Of a stretch of 64,000 nucleotides of DNA, positions 1 to 64,000 are shown one piece after another. The notes beneath the pieces are model-generated. The model had not been told where the DNA came from, did not search any database, and saw nothing but the letters and a program-made list of their open reading frames with translations. How positions within the stretch are numbered: position 1 is the stretch's first letter; every line of letters starts with the position of its first letter. Source of the stretch: Galdieria sulphuraria (Eukaryota; Rhodophyta; Bangiophyceae; Galdieriales; Galdieriaceae). The translations under genes and the position numbers were made by a program. Location: NCBI RefSeq assembly GCF_000341285.1, contig NW_005178471.1, positions 62,001-126,000 of the forward strand, given 5' to 3'.

Positions 1-93
1 TAGCAACGCTTCCCTCCAGTTCCTCCAGTTAACTTGGATCATATCATTGAAGTGGGAGTTGAACCAACAAAGAATATTATTCTTCAAGTATAA
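1..93 (+). CDS. 3' terminal exon of an unidentified gene (partial)
   Basis: An open frame follows an AG at the extreme left edge and ends at TAA at 91-93. It gives about 30 residues, proline-rich then acidic/hydrophobic (…PPVPPVNLDHIIEVG…). The AG at position 2-3 looks like a splice acceptor, so this is probably a last exon whose upstream part lies outside the window. I cannot assign a family from so little sequence. The call rests only on the acceptor-like AG and the open frame. Confidence 0.35.
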
Positions 94-243
94 AAACTAT
101 TTCCCTTGAATATTTGGACAGCTGTCCTTGGAGTTTGTGAAAGAGATAAGGGCAAAATTGCATTTACTTTTCTATATTAGACACGACATCACTCCTCGTA
201 CTACTACTATATCAATTTCCTGATAAGCACGTAATTTAGACGA

Positions 244-795
244 ATGATAGCAATTAATACGCACTCTTTCAAGCAACCTGTGCACGCAAGACATCCTAGC
301 AACACGTATACTTTATTCAGAATTACCTTATATATTATCGTCATAGTAAAGTTATCAGGAGCGACCAGGCTTCCTCCTAGAGATTTCGTAATGAATACAA
401 AGGCAGATATAGAACTTGCAATGTGGAAAGCCAACTCCATAGAGGCAACTAAACCACTATATAAGATTTCAAACAATATTGGTCAGCGACTTACTTCAAA
501 TGGCTACGTGTTCAATCATACGTTCTGTACATGCACCAGAGTATTTTCTGATTCTTGCCTAACTGCAGTTATGACGGTTGCGGATGGAGAAGCTGTCGCC
601 GAAGAAAGTTTCTCCAGTATGCTCTGTGTTAGAAGCCCTTGTATCAAATATACGTGTGATCTGACTGGACCTTTCTTATGCAGAAGGAAAGCCACGCATA
701 TTTTTGAGTATGATGTTGCAAATACACCCGGAAACAAGCCTGCCCCTTGTAAAAAGATGTTGGCAGAGAGAGAGTTTTATTATTCAGACGTTTAA
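244..795 (+). CDS. Hypothetical Cys-rich secreted or membrane-anchored protein
   Basis: Uninterrupted 183-codon frame from an ATG. A hydrophobic stretch at about residues 25-41 (LFRITLYIIVIVKLSG) could be a signal anchor or late signal peptide. It is followed by a region with eight cysteines (CTC, then single Cys about 10-20 apart), as in disulfide-bonded extracellular proteins. An internal ATG at residue 49 would remove the hydrophobic segment. No family is recognised. The antisense strand also has open frames here, so the coding strand is not certain. It lies upstream of OSTC in the same direction. Confidence 0.4.
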   Translation: MIAINTHSFKQPVHARHPSNTYTLFRITLYIIVIVKLSGATRLPPRDFVMNTKADIELAMWKANSIEATKPLYKISNNIGQRLTSNGYVFNHTFCTCTRVFSDSCLTAVMTVADGEAVAEESFSSMLCVRSPCIKYTCDLTGPFLCRRKATHIFEYDVANTPGNKPAPCKKMLAEREFYYSDV

Positions 796-1050
796 CAAGA
801 AAAATCTTCCAAGTCTTTACAAACCCGTACCTGATTGGAAGACCTGTATGGTTTTCAAAAGTTGCTGACTTCAGCTTCCTAAGTATACAAATATGAACCA
901 ATCATTTACTTTTAAGAACTTAAAAATCATAATTCTCAATCATTTCTTTGAATTGTTTGGATAGTTTGTCTATTAAACAGTGATAAATAACCATCGTTCC
1001 TCTTCTAGGTTCGAAGAAACTCGAGTTTAGTGGAACCATCTGCAAAGCGC

Positions 1051-1500
1051 ATGAATATTCCCTACAAACTTTTCAAGTTGTCCTTGAAGGTTTTGCGCCC
1101 CCCAAGACTTCGTCTGCGTTTGAGCTTACCTTCGGTTCCTTCCTGGCTGATTTTTGTTTTTATTCTTGTTTCCTACATCTTAGTCATATCTGGGATTATA
1201 TATGATGTAATAGTCGGTCCACCAGCCATGGGGACCACCATAGATCCACTGACTCAAACATTGAAGCCCGTAGCTTTTGCACAGGGTAGAATCAACGCGC
1301 AGTACGTCATCGAAGGTCTTTCGGTTGGTTTCTTTTATGCTTTGGGAACAGCGGGAATCATTCTGTTGGACGTTTCCTCAAAATCAGCCTTGTTGAAAGA
1401 CTACAAGGTTTCTTGTTGGATTCTGGCTATTCTCTTGTTACTGGGTTTTTATCGAATGATGATCGTTTTTGTTCGAATCAAGTTGCCAGGTATATGTTGA
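1051..1500 (+). CDS. OSTC: Oligosaccharyltransferase complex subunit OSTC (DC2)
   Basis: 149-residue protein matching the OSTC/DC2 family end to end. It has a basic N-terminus, a first TM helix followed by the family block GGIIYDVIVEPP (here SGIIYDVIVGPPAMG), then GQYIMEGL (here AQYVIEGL), and ends in the conserved MKLPGY-type motif (here IKLPG). OSTC is a three-helix subunit of the ER oligosaccharyltransferase, which N-glycosylates proteins as they enter the ER. The family is about 149 aa, so this is full length. The first in-frame ATG (1051) is used; upstream codons in the open frame are not ATG. A pyrimidine-rich tract ending in TCTAG at 1006-1010 suggests a 5'UTR intron. No intron lies within the coding part. 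Confidence 0.93.
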   Translation: MNIPYKLFKLSLKVLRPPRLRLRLSLPSVPSWLIFVFILVSYILVISGIIYDVIVGPPAMGTTIDPLTQTLKPVAFAQGRINAQYVIEGLSVGFFYALGTAGIILLDVSSKSALLKDYKVSCWILAILLLLGFYRMMIVFVRIKLPGIC

Positions 1501-1631
1501 AGTTTTATATAGTGTACCTTTGATATAGTTGTCTGTGTAGGATATCTTGAGTTTTATTATCAATGAAGTTACAGTTTACAATATAGCAGTTTTTCATGTT
1601 TACATACGTTGGCTGATTTTGGCATTACATA

Positions 1632-3446
1632 ATGACAACTTGCAGTTTTGTTGTTTCATGTGCCTCTAATACCTTGAGGTTTTGTAAAAGTTTTCAACAC
1701 AAAAATCTTTATACTTCTCCTGCACTGCTACATTGTTGGAGCAAGGCGCACTTGGAGCTTTTCCGTTCCTTGCTTGTTGTCAAACCAAGTGCACGTCAAC
1801 GGTACCGCCCCTCCCGTACCTTGTCTTCGTCTAGCACAATCTTCAGCGGAGAAAGAAATTGTAAGTGTTGTACCACCACAGAAGAAGAACACAAAGTGCA
1901 AGAACCCCCGTTCTCTGGTAAAAGTGAAAGCTTCAACGATTGGACCACGAGAGATTCAGCAAAGGTTCGGATCAAAACAATATTAGAGCAAGGCGAAAAA
2001 TTGGTAGACAAGAATGTAACTATTCAGGGTTGGATTCGTTCCATTCGTGATCAAAAGAAGTTTGCTTTTTTAGTAGTAAACGATGGTTCGTGCTTGAGTG
2101 GGCTCCAGATCTTTGTCGAGAGCACGTTGCAGTCATATGAGGAAGTAAAATCACTGTTAACAGGCAGTTCTGTTTCTGTTAGTGGAAAGCTAGTTCACAG
2201 GTGAGTATTAACGTTAATATTTTCATAACATTTATTTTACATATGACGCTAGTATCGGTAAAGGACAGTTTTACGAGTTACAAGCGGAAGAAGTTCGTAT
2301 ACTTGGAGATTGTGATGCATCCTATCCGCTCCAGAAGAAGCGTCATTCTTTTGAATACTTAAGGAGAATAGCTCATCTGAGACCTCGTACAAATACGTAA
2401 GATGTGTATTACTGTTTGTGGTCTTTTCTTCACTTTATTGTGTCAGTTTTGGAGCAGTAATGAGAGTCAGGTCTATGTTAGCCTTTGCAACACATTGTTT
2501 TTTTCAAGAAAATGGTTTTGTTTATATTCATTCTCCTATCATTACTTCTTCAGATTGTGAAGGCGCTGGTGAAATGTTCCGAGTTCTTACTGAACCAGGA
2601 AAGAGTTTAAACGACGCGCGACGTGAAGATGCAAAGAATTTCTTTGGCATTCCTACATTTTTAACTGTTTCGGGACAATTGTCTGCTGAAGCTTATTCAT
2701 GTGCTTTAAGGGACGTTTATACGTTTGGTCCGGCGTTTCGAGCCGAATATAGCAATACAACGAAGCATTTATCCGAATTTTGGATGGTTGAACCCGAAAT
2801 GGCTTTTGCAAATTTACAAGATGATATGAACAATGCCGAATCTTATGTGAAATTCGTCATTCAGTATGTTCTTGAAAAGTGTAAAGAAGACATCGATTTT
2901 TTCGATCGTTTCATACAAAATGGTTTAAAGTCCAGATTGCACAAATATATAGAAAAACCTTTCGCCAGAATCTCATATTCGGAAGCAGTTGAAATCCTCC
3001 AGAATAGTGGAAATCCCTTTCAGTTTCCAGTGAGTTGGGGTGAAGATCTGGCTACAGAGCATGAGCGTTATTTAGCGGAAGAATATTTTGATCATCCGGT
3101 GTTCGTTTACAACTATCCAGCTGCAATAAAAGCATTTTACATGAAAAATAATGACCATGATTCTGGTAAGACTGTTGCTGCTATGGATCTTTTGGTACCA
3201 AGAATAGGAGAACTTATTGGTGGTAGTGAGCGAGAGGATAGGTTAGATGTATTGGAGCAGAAAATGCATCAACTCGGATTAAAGGCAGAGAACTACTGGT
3301 GGTATTTGGATTTACGACGTTTTGGAAGCGTCCCACATGCTGGATATGGTCTGGGTTTTGAGCGACTAGTCTTATTTGTTACTGGTATGGAAAACATTCG
3401 TGATGTTATTCCATTTCCGAGATTTCCTGGAAGTGCGGAATTTTAG
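1632..3446 (+). CDS. Organellar asparaginyl-tRNA synthetase
   Basis: Three exons: 1632-2200, 2253-2396 and 2447-3446 (570 aa). Introns are about 50 nt and phases match. The first ~110 residues are Ser/Arg/hydroxy-rich with few acids, like a plastid or mitochondrial transit peptide. Next comes an OB-fold anticodon-binding domain (…[21 protein letters not shown]…). The class II catalytic core follows: motif 2 around [21 protein letters not shown] and motif 3 [15 protein letters not shown]. The motif-2 block and overall layout fit AsnRS rather than AspRS or LysRS. It charges tRNA-Asn for organelle translation. Dual plastid/mitochondrial targeting is common for such enzymes but is inferred here. 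The next gene (Psf3) starts about 500 bp downstream on the same strand. Confidence 0.9.
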
Positions 3447-3955
3447 ATAAACGTTTTCTATTTTGATTTCTGCGTGTCATATGCTCCATTTTCGCGAATT
3501 GAGGATGAGCCTTTATATGGAACGGAAGCTATTTTCATGCTCTTCAATGTGCCACAATTGAACTGAACCTATACAGCATTACTATAGCTTTTTTGTGATA
3601 GTTCAAGTAGAACTTTACAACACACCATGTCTTCATGGTCAGAGTTTGACGAAGCTGATAAATACCTGACCGTTGTACCCTATTTGATTTCGGTTTCAAT
3701 GTTGGAAAGAAGAACTTTTGACTCTGAAAGAATTCGACAAGTTGTGTGATAGGTAAAGAAAGCAGCTATCCACTGCTTAAATGGAACCGGGTTGTCTTCC
3801 TTTATTTCGACCCTCCTGTCGTCCGAGGCGGGTTTGAGAGGGAGCCCGCCAGTGCAAATTTCCAAACTTGAAATTTGAATTCAAGTTACTTCTCAGAATT
3901 AGTCAATTGGTTTCAGAAAAACGCGTTGAGGGACTAGTGGGTGCTATATTTCATA
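3447..3955. other. Intergenic region upstream of PSF3
   Basis: No convincing gene. A 38-codon frame from an ATG at 3627 resembles nothing I know. The stretch carries TTTTCGCGAA at 3489-3498 (E2F-like) and ACGCGT at 3921-3926 (MCB/MluI-like). The second lies 30 bp before the Psf3 start codon. Confidence 0.5.
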
Positions 3956-4959
3956 ATGATACATAAAAGACCTTGCTACTGGGACTTGAAAGATATTCTA
4001 TGCAGTTCAGAAGTAAGGTTTAGCTTCTCTTTTTACAACTTGGTTGCTAAGTTTTATTCAAATAGAAAATAATATCAGTGTTACAAACAGATTTGGAAAA
4101 CTTAGGATATCTGAGCGAACTTACCAAGACAGAGTATCCAGAAGATATTCAGTGGGAAAGATTCAGAAAACTAGCAACTTCTGAAAAGAAGAAATTACAG
4201 AATCAAGGCGATGAAGAAGTGAACAGCTTGCATTCTGCTACGAATAGTATATCTGAAGCAGAGTATCATGAAGAAATAAGCTCCGAGAACTACCCAACAG
4301 AGAATGATGAAGAAACAGATAATGAAAAGCTACCTAGTGGGACACGAGTCGAGTTACCATTTTGGATGGCGGAAACATTGGCTGTCCGAAATTTTGTGAT
4401 TTTACAGGCTCCACATTCATATGGATCTCGAACTAGAAAGGATATTGTTGCAGACGCTACGTTTGTGAACTTCAAGTCCAAAGCTGCCTTCTATTATCGA
4501 TATGGAAATCAACTCGCACATTGTTTGGGAGATCAGGATCTGAGAGAACGCTTACTTTATGCCTTTTCTAGTCGCTTCAGGAAAGTTTTACAAGTTTCTC
4601 ATAGTATTATGACTATTCAAAACCAACAATGTACAAATGGTGAATCTCAACAGTTAGGATTGACTTCAGTACCTAGCCATTTGTCCGAAATCATTCAAAA
4701 ATTTGACGAATCTGAAAGACAGCTGTTGAACTTTGCAATAGAGAGCAGCGTACGACTACGTGAGTGGAGAACGAGAAGATTAGGAAAACACGACAAAGGA
4801 CTCAAGAATGTCTCAAAACGATTCAGAGATATTGAGACCAGTAACTTGAAATCATCTGAAAAGCTTGCTAAAATCCAACAAAGAGGATCCGCACTTACAG
4901 AATTATCACTTAACCAACAGAATATAAGATTCAGTGAAGTAACTGGACTGACTTTTTGA
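3956..4959 (+). CDS. PSF3: GINS complex subunit Psf3
   Basis: Two exons, 3956-4012 and 4066-4959, phase 0 (316 aa). The short first exon supplies the Psf3 N-terminal block (YWDLKDILCSSEK, where relatives read ..DDIL.S.EK). The second gives the hallmark GTRVELPFWMAETLAVRNFV and the conserved helical part ending in QLAHCLGD…RFRKVLQ. Psf3 is one of four GINS subunits of the Cdc45-MCM-GINS replicative helicase. At 316 aa it is about 100 residues longer than the human protein. The excess is an acidic insert (residues ~50-105) and a charged C-terminal tail. Its helicase partner MCM4 is at 36033-39131. ACGCGT just upstream is consistent with G1/S control. Confidence 0.85.
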
Positions 4960-5495
4960 AATAGTAAAAAATGACAAGACTTCAACGACAACTTAGATGT
5001 TTATAATTTTCTGAAATGCTGGAAGTTCTCCAATGTTTTGGGAATTAATAAAACTTTGTCTGGAGCAAGTTTTAAAGTGATATCACAAATGTCTTTACAA
5101 GGTGAACCACAATATAATGAGGGATACACACCATTCTCCAGCAGATATACTTAATTACAGACAACGAGAACTAGTTTAGCCAAACAAAATGTTACTTTAT
5201 AAAATAATACTTTTCATCAGGATAATAGAACAAGGCACTAAGGAGATGTTAAAGCGAAACTCCTATTTAGACAGCCGCCTAATATCAAAAGTTAGTCACA
5301 TTAAATACAGAGTCATCTCTGGCTCAAAAACAATACTCAGATCTCATAATCCATTTCACCCTCATTGACTCGTCTCCAATAGAAGGAACGAATCTGGGTA
5401 TAAGATAAAATATCCTCCTTGTACTGGATAATTTTAAGGTATAAATCATACTTACCAGTGACTAAAAATGGAAAGGCTACAAGTAATAAGTTTGA
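4960..5495. other. Convergent 3' intergenic region
   Basis: Lies between the ends of PSF3 (+) and the nucleotide-sugar transporter (-). It is AT-rich with only short frames. I see 3'UTR-like sequence and no gene. Confidence 0.6.
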
Positions 5496-6536
5496 TTACT
5501 CTTTGGCCTCCTTTCGTCTCCTATTTATTGAAAAAGAATATAGAAATGAACCAAGAAACGTCATAAGGGCTCCAATCCAATAGCTTCTAGTCAAACGATG
5601 ATTGAAAACATAATAACTCAGTAACAAGCTTAGTAACTTCCTCACACTAAGTGCCATTTGTAGAGCAACTGCATTAATTTGAGCACTCATAGCAAAAACT
5701 GAGCGTATGCAAAATACTTGTGTTAGGACGTTTAATAAAAGAATGGTCAAGTGTTGGCTTCTTTCTTGCCGCTGTGACAGCAGCCAACCTCTCGTTAAGG
5801 AAAAAAGTTGCTTCGCTTGAAGTACATAGCCCGTTAACGAGAACAACTGCATATAGAACAACAGTTCCTCTGAGGCTTCTGCTTTGTCCTCTTGGCGGTT
5901 CAAAACTTCTTCCTGAACTATACTCAGCAGAGGACTCAGAAAAGAACCCAATAAAATACAAAAAAGACCTTTCACCGAATCAAGTTTTCTCAGATTCAGG
6001 GTTTCCTGAACAGAATTAGCGCCTGCTGCCCACGAAACTAAAAATAGGCCACAGGAAGTAAAAAGGACAAAAAGAGTTTCCCAAAAGTAAACAGGCTTTC
6101 TTTGAAAAACTAGAGAGCACAAGAAAGTTGTTAAAAGCGAGGAAGAACGGAAAACTATATAAAGCGGTACAGAAATTCCGTACTGAAGACTCCACGTATT
6201 CAAAGACTACAACAGCCTTTCAAAAAAAGGAAAAACTTTATAAAGAAAAGACTTACACTACTCATATAATATAAAAACGAACAAAATAGTGTTGCAGCTA
6301 GCGGGATCTTCCTCCTCCATCTAAAGCGCTTGCGAAGGGACAACAATACTACAGTCGAGACTTGTAAGAAAGTAATCCAGTCTCCCAAACCAGAGTCTTT
6401 GCTTCAAGTTCTTAGTAAAACGAATCAAGTGAAAAAAATTGTTACATACTTCAACAAAATTTCCAAAGTCAGCATATTTGTTGAGCAACTTGTCCATAGA
6501 CCAACAAGCAAAAAAGAAAGCTTCAACATAGCTCAT
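5496..6536 (-). CDS. UAA-family nucleotide-sugar transporter (SLC35B4/YEA4-like)
   Basis: About 310 aa in three exons. The last exon is secure (6206-5496) and the second ends at 6257. The first donor/second acceptor (about 6446-6450 and 6396) is uncertain, because more than one phase-compatible choice exists. The order of features follows SLC35B4: an N-terminal helix (EAFFFACWSMDKLL), then GDWITFLQ (relatives GNIVTFAQ), then YGISVPLYIVFRSSSLL (relatives …AMPLHMIFRSGSL). Multiple further TM helices follow and the C-terminus is basic (RRRKEAKE). The family moves UDP-GlcNAc or UDP-xylose into the ER or Golgi lumen. Substrate cannot be told from sequence. With OSTC nearby it would serve the secretory glycosylation route. 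Confidence 0.75.
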
Positions 6537-6547
6537 CCAATTAAACT

Positions 6548-8131
6548 CTAGGTTCCCTTTAGAGGCAAAATATCTCCGCGTTTTGGAGGTCTTCGCTCCA
6601 GTTTCCTTTTTTGACTCTTTGAAGGAGCAGGAAGACTAAATATCCAATCTGGCAATCGCGAACCACACGCGGCAATAAAATTGGCAATGGGTCGTATCAT
6701 TGCCTTGTCTTCTTCACCAAAGAAACTGATAGCAACTCCTCTCCTTCCGGCGCGTCCAGTCCTCCCAATGCGGTGAATATATGTACTTAAGGAAGTTGGA
6801 AAGTCATAGTTGATCACTGTCTGTATGCACCGAAAATCCATTCCACGACATAACAAGTCACTGGTAACGAGAACTGTAACGAAACCTCTTTTGAAGTCTT
6901 CTACTGCACGACTTCGGTGTTCTTGAGAACAATCCGAGTGAATAAAGGCAGTAGAAATCTTCATTCTAGAAAGTAATCGAAATAAGTCTTCGACTCTCTT
7001 CTTGTTCTGCACAAATATTAAGACTGGAGCAGCAACGCCGTTAATAAAGAGTTCCTCCAAGGCAAACCGTTTACCAGATTCGTTGCCTGTGAACTTTAAC
7101 TGTTGATCTATTGTATCAATACAACTGAAGGAACCGTTCCCACTCCCTCTTCCGACAATTACACGAACAGGATCGTCAATAAAACTTCGCGACATGGTCT
7201 CGATAGCGTCAGGCAAAGTTGCAGAGAAGAGATGTTTGCCAACCAAGGCTGAAGGGCAATATGAAAGAATCTCGTCAATCTTCTTCAAGTCAGTAGCTTT
7301 TATAGGGAAAAAAAGTATAGTACCTGTTCCAGAAACTGCACCTCAAACATTTTATCAGCCTCATCAAATACAATATCCGATAAGCCAGAAAGATCTACCT
7401 TGCCTTCCCTTAGCTCATTTAAAAACGAATAGGGCGTTGCAACTATAATATCAAAAGTTAGTTGGTTACTGCTGGTTGCTCTTGTGCTCATCAAACTGCA
7501 GCTCTGAATACTTAAATTATGTGCAACGTTTCTAACCACGCGTTCCGTTTGAAGGACCATTTCTTTTGTTGGTTCCAAAATAACTGCTTGCGGCAACCTC
7601 TTTTCTCCAAAATCACGACTCTTTAGCAGCTTGGATATTATAGGAATGACAAAAGCGAGAGTCTTGCCGCTTCCTGTTGCAGAACACGCTAATACTTGCA
7701 TTTCGCTGAGCATACAAGGAATAACCTGGCGTTGTATAGGTGTAGGCTGGTGATAACCTAAAGAATCCAAACGCTTCAACAGCTGCTCGGAAACGCCAAA
7801 TATTGTATGTAGCTCGTGAAACTGAAGCAACAAACTAGGCGAACGCAGTTCCTTGTTCAGACGTATATGGAGGTGTTTCCGCATATATCTTTCTAAGTTG
7901 GCCCTAGAGTTTGAGTCTGATTCGAAGCGAGCAATATCTGACGGGAAATGCGACTCTCCTCCTAGTGCGCCTTTCAACCATAGAGAGAAAAAAAGAAAGA
8001 AATCATTTACCCATGTCTGAGTCTGGTTGCTTTCTCTTGAGATTTTCTGTCTTATTGCTTACTCTACCATCTTTTTTCCCAATAGAAGTACACGAAGTGC
8101 CTGCAAACAAAGTCCGCATTATTTGGTCCAT
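6548..8131 (-). CDS. ROK1: DEAD-box RNA helicase DDX52/Rok1
   Basis: Three exons (8131-8011, 7970-7324, 7282-6548), 500 aa, all phases consistent. It opens with MDQIMRTLFAGTS, like the MD.F..L..G start of Rok1/DDX52. It has the Q motif (GYHQPTPIQ), Walker A SATGSGKT, motif II DEADKMFE, SAT, HSDCSQEHR and HRIGRTGRAGRRG. The DEADK(L/M)FE extension and LIFVQ (helicase domain 2) are typical of this subfamily. Rok1 acts in the nucleolus in early cleavages of pre-rRNA for the small ribosomal subunit, with the RNA snR30/U17 in yeast. The C-terminal tail is basic (SKSQKRKLERRPPKRG), suiting RNA binding. The last exon's acceptor could lie 3 nt further on. Confidence 0.9.
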
Positions 8132-9041
8132 GATATCAGCGTTCCGCTCCAAACAACGCGACGATTACAGCTTTGGGGGGAAGATCGTTCAGCTTTGAAT
8201 CATTTGAAACCGAAAAGGAAAACAAAGTATACCTTTGACAAGTATCAGGTGTAAATGATAGGTTTATTTCAAGTTCTTAGAATTGAAAGAGTACAATATT
8301 CTGTAGTCATAGAGAAAATGGCTACATGAAGATAGAAGATAGTTTAAAGGCTTGAGAAGAACTGCATTTCAGAAATTAGCATTTATGAAAACAGATAGGA
8401 AACGTGAGCAACTAACTATCACCGCTAGTTTCCATCAAGGTAAATTTCAATCTATTGCAAACTAAAGTTGACGAAAGTAGTTGTACGAACTGCTGCTAAT
8501 CGTTGGAAGATCTTTGTTATAAATGGGATGGGCACGAGAAGACTGTAAACAAATGGCATCGGAAGCTGACTAATGACTTGAGTCCGTGGTTTGAATATCA
8601 AAAGATTGATTCACCAAACTTTTCATGTTCTTGAATCAAACTTATCACAAGCTGATAGCGTGAGACCAATGCAAAGTAAAAGTCGTAGCAAACTTTGTAC
8701 AAAATTCTGTCGCATTAAATAACGTTGTATTATAGGAAATTAGAATCCACAGAATGAGAATACAGCAAATTTCGTAGGGGGAGAAAAGTTGTTAGAATAT
8801 ACAATTTTCTTCTTCAGATATGAAGTGAAAATTGGGCAAATATATATTCTGTTCCCTTTCTAAGAGAGGATTCTAAAGGTTTTCCCTTTCATCTTCGACT
8901 TCTTTGTTTCTCTCATTGTGTTACGCGGAATAGTGAATTTTTTCGACACTCTTTCGTGTAAACAAACAAAATTTTAACATTTATTCACGATGAATCACAA
9001 GTCCATCGATCTGCGACTTTGCGCTTTAAGTGGTACAGCCT
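8132..9041. other. Intergenic region between ROK1 start and the Tyr/Gln-rich gene end
   Basis: About 0.9 kb, AT-rich. The ROK1 promoter should lie in the first few hundred bases. No frame or RNA gene is supportable. Confidence 0.5.
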
Positions 9042-9991
9042 CTAATAGTAGTAGCTGCTGCTAGAAGGAGCTTCACCATAATAGGAAATTTCGGAAGGCG
9101 AAACTTCCTCAGAAACTTCCTGACATTCTTCTCCATATTCCACACAATATGATTCTTGCACATACTGGCACTGTTGTTGACTCTCTTGCTTATACTTTTC
9201 GCATTTGTATGTCTCCTAAAAGTCACTGATTAAGATAACTTCGTTGCCTGTAAGGGAAAGCTTACCTGTTGGCTTTGGTACTGACCACATTGGTACGTGG
9301 TAGAAACTTTTTCGTAGGTTTGACAAGGATAGCTATACGACTGCTTCTTTTGCTGAGAGCATTGATATGATTCGTACGTCTGAACAGGGACCCAGCAGTA
9401 TGATGTACATTCTTCCTGATACCATCTACGAGGTTCGGCAGCACGATAGTAGTAACTAGAAGAGGAACTGCCATAATATGATGTATACTGGGCAGAAACA
9501 GTCTCTTGGACGTATTGTTCAGTGGAGACTGCAGATGTCTGTTGAGCATAGGCACAGCAAGTTTGTGTGTAAGTTGTCACTGACTTGCTGCATTGTGACG
9601 GAACACTGGTAGACGTGTAGGTACTGCAATAGGTCCAGGTAGGCGACTGCGTATAAGTGCTGCACTGGCTTGGAACAAAGGTCTGCACAGTTTTCTGGCA
9701 CTGAGTCCAATATGGCACCTAAACTTCACGTGAGTCTTCACAGGATCAAACTCTAAAAGATACTACCTGTGTAGTCACTGAGGTGCAAACAGGGCTTTGA
9801 GTGTAACCATACTGCTTGCATACTTTTTGGCACTGTTGTTGTTCTTGCTGCTCGACTTCCTGAGTGGCTTGCACTTGTTGAGTTGCCTGCTCATACTCGG
9901 AGCTAGAATAGGACCAACGTTGCTCAGATGCAACTGCGACAGCAATGACAAGGGAGAGAAACACACATCCCAACACAGTTTTGGACATCAT
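9042..9991 (-). CDS. Secreted Tyr/Gln/Ser/Cys-rich protein A (tandem paralog pair)
   Basis: Three exons (9991-9767, 9718-9266, 9215-9042), phase-0 introns of 48-50 nt, 283 aa. Residues 1-22 are a clear signal peptide (KTVLGCVFLSLVIAVAVASE). The mature part is low-complexity but ordered. It has a CQKVCKQYGYTQSPVCT block, then two copies of a unit P.WT.C…T.VPSQC, a CCAYAQQ stretch, a SSSSSYYYRAA block, paired Cys motifs (C..YCWVP, CQKVC, YKCEKYK) and a C-terminal SSSSYYY. It has no TM helix after the signal. The same unit order and intron positions appear in the neighbour at 10394-11504, so the two arose by tandem duplication. Function unknown. A wall or extracellular matrix protein, perhaps cross-linked through Tyr and Cys, is my inference only. 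Confidence 0.85.
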
Positions 9992-10393
9992 TCTAAAACT
10001 ACCACAAGTAAAAATGTTGGAAAATGCATGCTATTTAAAGACTACAGTGTCGTTTCTAGAATCGGCAGAAAGAATACCATCTTTTCTATGATTGGCCGTG
10101 AGAAATCGTTTCTGCAGTGAAACGACAGAAGCCGACATCATTTGGTGGTCCATTTCCCTCTAGAGAATTTTAACCACATCCATTGATTAATAAATGGGCG
10201 TGTACAATGGACAATGTGTTGCTTGATCTGTCAAGCGATACAAACAAAAATAGCAATTGAACAAGATGCTGCCATTTGGCATTAAGAAATCGCTAATTAC
10301 AATCACACCGTCCTACCATTACTAACCCTCAAAATTTTTATTGGGTTTGTGATGAAACGAACTTTGCGTCTCACGTTAAACTTGTACTTCTTT
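9992..10393. other. Promoter region of protein A and 3' flank of protein B
   Basis: About 400 bp without a coding frame I can support. The protein A promoter is expected here on the minus strand. Confidence 0.5.
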
Positions 10394-11504
10394 TTAATAG
10401 TAATATCCACTAGTGGAATCCGAGCTGTAATAATTTTGGGCTGAGGAATAATACGGAGTTTCTGAGGGATACTCTGAGTTCCACCCCGAACACTGTTCTT
10501 CGTACTTCAGACAAACCTGACACGGCTCGTAAGTCCAAGTGGGTACCTGTACCTTCCGATATTTTTCGCAGGGTTTTTGTTCCTAGGATTAAACCTTAAT
10601 AAAACGGTTTTATCATTATCTTGGTGTATCTTACCGTTTCCGATTGATATGTTCCGCAACTGAAAGTTTCGGTAACATTTTTATATTTTTCACAAGCAAC
10701 GTCGCAAGTAACATTTTTAGTCTCCCAACAACTGTACGTCTGCGTTGTAGGAATAGGAGTCCAGCAGTACTCTGCACAACTACTCTCGCCATAATAATAT
10801 GACCAACCCTGTGTTTGTGCAGCGCGATAGTAATAGTCGTCCGACGACGAACTGTAGTAGCTTGAAGTACTTACGGCGTACGCTGTTTCTTGAACATAGG
10901 AAGTTTCTTGAACATACTGGCAACAATATTGACTATATGTTGTGGTTGCGAAAGTACATTGAGAAGGCACGCTTGTGGGAGAGACAGTTGTACAATAGGT
11001 CCAGTATGGCACCTGCGACTGGGTTGTACATGTTTTTGGAACATAAGTCCATGTAGTTGTTGTACAGTATGTCCAATATGGAGACTGCCAAAAGGTTGGA
11101 TTAAGTTGTCACACATATACTGTAAGTACTGTACTCACCTCAGTAACAACAGTGGTCCAAACTGGGCTTTGTGTAACACCGTACTTCACACAAACGTTGG
11201 AGCAACTAACAGAATTTCCGACGGAACTCCATCCTTGAGAAGAAGAAGAAGAAGATGATGATGATGATGCAGATGAAGATGATGATGAAGATGATGATGA
11301 TGATGTGGAGGAGCCATAACCTTCAACTGAAGAAGCACTGGAGGAACCTGATGCGGAGGACTCTCCTCCTGCTGCAGCATAGCTGGATGAACTCGAACTG
11401 GTTTCATCCCATCGTTTTGTTTCGTACAGCTCGATCTCTGAAGCTACAGTTAACGAGACGATAGCTAAGACAAATAGCAATGAAAGCAGGATTGTACTCT
11501 TCAT
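10394..11504 (-). CDS. Secreted Tyr/Ser/Cys-rich protein B (tandem paralog pair)
   Basis: Three exons (11504-11139, 11084-10635, 10582-10394), phase 0, 334 aa. It begins with a signal peptide (LLSLLFVLAIVSLTVAS). A long Ser tract (residues ~36-90, mostly polyserine with a few Gly/Ala) precedes CSNVCVKYGVTQSPVWT, the counterpart of the CQKVC block in protein A. Two P.WTYC…VP..C units, CCQYVQETSYVQET, DDYYYRAAQ, NVT sequons, CEKYK repeats and a terminal GYYY follow. The layout matches the downstream paralog except for the polyserine insert and extra N-glycosylation sites. No known domain is recognised. The placement of signal, Ser linker and Cys-rich repeats suggests an extracellular glycoprotein. 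Confidence 0.85.
11237..11312. repeat. Trinucleotide (GAA/GAT)n tract coding for polyserine
   Basis: Runs of GAA and GAT triplets on the plus strand read as TTC/ATC on the other and code Ser on the minus strand in protein B. Mixed TCT/TCA codons show it is an imperfect trinucleotide expansion inside a coding exon. Confidence 0.8.
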
Positions 11505-12168
11505 TTCTGTTTACAAAATACTAGTGAGAAGCTAGTAATAACTCCGATGTGTCTTTAGTAAAGTTATCGCTCAGCTTTTAAAGCCTTCGATTCCTTCTAG
11601 ACTTTTAAAGAAAGCGACGATTTGCGTCATTTTGAACTTTTATCGTGTCGTTTGATTACTGAATCAGAGCATTTACCAGGCTATTTCTGTTAGGCAGGCA
11701 CAGGACCGATCGAAAGGTCACAATACTTTCTAAAAATAGAACAACACAGTTGTTGAGGGCGGCGGGTGGTTCCCATTGCCTATTGGACACACGTGTCTTC
11801 TTGAATCAATTTATTCCAACTGTTTAAATGCTGTTCTTTCTTTTTCCTTTTTTTGGTAACTCATTAGCATTTCTTTGCAAAGTTGACTATCTCAAAATTA
11901 GTTCTACATGAATAGCCTGCGAATATTCGACACCTTTCGCGCAACTCAGGGTCTGCAACAGTCAATAGTTCTAAATTTCTGGAAACCACCCACGGCTTTT
12001 CTAACTTTGTAGGATAAACAAGATAGTTTGAAACACATAATGTTTTTCCTTCTGTTATGTGGACGAAACTATTAATATGTATTATCGGAAAAGAGCTGAC
12101 AATCTGCCAGGGTATAGAAGTTTCTCAAACCACTTGCACATTCCATAAGCTAACTGTATATCTGCTCT
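11505..12168. other. Upstream region of protein B
   Basis: About 660 bp with no supportable gene. It should contain the protein B promoter near 11505-11700. Confidence 0.5.
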
Positions 12169-12456
12169 TCAACTATTTACTACATAAAGTTCCTTCGTTC
12201 CATTATTTATTTTTCCTCGTCCTGTAAGAATCATCAGTTATAAGATTTGACGCAAGCGTTCCCATTCTATAGCAGTACCTGTAGTATTAGAAAAGCACCA
12301 CGTTGGAATAAACAACGAGTCTTTATTTACATGGAAACTTGAAAAAGATTTTGATTCCACATAGAATGCGTCAAAGATCTTTTCTAGAGGAAAACTACAC
12401 GTATTCTTTGAATATGACGACACTGCGACTGACAAGATTTTTACGAATCGATCCAT
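12169..12456 (-). CDS. Possible small hypothetical protein (two exons)
   Basis: An ATG at 12456 opens a frame (MDRFVKILSVAVSSYSK…) of about 60 codons. It reaches ACAG|GTACTG, and a plausible 57-nt intron ends at 12222 (…TTCTTACAG). Splicing gives about 76 residues ending at 12169. Without splicing the frame stops at 12238 after 72 residues. No family is recognised and the product is short. Support is the start codon, a normal-looking intron, and position head-to-head with VAP across a 243-bp gap. It could be non-coding. Confidence 0.3.
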
Positions 12457-12699
12457 AGGGAAGAAGAAAGTCGCCGCTTCTAATATAACGCTATAAAGCC
12501 TTTCTTATAAGCGAAGATACACTCTGCTCGCTCAGCAAAAGTTCATTCTCACGGGCGACTGCTGCTCGTACTGCATACCTAAGAGTGTCTCTCTCACTGC
12601 TAGAACATTAACAAATTCAGACCGAGAGCAATTCTTGACACAGGAATTGGCATTTTTTGCTAGTTCGAGAGGAAAAGGGGAATACTGTACTTCCTTAAT

Positions 12700-13678
12700 A
12701 TGGAAAAGATATTGCAGGTTGCTCCCAAAGAGCTTTCTTTTCACCTGGAACTGAATAAGCCCCTTGTACAAACTCTGAAACTGAAGAACATCTCCGAAGA
12801 AACGCTTTCCTTTAAAGTTAAGACGACGCAACCTAAAAGATATTTCGTTAAGCCGAATGCAGCAATAATTGGAGCTGGAAAGGAGATTCAAGTTTCTATT
12901 GTTCTACAGCCGTTACAGGAGTTACCTCCAGATACAAACAGTTGCCGTGACAAGTTTTTATTGCAGGTGATCAAAGTAGACAAGGGGGTAGAGTCAGATG
13001 TTCAGAGTTTGTGGAAAAATGTGTCTCCGGAATCCTTATACCAGCAAAAGTTTCGCGTAAGCTTTGTGGCAGGGGATAGTCCTTCTCAAGACGACTTGAA
13101 GACCAAGAAAAGTGACACGAGCATAGCTTCGACCAGTTCAAACCCTGAAGACAACTTCGAAAGCCTGAAAGCCGAAAACATAGGAAATTTAAGAGAGCTT
13201 AGCAGTAACGCAACACATATGGAGAAGGACTCAAAAGGGGTTACAGATGCTTTTCCTGGCAACGAAGTGCAAAACAAGTTGGCGGAAACTGGAACAATTT
13301 CGAAGTAATTACTCTCACTCTTTTTCTAGTGGTTACACAAATAACGTTTCGTATTAGGACAACGTCTCCTGTATCAGGAAGTGTTGATGAATTGAACATA
13401 GAAGAAAGGTACCAGTTGGCCTTAGATCGTATTGGTAACCTTTTGAAAGAAAAGCAAACTTACGAGGCAGAGTTGGCCAAACTTCGTTCTTCACTGGACG
13501 AACAAATGAACAAAGACTCAGAACCGACCTTTCGTATGTATTTCATATTCCTTACATTTTGTTTAAAACTGATGTTTATAACACAGAGCGGAAAAATTCT
13601 AAGAACAAGTTGTCTCTTTCTTATTTGCAGATATTCATTCTCTTGGTGGTCAGTTTTCTAGTAGGAAAAATATTTTGA
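12700..13678 (+). CDS. VAMP-associated protein (VAP/Scs2), ER tail-anchored
   Basis: Three exons (12700-13304, 13358-13533, 13587-13678), 290 aa. The N-terminal ~120 residues are an MSP domain: LQVAPKELSFHLELNKPL…LKLKNISEETLSFKVKTTQPKRYFVKPNAAIIGAGKEIQVS, where the K-T-T-P-RY-V-P-N-I core is the FFAT-peptide groove. A Ser/Glu-rich linker, a coiled coil (residues ~220-255, NIEERYQLALDRIGNLLKEK…) and a C-terminal TM tail (LQIFILLVVSFLVGKIF) follow. VAPs sit in the ER membrane and recruit FFAT-motif lipid-transfer proteins at contact sites. The third exon is read in a different frame from the longest open frame there. The perfect tail anchor supports this choice. Confidence 0.88.
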
Positions 13679-13874
13679 TGAACTACTGCTTTATTATTCT
13701 CAAAAATCTCCAAATATCTTTCCTATAATTATTATGAATAGTTTGTATGAGCTCCAAATACTTTTCAAGATAGAAGCTTGAATTCTGCTGACAACATCGC
13801 TTTCGTTTTATATTACAACCGATGACTTGTTTTGGTTCCCAGTTACTCAAGTCCACTTTATCTGCGAATATGAT

Positions 13875-14834
13875 TCAACCTGATACGAAAGTCTCTTGTT
13901 TTTCACCTTCTACAGGAACGTAAGTTGGTGAAGGAGGTACCTTTTCTGGTTCAAAAGGCTTCTTTTTAGCGTCTCGCACTCTTACCCAGCTTCCTCGATG
14001 TCCAGGAACTGCACCATGTAAATATAAGAGGTTTCTCTCAGCATCTACACGAAGAACTTCCAAGCTTTGTATCGTAACTCTCTTTCTTCCCATCTTTCCC
14101 GCCATCTTTTTACCTTTTGGAGTCTCTTGAGGTCTGGACCTTCCACCTCCTACTGAGCCTATTTTTCGATGGGCTTTACTAACACCGTGAGACGCATTTT
14201 GACCAGCAAAGCCCCATCTCCTCATAGCTCCTTGAGTACCCTTTCCTTTAGAGGTTCCTATGACATCTACGTATTGTCCAACAACAAAATGATTAGCCGA
14301 AAGCTCAGTTCCTATTGGAACTATTGCGTCCTCCGTCACACGAAATTCAGCCAGTTTCTTCTTAGGCTCTACTCCATTATATGCAAAATGCATCCTCAGG
14401 AACTTACGCATTTGATATGGACGTTCAAGCCCTGCTCCCACTTGAAGACCTACTCTTCCCTTGCTGTCCTTTACAGGATTTATATAAACTACTTGACATC
14501 TGTCAATAACAACTACTGTACACGGGTGCATGATCCCTTTTTCATCCCAGTATTGCATCATTCCTGCCTTCCTAGCCAATACTCCCGTTCGAACTGTCGA
14601 ACGGAAGCACGCCGAGATCTTGGGGTCAGCAGCAAGTTCTCCAGGTACTAGCTTTCCATATGCTAGTTCCTTAATCCTTAATAGATCTGCAACTTCTTTT
14701 GGTCTATTTATATTGAAACTGTGCAAGTTTTGCTTGAAGAGACTTGTTGGCGCGACTAAGACCCTACCATAACGAGAAAACGAAAGTCTTAAAAGAGTCT
14801 GTAGTGTTGTGAAATTGAATTTCCCAGCTAACAT
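13875..14834 (-). CDS. Mitochondrial (organellar) large-subunit ribosomal protein uL3
   Basis: Single-exon 319-aa protein. After a ~45-residue hydroxylated, basic leader comes a bacterial-type uL3: ARKAGMMQYWDEKG, QVGAGLERP, FVVGQYVDVIGTSKGKG, QGAMRRWGFAGQNASHG, and the tip loop GSVGGGRSRPQETPKGKKMAGKMG. The bacterial-type core and N-terminal presequence show organelle use, not cytosolic uL3. Mitochondria are favoured because red-algal plastid L3 is usually plastid-encoded (established knowledge; not tested here). The open frame extends 17 codons upstream without an ATG, so the start is set at 14834. It converges on VAP with about 200 bp between. Confidence 0.88.
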   Translation of the reverse strand: MLAGKFNFTTLQTLLRLSFSRYGRVLVAPTSLFKQNLHSFNINRPKEVADLLRIKELAYGKLVPGELAADPKISACFRSTVRTGVLARKAGMMQYWDEKGIMHPCTVVVIDRCQVVYINPVKDSKGRVGLQVGAGLERPYQMRKFLRMHFAYNGVEPKKKLAEFRVTEDAIVPIGTELSANHFVVGQYVDVIGTSKGKGTQGAMRRWGFAGQNASHGVSKAHRKIGSVGGGRSRPQETPKGKKMAGKMGRKRVTIQSLEVLRVDAERNLLYLHGAVPGHRGSWVRVRDAKKKPFEPEKVPPSPTYVPVEGEKQETFVSG

Positions 14835-15344
14835 CGTCCAAACCCAAGTAAACCGAGGTAAAAAATTCGTCGCAAAGGAATACAAATAGAAGACTCAAAG
14901 TTGCCTTTCTACGGAATCACCGCACATGTAACATATATATTCCGCCCGGTAAATTCTACGAAGCCACGAGTTTGCAATCAAATCTATGGAAAGGCATCGG
15001 TTTCCTTTTCATGGACCCTTCAATAGTCTCTCAGCTAGTTTAGAATTTGTAAAAAGTTGTGTGTAAACCTATACCAAACTCATATAAGCGGTGGTTCAAC
15101 GACTCCTTCAATAAATTTGAGCCTAATTTTTTATGAAAAGCAACATTTTCTATTGGGCATTCGTAGCACAAAGCTATTCGTTTCTAAAGCTACAAAAATG
15201 TTACATACATCTTAGAACAATACGTCGAAAGTAATTTTTTATTCCAAAAAATTTGTAACATCTAAAAAATCGAATTTAACTATCGGCTAGACTCACAACA
15301 GCAGGGTAAAAGAATTGCGACGTTGCTATTCAACAACAAGTAAA
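14835..15344. other. Intergenic region upstream of uL3m
   Basis: About 510 bp of AT-rich sequence with no supportable gene. It holds the uL3m promoter and the 3' end of the glutaredoxin transcript. Confidence 0.5.
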
Positions 15345-15953
15345 CTAGTTTATATGAATTTCCGCCTTTTCTAAGAGTTTGGCGAGAGTTCCGTTTTCAA
15401 ACAGCTCAAGAGTCTCACTACAACCTCCAACGTGCTGCTTCAAAATGAACACGTTGGGTACTGTTCTTTGACCAGTCTTCTTCAATAGTGCGGCCTGAAT
15501 TTGTTCTCCAGTACTCAACTATAAAAATGATAAAGCCTATTAAAGTACAGCAACAGTCTTACTTACCTTGTCCAAGTCATATGTCTTGAAAGGAACTTGA
15601 AGACTTTGAAACAGTCCCTTGACTTTGGCACAGTACGGACACCATGACTTGGAAAAAACGACGACAGAATCCTTTTCAACCGCTTCTTCAACAAAACCTA
15701 ATGCCTCTTCAGAAATAGGCGAATCCGTAGAAAGAGCTCGAAATTGGAGAGAGCTTCCTTTCCTCTGTATTCCTTCCCATTTTTCAGGAGACAAAAAAAC
15801 AGTTACACCTTTCCCGGTGAAAGCTGTAGTTTCCAGGAAGGTGCCACGAAATGTTTCCAGTTTGTTCCACAAGCTTCGATTGCATATTAGTTTACCACTA
15901 ATAAGACGACGACAGGGAGAATAACTCGTCACAAAATGGTGCAGAAATGCCAT
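15345..15953 (-). CDS. Organelle-targeted CPYC glutaredoxin
   Basis: Two exons (15953-15567, 15518-15345), phase 0, 186 aa. About 75 residues of basic, Ser/Thr-rich leader precede a thioredoxin-fold glutaredoxin: DSVVVFSKSWCPYCAKVKGLF (active site C105-P-Y-C108), then GQRTVPNVFILKQHVGGC (TVP cis-Pro loop and GG glutathione-binding segment). The CPYC site marks a class I dithiol enzyme that reduces disulfides and glutathionylated proteins with GSH, not an Fe-S-cluster CGFS type. Plastid versus mitochondrion is not decided. The ATG is only 38 bp from the start of the divergent CPBP protease gene, so the two must share or overlap promoters. Confidence 0.9.
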
Positions 15954-15991
15954 AACCAAAAGAACTATTACGATTGCTAGAGCTTGGTATT

Positions 15992-16963
15992 ATGTTGCGA
16001 TTTGGTTTACTTTTCGTGCGAACATGTGGTATTTGCGGAAGAATAGAACACGGGACAACTCAAAGCTATCATATGAGTTCAAGCTTTAAGAACAGTTTGC
16101 GAGCCCTTCATGTTACTCATCTTGCACACTTTAAAGTGAATTATTTTGGCAGAACTTTTCGGAATCTGTACAAGCGGAAAAGTTACTCTCGACCTCTTTT
16201 TGTCGGTACTTTGGCTGGCACTGCCTGTCTGACGCTGAAGGCAATACTGAAAAAGGATACGGTCGGATCAAATGATGTTTCCAAGCTTGAAACTGACAAT
16301 GAGCATTCTGAAGGCCCGGATCAGTTACATATGTCGACGACTAAGGTTAAGAAGCATCGAGAGACAAGGGTTCTCTTGTCCGGACTGGTTTTTGAAATAG
16401 GTTTAGGGTTGACGGGTTCACTGTTTGCCTGGAAACTAGGCTTACCAGTACTCGGAAAAGGTTTCCATATATCTCCTTTTACTTTATTACAAGGAGCACT
16501 TGCGTCTATTCCCTTGTTAGGATTCGTCTATTTTATAGAACAGCTACCATTTCAGTTTTTGAAGGAAACGGCCTCTGAAACGCAACGCATCATAGCAGAA
16601 GTTTTTCTTTATAGACGTAGTTCTGAAATTGGCCTGCTTTGTATGTGTACGGGTATAGCAGAGGAGATAGCTTTTCGTAGTTTCCTTTACAGCTGGTTGG
16701 TTTCAATAGTTCACTTGTCGACCTGTCAAGGCTTGTTACTGTCTAGTTTCCTGTTTGGTCTTTTTCATCCAGTTTCGCCAGCATATGTATATATTGCCTC
16801 ACTTGCAGGTTCCTATTTTGGTTTTTTGTATATTATGACGGGTAACAATGTTTTCGTTCCCGCTGTTGCACATGCAGTTTATGATTACGTTATCCTTGAG
16901 ATATCTCGATACCAAATGCTCCGAAACAAAAGCATTTCTTCACACAAGGACAAGATAGACTGA
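15992..16963 (+). CDS. CPBP-family intramembrane metalloprotease (CAAX/Rce1-like)
   Basis: Single-exon 323-aa protein. A basic N-terminal region that may target an organelle is followed by several TM helices carrying the CPBP motifs: motif 1 AEEIAFR (Glu224-Glu225…Arg229), motif 2 LFGLFH (about residue 255) and motif 3 AVAHAVYDY (about 290). This Glu-Glu-xxx-Arg, Phe-xxx-His, His arrangement is the Rce1/CPBP (Abi) active site. Plastid members are known in plants and algae, and the leader makes that likely here. Substrate unknown. ATG 15992 is the first in frame; the Met in YHMSSSFKN (residue ~28) is an alternative start. Confidence 0.88.
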   Translation: MLRFGLLFVRTCGICGRIEHGTTQSYHMSSSFKNSLRALHVTHLAHFKVNYFGRTFRNLYKRKSYSRPLFVGTLAGTACLTLKAILKKDTVGSNDVSKLETDNEHSEGPDQLHMSTTKVKKHRETRVLLSGLVFEIGLGLTGSLFAWKLGLPVLGKGFHISPFTLLQGALASIPLLGFVYFIEQLPFQFLKETASETQRIIAEVFLYRRSSEIGLLCMCTGIAEEIAFRSFLYSWLVSIVHLSTCQGLLLSSFLFGLFHPVSPAYVYIASLAGSYFGFLYIMTGNNVFVPAVAHAVYDYVILEISRYQMLRNKSISSHKDKID

Positions 16964-17405
16964 CGTTTGCAACTTTGCTATGTACATTACCATAAAAATG
17001 AGTCGTTTTGGTTTCCTTTGGTTTCCTATGTTTTTCGTTTCAAAAGGGAAGAGCAGATAGAATGCTGCTTGTCAAGAAAGTAAGATGGCGAAGCACAAAT
17101 TGAAACCGAAAGTTGTCTCTCGATAAGGTAGCAGAAGACTATGTTATTTATTTGGAAAGCAACACCATAGCTCTCAAAGAACGTTTGAAGGAATGATTGT
17201 GTTATTTTAGAAGAGGAGAGAAATAAGGAATGTTGAACAGTCAACAAGTTGAGTCGATTGGAGAAGAGTCCTTTACTCGAATAGTCTTATCAAAGCAAAG
17301 TAAACTGCCTATTTTATATATCATAGGTTTGTTTCTCTTATCGGAAAGTTGGATGTCATATGACAATTTATCCAATCCGTTTCCCACACGTCGGAGAAGT
17401 ACTTT
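16964..17405. other. Intergenic region, possible 5' exon of the MDR gene
   Basis: About 440 bp. A frame from an ATG at 17230 runs for 80 codons in a different phase from the MDR protein. I could not find a splice joining them, so I leave it uncalled. Confidence 0.4.
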
Positions 17406-18755
17406 ATGGAAATGGAATTTTTGGAAGAAGACGACCCAGCAACTTGTGAAGATGAACAGGAAGAAGATGTAGGAAGTTCAAGTATACAAATAGGAACAAA
17501 AACAGAACCCATTCCACTTCCGAGTAGCTCTAGAGTTGCTTCTTCTCTTCCTACACAGTCAGCTCCCAGTGATTATGTACGTGTTCTTAGTGAATCTTTT
17601 CAGGCTATGGGAACGGCTTCTGTGCCGTCATCTTCCTTTCGTTGGAATTTACGTAGAGGAAATCAGGCTCTTCAGTATCGGCGTCCTGGCCGAATACTAG
17701 AAATTGCGCTTCCCATCCAAGAACCAGGACCTTATGAAGTTGTTATCCAAGTGACTCATGCAGGTGTTTCAGATTATGATTTAAAGGTTGTTTCAGACGC
17801 ATTTCCCTTTGTGTCAAAAATTGTTCCAGGCAGAGAAGTTACGGGGAAGATCGTAGATATAGGAAAGAACGTAACACACGCAGCTCTGGGAGACACAGTA
17901 GTGGTCGATCCAGAATATACCTCTGTTGCTGATGGAGGTTCGAAATCTTTATCGTTTCAGGAACGTAAGGCTATCGGAATGACACATAATGGTGGTTGGG
18001 CACAGTATCTTTTAGTAACTGGCATTCAGGTACACAGGATTCCCAACGATCTCCCTGGTCCCTGGGCTACAATGATTTATGAAGTAGCTTGTATTGTCAG
18101 TGCCTGGAAGAAGATTCAACCAGTCTCAGAAGCCGATAGGATTTTGATTCTGTGTAATGGCATCGCGGGTTTCTTATGGGGTCTGTATTTACGACTAAAG
18201 AATTTTGACGTTGAGCTTTGTCAATGTCAGACGAGTTACTCACTGTCGATACATCAGTTGGACTTTACAGTTGTTCATAGAGAATCTTTGGAAACAGGTG
18301 CCGGAATTGCTTTGCTTGATTACGATATCATCGTGGATACTACTGGAAATTACGAGTTGATGGACTTAGCTTTTCAGTGGCTGAAACCCATGGGAAAATT
18401 CTTACTATATGGTTTGCCTTCGGGTGCTAGTCATTCAAACAAGTGGTGTCTTCGTGATATACTGGATAAGGAAGCTACAATATGTGGCTCTATTTCACAC
18501 AGCAGAGGAGGTTTCGCTGAGGCCGTTCATGCTGCTAGAAAATTATCCAAGTATTCATTGGAGAGTTTAGGTGTCAACTTGTACTCTATATCAGATTATC
18601 AAAATGCACTTTCAGATTTGAAAAGCGGGCGTTGTACGAAAGTAATTTTCACTGTACAGGATCCTAGTAGGCGAAGTTTTTTGTCATCCCCCAGTTCTCC
18701 TATTTTGTCACCTTTTGATGCTCCAAAATTTCGAGTTCCTCATTTGTACTTGTGA
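17406..18755 (+). CDS. Medium-chain dehydrogenase/reductase-like protein lacking zinc ligands
   Basis: 449 aa. After an acidic Ser-rich N-terminus (~70 residues) comes the MDR fold: GPYEVVIQVTHAGVSDYDLKV, PGREVTGKIVDIGKNV, LGDTVVVDPEYT, HNGGWAQYLLV. It is close to sorbitol/threonine dehydrogenases in layout. The usual catalytic zinc ligands are changed: Cys in GICGTD is Ser (GVSDYD) and the His of GHE is Arg (GRE). The four-Cys structural-zinc lobe is missing, and the dinucleotide glycines are altered (LCNGIAG for GxGxxG). The family oxidises alcohols or polyols with NAD(P). This member is probably not a zinc dehydrogenase and may be a pseudoenzyme or a zinc-free reductase. The start is the first ATG in the open frame. 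Confidence 0.75.
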   Translation: MEMEFLEEDDPATCEDEQEEDVGSSSIQIGTKTEPIPLPSSSRVASSLPTQSAPSDYVRVLSESFQAMGTASVPSSSFRWNLRRGNQALQYRRPGRILEIALPIQEPGPYEVVIQVTHAGVSDYDLKVVSDAFPFVSKIVPGREVTGKIVDIGKNVTHAALGDTVVVDPEYTSVADGGSKSLSFQERKAIGMTHNGGWAQYLLVTGIQVHRIPNDLPGPWATMIYEVACIVSAWKKIQPVSEADRILILCNGIAGFLWGLYLRLKNFDVELCQCQTSYSLSIHQLDFTVVHRESLETGAGIALLDYDIIVDTTGNYELMDLAFQWLKPMGKFLLYGLPSGASHSNKWCLRDILDKEATICGSISHSRGGFAEAVHAARKLSKYSLESLGVNLYSISDYQNALSDLKSGRCTKVIFTVQDPSRRSFLSSPSSPILSPFDAPKFRVPHLYL

Positions 18756-19151
18756 GAAAACATATGTAACAAAGTGAATATTTAATGGAATTCGGGTTAT
18801 GACGGAAATGGCTTAATAACAATCTTCTTAGGTAAAACGCGTAAATCAACTTCCCATTTGACACGTAACATAATGCAAATCAAAGTTATGTGAATTTACG
18901 AGAATAAAAATTACAAGTGTTTAAACACCAAAATTGCTACATTACGAACAAGCAGAAAAATAGTTGAACAAAATGATCGTATTTGCTTTCTACTCTTGTT
19001 CACAACATTCGAGTGAAAATCGACGTCGTCCATCCATACGAAACTTGTCAAAGTTAAGTTCCATAACCAGTGAACTCTTTTCTACATCACATACACCTTC
19101 TGTGGGTGTAACTGGACTGGAAGGGATCTTTGACTAAAAGCAGATTCTAAG
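18756..19151. other. Convergent 3' region
   Basis: About 400 bp between the ends of the MDR gene (+) and the MYB gene (-). Nothing supportable in it. Confidence 0.5.
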
Positions 19152-19674
19152 TCATAATAGGAAAATGAAAGCTGCGAGAAAATGTAATACCATAGCTGCT
19201 TCTGCTAAAGTGGCAAGTGGATTATTCATAGAGCGTTTGCGTCTCCGCATAGAAGAATTCCAATGATTTTTAACTGCGTTATCCGTTCGTCCAGGCAACA
19301 GCTTGGAAATTTCTGCCCACTGTGTACCGATTAAGCAAAGAGAGATAGAGCCAAACAGCTACTTACCTTATTGCCAAATTTTGCATGAGCTTCGTACAGT
19401 ATCTTTTCCTCTTCTTCAGTCCAATTACTCCGACGAATGTCAGGCTTCAACTGGTTGGTCCACCTTTCACACAGCTTCAACAAGAAAGGACCAACAAGCT
19501 GATATTCACCTACCTTTCTCTACACTGCTTTCCACTTCTTTGACCTATTTTGGAAGCAATCAAACTCCACTGTTTGCTGCTACCAAATTGTTTCACCAAC
19601 TCTTCCAACTTCTGATCTTCTTCTGCCGACCACGGTCTCTTTGTTTGTTTTCGGCAACTTTTCGAAATATTCAT
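19152..19674 (-). CDS. Small R2R3-MYB protein with hydrophobic C-terminus
   Basis: Three exons (19674-19514, 19463-19367, 19319-19152), 141 aa, with consistent phases. R2: [19 protein letters not shown]…[21 protein letters not shown]3: [45 protein letters not shown]. Both carry the regularly spaced Trp residues and the DNA-contact helices of plant-type R2R3-MYBs. After a basic patch (RRRRKRS, a likely nuclear signal) only ~25 residues remain. The last 20 ([21 protein letters not shown]) are hydrophobic and run to the stop codon. There is no activation domain. It could be a repressor-like, or possibly membrane-tethered, transcription factor. Confidence 0.88.
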
Positions 19675-20498
19675 AACACTCCGCTGTTCACTACACTACA
19701 ACTAAATATTATTTCCAACACAAAAACTTGTTAACACAAACTGTTTCAACCTCTCTCCCGCAGATACTGTCTTGTATGGCTGCGTCAGCTTACTCTCAAC
19801 TTTAGCAGGAGAGTCTCCATTAAAACTATGCACGCTCACTTCCTCCAATTCCGGGTGAGTTCTTCCAAAATAAATACAGCTATCCTTTGAACGAAGCCGC
19901 TTTTCCATTTGACGGAAAACCAATTGCGGTCTCCCTATACAACTGATTGACAGAAGCCCATTGCATTAACACACAATGTTTGGGACATCCAATAACTACT
20001 TCCCAAAAATCTTGGCGCCATTTTCCGATCATTTTTCTAAATTGAAAATTGATTGAATGGAGCAAATAAGAAATTCCACTCCGTCAAACATCATAAAAAT
20101 ATTGCACTCAGGCATGACACAGTGCCACGGAGAGACATTGAGCTTTCTTATTGTTTTATCCCATCTGTAACAGTTCACTCACAAGTTAAATGATAGAAAG
20201 GAGCACGACTATGTGGTTAGGCAATAGGCGGCAGACTGGTCAGGAGAGTCAAAAAGGAACTGTAAAGCTGTGCTTGGTACCAGGCAACTTGCATTCATTT
20301 TTGACAAAGAAGAACTGCCATTTCGTCTGCTGACAGCTTGTTCACCCATATTTCGAAGTCGATATAAAATAGTTCAAAAGTGAAACAATGTTAACCGAAG
20401 CGAAAATACAGCTTTCCGAATACTTTCAACAGTTTTTCCTTTACTTAATAACTGCGTTGATAGAAATGTAAATACTGTTCTATTTCACTAGTACATAT
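19675..20498. other. Region upstream of the MYB gene with unassigned minus-strand frames
   Basis: Minus-strand frames at 20035-19880 (MIGKWRQDFWEVVIG…) and 19923-19702 (…RSKDSCIYFGRTHPELEEV…) have a coding-like look but I could not join them by splice sites of matching phase. TGGCGCCA lies at about 20012-20020. They may be an undescribed small gene or MYB 5'UTR. Confidence 0.3.
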
Positions 20499-21392
20499 CT
20501 ATATTTTGTCGGACTTGCGAAATAGCATTCCTCCCCAAGTTAGCTTTCCTGCTCTTCCCCCTTCAATCCAGTGTTCCAAACCCCGCTTCATATTCGCCTG
20601 GAACTCAGGACTGCAGAAAGAAGCGATTTCACTGGACCTCTTGATAAGCTCAGCTTTCACTTTAGAGTAATGATGAACAAGAGAGTCAGGTCTGCTGAAA
20701 GTTCTAAGAGTGACAAGGCCACATTCCTTCGCCAAACTGCGATAGAGTCCCAAGCTGCCCATATCATGAAGTTTAATGCGGTCAAGAATGGGCTGAATTG
20801 AACTTTTATCAATACCATCCTCCTTCATCGGGTCCGTTATGGCCATGACTCCTCCAGGCTTCAGGACCCTTGCGCACTCTTGAAATACCTTCAACTTATC
20901 AGGGGAATGTAAGAACGCATCTTGACTCCAGATAAAGTCATAGGAATTGTCTTCACAAGGAATCTCCAAGAAACTTCCATACTTGACGGTGATATTATCC
21001 GCCAGTCCTGCTTGACTATTATATTCTTCGTTCCTCTTATTTTGGACAGGTGCGATGTTAAGGCAGTCAATGGAAACTCCAAATTTTCTTACAAGAAACC
21101 TGGCCGCACCTCCGTATCCTGCTCCCAAGTCAAGACCTTTCGCTTGACGCTGCAACACTCCAGTCATCGCAAGTTCCGATGCGAGCCATTCGTCTGTACG
21201 CAAACTGGCTTCTCTTATCTCATCCTGGTCAACTGGTTCCTTATAAAGTCCGACATGGATGTCTTCGCCACCCCACACGTGGAAGTAGAACCGATCACTA
21301 TCGTCATTGTCGTAATAGATCTCAGCGTTATCCTTCACTGTTTTCGAAGTTGCGGCTGGTTGCGACTGTCCGTTGCTATTTTCCACTCTCAT
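20499..21392 (-). CDS. SAM-dependent methyltransferase, SDMT-like paralog
   Basis: Single exon, 297 aa. It has the class I SAM-binding motif GLDLGAGYGG, motif II-type IDCLNIAPVQN, EIPCEDNSYDFIWSQDAFLH and post-I motif RVLKPGGVMAITDPM. The N-terminal substrate block FYFHVWGGEDIHVGLY matches FYYHIWGGQDIHVGLY of the divergent neighbour at 21751. In that family this block marks sarcosine/dimethylglycine N-methyltransferases that make glycine betaine. It lacks the longer N-terminal extension of the neighbour, and the two differ widely in sequence, so the duplication is old. It may be an isozyme or use another amine. No transit peptide is evident. Confidence 0.85.
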   Translation of the reverse strand: MRVENSNGQSQPAATSKTVKDNAEIYYDNDDSDRFYFHVWGGEDIHVGLYKEPVDQDEIREASLRTDEWLASELAMTGVLQRQAKGLDLGAGYGGAARFLVRKFGVSIDCLNIAPVQNKRNEEYNSQAGLADNITVKYGSFLEIPCEDNSYDFIWSQDAFLHSPDKLKVFQECARVLKPGGVMAITDPMKEDGIDKSSIQPILDRIKLHDMGSLGLYRSLAKECGLVTLRTFSRPDSLVHHYSKVKAELIKRSSEIASFCSPEFQANMKRGLEHWIEGGRAGKLTWGGMLFRKSDKI

Positions 21393-21750
21393 GGTCCACT
21401 CTAGAAAATACAGAAATGGTGTGAAGAAATCATATCAAATATGCATCGAATATAGGACAGCTGTCTTTGAGGTGCTGGAAGATGCGGCCCAATCAAATTG
21501 CAAGAGTTGTTCTGTGAGTCGTGTTCGACCAATGATTTGTCCTGTTTCTTGCGAAGGACAAGTGTCCTTCCACTGTGTTCGATTTGGCTCCACTCGAAGC
21601 TACCTTATTGGCTTTTATGGATTAGGGTGGAAGTGACTAGCCAGTCATTGAACACAACGTCAAATTCTACAGAAAGGCCCATTTTTCTATAAAAGAGCTG
21701 CTCTGACTGAAATTATTCATTTATTATTTGTATCTTTGATCGTAGCAGTT
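21393..21750. promoter_or_regulatory. Shared divergent promoter region of the two methyltransferase genes
   Basis: 358 bp between two start codons pointing apart. It must hold both promoters. No specific operator is identified. Confidence 0.55.
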
Positions 21751-22710
21751 ATGACTGGAGTTGCAAGAGGAGAATCAAAACAAGTATCTCAAGAAATGGA
21801 ACTTCGAAAGTCAGGAAATAGTTCACCAACAACTATACAACAACTACCGAAGGAGAAAGTTTCAGAGAAGTTTGACACCAATGAGAAGGTAGCTGAAAGC
21901 TATTATGATGATATGGATGCAGACACATTTTACTATCATATATGGGGTGGCCAAGATATTCACGTTGGTCTTTATAATGATCCAGTGGAAAAAGATATCA
22001 TTCGTGACGCGTCACGTCGTACCGTTTATTATATGACCGGTCTTCTTGAAAAGAGTGGTTTATTGAAACCTGGTGCTATCGGGATGGACCTGGGTGCCGG
22101 TTATGGTGGAACTGCACGGTACCTCGCAGAGAAGTTCGGTGTGAGAGTTGATTGTCTTAATATTTCAGATTCCCAAAATGCGAGGAATCGTCAGATGACA
22201 GAAGCCGCTGGTCTTACACAGCTGGTCTCTGTCGTATATGGCTCGTTCCAAGATATTCCAGCGCCTGATAATTCGTATGACTTCCTTTGGAGTTCTGATG
22301 CCATTGATCATGCTCCGGATAAAGCTCAGGTATTCCGTGAGGTTGCAAGAGTTTTGAAACCCGGAGGTATATTTATTTTTACTGACTTGATGAAAGCTGA
22401 TGATGTTCCTGCGTCCGAGCTTGGTCCTGTTTTAGAGAGAATTAAATTGCCTGATATGGGCTCTGTGAAACTTTACAGATCGTTAGCTGCCAACAATGGC
22501 CTGAAAGAGTATGCAGTTTACCAGAAGCCAGAAGCTCTCGTGAATCATTACTGGAGAGTGAAGTTAGAACTCGAGAAGCAGAAAGACGAAATTTCAAAAT
22601 TCTGTTCAGTTGCATTTCAAGAACGTATGAAGCAAGGTTTGGATCACTGGGTGAATGCAGGAAAAGCCGGCAAATTGAATTGGGCCATTATGATGTTTCA
22701 AAAACCATAA
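21751..22710 (+). CDS. SDMT: Sarcosine/dimethylglycine N-methyltransferase
   Basis: Single exon, 319 aa from the first ATG (an internal Met, MELRKSGN, is another possible start). After a ~50-residue polar leader comes FYYHIWGGQDIHVGLYNDPVEK, then SAM motif GMDLGAGYGGTARYLAEKFG, DIPAPDNSYDFLWSSDAIDHAPD, RVLKPGGIFIFTD. This closely resembles, as I recall it, the Galdieria sulphuraria protein whose structure and sarcosine-to-dimethylglycine-to-betaine activity were described. It transfers methyl groups from SAM to sarcosine and dimethylglycine, ending in the osmoprotectant betaine. The divergent paralog at 20499-21392 suggests co-regulation. Bacterial-like relatives in halophiles make horizontal origin likely; this is known for the family, not shown here. 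Confidence 0.9.
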   Translation: MTGVARGESKQVSQEMELRKSGNSSPTTIQQLPKEKVSEKFDTNEKVAESYYDDMDADTFYYHIWGGQDIHVGLYNDPVEKDIIRDASRRTVYYMTGLLEKSGLLKPGAIGMDLGAGYGGTARYLAEKFGVRVDCLNISDSQNARNRQMTEAAGLTQLVSVVYGSFQDIPAPDNSYDFLWSSDAIDHAPDKAQVFREVARVLKPGGIFIFTDLMKADDVPASELGPVLERIKLPDMGSVKLYRSLAANNGLKEYAVYQKPEALVNHYWRVKLELEKQKDEISKFCSVAFQERMKQGLDHWVNAGKAGKLNWAIMMFQKP

Positions 22711-22840
22711 ACTTTTCCGATTATAACAATTTCGTTGCCGTAGTCTTAGTTATATTTGTTCGTAGTTGGATTTCAACTAGATATAGAAATATAACAACAT
22801 GTATAAAATCCAAGTAGTTCATCTCTTTTAAATTGTTGTT

Positions 22841-23317
22841 TTATTCAGAAACTTTCTCAGTGTCTAACAAGTCAATTCCTCCAAGAGCCCTTTGGAGTTG
22901 ATATAACTGAACAGTCTCATTGGAACAGTGACAGGCAAACAACAGATAGTTCCTCGGTTGAACTCTCCACGCAAAACGCATAAATAGACCACTGCCCAGC
23001 AAGAATTTCAGAACAGAACGGAAGTCGTAAAATAATAGTACCTGTAAAGACAAAGAGCGCTAGTCATCGGAACGGAGACATATTCTGTGGGTTTATACAT
23101 ATCCACCAATCCGGCGAGGACAAAACCCCTAAAAACGTGAGCCAGGAAAACACAGATAAACTACAAAGCAGTTACCAATTAGCAACAGGACCCCAGAAGT
23201 GCGTAGTTTTTGGACCAGTAGGCGAGTTCCTTTTTACGAATAAATGACAATACTAACACTCATAACACTAACTTACCAAAGTCGCTTCCAAAACCCAGTC
23301 GCGGAAGCAGCACTCAT
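22841..23317 (-). CDS. MPC1: Mitochondrial pyruvate carrier subunit 1
   Basis: Four exons (23317-23277, 23229-23176, 23128-23042, 22991-22841), 110 aa, the usual size for the family. The spliced product reads …[16 protein letters not shown], then [25 protein letters not shown] and [16 protein letters not shown], the defining MPC1 blocks (relatives: [34 protein letters not shown]). MPC1 pairs with MPC2 in the inner mitochondrial membrane to import pyruvate. The two middle exons are only 54 and 87 nt and would be missed by simple frame finding. All intron phases agree. Confidence 0.93.
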
Positions 23318-23523
23318 ACCTAATAATCGAATTCCAAAATGATTTTTGCAGTAATTAGTAAACGCTACAAAATAATCATTCTTTAGATTTACAAATGGCT
23401 TCTATTCCAAAATTAACAAAAAGACATCAACAGTTACTATTCTTTATAGTGAACTTTATCTACAAGCACATAAAAGTTGGAAAAAGATAAATAAGTGCAA
23501 TAGTAGTAAGCTTCCTATTTCTG

Positions 23524-24868
23524 TTACTGAACAACACAAAAAGTATCTTCTCTTTTCGATTTTTCGCTTTTCTTTGAGAACGATGGCTGTTCCTTATTTG
23601 CAAAAGTTTCCTGTCGGTCATTCATTTTTTTACAAACAGCAACTTGCACTATTCGGTCCGCGTCCACTTGAACTTGGGAACTTCTTGGAATTCCTGGAAG
23701 AAGGACTCGAAGTCTCGCACAAGCTTCTTCTGAAATGGAATGATCAGGAGGAAAGACTACTTTAAACTGCACAGTTAGATCTCCTCTTTCATTCGGACTT
23801 GCTTTGAAAGGCATGCCTTCATGAATAATTCTCTTTTGCATATTAGGATGAATGATCTATATAAATGTTTTAATTGTTTTGTTTCAATGCATTTATATCA
23901 ATGCTCACCGTTCCTGGTTCGTTGCGAATCAACAAAATTCGTCTATCAAGGGTTTCAATAGGGAGTTCAAAGCCTCCAATTGCTTCAGCTAAGCTAATCG
24001 ATAGTTCTATGTACAAATCTCCCTTTACACGATAAAAATAGGAGTGAGGTTTTTGTTCTAAAACAACTATGAGATCTCCAGGCTTTATGTAAGGACTAGT
24101 CTCATCTGCCATTTCTTCAAAGCGTATTTCTTCCTTGTCTTCCATTCCTCTTTCGATGTTGACTTGCAAAACTTTACGTTCTTTTTTGGTTCGAAATAAT
24201 TGCCCATAGCCACCACAGATCTTGCATCTACTCTTCCAACGCTATTTCAAGTATTAGCGAGTCAGCATAATCTTGCCACTTGTACACTTACTTGGCTCAC
24301 ACCAAATCCTATGTATCGACTTGTTGTTACAAAACCTTTTCCTTCACATTCCAGGCATTTTCTTCCTTTGTTATTATTCCTATCTATGAGAACGGTTCGC
24401 TCGATGGATAAATTGACCGTTTTCCCAATGTACAAATCTTCCAAACTGACTGACAAAGTATGCCGAATATCTTCTCCCTACGCATATCAGTAACCGTTAC
24501 AAGAATATAAAAACCAATAATACTTTTTTAACATCTCTAAAGTTTTCTGCCTTATCTCCATAGCCATCAAAGGAGAAACCAAAAAAAGCTCCAAATAAAT
24601 CTTCACCTTCAAAGAACTGACCTTCTCCAGCCTTTCCACTTCCATGTAAACCTTCCTCTCCATATTTATTGTACACTTCTCTCTTATGAGGGTCACTCAG
24701 TATTTCATATGCGTGGCTGACTTTCTTAAACAAGTCGGGATCAACTCCAGGATTTCTGTCAGGATGGCACTGTTTTGCACATCTTCTGTAAGCTTTTTTT
24801 ATTTCTGTCTGGTCACAATCAGCTGATACTCCCAATATGTCATACAGTTCTTGATGCACAGCAGGCAT
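23524..24868 (-). CDS. DnaJ (Hsp40) co-chaperone with a reduced zinc-binding region
   Basis: Four exons (24868-24524, 24477-24292, 24241-23909, 23856-23524), 398 aa. J domain at residues 1-70 with HPD (KQCHPDRN), then a G/F segment (GEGQFFEGEDLFGAFFGFSF). The C-terminal substrate-binding barrels are type I-like (DIRHTLSVSLEDLYIGKT…; KPGDLIVVLEQKPH; HEGMPF). A canonical type I protein has four CxxCxGxG repeats. Here only two are seen, CLECEGKG (C156, C159) and CKICGGYG (C183, C186), spaced by about 24 residues. That is enough for one zinc site, not two. The tail is Lys/Ser-rich and has no CAAX box. The start is the first ATG in the frame. Confidence 0.85.
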
Positions 24869-24960
24869 TTCACTACAACTTAATAAGACATCTTCCAACA
24901 ATGAGAATTCTCCCGTCACTATCGAGCGTCGAAGTTGGCATTTAGCGGCGTTGGGATATT

Positions 24961-25436
24961 ATGGCCCGTGTGAAAGCTTACGAAATACGTGGAAAAAGTA
25001 AAGCAGAGTTGGAGAAACAGTTGGTATGTTACCAAGTTGGTTTTGAGTGGAGAGTTTATTGTGTTTTTCTGACTTTCATAGGTCGAGTTGAAGACCGAGC
25101 TTTCCCAGTTGAGAGTTGCCCAAGTGACGGGAGGTGCTGCTTCTAAACTTGCCAAAATGTAAGATTATTTGTCCTCAAAGACATTGTTTCATACTTTGAA
25201 ATAGAAAGGAAGTTCGTAAATCTATTGCCCGAGTATTGACCGTTATTACTCAGAATCAAAGACAGAGTTTGAAAGAGGCCTATCGTGGAAAGAAATACAA
25301 GCCGTTGGATCTTCGTCCCAAAAAGACTCGAGCTATTCGCAGAAGATTGACGAAAGACGAAGCTAGCAGGAAAACGCTTAGAGAACAAAAGAAAAGGCAA
25401 CATTTTCCTATGCGAAAGTATGCTGTCAAGGTATAA
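24961..25436 (+). CDS. RPL35: Cytosolic 60S ribosomal protein L35 (uL29)
   Basis: Three exons (24961-25023, 25082-25158, 25205-25436), 123 aa, exactly the eukaryotic length. Sequence: [18 protein letters not shown], then [25 protein letters not shown], then [16 protein letters not shown]…[19 protein letters not shown]. These are the L35e signatures; it sits at the ribosomal exit tunnel. The first exon is just 63 nt. Its ATG is 92 bp from that of the divergent DnaJ gene. Confidence 0.97.
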
Positions 25437-25472
25437 AATAAAGTCGCCGCATTAAAACTGGCAAGTTTATTG

Positions 25473-26225
25473 TCAGCTATTTGATTCCAATCGTTGGAAA
25501 CCTTGTTTCAAGTCTTCTATTAAATCCTGAACGTCTTCCAGTCCAGCATGAACTCTCAGAGTAATTCCTTCTAATAGACAGATATATCATGCACTTTCAA
25601 AATACGATGACTTAAATACCTTGTGTGCTCCATTTCTTAATCGTTCGAACCGACTGAATATTGGTCTGTAAAATGAGACTTTCAAAGCCACCCCACGAAA
25701 ATCCCATAGAAAACAACTTGAAATGGTTTAGCATATTATCCACTGCTCTTTGTGAATAGTGTCTTTTCAACTGAAATCCGAACAAGCCAGAAGAACCGGA
25801 AAAGTCTCGTTTCCATAATTCATGTTGAGGATGACTAGGAAGTGCTGGATGCATAACTTTGGCAACTTGAGGTTGCTGTTCTAACCACTGGGCAATGGCT
25901 AAAGCGTTTTTCTAATCCACTTAAGGCAATTCTTTTGATTGTTATTCCATTTACTAACCTCATGTTGCTTTAAACGTACAGAAAGTGTTCGAATTCCTCG
26001 AAGTGCTAAATAACAATCATCTGGTCCAGGTGGACAACCCAACGACTTCACACTTAACTTTACAGGACGATATGTCTCTTTGGAACAAGCAATCAAACCC
26101 AACATGAGGTCTGAATGGCCTCCGATATATTTTGTAGCTGCATTGATTGAAACATCGACTCCATGTTCAAAAGGTTGAAATAAAGTAGGTCCCTATTCAA
26201 ATAATCACATTCGTTATTCTATATG

Positions 26226-26264
<39 letters not shown>

Positions 26265-27096
26265 AAACACTGCATACCCAAGTGTTATCCATCATGACGA
26301 TAGCTCCATGTTGATGAGCCACTTTAGAAAGCATCGAAATGTTTTGTATTTCAAAGGATAATGATGCTGGACTTTCTACGAATACTATCCTAGTATTGTC
26401 CTGCAGGTACTTTTCCAATTCTTCTGCAGAAATGATAGGATCATAATACGTGACTTGTACTCCAAACCTCTTCAAAAATTCCTCACAAAAGGAGCGTGTC
26501 GGATCATACACAGCATCTGTCATTAGAACATGATCACCTGATTTTAAGAAAGCCAATAAAGATACATTAATAGCAGCGACACCCGAAGCTACCGCACAGG
26601 CTTTATAACCGCCTTCGATAACTGCAAAAGCTTCTTCCAAAGCCCAGGCAGTAGGAGTACCATGTCTTCCATACCATAAACCAGTAAAAGGATAATCCTT
26701 TGCTGCTTCTCTATAGGCTTCCACAGTTGGAAACGTTATCGTAGAAGCATGATAGACTGGTGGATTCACAAATGAACGGCCTAAAGGATCAGTAGTCCAC
26801 TCCTGTGGCTTATGACCAGCCTTTATCACCTTTGTAATTGGCTGAAAAGAGTCTTCAGATAAAGGGCTATGAATATTTGGCGAACAATCACTGGAAGCCA
26901 TTTCTTTGTTGGGTTCTTGTGAAAGACAGCAGTGCCAACTCTTTCTTGACACACCTTGACTCAAAGAACGATAGCGGATACATTTTAAGACTATTCTCTG
27001 TCGGTTACAAAGAGAATAAGACTTGTTGAATGAGAACAGATTTTGGATCCCTTTCTGAGAAGAAAAAACAGGAAAGTCTTGAAAACAAAACAACAT
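25473..27096 (-). CDS. Plastid cystathionine beta-lyase (PLP Cys/Met enzyme)
   Basis: Four exons (27096-26278, 26192-25959, 25911-25620, 25570-25473), 480 aa. A ~75-residue basic, Ser-rich leader is a likely plastid transit peptide. The mature part has FVNPPVYHASTITFP, GLWYGRHGTPTAWALEEAF, VASGVAAI, VFVESPASLSFEIQN, and the PLP-lysine region NAATKYIGGHSDLM (Lys294), then LGCPPGPDDCYLALRG. YGR.GTPT and the ESP..LSFEIQ loop fit bacterial-type MetC (cystathionine to homocysteine) better than cystathionine gamma-synthase. It serves methionine synthesis. The first intron is stretched to 85 nt by a TA repeat. Confidence 0.85.
26228..26262. repeat. (TA)n microsatellite in an intron
   Basis: About 17 TA units inside the first intron of the cystathionine beta-lyase gene. 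Neighbouring introns are ~50 nt; this one is 85 nt, the excess being the repeat. Confidence 0.95.
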
Positions 27097-27216
27097 AAAA
27101 AGCGTCAAGCAATCGTCCTTACAAAATTGTAGTTTCTAACAACCCAATGAGAAACTCAAAAAATGTCGTTTCTCTCTTTACATTCCAGTTAATATGACAT
27201 ACGGAACTTTATCTTT

Positions 27217-28566
27217 ATGGACTTTTCTCCATTCAATGTAAGATGTCTTAAGCACATTGGACAGATAGATTATCCTGCAGAACAACTTGTGTTATTTGGA
27301 AATAAATTCTCTTGGGAAATGTCGCATCAGGTCGTTGTCACAATTCCTGACTTGTATGGAAAGCACAACTTAAAACAACCTTATTTTATTTTGATAGGAA
27401 TTCAAGAAGCAGACAAAGATTATATTTTGGATGCCATTCCTTTATCTCCAAAGGTCGATTCTTCTACTCACCAGGAGCAAATATTTGGCGAGCTGGAAAC
27501 TACTTTACAGCATCTTTCACGGAGCGTGCCTTGTGGATTGAATATTCTAGGAATTTCTATTTTAAATAATATGGAACAAAATATTCTTACTCTCGAAAGC
27601 ACTCTCTATATCTTCAAAAGATATTGGGAGAACTATGGACACTTGTACAAGTGGAAACGTGCTCTACTACTAAATGTGGATGAAAGAAAGCCTGTTTGTA
27701 AGTTGATAGATTTACAATTTGGAGGGAAAAGTGTTATTTGCAAGTTGAAAGATTCCAATCGAGCCCCTCCTTTATACTGTTTGGAAACTATCATTGACCT
27801 TGATTGGACCGTGCCTTGTTTTGGAGAAGAAAGTAGCGTAATAAGTTGGCTATCAGAAGCAAACCAGTCATTTTGTTCACGTTTGGCCGATGGATTTGCT
27901 TTTGTTGATGAGTGTTACTTGTGTCACAAGAATCAACCGGACGATTGGTTTCTTCCACAGGACCGAAAACACTATCAAGTGAAAATACTTACTGACCAAT
28001 GGTTCCCAGGTGGCCAAGAGTCTCACTCCTTTGGAGATTCTGCTATGCGTTTACTTGCACAAGTTCCTTGTAGAGTTTACTCAGTGGGAAAGATTCGTGG
28101 CAACCAGATTGTTCCATTATTCCTGCAGGACTGGAAACAATCTTTTGAAGCTATTATTCAGATTGCTTTGGAAGAATTTGGAGCTTCATCCTTTGATCTG
28201 TTTCATTCAAAACTGATATGGAATTTACCAAAGCGTATTTTCACAGAGAACTCTCTGCGTACAGTTCCCTATTGTGACTATGTATTATGTGAAGAGACAT
28301 GTCAAAATATCAAAGAGCGAATGAGTTCTTTGTTAGGGTTTTCCTCAAAAGAGTTGGAACAGACGAAATTATGTTTTTTTCGACAAAAAGGACTTTCCGA
28401 ATCAGACAGCTTACCTAGTTCAGCTATATGGCAGTTGCACGCTTTGGAATCTTCAATAGCGTCAACACCACATCAGTGGAATAGTATTCCTAATCGACTT
28501 TGGATTGGTTGTATTTTGGTTGTCATGTTGGGTATACTATTGGCCACTTTTTGGAGGAACTTTTGA
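27217..28566 (+). CDS. ODR4-like tail-anchored membrane protein
   Basis: Intronless, 449 aa. The last ~22 residues before a short polar end form a TM helix (IGCILVVMLGILLATFW), so it is a tail-anchored or type II protein with a large soluble part. The N-terminal half (QVVVTIPDLYGKHNLKQPYFILIGIQEA…PCGLNILGISILNN) resembles the MPN-like fold of the ODR-4/C1orf27 family, which helps ER exit and maturation of membrane proteins and acts with a Ufm1 protease in animals. Similarity is recognised from layout and scattered blocks only. No enzyme motif is seen. The start is the first ATG. Confidence 0.55.
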   Translation: MDFSPFNVRCLKHIGQIDYPAEQLVLFGNKFSWEMSHQVVVTIPDLYGKHNLKQPYFILIGIQEADKDYILDAIPLSPKVDSSTHQEQIFGELETTLQHLSRSVPCGLNILGISILNNMEQNILTLESTLYIFKRYWENYGHLYKWKRALLLNVDERKPVCKLIDLQFGGKSVICKLKDSNRAPPLYCLETIIDLDWTVPCFGEESSVISWLSEANQSFCSRLADGFAFVDECYLCHKNQPDDWFLPQDRKHYQVKILTDQWFPGGQESHSFGDSAMRLLAQVPCRVYSVGKIRGNQIVPLFLQDWKQSFEAIIQIALEEFGASSFDLFHSKLIWNLPKRIFTENSLRTVPYCDYVLCEETCQNIKERMSSLLGFSSKELEQTKLCFFRQKGLSESDSLPSSAIWQLHALESSIASTPHQWNSIPNRLWIGCILVVMLGILLATFWRNF

Positions 28567-29373
28567 AAGAGCTCTTTATTACATTTTGGGGTTTTTTGTT
28601 CAGACTAGTAGTGTAGGTGTAAAAATATGAAATGGTACTGAAGTTCACAAAGGATAAGCGTAAGGATTCAACTTTTACAATGGGATTGAAAGTTGCATTT
28701 CGTTAGCTATAAAAGAAATGGCCAGCTTTTATTCAACCTAGTGAGAGTTTGTGACAACTTCAAAAGCAACGTGGTGTAAAGTACAGCAAAGGAATCATAT
28801 TGCAAACAAATTTCTCCTCGAAAGTAGGGTACCAAGAATGAAACCTATACTATTAGAAACTTGTTCTTACATTTCACCATTCATGGACTACAGCAAGTCT
28901 CGATAGATGGTCGTAGACGAATGAATCTTCGTCTTTAATCTTTGTAATTTTCTTTTTAACAGTTCTCAAGAGTTTATGAATGAAGCTCAGAATGCAATAA
29001 ATCTAAGGAAGCGTTGGATACGATTGGGAAATAGAAGATTCTGTCATCTCTCGTTGTCAAGTTTTGTCGCTCTTAGTATATAATATATATATATATAGAT
29101 TGATAGACGGGGGTAGGGAAAGAGAAAGAAAACAGTAGAATATCCCTTGTCTCATCGAATAGAAAATCACAGAGTTCCAGGTCAGTATTGACAACCGAAG
29201 AAAAATGCTCTTTTAACGAGAATTCGATTGCATGTCTCTGGTTCCATTTCCTGAGAAGAAGAAAAATGCCAAACGATCATTGGCTTCATTTAAAAGAGCA
29301 GTAGTTGTGGAGAATCATTTCCATCATTCTTTCTTTTCATTTCGGCTGGTTTGAAAAAGGCCTTGATAGAAAT
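28567..29373. other. Upstream region of the Tyr-rich secreted gene
   Basis: About 800 bp with no supportable gene; a short AT dinucleotide run lies at 29079-29098. Promoter elements for the gene at 29374 are expected near the right end. Confidence 0.5.
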
Positions 29374-30079
29374 ATGAACAAGTGGACTTTAGTATCTGTC
29401 CTATTGCTCGGTATTGTCGTATATGCAGTTGCAGAACCTCTCAAAGACTCCAATATAGCCTCAAAAGTCAGAGGATACAGTAGCGCTTATAGTCCAGTCT
29501 ATTCAACATCAACGTATTCCACTCCTTATGAAACTACTTCTTCTTATCCTACCTATACTACCTATCCTTGGATTCAGCCTTGTGCAGAAGCTTGTGCTGG
29601 ATGTCTCTATTGCTATCAAGAAGTAAGTATGTCTTGAAAATATTCAATCCTCATGTTACTCACCTATCCTCAAGTACAATTTCTATTACCCATATGGTCT
29701 TGATATCCTTTACTGCAATAACTTTGACAAATACTGTCCATCTGGATACGTTCGACCAACTCCCTATGAGTATTCCTCTTATTCTCGTGGAGCATACAAC
29801 TCGGCATCTTCCTATGCAACTCCGACTTATACGTCTTCCTATTCAACCAATACTTATAAATCTTATGAAACTCCTCCCATGACGTACTACTATCCAGAAT
29901 GGTATTTGGAATGTTATCAATGGTGCTTCGAATGTCTCTTGTGCAACTTGGAATATGGATTCTACTATATTCAGGAGCCAACTCCAACTCCTTATTATTC
30001 AAGTTCGTATCCAATGTACAGCAGCTATTCCAGCTACAGTACTTATCCAACCTACACAACCAGCGCGTACAATTCGTAG
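29374..30079 (+). CDS. Secreted Tyr-rich protein C
   Basis: Two exons (29374-29622, 29675-30079), phase 0, 217 aa. Residues 1-21 are a signal peptide (KWTLVSVLLLGIVVYAVAE). The mature chain is about one quarter Tyr in the second exon, in repeats such as SSYPTYTTYP, SYSTNTYKSY and SSYSSYSTYPTYTTS. Two Cys-rich boxes interrupt it: QPCAEACAGCLYCYQE and ECYQWCFECLLCN. The C-terminus has no anchor. It differs from proteins A and B (9042-11504) in lacking the P.WT.C units but shares secretion, Tyr/Ser richness and paired cysteines. Function unknown. An extracellular matrix or wall role, with possible Tyr cross-links, is inference. Confidence 0.85.
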
Positions 30080-32333
30080 AAGAAGGATGCGTTTCAGGCG
30101 AAGGATGCCATAGACTCTTGTCTGCTTTGTTTGCCTCTTATCTCAGAATAAAAATTTTTTTTATGATACCGAGTGTACCAGCTCCCTTTTGCATATTCCT
30201 TGACAAATCTTTAGGAAGGTCTCAAGAAAGGGGAGGCGGCAATATTTTCTTTACAGCCTTATTGATTTTCTAGAAAAAAGTTTGTACTACTTTCACGGAT
30301 CTGAGTTGGGGACTTTTGAATAAATCCAACACGATAAAGACTCTCTCCATCATGTCGAGCAAAATTGAGGAAGTACTGTTTGAGTAGTTTTCAGTTGCAC
30401 AAGTTTAAAGAGACATAAAGGCTCTCTTAGGTTTAAAAAGTATATGAGGGCTAGCTGAAGAGGAAGAACGACTAAATTTGTATTAGAATGTAGGACAGGG
30501 ACTTTACAATGCGGAAAAGATGAAAATTCTTGGCGTCCTTCAAAAAGCCTCCAACAGTTTCATAGAACTCTTTGTCTTTGGGGAGCTTCTGAAATGATAT
30601 AACTGAAAGAACACCTAGGTTATTTGCATTTATATTCAAATGCCTCAGTATCTCTATAATTGCCTGAAATAGTTAAAACGTTTAAGCAGGACAGTGTAAA
30701 AGCCCGATTCGTATGCTGTTTTCAAATGTAAATAGTAATAAACACGGTCTGTCTCCTGAAAGAGACTGTTTTGGAGATATGACTCCCTATCGAACCGTTT
30801 CATAGTATACTATTCTGAAACTTTTGATAGTCGTTTTATTCCACGCCAGTTTTAATAGACTCGGTGGAACCTGGAACGATAGATTCGATTACAATTGTAA
30901 AACAAATGCATCAAACGACACTATACAAAAGGTGCGGAGAGATTGGATATTAGAATACATAAGCAAGCCTTTGCATCTGAACGTTTGCAAGGATTTCTGT
31001 TACGTCATTCGCTGGAATATATCTGCTCGAAGATGGGTGCTTTACTCTTTCTCGGCTTTATGATGAATGATGGAAATGCTTTTTGTTTTATCGTCTCTAA
31101 TGTACCGATGTCGTCTTTGGATCCTTACAACAGCATATAAAAGATGATAAATACTCTGTTTAGATAGCGAAATTCCCTATAACATTTGTCACAATACATT
31201 TACGAATAAAAGTTCCATGATATGACGATTTCATTCGACGACAACTTGCTGTAATATCTGGAATAATATGTTCGTTTATTTCTAGCACAGCAAAACGCGG
31301 GTTTGAGAAAATCGGAACAAACTGAATATTTTTCCTGGTCTTTATTAGAGATATGTAAACAGAATAGTAAAGAGAAAATGTGTCGCTGATTTAGGTTGAT
31401 AGATTTTCGACTCACAAAATGCAATATGAACGTGTGACCTCGTCACGGCCATTATTTAGAAGCATTTGCATACTTCCATTGAAAAAGTGCCTACTGATAA
31501 GTTTGACTAACAATTTATAGCTGTTTAAAATAGAAATGTTGTAAAGCTTGCAGATTGAATATCCGATAATGCTATCAAGAATTGTCTTTGTTCCAAAAAG
31601 AATGGAAATTCTACGTCTCAACGTACTGCTGTGTTTCATAGTATTGCATTTCTTTCCCTGGCTTTTTTGAGAAGGAAGCAGAGAGTAACACGAAAGACTT
31701 GGTTTGAATATCAACAATATCAAGAATCCATCAACGTTAACCAAGTTGATGAAGTTGGCATTGGAAACGAAACCATAGTATAAAGACGATTCTCGTTCCA
31801 AGAGTACCTCGGACCAATTTGCAAATGTTTGAGTGCGTAGTCATTTCTTTGCAACAAACACAATTTACTTCTTTCCACAGTCCTAAAGTTGTTCCTATTT
31901 GAACCACGGAATTCCATAGTATAGCTGTGCTGAGAACAACTCACTACTGTGCGAAAAGACAAAATACGTTTAACCTGGCTTTCGATAAGCAGCGATGGGA
32001 ACATCCACAGTTTCGTTACAGCGAGTAACGGACTGCAACTCTGCATATGTTTCTAGTTCACTTAGACTTGTTCAGAACTTTGAAAAGCAACTCAAAGATA
32101 AGAAGACCACCTTTTCAATACAAAGTCGATCTGAACTGGCACCACACAAGTTACGTTTCACTCTTCAGAAATAAACGTTTAGATATAAAAGTCAAAGGAT
32201 ATGTGGAAATATTATGATAAGCCTGTAACGAAGATGTTGAAAAAAATTGTCTTTATCCAGTGTTTGAAAAAGTGTAACGAATGAAACTCAACATGAGGTC
32301 TAAAAAAGCGTTCAATAGACTCGAGTCGTATTC
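30080..32333. other. Gene-poor region
   Basis: 2.25 kb with only short frames on both strands (e.g. 30824-31063 +, 31412-31801 - and 31720-32046 -). None recalls a family, and candidate splices did not join them. It may contain decayed coding sequence, a non-coding RNA or simply the flanks of the two neighbours. Confidence 0.45.
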
Positions 32334-33665
32334 CTAGAAGGTCTCTTCTTCCAACTCTATATCAAAGTCATCCTCAGCAGTAGCCTCTTGGTATTGTTGA
32401 TATTCTGATACTAAATCATTCATGTTACTTTCTGCTTCACTGAATTCCATTTCATCCATGCCTTCACCAGTATACCAGTGAAGGAATGCTTTGCGGCGAA
32501 ACATGGCAGTGAATTGTTCACCAACTCGTTGAAATAGTTCTTGAATAGATGTAGAGTTGCCGACAAAAGTTGCAGATTTTTTCATTCCTAAAGGCGGAAT
32601 GTCACACAACGAGCTCTTAATGTTATTAGGAATCCATTCTACAAAATAGGAAGAGTTCTTATTTTGAATATGAAACATTTGATCGTCGATGTCTTGAGTG
32701 GACATATTCCCACGGAAATAAGCTGCAGCAGTTAAATAGCGACCATGACGAGGATCACAAGCAGCCATCATATTCTTCGCATCAAACATTTGCTGCGTCA
32801 GTTCAGAAACACTGGCAGATCTATACTGTTGAGAACCTGGAGCACTCAAGGGTGCAAATCCAATCATGAAAAAGTGCAGTCGAGGAAATGGAATCAAGTT
32901 AGTAGCCAACTTTCGTAAATCTGCGTTAAGTTGTCCAGGGAACCTCAACGAACATGTTATTCCGGACATGACTGCGGATACTAGCTGATTGAGGTCGCTG
33001 TAACTGGGACTGCTAAGTTTCAGTGTTCGAAGACAAATATCATACAGTGCTTCATTGTCAATACAAAAAACTTCATCTGCATTTTCTACCAGTTGATGAA
33101 CAGATAGAGTACAGTTGTAAGGTTCCACAACGGTATCGGATACTTTTGGAGAAGGAACAACAGAATAAGTTCCCATCATTCTGTCAGGATATTCTTCACG
33201 GATTTTAGATATTAAAAGAGTTCCTAAGCCAGAGCCAGTACCTCCACCAAGAGAATGTGTAATTTGAAAACCTTGTAAGCAATCACAAGACTCTGCTTCT
33301 CGCCTTACTACATCCAGTACATTGTCAATCAACTCAGCACCTTCTGTATAGTGACCTTTAGCCCAATTGTTGCCTGCTCCATTTTGACCATATACGAAGT
33401 TATCTGGTCGAAAAAGCTTTCCATAGGTACTAGCTTTCACTGAGTCCATAGTTCCCGGTTCAAGATCCACCAAAACAGCGCGAGGAACGTATCTCGAGCC
33501 AGTTGCTTCGTTATAATAGACATTGATACGGTCTAACTGCGTAGGAGAGTTGCCTTCATATGTTCCGTTTGGATTGATGCCGTGTTCTCCAGAAATCACT
33601 TCCCAAAATTTTGAACCAATCTGATTACCGCATTGACCTGCTTGTACATGAACAATCTCTCTCAT
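32334..33665 (-). CDS. TUBB: Beta-tubulin
   Basis: Intronless, 443 aa, full length. Starts [17 protein letters not shown] (the MREI tetrapeptide used in tubulin mRNA autoregulation in animals), has the GTP-binding GGGTGSG loop, and the M-loop/C-terminal helices. It ends in an acidic tail ([12 protein letters not shown]). It forms microtubules with alpha-tubulin. It differs from the intron-rich genes around it. TTTGGCGGG at 33806-33814, about 140 bp upstream, is E2F-like. Gene-poor DNA lies on both sides. Confidence 0.98.
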
Positions 33666-33805
33666 TTTTCTTAATGATTACTGTACAACTATTGCACAAG
33701 GACTACAAAGTTCGCTGACAAGTTCACCGCCAATCAAAGGAATAATTTGAAAGGAATTTCGGATGCAAAAGAAAGAGATTTAAATTGGACGTAATGCCAA
33801 CGTAC

Positions 33806-33814
33806 TTTGGCGGG
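33806..33814 (+). promoter_or_regulatory. E2F-like site upstream of beta-tubulin
   Basis: TTTGGCGGG, a near-match to TTTSSCGC/TTTGGCGGGAA E2F sites, about 141 bp before the tubulin start codon. A single short match; binding is not shown. Confidence 0.35.
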
Positions 33815-35993
33815 TTGGATTTTTTTCCACTGGTCCTCCTCTTTTTCAAATATTTGAATTTGAAATCGGAACGTCTGTTGCTCACTCATCACAATCTTCT
33901 ACAAAGACAATTATTTGTGTTCAGCGATCGATCCACTTCTATATTTTACAACCCCCTTCTCTCATCTTTCCAACTTTCCAAATAGACTCAGTTTTCTAAA
34001 TGAGAATTTAGCTTCAAATTCTCTACTTTATCTTGCAGGATAACTGTGGAGTCAGATGTTCTATAAAGCGTTTCTTCAATATTTGATCAACTATGAACTC
34101 AGTAAAGCCTCAACCTTGTCAGCTTCGTATGATTTACTGTTTGGAAGAGGACGACACTTCAAAAGCAAAGAAAACCTATGTCCACTCTTTAGAAAAAGCT
34201 GGCAATACAGACTGAATGTAATAAAGTGAAGGTGGAATATAACATTGGATAGATTGGACGGAGTTGTTATCCTGCAACAGGAAAATTTACTGCTATTCTT
34301 GACAGAGTTTTCGGAACCGAACACTATTCAATCCTCCTCTCATGTCTGTCTACGGCTTTTGAAACTCTTGATTTCCCCGTTTGGATTTGACAACCTTTAT
34401 GCAACAGTAAGAAAGATCTTTTCATTTTATTGGATTCTTGGAGCAGCCGTCATGCAGAATAAGACTAAATAGAATGACGGACAAAGACTGCAATGGTTTA
34501 CAAGCAAACCTCTCTGGTGAAAAATATATATATAATATGGAGCTTGTCTGTATTTGCAAAGGAGGCGCTGTCGAAGAATGGCTGAGCAATTGAGCACAAA
34601 GTGGTTTCTCTCTCTTTTCCAAATGACAATAATGAAGCAAAGAATCCTTCAAATTCTTCTTAAATAAACCTAGTCCAGCAAATTTTCAAACTATTTATAT
34701 TTTGAACCACCACTATCTAGCTCGTAACAGAAGTTACTGGTGAATTCAAGTCTTCGGTGAATCTTCCTAGAAGAATAAACCATGAGTGCATTTCGGACAC
34801 TTTCAAATCGATAAATATGCAAAGGCGATACAAAACCACTTATTACGGCAATTTGCTAATGTTAGAAACCCAATCATTGTAGTTTGTTTGTTTCTGAAAA
34901 CGATCTGATGCTATGATATAAACGTTGAAAAGAAGGGAATAAAACTTATTGAGATTCATTGTAAGGTTTATCCTTCTTGAATCTTACATAAAGTTTCATT
35001 TGTAAGGAAATGAAAGTTTCCTTGTCCTCCTCCACCTGCTATTTACCACTCACTTTTCCAGTTATTATTACAAGAAAGAAACTAGTGTTTGTTGGTATTT
35101 TTCGTGGAAAAAGTCATAGAAACACTTCAATTGGTTCCACTTGAGAAACTACAAACTTCTGGATAAGAAAGTAGAAATTTCAGTATGGGCTTCTAAGAGT
35201 GGCTATTCTACCTAGTAATAAGTACTTCGTATAATATTCCAGAAGAGCTTAAAGCCCTTGGAGTCTCATCAGAGAACGCTGTTACCCAGTAGACCTGGTG
35301 TAGTATCAGGGTCTTTTATCCTGTTAACTGGTTTAGACAGAAGGGTACCTTGCTTCCGTTTTATCTGTAAACAGCAAGAAAGAAAACAGTAAGAAGTTGG
35401 CTGCCATGTTTCAAAAAATTTCTTCTTTCGGTTCTTACAAAGATTAATTCTCTTCAGAAGCTGGTTTCTGTTGCTTGCAATTTCAGTCAAAAATGAACCA
35501 AAACTATTGTATCTATGTTGGAGACTATATAGGTAGCTAGGCACTCTAGGACTCAAATAAAATATACTAATTTACCCGTTTCTCTCTTCACGGAGAATTC
35601 ATCCCAAATGGTTTATAGCTGGCGTATAGAAGACAAAAGTCAAAGGAAACAGTTCTGACAAGAAAATCTTCGTCGTTTGCTCTTCAAGTTTGAAAGGTTT
35701 TACACTCTCAGGATATCGAGTAAAAACGTCTATCTTTTCCTTGGATATGGGAAAATTCGTAACTCTTTAGACACACTTCACTTCCCGGAAATTTGTCTGT
35801 CTTAAATACAAAAAAGTTCTTCAAATACAATGAAACGTTACTCTTTAATAGAGAAAAGCTCCCAAGGAAGTCTTTTGCAAGACTTCAACAAAGAAGACGG
35901 TGTCTCTATCCCAAATAGAAAGGATACACAAAGACGTAATCTTAGCTCCATTGGGAATTACTGGACAAGCCCAAAAAGCTTTCCCGTAACAAA

Positions 35994-36003
35994 TTTTGGC
36001 GCC
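35994..36003 (+). promoter_or_regulatory. E2F-like site upstream of MCM4
   Basis: TTTTGGCGCC, 30 bp before the MCM4 ATG at 36033. MCM genes in plants, animals and red algae are E2F targets at G1/S. The motif and position fit, though it lies close to the start codon. Confidence 0.5.
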
Positions 36004-36032
36004 CTTTCTTCTGCAATTCTTTTGAGTTTAAA

Positions 36033-39131
<3,099 letters not shown>

Positions 39132-40431
39132 ATTTCAATCTACACTTTCAAATTGTATGATGAATCCCAAAGTTCTATTTTCAAGCACCTTGATCATCTT
39201 TCATAAAGTATATCACTCGAACTGGAGTGAGTATTCATGCAATTTCCATTTTCTCAATCATTTCTGTATAATCAACACAAATGATACAAAAATTGAAACT
39301 AAACGGACTTACGCACACAAGGAATTTATTATATGTGCAACAACAACAACTCGAATTTCAAGAATATAATACAGAGAGCCAAATATTCAGTAAACATGTA
39401 AATATTGGAAATGGTATGACAGACAAGGATGGAGCTTAAAGTTTCTTAAAGAGCCAGTCTTCTATTCTGTTTTGAATGTCATCAAAGCATCAAATGATTG
39501 CCACAATGCAATGTTTCTGAACGAAACTACTCCATAAAGATATTTTGAAAATTTGCAACGAGTTGAACCATCATATATGAGTCTGAGGTTTAACAATACT
39601 TTTCGTCGTGCTGTTGGGTTATCATTTGACATTCATCTGGTTCAATATAGAGTCTGTTGTGGCAAAATCAACAAAGCCATCGGATGCATCCTTTCTGGAG
39701 CTTGATAAAAACTTGCACTCAAAATTCAGTAGTTTGTTGAGAGCTTACCTCTATACTTTGAATCCATGCTTCCTATATTTCCACTAGAACGGAGTTGGGA
39801 AGTTCTCTAAAGCTCTCTCTGGCACAAGAAGTGTGAAAGTGATCTTATTCACTGCTTGGACGTCTTCTTCCCCATTGGAGAATAAAAAATACGTTATAAG
39901 CACAAAGAATATATTCAATTATTCGCTACGAGCAGCAGTTTTAAGGTTTTTCCTGTTTGTTTTGGTTCCTACATCGATTGAATTCCACTGGAATTTTCCA
40001 CTGTAGCTACATCTTGCTATCCGATAGAACGTGACAATGTTTCACATCAACTTGTGGTAACTGATACTTCACCTTATATTGCCATAATGTGGTTGTTCAA
40101 GTTGCCATTTCCCCAACAGTGGATGGACTTTCTATCTGAGCTCTGTAAAATGTGGGTTTGAATACACAAACTTCGTTTGCATTCATATGGACAAACCTAT
40201 CTTCAACTCACTGTGACAACTTATCAACCTGGACAAATGCCAACCATACTCTTGTTTCTTAGTTGAGGAGCAGTTTCCATGCCCTAATAAGAAGAAACTA
40301 TATCGATGACAACACTATGATCACGTAACAAGATTGTAGCAACCGAGTTTGAAAAATAGACGCATTCATTTACACATTTTCACACAAAATGACGAGAACT
40401 TTCTAAAAACAGCTATCAACATAATGATTTG
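39132..40431. other. Gene-poor gap after MCM4
   Basis: 1.3 kb with no frame above about 70 codons apart from one at 39052-39369 that overlaps the MCM4 end. I see no gene, RNA or repeat that I can defend. Confidence 0.45.
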
Positions 40432-41269
40432 TTACATTCCTTTTATCATCTTTACCCAGTCACGGAAGATGGGAAGATCTTTGAGTTCCGGATTAGGAAT
40501 CACGGTGGTTCCGAAACTATCATTGATAACAATAGTCGCAGACAAAACCCAAGCACTTATCGAACACAACATTCCCAATATTCCACCAGGAACCGAACTA
40601 ATAGCACCAAAGAAATGCATATCATCCAGAACGAGCTCCAATTCGAGAGTCAAAAACACAATGTACAACTGAATATTGTGCCCCATCGATGCAACGAACA
40701 TATAAGTATTAAAAATGGTGTAACAAACTAGAATAAAACCTAGCGCCATGTCAAAGTCAGTTGTTGACAATAAATTCGTTCCATATTCTGCTTCTAACGT
40801 AATAAGAACGCCAAAGGCTAGCCAAAAGGCACCGTAGCTCGAAAATGCAACTCCACCAAAAGTATTTTGTTTAATGAAAGTCATGATGCCAGCAATCAGC
40901 TGTGCCGAACCTCCATACATAAAGCCTAGTGCAATAATACTATTTGTCAAGCCACTAGGTAACAACTTGGCATTGATACAACTCAGCATAAAGTCTGTTG
41001 CCGCAAAACCTGCCAACCCTAAGGCCTCTGGATGTCCCAAACTCACAACTTGCTTAGTTGGAGCTATTTTTTACGTTACTTAAAGTCAACTACAGCAAAT
41101 TCAAACATATACCTTGATATTCAGCAGCTACACCTCCCATATTTCCATAAGAATAGCGCCTTACAAACGAATTGGGAGGAAGATCTTTCAAACCAAAGTT
41201 TTCTTCCTCTTCAGACCTATTGGCAGTTTGATTATTCATCTCAGCTACTGCTTGTTCAGGCCTAGCCAT
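40432..41269 (-). CDS. GPR1/FUN34/YaaH (acetate/succinate) transporter, copy A
   Basis: Two exons (41269-41113, 41063-40432), phase 1, 262 aa. A polar N-terminus with the conserved LKDLPPNSFVRRYSYGNMG leads into six TM helices. The family motif near helix 1 (NPAPLGL in fungi/bacteria) reads HPEALGLAGFAATDF. FMYGGSAQLIAG is the second hallmark, and YGAFWLAFG the third. Members carry acetate or succinate across the plasma membrane, often as a proton symport or channel. Galdieria grows on many carbon sources. Exon 2 is nearly identical to copy B at 42217-43071 except for one 69-bp patch. Confidence 0.9.
40438..41052 (-). repeat. Homogenised segment shared with 42226-42840, interrupted by a divergent island
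   Basis: 40438-40620 equals 42226-42408 (183 nt, no difference). 40690-41052 equals 42478-42840 (363 nt, no difference). Between them 40621-40689 and 42409-42477 differ at 21 of 69 positions with no length change. Confidence 0.9.
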
Positions 41270-41563
41270 TTCCAAATCAATAACCCTGCCTTCCACAGTA
41301 AACCAGGAGTACTTCTAAGTGGACTTGACGAACAGCTGTTTCGTCTCATTTGCTTGCTCGTCAGAAGCAGATGACCAATGGACAAAATGGATTGACCGGA
41401 CAGCTCTCCCGTGCTGTTTGAGAATCAACTCGAATTTCATTTACCTTGAATAAAATTTAGGGTTGTCTTTATGGTGTGTATGGAAACATAACAGCTCTTA
41501 AGTTGCAACCAGTAAGTTACTTCACATATCACAAAAGAGAAAGAATGAAACAAAACCTGCTCG

Positions 41564-41962
41564 ATGGGAACGAAATTCGATTGTCCATTCAAGATGATTG
41601 GGATTGGCTTCACTTTCTCACAACAGGCTGTAACTTTAAGACGCCCTCTTTGGAAACAGAACTTTCGGCAACAAGAAACAAATAAAGCATTGTTGAGAGA
41701 ACAACCTTGTAGACATTTTTTGAAAAATAGAGCAACCTATTATGTTTGTAAGCAACAGTCTTCCAAGGATGAGACGAGACCTGGGAAAGGACAGGAAGAG
41801 GCAACTCAAGCAGAAAGTAAGAGTTCCAAAATGCCAAGAACAACTCGGATTGTGGGCGATATATTTTTCTTCACTATTACTATGGCACTTTTTGTGATGA
41901 CGCTTGTAGCCACTCTGTATCGTTTTTATCTCCCTCAGGGCTTATCCCCACCTTTTTCTTAA
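41564..41962 (+). CDS. Hypothetical single-TM protein with transit-peptide-like leader
   Basis: 132 aa from an ATG to TAA. Residues 1-~85 are basic, rich in Gln/Ser/Arg, with few acids at first, like an organelle transit peptide. A polar linker (KDETRPGKGQEEATQAESK) is followed by one TM helix (IVGDIFFFTITMALFVMTLVATLYRFYLP) and a short tail GLSPPFS. No family is recognised. A small plastid or mitochondrial membrane subunit is my guess. An earlier Met at 41545 is in another frame. It lies between the two transporter paralogs on the opposite strand. Confidence 0.5.
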   Translation: MGTKFDCPFKMIGIGFTFSQQAVTLRRPLWKQNFRQQETNKALLREQPCRHFLKNRATYYVCKQQSSKDETRPGKGQEEATQAESKSSKMPRTTRIVGDIFFFTITMALFVMTLVATLYRFYLPQGLSPPFS

Positions 41963-42216
41963 GTGAAAGTACTGTTAAGAAGGAAGAGTTCTGTGTCGAA
42001 AGGTTTCTTAACGTGTAAGGAAGAAACGAAATATGTTTTAGGCCTTGCCGCATTGCAAATAAATACGGACCAAAGTAGACACGTTCGTATTTATAAGAAA
42101 CACGAAATACTGTCTCATATCAACAGTTTTCTAAATAAGAAGCAAACACACAAAACACTCCATAAAAACTGCACAAGACAAACAGAGTCTCTATATTCCA
42201 CAACCACCACTCACTA

Positions 42217-43071
42217 TTACTTCTCTCCTTTTATCATCTTTACCCAGTCACGGAAGATGGGAAGATCTTTGAGTTCCGGATTAGGAATCACGGTGGTTCC
42301 GAAACTATCATTGATAACAATAGTCGCAGACAAAACCCAAGCACTTATCGAACACAACATTCCCAATATTCCACCAGGAACCGAACTAATAGCACCAAAG
42401 AAATGCATGTCTACAAGAACAAGTTGCATTTCTAACGTCAAGAATATAATATAAAGCTGTATATTATGCGCCATCGTTGCAACGAACATATAAGTATTAA
42501 AAATGGTGTAACAAACTAGAATAAAACCTAGCGCCATGTCAAAGTCAGTTGTTGACAATAAATTCGTTCCATATTCTGCTTCTAACGTAATAAGAACGCC
42601 AAAGGCTAGCCAAAAGGCACCGTAGCTCGAAAATGCAACTCCACCAAAAGTATTTTGTTTAATGAAAGTCATGATGCCAGCAATCAGCTGTGCCGAACCT
42701 CCATACATAAAGCCTAGTGCAATAATACTATTTGTCAAGCCACTAGGTAACAACTTGGCATTGATACAACTCAGCATAAAGTCTGTTGCCGCAAAACCTG
42801 CCAACCCTAAGGCCTCTGGATGTCCCAAACTCACAACTTGTTTGGTAGGAGCTAAAGAACCAAGTCATTTAATGTTCATAATAACTCCCTTTTTATAAAA
42901 CTCACGGTGGTATTCCTTTGACATGCCGCCCATATTTCCATACGAATAGCGCCTAACGAAGGAATTGGGTGGAAGGTCCTTCAAACCCAACTCTTCGTCT
43001 ACAGAGTCATTATTTCTTGTATGTCGCGTTGCCTGTGCAGCTTGTTCTTCTTCAGTCATCGTAGAAACCAT
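42217..43071 (-). CDS. GPR1/FUN34/YaaH (acetate/succinate) transporter, copy B
   Basis: Two exons (43071-42906, 42851-42217), phase 1, 266 aa. Same architecture as copy A. The N-terminal cytosolic part (about 55 residues) is clearly diverged before the shared DLPPNSFVRRYSYGNMGG, and the last residues differ (IKGEK instead of IKGM). Within the membrane part the only differing patch is ATMAHNIQLYIIFLTLEMQL versus ASMGHNIQLYIVFLTLELEL in A, with a Val/Asp change just after. The intron sits at the same place and phase. Expression is probably separate, as its 5' flank is different. Confidence 0.9.
42226..42840 (-). repeat. Second copy of the homogenised segment
   Basis: Partner of 40438-41052. 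The 42409-42477 patch is the divergent island. Confidence 0.9.
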
Positions 43072-43503
43072 GTCCGTAGAAACGTTTGTGTCGCGTCTTC
43101 CAACAATACAAAAACAATTTAGTGCTTCAATCTCAAATTAATGCACTTTTGGAGATGGTGTAGAAATTACCCAGTATAAGACAGCTGTTCCTTGGGTCCG
43201 TTATGTATGACTTTACCACTAAATTCGTTCATTGTTTAACAATTATCACTCTATTTTTTGAAAAGTGTCTAGCATGGCAAGAGAAAGTCATACGTATTTC
43301 CATGTTTCAAAAACACAAGGAAGAAGAGTCCGATGGATCCATCTTCACCGCACATGGCGAACAACACGTGATGGCCGCCCTTAAGGACTGATCCCATGGA
43401 CAAGGAGAGAAATTGGGGAATTCTAGTTTTTGGGAAGCTGAAGAAACCCTGTGAGCTTTGTTGATTGTTGTACTCGCGTTTGGTTGCCTTCAACTTGGTG
43501 ACA
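43072..43503. other. Divergent promoter region of copy B and the four-TM gene
   Basis: About 430 bp. It holds frames up to 94 codons on either strand, none convincing. It should contain both promoters. Confidence 0.45.
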
Positions 43504-44206
43504 ATGGTTAGCGCCACTTTAAGTAGTATGTCTAGAGCCAGTTTATGGCTCACAAGGTTCTTTCTGTATACAGTTATTCTTGGTAGGATGCAATTAGTCG
43601 TTTACCTTATCCGTACTCAAATTATTGTGTGAAGCTTTCTCTATTGCTATAGACGGAGTAATGGGGAAGAAAGGAGACAACGTTTGGAACACAACTCTTT
43701 CGTACAATGGTAGCATTATTGATTTTTGTGCTTTTGGTGCCGCTTCAGTAACTTCCGGAGGAAACCCACACACTTGTATGTACGTCATAGCTCTAGCCTC
43801 GACAAGCTTTATCGTATATTTCATTCTCTGGGTGCTTACCATAGTGGATGTTTTCTACCGCTTTATGAGCAGATACTGGCCAGCGGAACTGTTTACCAAT
43901 ATATGGATGGTCTGTTGGTGGTAAGTTGTGTTTTCATACTTTGGTTTGTCAACCTTTTGAAATCTATTAAGGCTTATTGGTGCTATCGTCATTACCTCCC
44001 AGCGTCCGTCAACTTCCGTTGAAAATACTTTAGGAATCTCCAAAGATATTAAAGCAATAGAGGGTCTCGCCTGGATCAACTTCGTGTTTTGCATCTTTAT
44101 GGTGATAGTCACTTTTACAAATGGTGCTATTGATACTCGGGACCGAGTTGACGCCACTTTTAGCAAAGCAGAGTATCATCAGCCTGCAGAACAGGCCGAT
44201 GCGTAA
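43504..44206 (+). CDS. Four-TM MARVEL-like membrane protein
   Basis: Three exons (43504-43582, 43635-43920, 43972-44206), 199 aa, consistent phases. Four hydrophobic helices: SLWLTRFFLYTVILAFSIAI, YVIALASTSFIVYFILWVLTIV, LFTNIWMVCWWLIGAIVIT, WINFVFCIFMVIVTFTNGA. A lumenal loop between helices 1 and 2 carries NTT and C residues. Short cytosolic ends and an acidic tail (SKAEYHQPAEQADA) follow. The spacing recalls MARVEL/tetraspan vesicle proteins, but no diagnostic motif is present, so the family is tentative. The exon 1 join is chosen because it restores helix 1 and a normal 52-nt intron. Confidence 0.65.
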
Positions 44207-44437
44207 TACTGTGAATGACGCTTGTTTATTTGAGTTAGTGTTTAGAGTTTGTTTGTTTTTGATTGAATTGTGCGACGAATTCCTAATGTCCAGTTTCTGG
44301 AAACTCGCACGTTTGGAATGAAACAAGTTTCGTTTAAACGAATATCACTTGCCACAAAAAGTTGAGATGCACATTTCTCTTTCCAATTTTTTATTATAGA
44401 CAAGCAATAGTTGCACAGGACTATACTAGTAAAACGG

Positions 44438-47400
44438 TCAATTCGAAGTACCCCAGAACCGTCTTGCACCACCTAAGACGTTTGCTGCACTCTCTAACAC
44501 ATCTTTCCTTCTATCTTCCCTCATTTCTTTGCGTTCAATGACCTTAAGGACTCCATGAATAAAAGTTGTATAAAACTCATTATATGCATACCTGTAAGAC
44601 TTCATAATCCTTGGGTGCATACTGTCGCATTACAAAACTATATAAAACTCTTCAGAACAAATAGTTCAGATAAACGAATAGTAAATCTTACCGAATGACA
44701 TAGTCAGGTAGCATAGCAAGTGAGACGGTAGCCAAAAGACTAAGCCAATAAGGAGGAGATTGAAATGCCCAACGTACCACACCATACATATTCGCCTGTT
44801 GAATGAGGTCGTTGGGTCTATTTTCAAAACGTCAACTGTGGAGCAATATTGAAATCAGCGACAACTTACTGAATATAACTATAAGCAATCATAAGAACAA
44901 AAAAGAAAACGACTGATAACCAAATGGCAACATGTGATATCCACACCCAATAGTGAGTATACAAACAGGCTTCTAATAAAATGATAATCACAACGTTGGT
45001 GAAGATCATCGTGCTCATGTCCCATAAACCTCCCACCTTTGAAAAAATAAATAAACGTTTATGACAAGAAGAATCTTATACTTACTTGGCCAATTGCTCT
45101 CTCTACTCCATTCGAAGAATGATATGCTCCATACGCACAAAAGAAACAAATCAAACTTTGGTAAATTGCCAAAGCACTCCAATACAACATTTTCTTTCCA
45201 GAAAAATATCCAGAATCTCTAAGCCCCTGATAAGCAGAGGGATGTCTCATGATTGTGGTTTCCGTAATGTCTTTTTCAAATGTTCCAAGTGCAAGTGGCG
45301 GCAACGAAGTTATAAACAGATTGAAAAATTGCAAAATCCACGAATCAATAATAGTTTGGCCTGAGAATTTGTTGAAAAAAGCAAACCATGCCTGAACCAA
45401 CACCAACATCATGTTCTTATACAATGAATAAAATATCAACTTGACAGCTCGAATGAAATTGTATCTTCCATGGACTCCTAAAAGCCGACTAAGAAGATAG
45501 AATTGCCCAATCGCATAGTCAGAAGCCATAACGGCTTGCATTCCTTCGTGTCCTTGGATACCAATTCCCACATCTGCTTCCTGAATCATGGAAACATCAT
45601 TCGCTCCATCGCCTACTGCACATGTAACCCTTCCTTGGGTTTTCACTAAACGTACAATTACTGCCTTTTGCAATGGTGTCGCTCTACAGCATATTACTGA
45701 AACACATTGTTCGGCAACAGTCAAAAATGTTTCTGGAATGTTCTTTAAAGCTAACGTTAAGGAAGTTCCGTCGATGACAAGAGTTGGTCCTCTTAATCTT
45801 TTAGAGGTGTCAGAAGTGGTATGAATTGAAGAGAAACCATTCCTTCGTCTTTTCCATTTTCCCTTTGAATGATTAAATTGTCGTGTTCCGGCAAGCGGAG
45901 TTGGTTCATCTCCTGATTCATTAGCCTCCTCATCTGTTGTGGTTGTCAGACCACTCCCACTTGAAAACAGCAAATCACTCTTCAAAGCCATTTCCAACTG
46001 TTGCATAACCTGCTCTGAAGTGTTTCCCTCTATACTAATCATCTTGTGTGGATCTACAACAATTGACGAACTAACTCCAATGGCCACAGCAGTTTCTCGC
46101 AAGTCACCAGTAACCATCCAAATGGTAATACCTGCCTGTTGAAGGAACGAAACAGTCTCTTGAACTTTGTACTGCAAACGATCTTCCACAGCAGAAGCAC
46201 CCAACAGTGTTAAGTCATGTTCTACAAGCTCCCATGCCTGGGCAATCTTCAAGTCCCTGCTACTATCCATCGATCCCTGCGCACTTTCCAACTCCGAATG
46301 AAAATTCTCATATTCTGTTTCCGAAAGGAAGCGAGCTCCAAACACCAAAACACGAAGACCTTCATCAGCAAACGACTGAACATGTTTCTTTGTGACAGAA
46401 ATCAGGTCCCGTTGGTCAAAAGCAACACTAGTGGCTATCTCTCCTCGATCAATGCTAAGTGAAACGTCTCTCATTTTATCAAACATTACAGATTCCGCTC
46501 CCTTTGAATAAAGAACTATCTTTCCTTCCGGCGTGCGTACAATTAACGACATACTCCTACGCGAAGATTCAAACTCAGCAATATCCAAGACTTGAAATAT
46601 TTCTTCTGTTTTTTCATGTTCATTCAAAATGTGCAGACGTTGTCCTTGTCTCTTTATCAAGCGAAAACCATAATCACGAGCTGCCCTCACAAGAGCCACT
46701 TCATCAGGAGATTGAGCTGCATAATCGATTTTCTCGATATCATCAGTCAATTCACTTGTTTCACTAGGTTTCGAAGACTTGTCTGCTTTGTCCGCTTTTG
46801 TCTTTTTGAAAAATCGTAGCGCATTTCGTTTCAAGTTCTTCAGGTGCCAAGAATGCTTCTTCTCTTCACCACTTTCAAATTGGTTCGGAACATCAGGCGA
46901 GACTGTGTGACATACGCACATTGCTCTAAGAAATTCTAACTTGAAAGGAAAATCCGTATCCACAATGGGTGAAGTATGCTCTATGGGTGTCTCCAAAGTT
47001 CGGCCTTGGTTTGAACTTCCATCGTTCTAAAAGGAATCGTGAGTTAAATAATATGCGAGAAAATTGTGTTTTCTTACTGTAACTATATCGGTGCCTCGAT
47101 AAATCCCAGAGTCTACTGTTTGTTTCTCGGTGAAGGCCAACTCTCCAAGATGATCACCCAAGCTGCTATGCTTTGTATAAAAGAGTTCACCACCAACACT
47201 ACATTTCGAAAACTCCATTATATTTTCAGTCAAAGTGCCCGTCTTATCCGAGAACAAATGTTGTACAATACCAAGTTCATCATTAATAGCACTGGTTCTT
47301 GCCAACATTGGCTTTCGTTGCGGAGGAGACACAGAATTATCATAGCATGTCAGTTCATGATCCCATTCCATGAAGCACTTTTGCCAAAAGCGGGTCAACT

Positions 47401-49015
47401 CCAAAGAGATGATCAATGATATTGGGATCATATTGTACAATAGAAGAAAAAAGGTTCCCAAATGAGTAATAAATATCAAAGCTCCATTAGTTGGAAGGCC
47501 AGTCAAATACCATACAGAGTTGTCTTGGACTGCTGAAGCACATATGGCCCATATAAAACAAAGAATTAATAAGAAGTAAAAGATACTCAGAATGCAAGTA
47601 TTCAGTTTCTTCTCAACGTGGGAGAACTTTGCTCTTTGATGTTGCTGATTCAACATTAATTTACACTGCTTCCCAGTATATACAACAACTCCATATGTAT
47701 ACTCCGTATTTCGCAAACGACAACCTCTTAATAACAAATTCTTTGCGTCCAACGGAAAGCGTTGCGAACCGTCAACTTCTGTCGAAGATTGGACAGGTGT
47801 ATCCGCAGTCGAAGTTTTCATATGTCCGTCCACCATTCTTCCTGAACCATCTGCACCATCCATCACATACATTGCCGAATAACTTGTTTCTGGAGACAAC
47901 TCCAACTGTCCAATAAACTTATACAAAGATGCATTGGGAGCCTCACATTTAATTGCACCATGAAGTGAAGATGTTTTACTTATAATCTCTTGATCCTGCG
48001 GTAAACCATTTTCGGAAGAATTCAACACCGCAACAAGACGCTTAAGATTTGTTTCGCCATCCAAGTTACTTGTCTCGACATAGACAGCATTGTCTTCATG
48101 AGATGAAAAGAGAGCAACAATATCAGACGGACACATTTGATCCTTTCCAAGGCGCACTATTTCTCCCACTCGCAAGTCATACGAAGGAACCGTTTTCAGT
48201 TCACCTTCTCTTATCACTTGATACTTGGTGCTGTTCGAAGAGCGATCCGCTAGATAACGATGATAGTCTTCGAAAGCTTCCTTGATTGCAGACAAAAGGA
48301 CTACAAACGCCAGAGGAAGAATAGAACTGACTGGAATTCCATTCGGAGTATCAAAAGGAGTTATTCCGGGTATAAATTGAACGACAATAACGAAGAGAAA
48401 ATAGAGATTTACGTATCTCCTAAACTGTTCGAAGAGATTTTTTGGAATGAAAGTCAACAAGGTATATTTCGTTGTTCTAATGTAATTTTTTGGATAGTTA
48501 AGATTGGCTTGGCCAATGTTTACAATTCGAACAGGTGACCCTTCACCTGTATCCAGCTAAAGACACAAAAGCTCTTGAGTCCCATACATTTCAAACTCAT
48601 AAATTAAACCTACTCTCATAGAAGAAAAAAGGCGCTCTCTTTTTTTTAAAGCTTCCTTCCGTCGATGTTCAAGTCCAAAATCTAGCAAGTTCTTGGCGGG
48701 TGTAACTAGCTTCTCTTCGATACTCTTTAAAGCCTTGGTTCCTACACGTCCTGTTGGAGAAGACCAATAGCTTTCCTTCACGGTTTCTTGTCTAACCCCA
48801 GAAACACCTGGGACTTTGACACGACTCGAAGCACCATCCACTTGAGAACCTTCGTTCAAAGTTCGGCCGAGAGGTTCTGCTTTTCCTGCTCCGTACTCGA
48901 AGGCTCCCCTTGAAGCATCCCTGTCAACTGAAGCTGCAGCTAACTCTTCAGCTGCTGCGTCCAAAAGCTCAGGAAACTCCAAGTCTTCCTCGGAACGAAA
49001 CAGAATTCGAGACAT
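44438..49015 (-). CDS. P4-ATPase phospholipid flippase
   Basis: Seven exons (49015-48614, 48556-47078, 47026-45086, 45036-44870, 44817-44692, 44637-44592, 44542-44438), 1421 aa. N-terminus ~130 residues disordered and acidic. Then IRTTKYTLLTFIPKNLFEQF, ETSNLDGETNLK (actuator), DKTGTLTEN with the phosphorylated Asp571, DEVALVRAA, CAVGDGANDVSMIQ, and the P4-specific MYGVVRWAFQSPPYWL C-terminal block. P4-ATPases flip PS/PE to the cytosolic leaflet, usually with a CDC50 partner. The C-terminal tail is basic (ERKEMREDRRKD). The tiny 46-nt exon 6 was needed to keep frame and restores IRFVMRQYAPKDYEVLQ. Its start is 98 bp from the ValRS stop. Confidence 0.92.
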
Positions 49016-49113
49016 GTAATGCTTAAGAAAAAATTTGAGGAACGGGAGGAATTTGGATACTATAAAAAAATTTATACGAGAAACCAACAGTTGAGAAAGT
49101 TTTTCATATATCC

Positions 49114-53650
<4,537 letters not shown>

Positions 53651-53854
53651 AGAAGGATTGAAGAGTGGATACGATCCTTTTTCAAAGCAAGTTATACTAT
53701 TCTATAGCATTTTGTGTGTGTGTGTGTCATGACTTGTTCGACACAACTTGAACCCTTTTCCCAAAAAAAAGCCTCAAATGAAGAAGGCCTCACCACTGCT
53801 TTATAAAACAATTATTTTGGACGCCCCTTTTCGAAAATTTGAAATTGGCACACA

Positions 53855-56167
53855 ATGAGTCGTCATTCACACCACAGTCCTTATCAAGAAGACTTACAGT
53901 TAACAGGTGACTGGGACTTGAAGTTTCTACAAGTGGCACAAGACTTTGGTGATATTTCCAACTCCCCTTTGCTCAACATAGAGACCAAAGAAACAACGCC
54001 TTTATCATCGGTAAAGTCAAGCACTAAGAAAAATTCTTCCTTGAAAAAACAAATATTCAAAAATCGAACAAGCGAAGAAAAGCCTAATATGGGTTTTCAG
54101 TCACCAATGCGTACCACTGGAACGCCTTCTACGCCTTTCAGGAAAAAAGTGGCGTTCGAAAACCCCGAATGTTCTACTCCCTTATCCAATGCTATGTTGG
54201 AGGAAAAGTTTTCTGCTGTTGAAAAGGAAAGATTGATAGCTTACAGAAAAAAGTTGGAATCCTCTGAAAAGGAATTGAAAAAAATGAAAAGTACTTTAGC
54301 TGATGAACAGAAAAATTCCCAACAGTATCAATCCACTATAGAATCACTAAAAGTAAGAATACAAGAATTAGAAAATAGATCGTTGCAATCGTCCTCCAAT
54401 CATAGTGCGATAAAAAATAGACCTTCGCCTCAACTGAGTGTAGAATCACCAAATATACTACAGATTGATTCTGAACCTGAAAATCAACATCAAAAAGCAA
54501 AAGATGCAAGTGAGTTGATCCAGAAACTAAGTATTAAGGAACACGAATGGGAAGAGTCTGTAGAATATAATCGTAAGCTTGATACTCAAATCAAAGCTTT
54601 AAGTGAAGAAAACGAGAAATTAAAGGAGCAGTTGCAGCTTTCTTCTAAACAGATGCAAGAACAAATTGATGAATTGGCGAACCTTTGTGAACAAGCATCT
54701 AACGAAAACGAAATTCTTATACAAGAAGTTACATCTTTGAAGTCCACATTGGAAGAGAAGGAAAAGAATGAACAAGAACTACATACTCAATTGAATATGA
54801 TGAAAGAAAAGATAGAAAGCTCTTCACAACAGGAACAACAGATGCAAGTCAAATTAGAACAAGAAAATAGTGACTTGAAGAGACAACTGGAAGAAACGAC
54901 AAGAAGGCTTGAGAAAACCTTGGAGGAGATAACTGAATTAAAGACAGAGAAACATAGTTGGGAGGAAAATGGGTCTAATTGGAAGCAGCAACTTGAAAAA
55001 CTTGAAATGGAAAACGAGGCTTTACAAAATCAAATCCAAGATATTCATCTGACATGGGAAACAGAGAAAGGAGAATATGAAAGCTACAAGCAACGTCAAG
55101 AGGAATACATAAAGAATCTTGTTGAACAAAAACAAAACATTCAAGATGAGTTCACCGAGACAAGGGGAAAATATGAAACCTTAAAAAGCACCAAAACTAT
55201 CTTGGAAGAGAAAATTGAATCCATGAAACAGGAGATGGATGCCATGAAACAAAAGGAATCTAAGTTGAATGAAAGGTGGGAAACTACTTGTCAAGAAAAC
55301 CAATTCACCAAGAAAAAACTGAATGACAGTCAACAAGAATATGAACGACTCCAGCAAGATTATGAGAAGCTCCAAGATGATATGAAACAGAGAGAAGAAA
55401 GTAATGAGAGAACAAGAAAGGAGCTTCAGGAACGAGTTCATGCACTTGGAAATGAGTTGGAAGCTACAACACTAAAAATGCAGAGTCTGAATGAAGACAT
55501 GCAACTCCAACACGGACAGTTTGATGATCTAAAACAGGAAATGGAGCAACTCACCAAAGAAAAGAAAGAATTGCAAACTCTTCTACAAAAAGAACGAGAG
55601 GAAAACGAACAATTAGAGAAGAGTTTGGTGGAAAGACAAAATGAAATAGAAAAGTATCGATCCCAATATGAAGAATTAGTGGAACAGTTCAACAAGAAGA
55701 TGCAATCTCTTGAATCTGATGACGGTAATGAAAGACTCGAAGATAGAGTTGAAGAATTATCCTTACAAGTAGTTGATCTGACAGAACAGTTGCAAAGACT
55801 TGATGAGGAGAATAGCAGACTGATTTCCGGTGATTCTCAAACTAAGCATAAAATACAATTCGTGGCAAAATTGAAAGAAGAAAATCGTCAGTTACGCAAT
55901 CAATATCTTGAGCTACAAAGTCGTATGCGAGAACTTCAGCGTAAACTTGCGCCAACACCTGCAAAACCAAAATATCGTTTGCCGAACTCTTCCAAGTCTA
56001 TTGAAGAAGAGAACAGAAGCGGTACCAAAAAGAAAGAAAATTCCACAAGTGGCTCTAAAAAGGAGAGTTTGCAAGAGACTCGTAAGCAACGTCAAAAGGA
56101 ACACCCTTACTTGACGAGGTCTCGCGTTCCTAACCTAGACAAGGAAAATGAACAGAGCAACTTGTGA
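53855..56167 (+). CDS. Long coiled-coil protein with a C-terminal KEN box
   Basis: Intronless, 770 aa. Residues 1-~120 are polar, Ser/Thr/Pro-rich with SP/TP sites (QSPMRTTGTPSTPFRKKV). From ~125 to ~690 there is an almost unbroken heptad coiled coil rich in Glu/Lys/Gln (EELVEQFNKKMQSL…). The end is basic (APTPAKPKYRLPNSSK; RKQRQKEHPYLTRSR) and carries LDKENEQ, a KEN-box degron for APC/C. The combination suggests a cell-cycle-regulated structural protein such as a spindle, centrosome or kinetochore component. No family hit is recognised. Start ATG 53855, 205 bp from the divergent ValRS start. The intergenic stretch carries a (TG)n run at 53713-53725. Confidence 0.7.
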   Translation: MSRHSHHSPYQEDLQLTGDWDLKFLQVAQDFGDISNSPLLNIETKETTPLSSVKSSTKKNSSLKKQIFKNRTSEEKPNMGFQSPMRTTGTPSTPFRKKVAFENPECSTPLSNAMLEEKFSAVEKERLIAYRKKLESSEKELKKMKSTLADEQKNSQQYQSTIESLKVRIQELENRSLQSSSNHSAIKNRPSPQLSVESPNILQIDSEPENQHQKAKDASELIQKLSIKEHEWEESVEYNRKLDTQIKALSEENEKLKEQLQLSSKQMQEQIDELANLCEQASNENEILIQEVTSLKSTLEEKEKNEQELHTQLNMMKEKIESSSQQEQQMQVKLEQENSDLKRQLEETTRRLEKTLEEITELKTEKHSWEENGSNWKQQLEKLEMENEALQNQIQDIHLTWETEKGEYESYKQRQEEYIKNLVEQKQNIQDEFTETRGKYETLKSTKTILEEKIESMKQEMDAMKQKESKLNERWETTCQENQFTKKKLNDSQQEYERLQQDYEKLQDDMKQREESNERTRKELQERVHALGNELEATTLKMQSLNEDMQLQHGQFDDLKQEMEQLTKEKKELQTLLQKEREENEQLEKSLVERQNEIEKYRSQYEELVEQFNKKMQSLESDDGNERLEDRVEELSLQVVDLTEQLQRLDEENSRLISGDSQTKHKIQFVAKLKEENRQLRNQYLELQSRMRELQRKLAPTPAKPKYRLPNSSKSIEEENRSGTKKKENSTSGSKKESLQETRKQRQKEHPYLTRSRVPNLDKENEQSNL

Positions 56168-56497
56168 CAAGTCTCTCGCACTTTGTCTCTAGAAGAGCTT
56201 CGCCACGTCTTTTGTTCAACCCACTATTTGTTTCGGATTGTGGATAAAAACTATTCGTACATTCCTCATGAGACTCTATCCTGTCATATGTCCAAATGTA
56301 CTAAAGACCAACACTTGAGAATTTTCATGGCCACTTGGTTTGTTTCTTGTTGTAACACATGTCTATTTATGTAGAACGATATTGCTATATATTACAATGT
56401 TTTTTCAAGTCTATTATGGAAAACGCAATAACTTCTTCATCGACAGCAATATGATGAAAAGATTGACTCTAAACACTCAAAATCTATGCACATTCAA
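56168..56497. other. Convergent 3' region
   Basis: 330 bp between the coiled-coil gene and the oxidoreductase. A 63-codon frame at 56183 is not convincing. Confidence 0.5.
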
Positions 56498-57755
56498 TTA
56501 AGGAGCTTCTTTGGACACATCCTGTGCTTCTTTCTTTGAAGGACGAATCACTCGCGCAGGCATTCCGGTCCGCCATGACTGAACCAGTGTTTCAGCAACT
56601 CGAGTGGCTTCGATTGCATCATGAATATTCGCAAAATGACTAACTGACTCTCCACGAAGCATATCCACAAATGCTTGCATCTCATCTCGAAAGGCAATAC
56701 GAAAACGTTGAGAAAAACTGGGGCAAATGTCTGTGGATGCCCTACCAGCCTTTAAGGTGACCATAGGCGTATCCTTTACTTCACCAATTTGTATCGTTCC
56801 ATCTGCTGATACTAATTCGGATGTGACATTATAACCATAACGCAAAGAACGCGATAAATGCATAAAGCAACGAGCTCCCGATTCCATTTCCAAAATACAC
56901 AAAGCAGTATCCGATTCGCCCATATCCTTCAAGTGTGGATATACCAAAGCATCACAACTAGCAAAGACCCTTGCTACCTCACTTCTTAATAACCAACGGG
57001 CAAGGTCTGAAGAAGTGTCATTCAAAATGAAGCACGTTCAAAGATACTTACCGATATCATGTACTGCAAGGTCTAATAAAGTAGAGTTAAAACCCAAGTC
57101 ACGTTGATATTTATCTGGAAAGTCAGGATCACCACTCGTACACTTCAATACCAAAGATTTCCCCATTGCTGATCTACGAGTTTGTTCCTGAAAGTCAAAG
57201 TCATTTTTCCGTTCATAGAGGAAGATAACTACCTACCCATGCACCCCGATAACAAGGATCGAATCTTCTCTGAAAACCTATGACACACTTCACACCAGAA
57301 GATTGCACTATTTCTTCTAAATCAGCAACAGCTTCCGTGGAATATCTTATATAACTAAGTAAAAGGATATATAAACTGAATAGAAAAAACGAACCCTAAA
57401 GGTTTCTCACAAAATATGGCTTTTCCGTGTTTGGCTGCCAAAGCAACTTGTTTGGCATGATCTCGTGGTTTCGTGGCTAAAACAACTGCTTCTATTTCCT
57501 TATCTGTTATTGCTTCTTCGTAATTCTGAAATGTCCTTTTTAGTTGAAAGCAATCAGCAAGAGAAGTGAGAAGACAAGTCAAGACTCTCACCTAGCAGCT
57601 CTCAGTTCCTGCCCCAGATTCTGTAAAAGTTCCTTTCTTTTACACGCCAAAGAAAGCTCTACACCAGGAAACTTTACCAAGTTACGAGCGTGAATGATTC
57701 CCATCTCTCCTAAACCTAACACACATATTCTTAAACGACGCAAAACACTCGTCAT
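56498..57755 (-). CDS. GFO/IDH/MocA-family NAD(P) oxidoreductase (inositol dehydrogenase-like)
   Basis: Five exons (57755-57592, 57535-57395, 57354-57237, 57187-57052, 57006-56498), 355 aa. N-terminal Rossmann fold LRICVLGLGEMGIIHARNL (GLGEMG), then TKPRDHAKQVALAAKHGKAIFCEKP (the family's EKP with catalytic Lys), GFQRRFDP and HDIDLARWLL (HD…D catalytic set), then a C-terminal beta-sheet domain. The family oxidises inositols or sugars at one carbon, or reduces sugar derivatives. The HD-x-D signature resembles scyllo/myo-inositol dehydrogenases. Substrate is uncertain. The bacterial-like family in an alga could reflect horizontal transfer, but all five exons have typical local introns, so it is long established. 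Confidence 0.85.
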
Positions 57756-58237
57756 ATCTCAAACAATCACTGCCAATTCGATCTTTAAGGAATGAATGTA
57801 GGATAGAGTCATTATCAGCTTGTCATCGGTATTTGTCACAAATATATTTGTATCCATAAGTTTATTTCCAAAAGAGTATATTCTCATTGTTTTTATGCAT
57901 GGAATAGAGAAAGGTGGACATTATGTTTATCTTTAGAATGGCTTTTGAATGAGATACTTTTCTGATATTCAATTGGTTTTACATAGAATAAAAATTCTTA
58001 TGGGAATTCTTTTCTTAGATAGAAACTGAACGCATCACAACAACATATATCTCATTTCTCCTTGTCTCATAAGAACAACTGTAGAAATGATTTGTTTGGG
58101 TTATCCATCGGCCACAAAAGTCGATTCTTTGTCTCAAGCAAATTTGCTTCGGGACAGTATTTGATAGATATATATACATATATGTATATCTACTAATATA
58201 GTGTCCTTTTTTTATGTCAACTGGATATTAGCAAAAG
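57756..58237. other. Divergent promoter region
   Basis: About 480 bp between two genes pointing apart. A short AT-rich run (ATATATACATATATGTATAT) is at about 58168-58187. No coding frame. Confidence 0.5.
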
Positions 58238-59842
58238 ATGGTGCACAGTGCAAAGGAGAAACTCAAAAAGCTCCCATATATTCAAGAAGACTTGGAACAA
58301 GGTTTTTTGGAGTCTTCTATGTCTAGAAGAAGATTTAGTCGACTGTCTTCTAAAACTCAACTCAACTTCCAAACCACTTTAACGGGATCATCCAACACAA
58401 GTAATTGTAAGGGGGAAGCCATGAATAGTAATAATACTTTTTCATACAGTACAAATATTTATCAGTTGTTTTATTCCTTCCTCATTTTCTTGAAAACGTT
58501 ACACCACAACTACTCTTTGACAAGCAACCAGAACCCTTTTTGCAAGGACAATTACAGCAAACTAAAGTATTTGGTTCTTTTCTTGAGTTTTGAATTCAAT
58601 ATGACTGCCTCCTATTGCGTTTCTTCTGTAGCTTCCAACTATCGACGTACCATGCTTTTAGAATTGTCAACATACCGGATCGTTCAAGGATTGAATATCT
58701 CGAGTTTCTTAGTAAGTTTTATCGCCTCCATTATGTTGTTTACTGCTGTTATTTCAATGATACGAGAAAAGCAACAGACCACTACACCACTGCTGCAACT
58801 GGAGAAAATGAAGACCTCGACATTTCTTATTGGAGCGGAACAAATGAGTCATGTATTGTTGTTTCTATCCTGCTTTCATTTTACAGTTGAAATGAATCAT
58901 AACAGAATAGAAAGAAATGATCACTTTGGACTCATTGCTTTCACAGGTGGTTTCGTTATTGCCGCATTATTTGTGCACAAGACAATATCCTCTCTTTTAA
59001 GGCATTCGTTTTGGCCTATCATGGAATTTTCTCCTACTTGGCTTTCATTTTTGGTTTCTGTATTCAACATCTTCAGTGACACCAATATTATGTTTCACTC
59101 TATTATAGTCTGGGAAGGAAACTTGCAGGAATCTTGGTTACTTCTACCTATCTCCACCTGGTATGATACTCATGATCACTTCAATTATCACTCGATGCTA
59201 CAGCAGCTGGGCTCCTTGACCTTATCCATGTTAATTGCTTTTCTTTTGGAAGTTATGAAGATTGGGCTACTTGTTCGTTGGCAAGTATGCTTTGTAATGA
59301 CATCCTACTTATCTCGTTTTGGAGATAAAACGACTTTACGCTCAGAGTGGATTTCTCACCTGTTTTATCGATGTCTTATTGTTGCCTCCTGGATGGGTTG
59401 GAGTATGATTCTATCATTGACTTTGGGAACTGCTAGCTTTGTCAGCGTTATAAGTGACTATCCTTTTACAATGTCGTGGTCTTCTTTTTTCTCAATCTTT
59501 CTTTCCTATTTATCTCATTGGATTACCATTCTCATCTACGCTGTCATGATATTTGCTCATCAAATCTCCCCAAGAATGAGTTGCTCTAGTGGAGCCACTC
59601 AATACAAATGGAGCAAACTCAAATGGCTATTTGTATCATTTTGTATCTTTCTAAGCAGTCATCCCATTACTCGTTATTTTCTAATGAGTTGGTTTCCTGC
59701 ACTATTTTCTACCTTCAAGGAACTGTTGTGGATAACGACAAAAGTGATTCCCTTTTGCTATTTATCATTCATTCTTTATGATGAAGCTAAGCCATTTATT
59801 TATTTATCTTTTACAAGTCGTCAACATTCGTTGTTACTCTAA
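58238..59842 (+). CDS. Large multi-pass membrane protein of unknown family
   Basis: 534 aa, intronless as read. Cytosolic N-terminus of ~65 basic/Ser-rich residues, then about ten hydrophobic segments (e.g. YLVLFLSFEFNMTASYCV, SFLVSFIASIMLFTAVISM, LIAFTGGFVIAALFVH, GSLTLSMLIAFLLEVM, WITILIYAVMIFAHQ). Several His residues and Trp-rich loops (STWYDTHDHFNYH) lie between helices. No transporter signature is recognised. Its 3' end overlaps by 65 nt in another frame with the first exon called for the TRIC gene. A phase-compatible splice from about 59816 would instead fuse the two. Confidence 0.6.
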   Translation: MVHSAKEKLKKLPYIQEDLEQGFLESSMSRRRFSRLSSKTQLNFQTTLTGSSNTSNCKGEAMNSNNTFSYSTNIYQLFYSFLIFLKTLHHNYSLTSNQNPFCKDNYSKLKYLVLFLSFEFNMTASYCVSSVASNYRRTMLLELSTYRIVQGLNISSFLVSFIASIMLFTAVISMIREKQQTTTPLLQLEKMKTSTFLIGAEQMSHVLLFLSCFHFTVEMNHNRIERNDHFGLIAFTGGFVIAALFVHKTISSLLRHSFWPIMEFSPTWLSFLVSVFNIFSDTNIMFHSIIVWEGNLQESWLLLPISTWYDTHDHFNYHSMLQQLGSLTLSMLIAFLLEVMKIGLLVRWQVCFVMTSYLSRFGDKTTLRSEWISHLFYRCLIVASWMGWSMILSLTLGTASFVSVISDYPFTMSWSSFFSIFLSYLSHWITILIYAVMIFAHQISPRMSCSSGATQYKWSKLKWLFVSFCIFLSSHPITRYFLMSWFPALFSTFKELLWITTKVIPFCYLSFILYDEAKPFIYLSFTSRQHSLLL

Positions 59843-60970
59843 ATTGGCGCCACAAGACGGCATTTTTCTCCTGGAAACCTTGTCTCATTGGGAAGATTTT
59901 TTGGGAGGCAGAGTAAGTAGGTGGAAGGAACAATTAAGCTTGGAAAAGAATGGTTTGTATACTTTGCCCTCATGTCACAGAAATAATAAACTACTGTTAT
60001 CCAGGATTGGTGGAAAACCCCAAGTCAATCATCTTTTGCTTCCTTGTTTGAGGCATTATTTCCTGATACCTTGGCAGTTTGGTTAACTCAACTACCGATG
60101 TTTCCGTTTCTCGTGTTTTGTCATGTTCTTCAAGTTATCCTGAAACTCGATCAACTACCTGGATTTGCTCAGCAATATTGGTTGAAAACCTATGTTGTCT
60201 CGTTTTGTGTAGCTTTTGGTGGCAGCACTATTGCCCATATCCTTTGTGGGAAAGTGGTTCCTTGGTTATCTTTTCCCAACGACCGACTGGTTGCTACAAC
60301 CTTTGTTGCTTGGTGGTTGGTTCACTGTCTTCCTTGGTTTCATTTAGTTTCTCGTTGGAGCTTAGTTCGAGCAACTATTGCTGGATTAGCTGCGGTTGCA
60401 AAAGCTCGTTCCATCATGCAGTTCATCGATGATGTCCACAAATGGTTTCCTATTGGTGGAGGTGTGTTAGGGAATGTAGTTTTGGGTACTATTGCGGGTT
60501 GTGGTGGTAATCTTTTTCTCATTGTCGAAGAAAAGTGGCGAGTTGGTTCAACTTGCAGTGTATCGGAGCTTTCTCGTCCCACCCACAACCTCAAGTCAGC
60601 ATTCTGTATTTCGTTGATATACACCGTTGCTCGACGGAAAAGATGGCAATACGGTAACTATCTTTCATTACAATGGGAACCGTGGTTACCGTTATCCCGT
60701 GTTTACAAGTGTATTTGTTTGTTTATGTTTGTTCACTCGTGGGTGGAAGAATATACTGGCTGTGTTCACTTATTTGGGCTGTTGTTATCACCGATTGAGC
60801 AAATGGCTTGTTCATTGTTTCGTATCCGTGTAACCGTTGACCCCCGAACAACAAGTTCTGTGGCAACCGTACATGAGGTCGTGGATTCGACGAGTACTAG
60901 TTCAATGAAAACCACCAGTGCTTTGGCATACGTAAAACAGTATTCACCTATGAAAGGGAAGACAAGTTAG
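59778..60970 (+). CDS. TRIC-type trimeric intracellular cation channel
   Basis: Exon 59778-59912 and exon 60005-60970, phase 0, 366 aa if the upstream ATG is used. The TRIC core is SLFEALFPDTLAVWLTQLPMFPFLVFCH, LVATTFVAWWLVH, then the K-A-R signature VAKARSIMQFIDD and GGGVLGNVVLGTIAGCGGNL, followed by RPTHNLKSAFCISLIYTVARR. TRICs conduct K+ across ER/SR membranes to balance Ca2+ movement. Usual length is ~250-300 aa. This one has a longer hydrophilic C-terminus with Ser/Thr runs. The N-terminus is unsettled: the start codon lies inside the preceding reading frame, and the two could be one spliced gene. Confidence 0.8.
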
Positions 60971-61278
60971 ATTCTAGAAATTATTCCTAGGAATGAATAA
61001 TCTGATAGAGAAGATGTGTAGAAGAAATTGACAACAAGAATCCAGTTTGTACAAGGAAGAATCCCCTTTTTTCTCTCTCTCTCTCTCTCTCTTCTCTGTG
61101 TGTGTGTGTGTGTGTGTGTTGTATAAGCAATGATGATCCAGAAATATGCTATGTATGTATGCACTATGTTCCGTCGTCCCCAAAAAAAAGGTCCTTGATT
61201 TCTGATCGCTTTATTAAAAAAAGACGAAGAGCAGAGGGAAAATATATTTCAAGTCCCATCATATGTTTTCATTATATA
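60971..61278. other. Convergent 3' region with compound microsatellite
   Basis: About 310 bp between the TRIC gene and the coiled-coil gene; holds the CT/GT repeat. Confidence 0.7.
61071..61120. repeat. Compound (TC)n-(GT)n microsatellite
   Basis: Alternating TC for about 22 nt, then GT for about 22 nt, near the 3' ends of two convergent genes. Confidence 0.95.
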
Positions 61279-64000
61279 CTATCTACCGGTACTATCTTCA
61301 TCCACAATGTCTTCGATATGAAAACCAAAGTTCTCCTTGGCAAACTCTTCCGAAATATCATGATGGTCATTCCCACCAAACAACATATTACTCGATGCAG
61401 ACGAATGGTTCCATAGACCACTAGTATTCAATGCACGGCCACTACTTATCTCGGTCATATCGGGATAACTAAAGGAAACCGATTGCACAGGTTTGCTACC
61501 TGCATAGTAACCACTAAGATGGTCGCTCAATCTAGTGACATTATCCATAAAAGTACCAAAGCTAACCGACTGGTCCGACTTAGTATCCTGTAAACCATTC
61601 ACGACACCACTGGGATGTTCCACTTCCAATGGAGATGATGTCGTATAGAATTGATCCAATGCAACTGACGTGTGAGCGACATGTCCATATGAAGAGGTAA
61701 CAGAGGAAAGTTGTTTCTTAAAAGTCAAGGGATTCGGTGACGATGAACTAGATGAAGACGATGAAGAGGAAGAGTGCCTAGGTTCATGCTTGAAACGATG
61801 GTTACTTGTAGCTTCAGAAACTGTTTCCTCTTCTCTTCTACTTGGTTTATCCACAAGACGAGTCAAGGCTCCTCTTTCTCGTAATGTTCGCAGTTTCACC
61901 CATTCCAACCATTCCATATTTTGGCAAACAACAACATGCTTGCATTTGTTACATATTGCTTCATTTTTATCCAACCAAACATAATGGTGGATACAATTGC
62001 ATTCCTCACTTGTTTCATCTTGCGCGATATAGCTTGTTTGACCAGTATTCTCTTCACTGGATGAGTAGCTACGCAGCACTTCTAATGGGCTGTTGGATAA
62101 ATGCAAATGACGTGATAATCTTTTCTTCGACACCTGATTGTTACGGCTTCTCTCATTCACAACTTTTTCGTTATAAGAACCTGAATCTTGCCTTTCCTCT
62201 ACTTTGGTGGAGTCTTCGGCATCCGGGTAAGACAAACCATTATCCGAATCAATACCTTCATAGGTTTTTGTCATTACATTGCTTGTTTCCAACTTGGAAG
62301 AGCTCAACTCCATCCAAACTTGTTCTTGAATACGAGCCTGACTATCCATCAACCGTTGCCTTGCATGTTTCCAGGCTGATTCACATTTCTCTGCATCAAA
62401 CAAAGAACCAAAAGTAACCGCCTCATCACCATATTGATCTTCAGCCAATGATGCTACAAAATTTTCCACTGCCTGCGATATAACTTTCGGGTCATCACAT
62501 TCACTTTCTGAGAGTAGTTTGGACCGACACCATTCACCCAAGCGCTGTGCCAACAAGTGACCGCTTTCAATCAACTCTTCTAAGCCGTCATATTTCTTCG
62601 CTTTTTTACATAAAACACTCAAACGACGACCATCTGGCCATTTTTCCACCGACTCTGGAGCAGCTTCCAGCAATTCCCTTGTCTCGTCCAAAAAGGTCTC
62701 CAACTGAGACTTGAAAAAAGTTTGTCTTCTGAGTTGTTCTATAACAACTCTTGCTTCCTCTGCTTCCTTTATCATACCCAGAGATTCCATTTCCTGTTTC
62801 CACTTGTTCATCATTTCCAAGTCATTCGACTCTACTGCACTCTGAAATCGTTCACCTACAGCTTTTGTGGCACGCAACCTTTGTAAATGTCGTTCTACTT
62901 GTTGAATATCACGCGCTAATGCATTCAGACCCAATGCACGAATACTATCCAATTCACCTTCAATATATTCTTCGTCTTGTAAGCTACCAAGCTGCCGCAA
63001 TCTTTTTCGTTCACCTTTCACAATCTTCACAAGTTTCTTCTTCATCGAATCCATGACTGACTTCAGTTCAACTGATACATCTTCCGAATGTTGCGATATA
63101 AACTGTTCCATGTCTTTCACCAATTGTTCTACTTCACAATATGAGGAAGTTGTGGTTTCAGCAGTTTCCAAGTAAGGATGTGCTTTTTTAATAAGTTTTT
63201 GTTCTTCTACTGCTTTCTTACGTTGTTCTGCCACTGCTTCTTCCTTTTCTTTTTCCTTTTCATGAAACCATATTTCAGCACTTTCCAACACCGAATTCAT
63301 GTCTCCAAAGATTTTTGTGCATAACAGTGCCGGCAGACAACTAGTCAACTTTCTGCCTTGTTTGATCAACTCCTCCACTTGTTCCATCTGTTTATTTGTT
63401 TGAGCACCCTGGAGACATTTCACCACATCCATTGCTTTTTTGATTCTCTCATTCATTTCAAGTGCCTCTTGATACAACGCGTCTTGAGTCATTCCTAACC
63501 TTTCCGCTCGTTTCAGCGCTCTTGTCAATGCTTTATGGTCACCAATCTTTTCTACCGAGGACAAAGCTTCCGACAACTGTTTGCGTGCTTGCTCTTGACT
63601 AATTTTTCTTTCCATTTCCAATTTCTCTTCTCTCCAACGCCTTTCCTCTTCTTGGATTCTGGAAAGAGTATCACGAGCTTTTTGGATGTTCTTACTCAAA
63701 TGATATTCAAGTTTCCGCCCGAAGGAAAACGGATGATGAGAATGATGACTCAAGTCATTGACAAGTTCTTGAGGTTTATTCACAGCTTCTGAAGAACCAT
63801 TACTCGACCAGCCTTCCATAATACTCTGATGAAAAGACCCTGTTTTGTCATCCAACCCCGTAGAAGATGATTTAGATGATTTGTCTTCCTTTGGAACACT
63901 AACGGGCTGAGAATCGGGACGTAGCGCTGCAATCTGTAATAACAACTTGTTTGCGTGGGCAATCGATTCCGTCAGTTTCGGAATGGACTTGCAGTTAATT
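61279..64000 (-). CDS. Large coiled-coil protein with a CxxC-type motif, partial at window edge
   Basis: Open from the right edge of the window to a TAG at 61279, so over 900 residues are seen and the 5' end is outside. Residues from the edge: IPKLTESIAHANKLLLQIAAL (possibly an amphipathic helix). A long Glu/Lys/Gln coiled coil follows (EKIGDHKALTRALKRAERLGM…ERKISQEQARKQLSE), then a globular part with a Cys/His cluster (EECNCIHHYVWLDKNEAICN, then CKHV and CQN) that could bind one zinc. The tail is Ser-rich and contains a 12-Ser run. No family is recognised. No intron is seen in the part present. Confidence 0.7.
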   Translation of the reverse strand, partial: INCKSIPKLTESIAHANKLLLQIAALRPDSQPVSVPKEDKSSKSSSTGLDDKTGSFHQSIMEGWSSNGSSEAVNKPQELVNDLSHHSHHPFSFGRKLEYHLSKNIQKARDTLSRIQEEERRWREEKLEMERKISQEQARKQLSEALSSVEKIGDHKALTRALKRAERLGMTQDALYQEALEMNERIKKAMDVVKCLQGAQTNKQMEQVEELIKQGRKLTSCLPALLCTKIFGDMNSVLESAEIWFHEKEKEKEEAVAEQRKKAVEEQKLIKKAHPYLETAETTTSSYCEVEQLVKDMEQFISQHSEDVSVELKSVMDSMKKKLVKIVKGERKRLRQLGSLQDEEYIEGELDSIRALGLNALARDIQQVERHLQRLRATKAVGERFQSAVESNDLEMMNKWKQEMESLGMIKEAEEARVVIEQLRRQTFFKSQLETFLDETRELLEAAPESVEKWPDGRRLSVLCKKAKKYDGLEELIESGHLLAQRLGEWCRSKLLSESECDDPKVISQAVENFVASLAEDQYGDEAVTFGSLFDAEKCESAWKHARQRLMDSQARIQEQVWMELSSSKLETSNVMTKTYEGIDSDNGLSYPDAEDSTKVEERQDSGSYNEKVVNERSRNNQVSKKRLSRHLHLSNSPLEVLRSYSSSEENTGQTSYIAQDETSEECNCIHHYVWLDKNEAICNKCKHVVVCQNMEWLEWVKLRTLRERGALTRLVDKPSRREEETVSEATSNHRFKHEPRHSSSSSSSSSSSSPNPLTFKKQLSSVTSSYGHVAHTSVALDQFYTTSSPLEVEHPSGVVNGLQDTKSDQSVSFGTFMDNVTRLSDHLSGYYAGSKPVQSVSFSYPDMTEISSGRALNTSGLWNHSSASSNMLFGGNDHHDISEEFAKENFGFHIEDIVDEDSTGR

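Follow-up and report, generated by a model that had tools for sequence, protein, structure and literature searches.

A divergent island at TM4-TM5 within an apparently homogenised exon of tandem putative carboxylate transporter genes in Galdieria sulphuraria

The 64,000-nucleotide stretch of Galdieria sulphuraria DNA analysed here (hereafter, the window) carries two tandem transporter-like genes, termed copies A and B, that are identical over nearly all of their second exon and sharply different over a short block inside it. We asked how a block of such divergence came to lie within perfect identity, and whether it matters to the encoded proteins. Copy A, on the minus strand at 40432..41269, is predicted to encode 262 aa, with exon 1 at 41113-41269, an intron at 41064-41112 and exon 2 at 40432-41063 including the stop codon; its splice sites were picked by eye from the sequence, and the structure is a predicted gene model. 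Copy B, on the same strand at 42217..43071, is likewise a two-exon model, of 266 aa (exon 42906-43071, intron 42852-42905 and exon 2 at 42217-42851 including the stop codon). An alternative three-exon model of copy B starts from an ATG at 43232 and gives 295 aa, and a possible additional 5' exon of this copy is predicted at 43097-43232 (minus strand); a search upstream of A for a counterpart of that exon gave nothing above shuffles.

Between A and B, on the opposite strand, lies an open frame of 137 codons (41549-41962, plus strand) with no Pfam match; if this frame is a gene, another gene sits inside the tandem pair. The neighbours are an MCM helicase gene at 36975-38555 on the plus strand (PF17207, PF00493) and a phospholipid-translocating P-type ATPase gene at 45059-47026 on the minus strand (PF16212), and an inverted repeat, with arms of about 53 nt that share 83% identity, is found at 31675-31725 and 32386-32438.

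Both spliced models match PF01184 well above its gathering cut-off of 25 bits (copy A, E = 1.6e-35, 123 bits; copy B, E = 1e-36, 126.9 bits), and sequence matches link both to SatP structures (5YS3/5YS8 and 5ZUG). These matches identify A and B as members of the AceTr (Gpr1/Fun34/YaaH) family and putative carboxylate transporters. An AlphaFold2 model covering exon 2 of A, made with 28 aligned sequences (pLDDT 88.8), contains six long helices, and when it was used in a structure search with Foldseek, all six matches with E <= 0.001 were SatP chains (TM-score 0.79 to 5YS3). The NPAPLGL signature at TM1 named for the AceTr family in passages of PMC13316224 is represented by HPEALGL in both copies; when A and B were aligned with 26 prokaryotic relatives, the consensus at this place was PGPLGL, and the motif is loose. 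From a search of genome contigs, 80 of 88 confirmed loci were kept, all bacterial or archaeal and at 29-50% identity, and no relative was found in viral contigs. These 80 prokaryotic relatives are too distant to order silent changes.

When the two minus-strand copies are aligned in register at an offset of 1788, a mosaic is seen. Identical tract 1 (183 nt; A 40438-40620, B 42226-42408) and identical tract 2 (363 nt; A 40690-41052, B 42478-42840) show 0 differences in 546 nt, and the divergent island between them (A 40621-40689, B 42409-42477) differs at 21 of 69 nt. A sequence-only reading of the locus had described exactly this arrangement, and alignment at the offset reproduced its counts to the nucleotide. 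It had also placed one end of the identity 11 nt inside exon 2, in agreement with the start of exon 2 of A at 41063 and the end of tract 2 at 41052, and the other end two codons before the stop codon, which is correct for B (GAG AAG stop) but not for A, where one codon intervenes (ATG stop). No further copy was found within the window by blastn.

The island consists of 23 whole codons in frame (178-200 in A, 181-203 in B). Its differences fall on first, second and third codon positions in the numbers 6/2/13 and change six residues (S178T, G180A, V188I, L194M, E195Q and D199V, from A to B in A numbering), with 12 of the 21 lying in codons whose residue is unchanged; dN is 0.19, and dS is saturated to the point of not being computable. 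Successive thirds of the island hold 5, 8 and 8 differences, that is, divergence is block-like and continues right up to both edges. When the 81 differences between the copies were shuffled over the 783 aligned coding columns, a 363-nt identical run arose in 0 of 20,000 shuffles, and the longest identical run was 113, such that 183 was never reached. Shuffling the 26 exon-2 differences over 630 columns also gave a 363-nt run in 0 of 20,000.

The relative ages of these parts were assessed from silent differences, counted over codons that specify the same residue in A and B and are able to differ silently. In the two tracts, 0 of 171 such codons differ, compared with 16 of 32 in exon 1 together with the first four exon-2 codons, a highly significant contrast (p = 3e-15). 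The island, at 10 of 16 codons, is as diverged as exon 1 (p = 0.54, Fisher's test). From 0 differences in 546 nt, divergence of the tracts since the last exchange is at most 0.55% at 95%. Outside exons, the copies cannot be aligned: the intron alignment is no better than shuffles (173 of 200 shuffles scored at least as high as observed), and the 5' flank (171 of 200) and the 3' flank (47 of 200) are also at shuffle level. The ends of the tracts sit near the limits of alignable sequence. Because of the silent contrast and the unalignable intron and flanks, there is strong support from the sequence for A and B being old paralogs whose exon 2, except the island and its very ends, was homogenised recently.

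Two simpler origins for the identity were rejected. A recent whole-gene duplication is ruled out by the unrelated intron and flanks. Selection at the protein level is ruled out as its cause since silent codons are identical too, which upholds the earlier argument that third positions are also identical and that protein selection is insufficient.

The mosaic is real and is best read as a clean case of a known process, gene conversion: the tracts are silent-identical between paralogs that have otherwise diverged, and the flanks outside the tracts have not been homogenised. The reading that we judge probable is that interlocus gene conversion acted across exon 2 and that the island is original divergence that was not overwritten. 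A and B would be old neighbouring paralogs in the AceTr/SatP (Gpr1/Fun34/YaaH) family of carboxylate transporters, and one would recently have overwritten the other across nearly all of exon 2, which is the only long stretch where A and B still align. The island would have escaped because it was skipped, either between two tracts or within a single patchy one; alternatively, chromosomes with an overwritten island may have been lost by selection. It may serve to keep the pore properties of A and B apart, as it carries most of TM5 and the leucine of the FLY constriction, discussed below. That silent divergence of the island matches that of exon 1 favours retained old divergence. What counts against the explanation is that, had exon 2 been as divergent as the island, it would be unusual for a conversion tract to start between sequences so unlike. 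The earlier proposal of conversion that skipped the island is upheld in its first half, the recent homogenisation of exon 2 being strongly supported; for its second half, the island as a leftover fits, with later re-import as a rival.

To set out this rival, the whole of exon 2 would have been homogenised and the 69-nt block then restored to one copy, most likely A, in a brief further exchange with another paralog or with an allele that had escaped conversion. We consider this unlikely, in part because one more event is required, though several features of the island are in its favour. The block edges are sharp, and the third-position GC content (GC3) of the A island (14/23) is unusual relative to both exon 1 of A (14/52, p = 0.009) and the tracts (68/183, p = 0.04), in two of six uncorrected comparisons of which the remaining four gave p 0.07 to 1.0. 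The corresponding comparisons for the B island gave p = 0.63 and 1.0, without such a contrast, and GC3 compared directly between the islands showed no significant difference (p = 0.24). As small, uncorrected tests, these comparisons give a weak hint of foreign origin for the A island. Copy A also has Asp at a position occupied by Leu in 79 of 80 relatives, but three of its six differing residues (S178, V188 and L194) are the commoner ones among the 80 relatives. Donors may exist, as 10 putative YaaH-family acetate transporters are listed for G. sulphuraria in parts of a transcriptome paper (PMC9520601), and a passage of PMC13353863 refers to meiotic recombination in Galdieria; within the window, however, tblastn found no donor.

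One candidate source lies just beyond A. When the window was searched in translation, this region gave a match at E = 0.044 (26.6 bits, a score that the best of 60 shuffled queries also reached), too weak to count by itself, but inspection of 39000-40430 revealed collinear AceTr pieces in several frames, with stops. The exon-2-like part of this third copy, termed psi-C, occupies 39271-39691 on the minus strand, and its nucleotide alignment scores 175 with A and 188 with B, against maxima of 86 and 93 in 100 shuffles each (z = 13.4 and 14.2). A possible exon-1-like remnant at about 39756-39882 (minus strand) aligns weakly and is barely above shuffles (z = 0.8 with A and 2.9 with B). On these alignments, we identify psi-C as a decayed third tandem AceTr paralog, one that the sequence-only reading had missed. 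Its identity to tract 2 (190/318) and tract 1 (65/146) rules it out as a recently converted copy, and its identity to the A island (32/53) and the B island (37/53) rules it out as the donor of the island.

The affinities of psi-C at the sites that separate A from B are mixed. In a three-way MAFFT alignment, 16 of the 21 island-difference sites are scorable, and psi-C is B-like at nine, A-like at four and like neither at three. This count is in line with a re-imported A island, which may be the odder of the two, but four A-like sites out of 13 is not significant (one-sided p = 0.13). Pairwise scores for the island favoured B in four of five schemes and tied in one. Over 23 exon-1 sites, the three-way alignment gave 13 for A, three for B and seven for neither, in a remnant barely distinguishable from shuffles, and the same five pairwise schemes pointed the opposite way, to B in 5 of 5. 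Thirteen intron sites were divided into four for A, seven for B and two for neither.

We then considered the island in the protein. In the model of A, TM4 spans residues 153-178 and TM5 residues 183-203, which places the island on the end of TM4, the turn and most of TM5; the six changes had been assigned to a TM helix and loop from the sequence, and the model agrees. The FLY constriction of SatP is formed by F17, Y72 and L131, according to passages of PMC8779868, and the equivalents counted on the alignment with SatP are F72, Y129 and L192 in A, with the same residues in B. L192, which is itself identical in A and B, is included in the modelled island, and the changes at 188, 195 and 199 sit at -4, +3 and +7 from it and, from helix periodicity, probably share its helix face. 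At position 195, 63 of 80 relatives have Thr, in place of which A has Glu and B has Gln; at position 199, 79 of 80 have Leu and one has a gap, in place of which A has Asp and B has Val. Charged residues between 185 and 199 are absent from 67 relatives and number one in the other 13, compared with three in A and one in B. Island closeness to the 80 relatives by BLOSUM62 was greater for B in 58 cases, tied in 22 and greater for A in 0. The closeness of B stems from positions 199 and 180, while A is more usual at 178, 188 and 194, and 195 ties.

Of 23-codon segments placed at random in exon 2, 35% include a FLY residue, so the overlap of the island with this constriction is, taken alone, no evidence of selection. 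Lactate and succinate transport by yeast Ato1 is altered when the corresponding leucine is changed, as described in parts of PMC8779868 and PMC13316224, and SatP L131A is described in a passage of PMC9409672 as having high succinate transport; a literature search found no report of SatP L131V with lactate. Given the modelled position of the island on TM5 with the FLY leucine, and the effects of leucine mutants in Ato1 and SatP, a functional role of the island is plausible. The suggestion that it may hold the functional difference between the copies thus gains structural support, but the island is not the sole protein difference between them: of the 51 residues of exon 1 that can be aligned, 20 differ. 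A more specific proposal, which we put forward tentatively and hold to be unlikely, is that the island acts as a selectivity cassette. Here, TM5 with its FLY leucine and charge changes (Glu/Gln and Asp/Val), probably on one face, would make the two transporters differ in substrate or in their response to pH. Selection would have kept or restored this helix, with the remainder of the pore-forming exon being renewed by conversion.

A related explanation, which we find decidedly doubtful, is long-running concerted evolution, in which conversion would keep exon 2 alike and selection would purge conversions of TM5, as at opsin exon 5. The divergence peak does fall on a structural module containing the FLY leucine, and no conversion between very unlike genes need be initiated; theory and examples are discussed in passages of PMC3924837 and PMC3728101. 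Against it, the 12 of 21 differences in codons with unchanged residue, with a dN of 0.19 beside saturated dS, indicate constraint rather than adaptive change. Where a peak is kept by selection, divergence is expected to fall off gradually from the selected site, and we might therefore expect intermediate divergence near the edges of the island. Instead, in this one gene pair, the edges are abrupt and divergence jumps from zero to full. Least credible, and very improbable, is an assembly or consensus artefact, with A and B both built from the reads of a single copy or with their islands interchanged. In its favour, both tracts exceed the length of common short reads, which by themselves could not link an island to its exon 1. 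Against it, A and B are each assembled, with introns and flanks unrelated to those of the other, making the collapsed assembly that had been raised as a caveat unlikely; a 30% divergent block inside perfect identity would hardly survive consensus error, and the window contains no N.

Returning to conversion across exon 2 that left the island in place, among the literature matches listed there was no report, in the parts of those sources seen, of conversion between Galdieria acetate transporters, and the term "gene conversion" has 0 occurrences in PMC9812998. The kind of pattern is already known, from the red/green opsins and from Tigriopus GOT1; what is new here is the place of the island on the TM4 end and TM5 with the FLY leucine, the decayed psi-C and the Asp of copy A. 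Like SatP of E. coli and C. koseri (5ZUG, 5YS3) and yeast Ato1, the two copies combine PF01184, the SatP fold (as modelled for exon 2 of A) and the FLY residues. Unlike in these relatives, the residue that follows the FLY leucine is Glu in both copies and the signature departs from NPAPLGL, and A carries a further Glu plus an Asp in TM5.

In Tigriopus californicus, GOT1p1 and GOT1p2 have islands of divergence amid coding sequence homogenised by conversion, and the functional difference is unproven there as well, according to passages of PMC3728101; several populations were sequenced in that case, whereas A and B come from one assembly. The human red and green opsin genes, OPN1LW and OPN1MW, show a peak of divergence at exon 5 amid conversion, with the theory discussed in parts of PMC3924837. 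As in A and B, the opsin paralogs encode membrane proteins and have been homogenised by conversion except at a short peak of divergence; the local peak in A and B is 21 of 69 nt within 0 of 546. The opsin peak, however, holds known functional sites, whereas in A and B a function of the island is a hypothesis, its silent sites are saturated and its edges are abrupt. A and B offer a compact natural helix swap: their membrane domains are the same apart from the helix bearing the known selectivity leucine of the family, and placing both islands in one backbone would directly test whether divergence that escaped conversion marks function.
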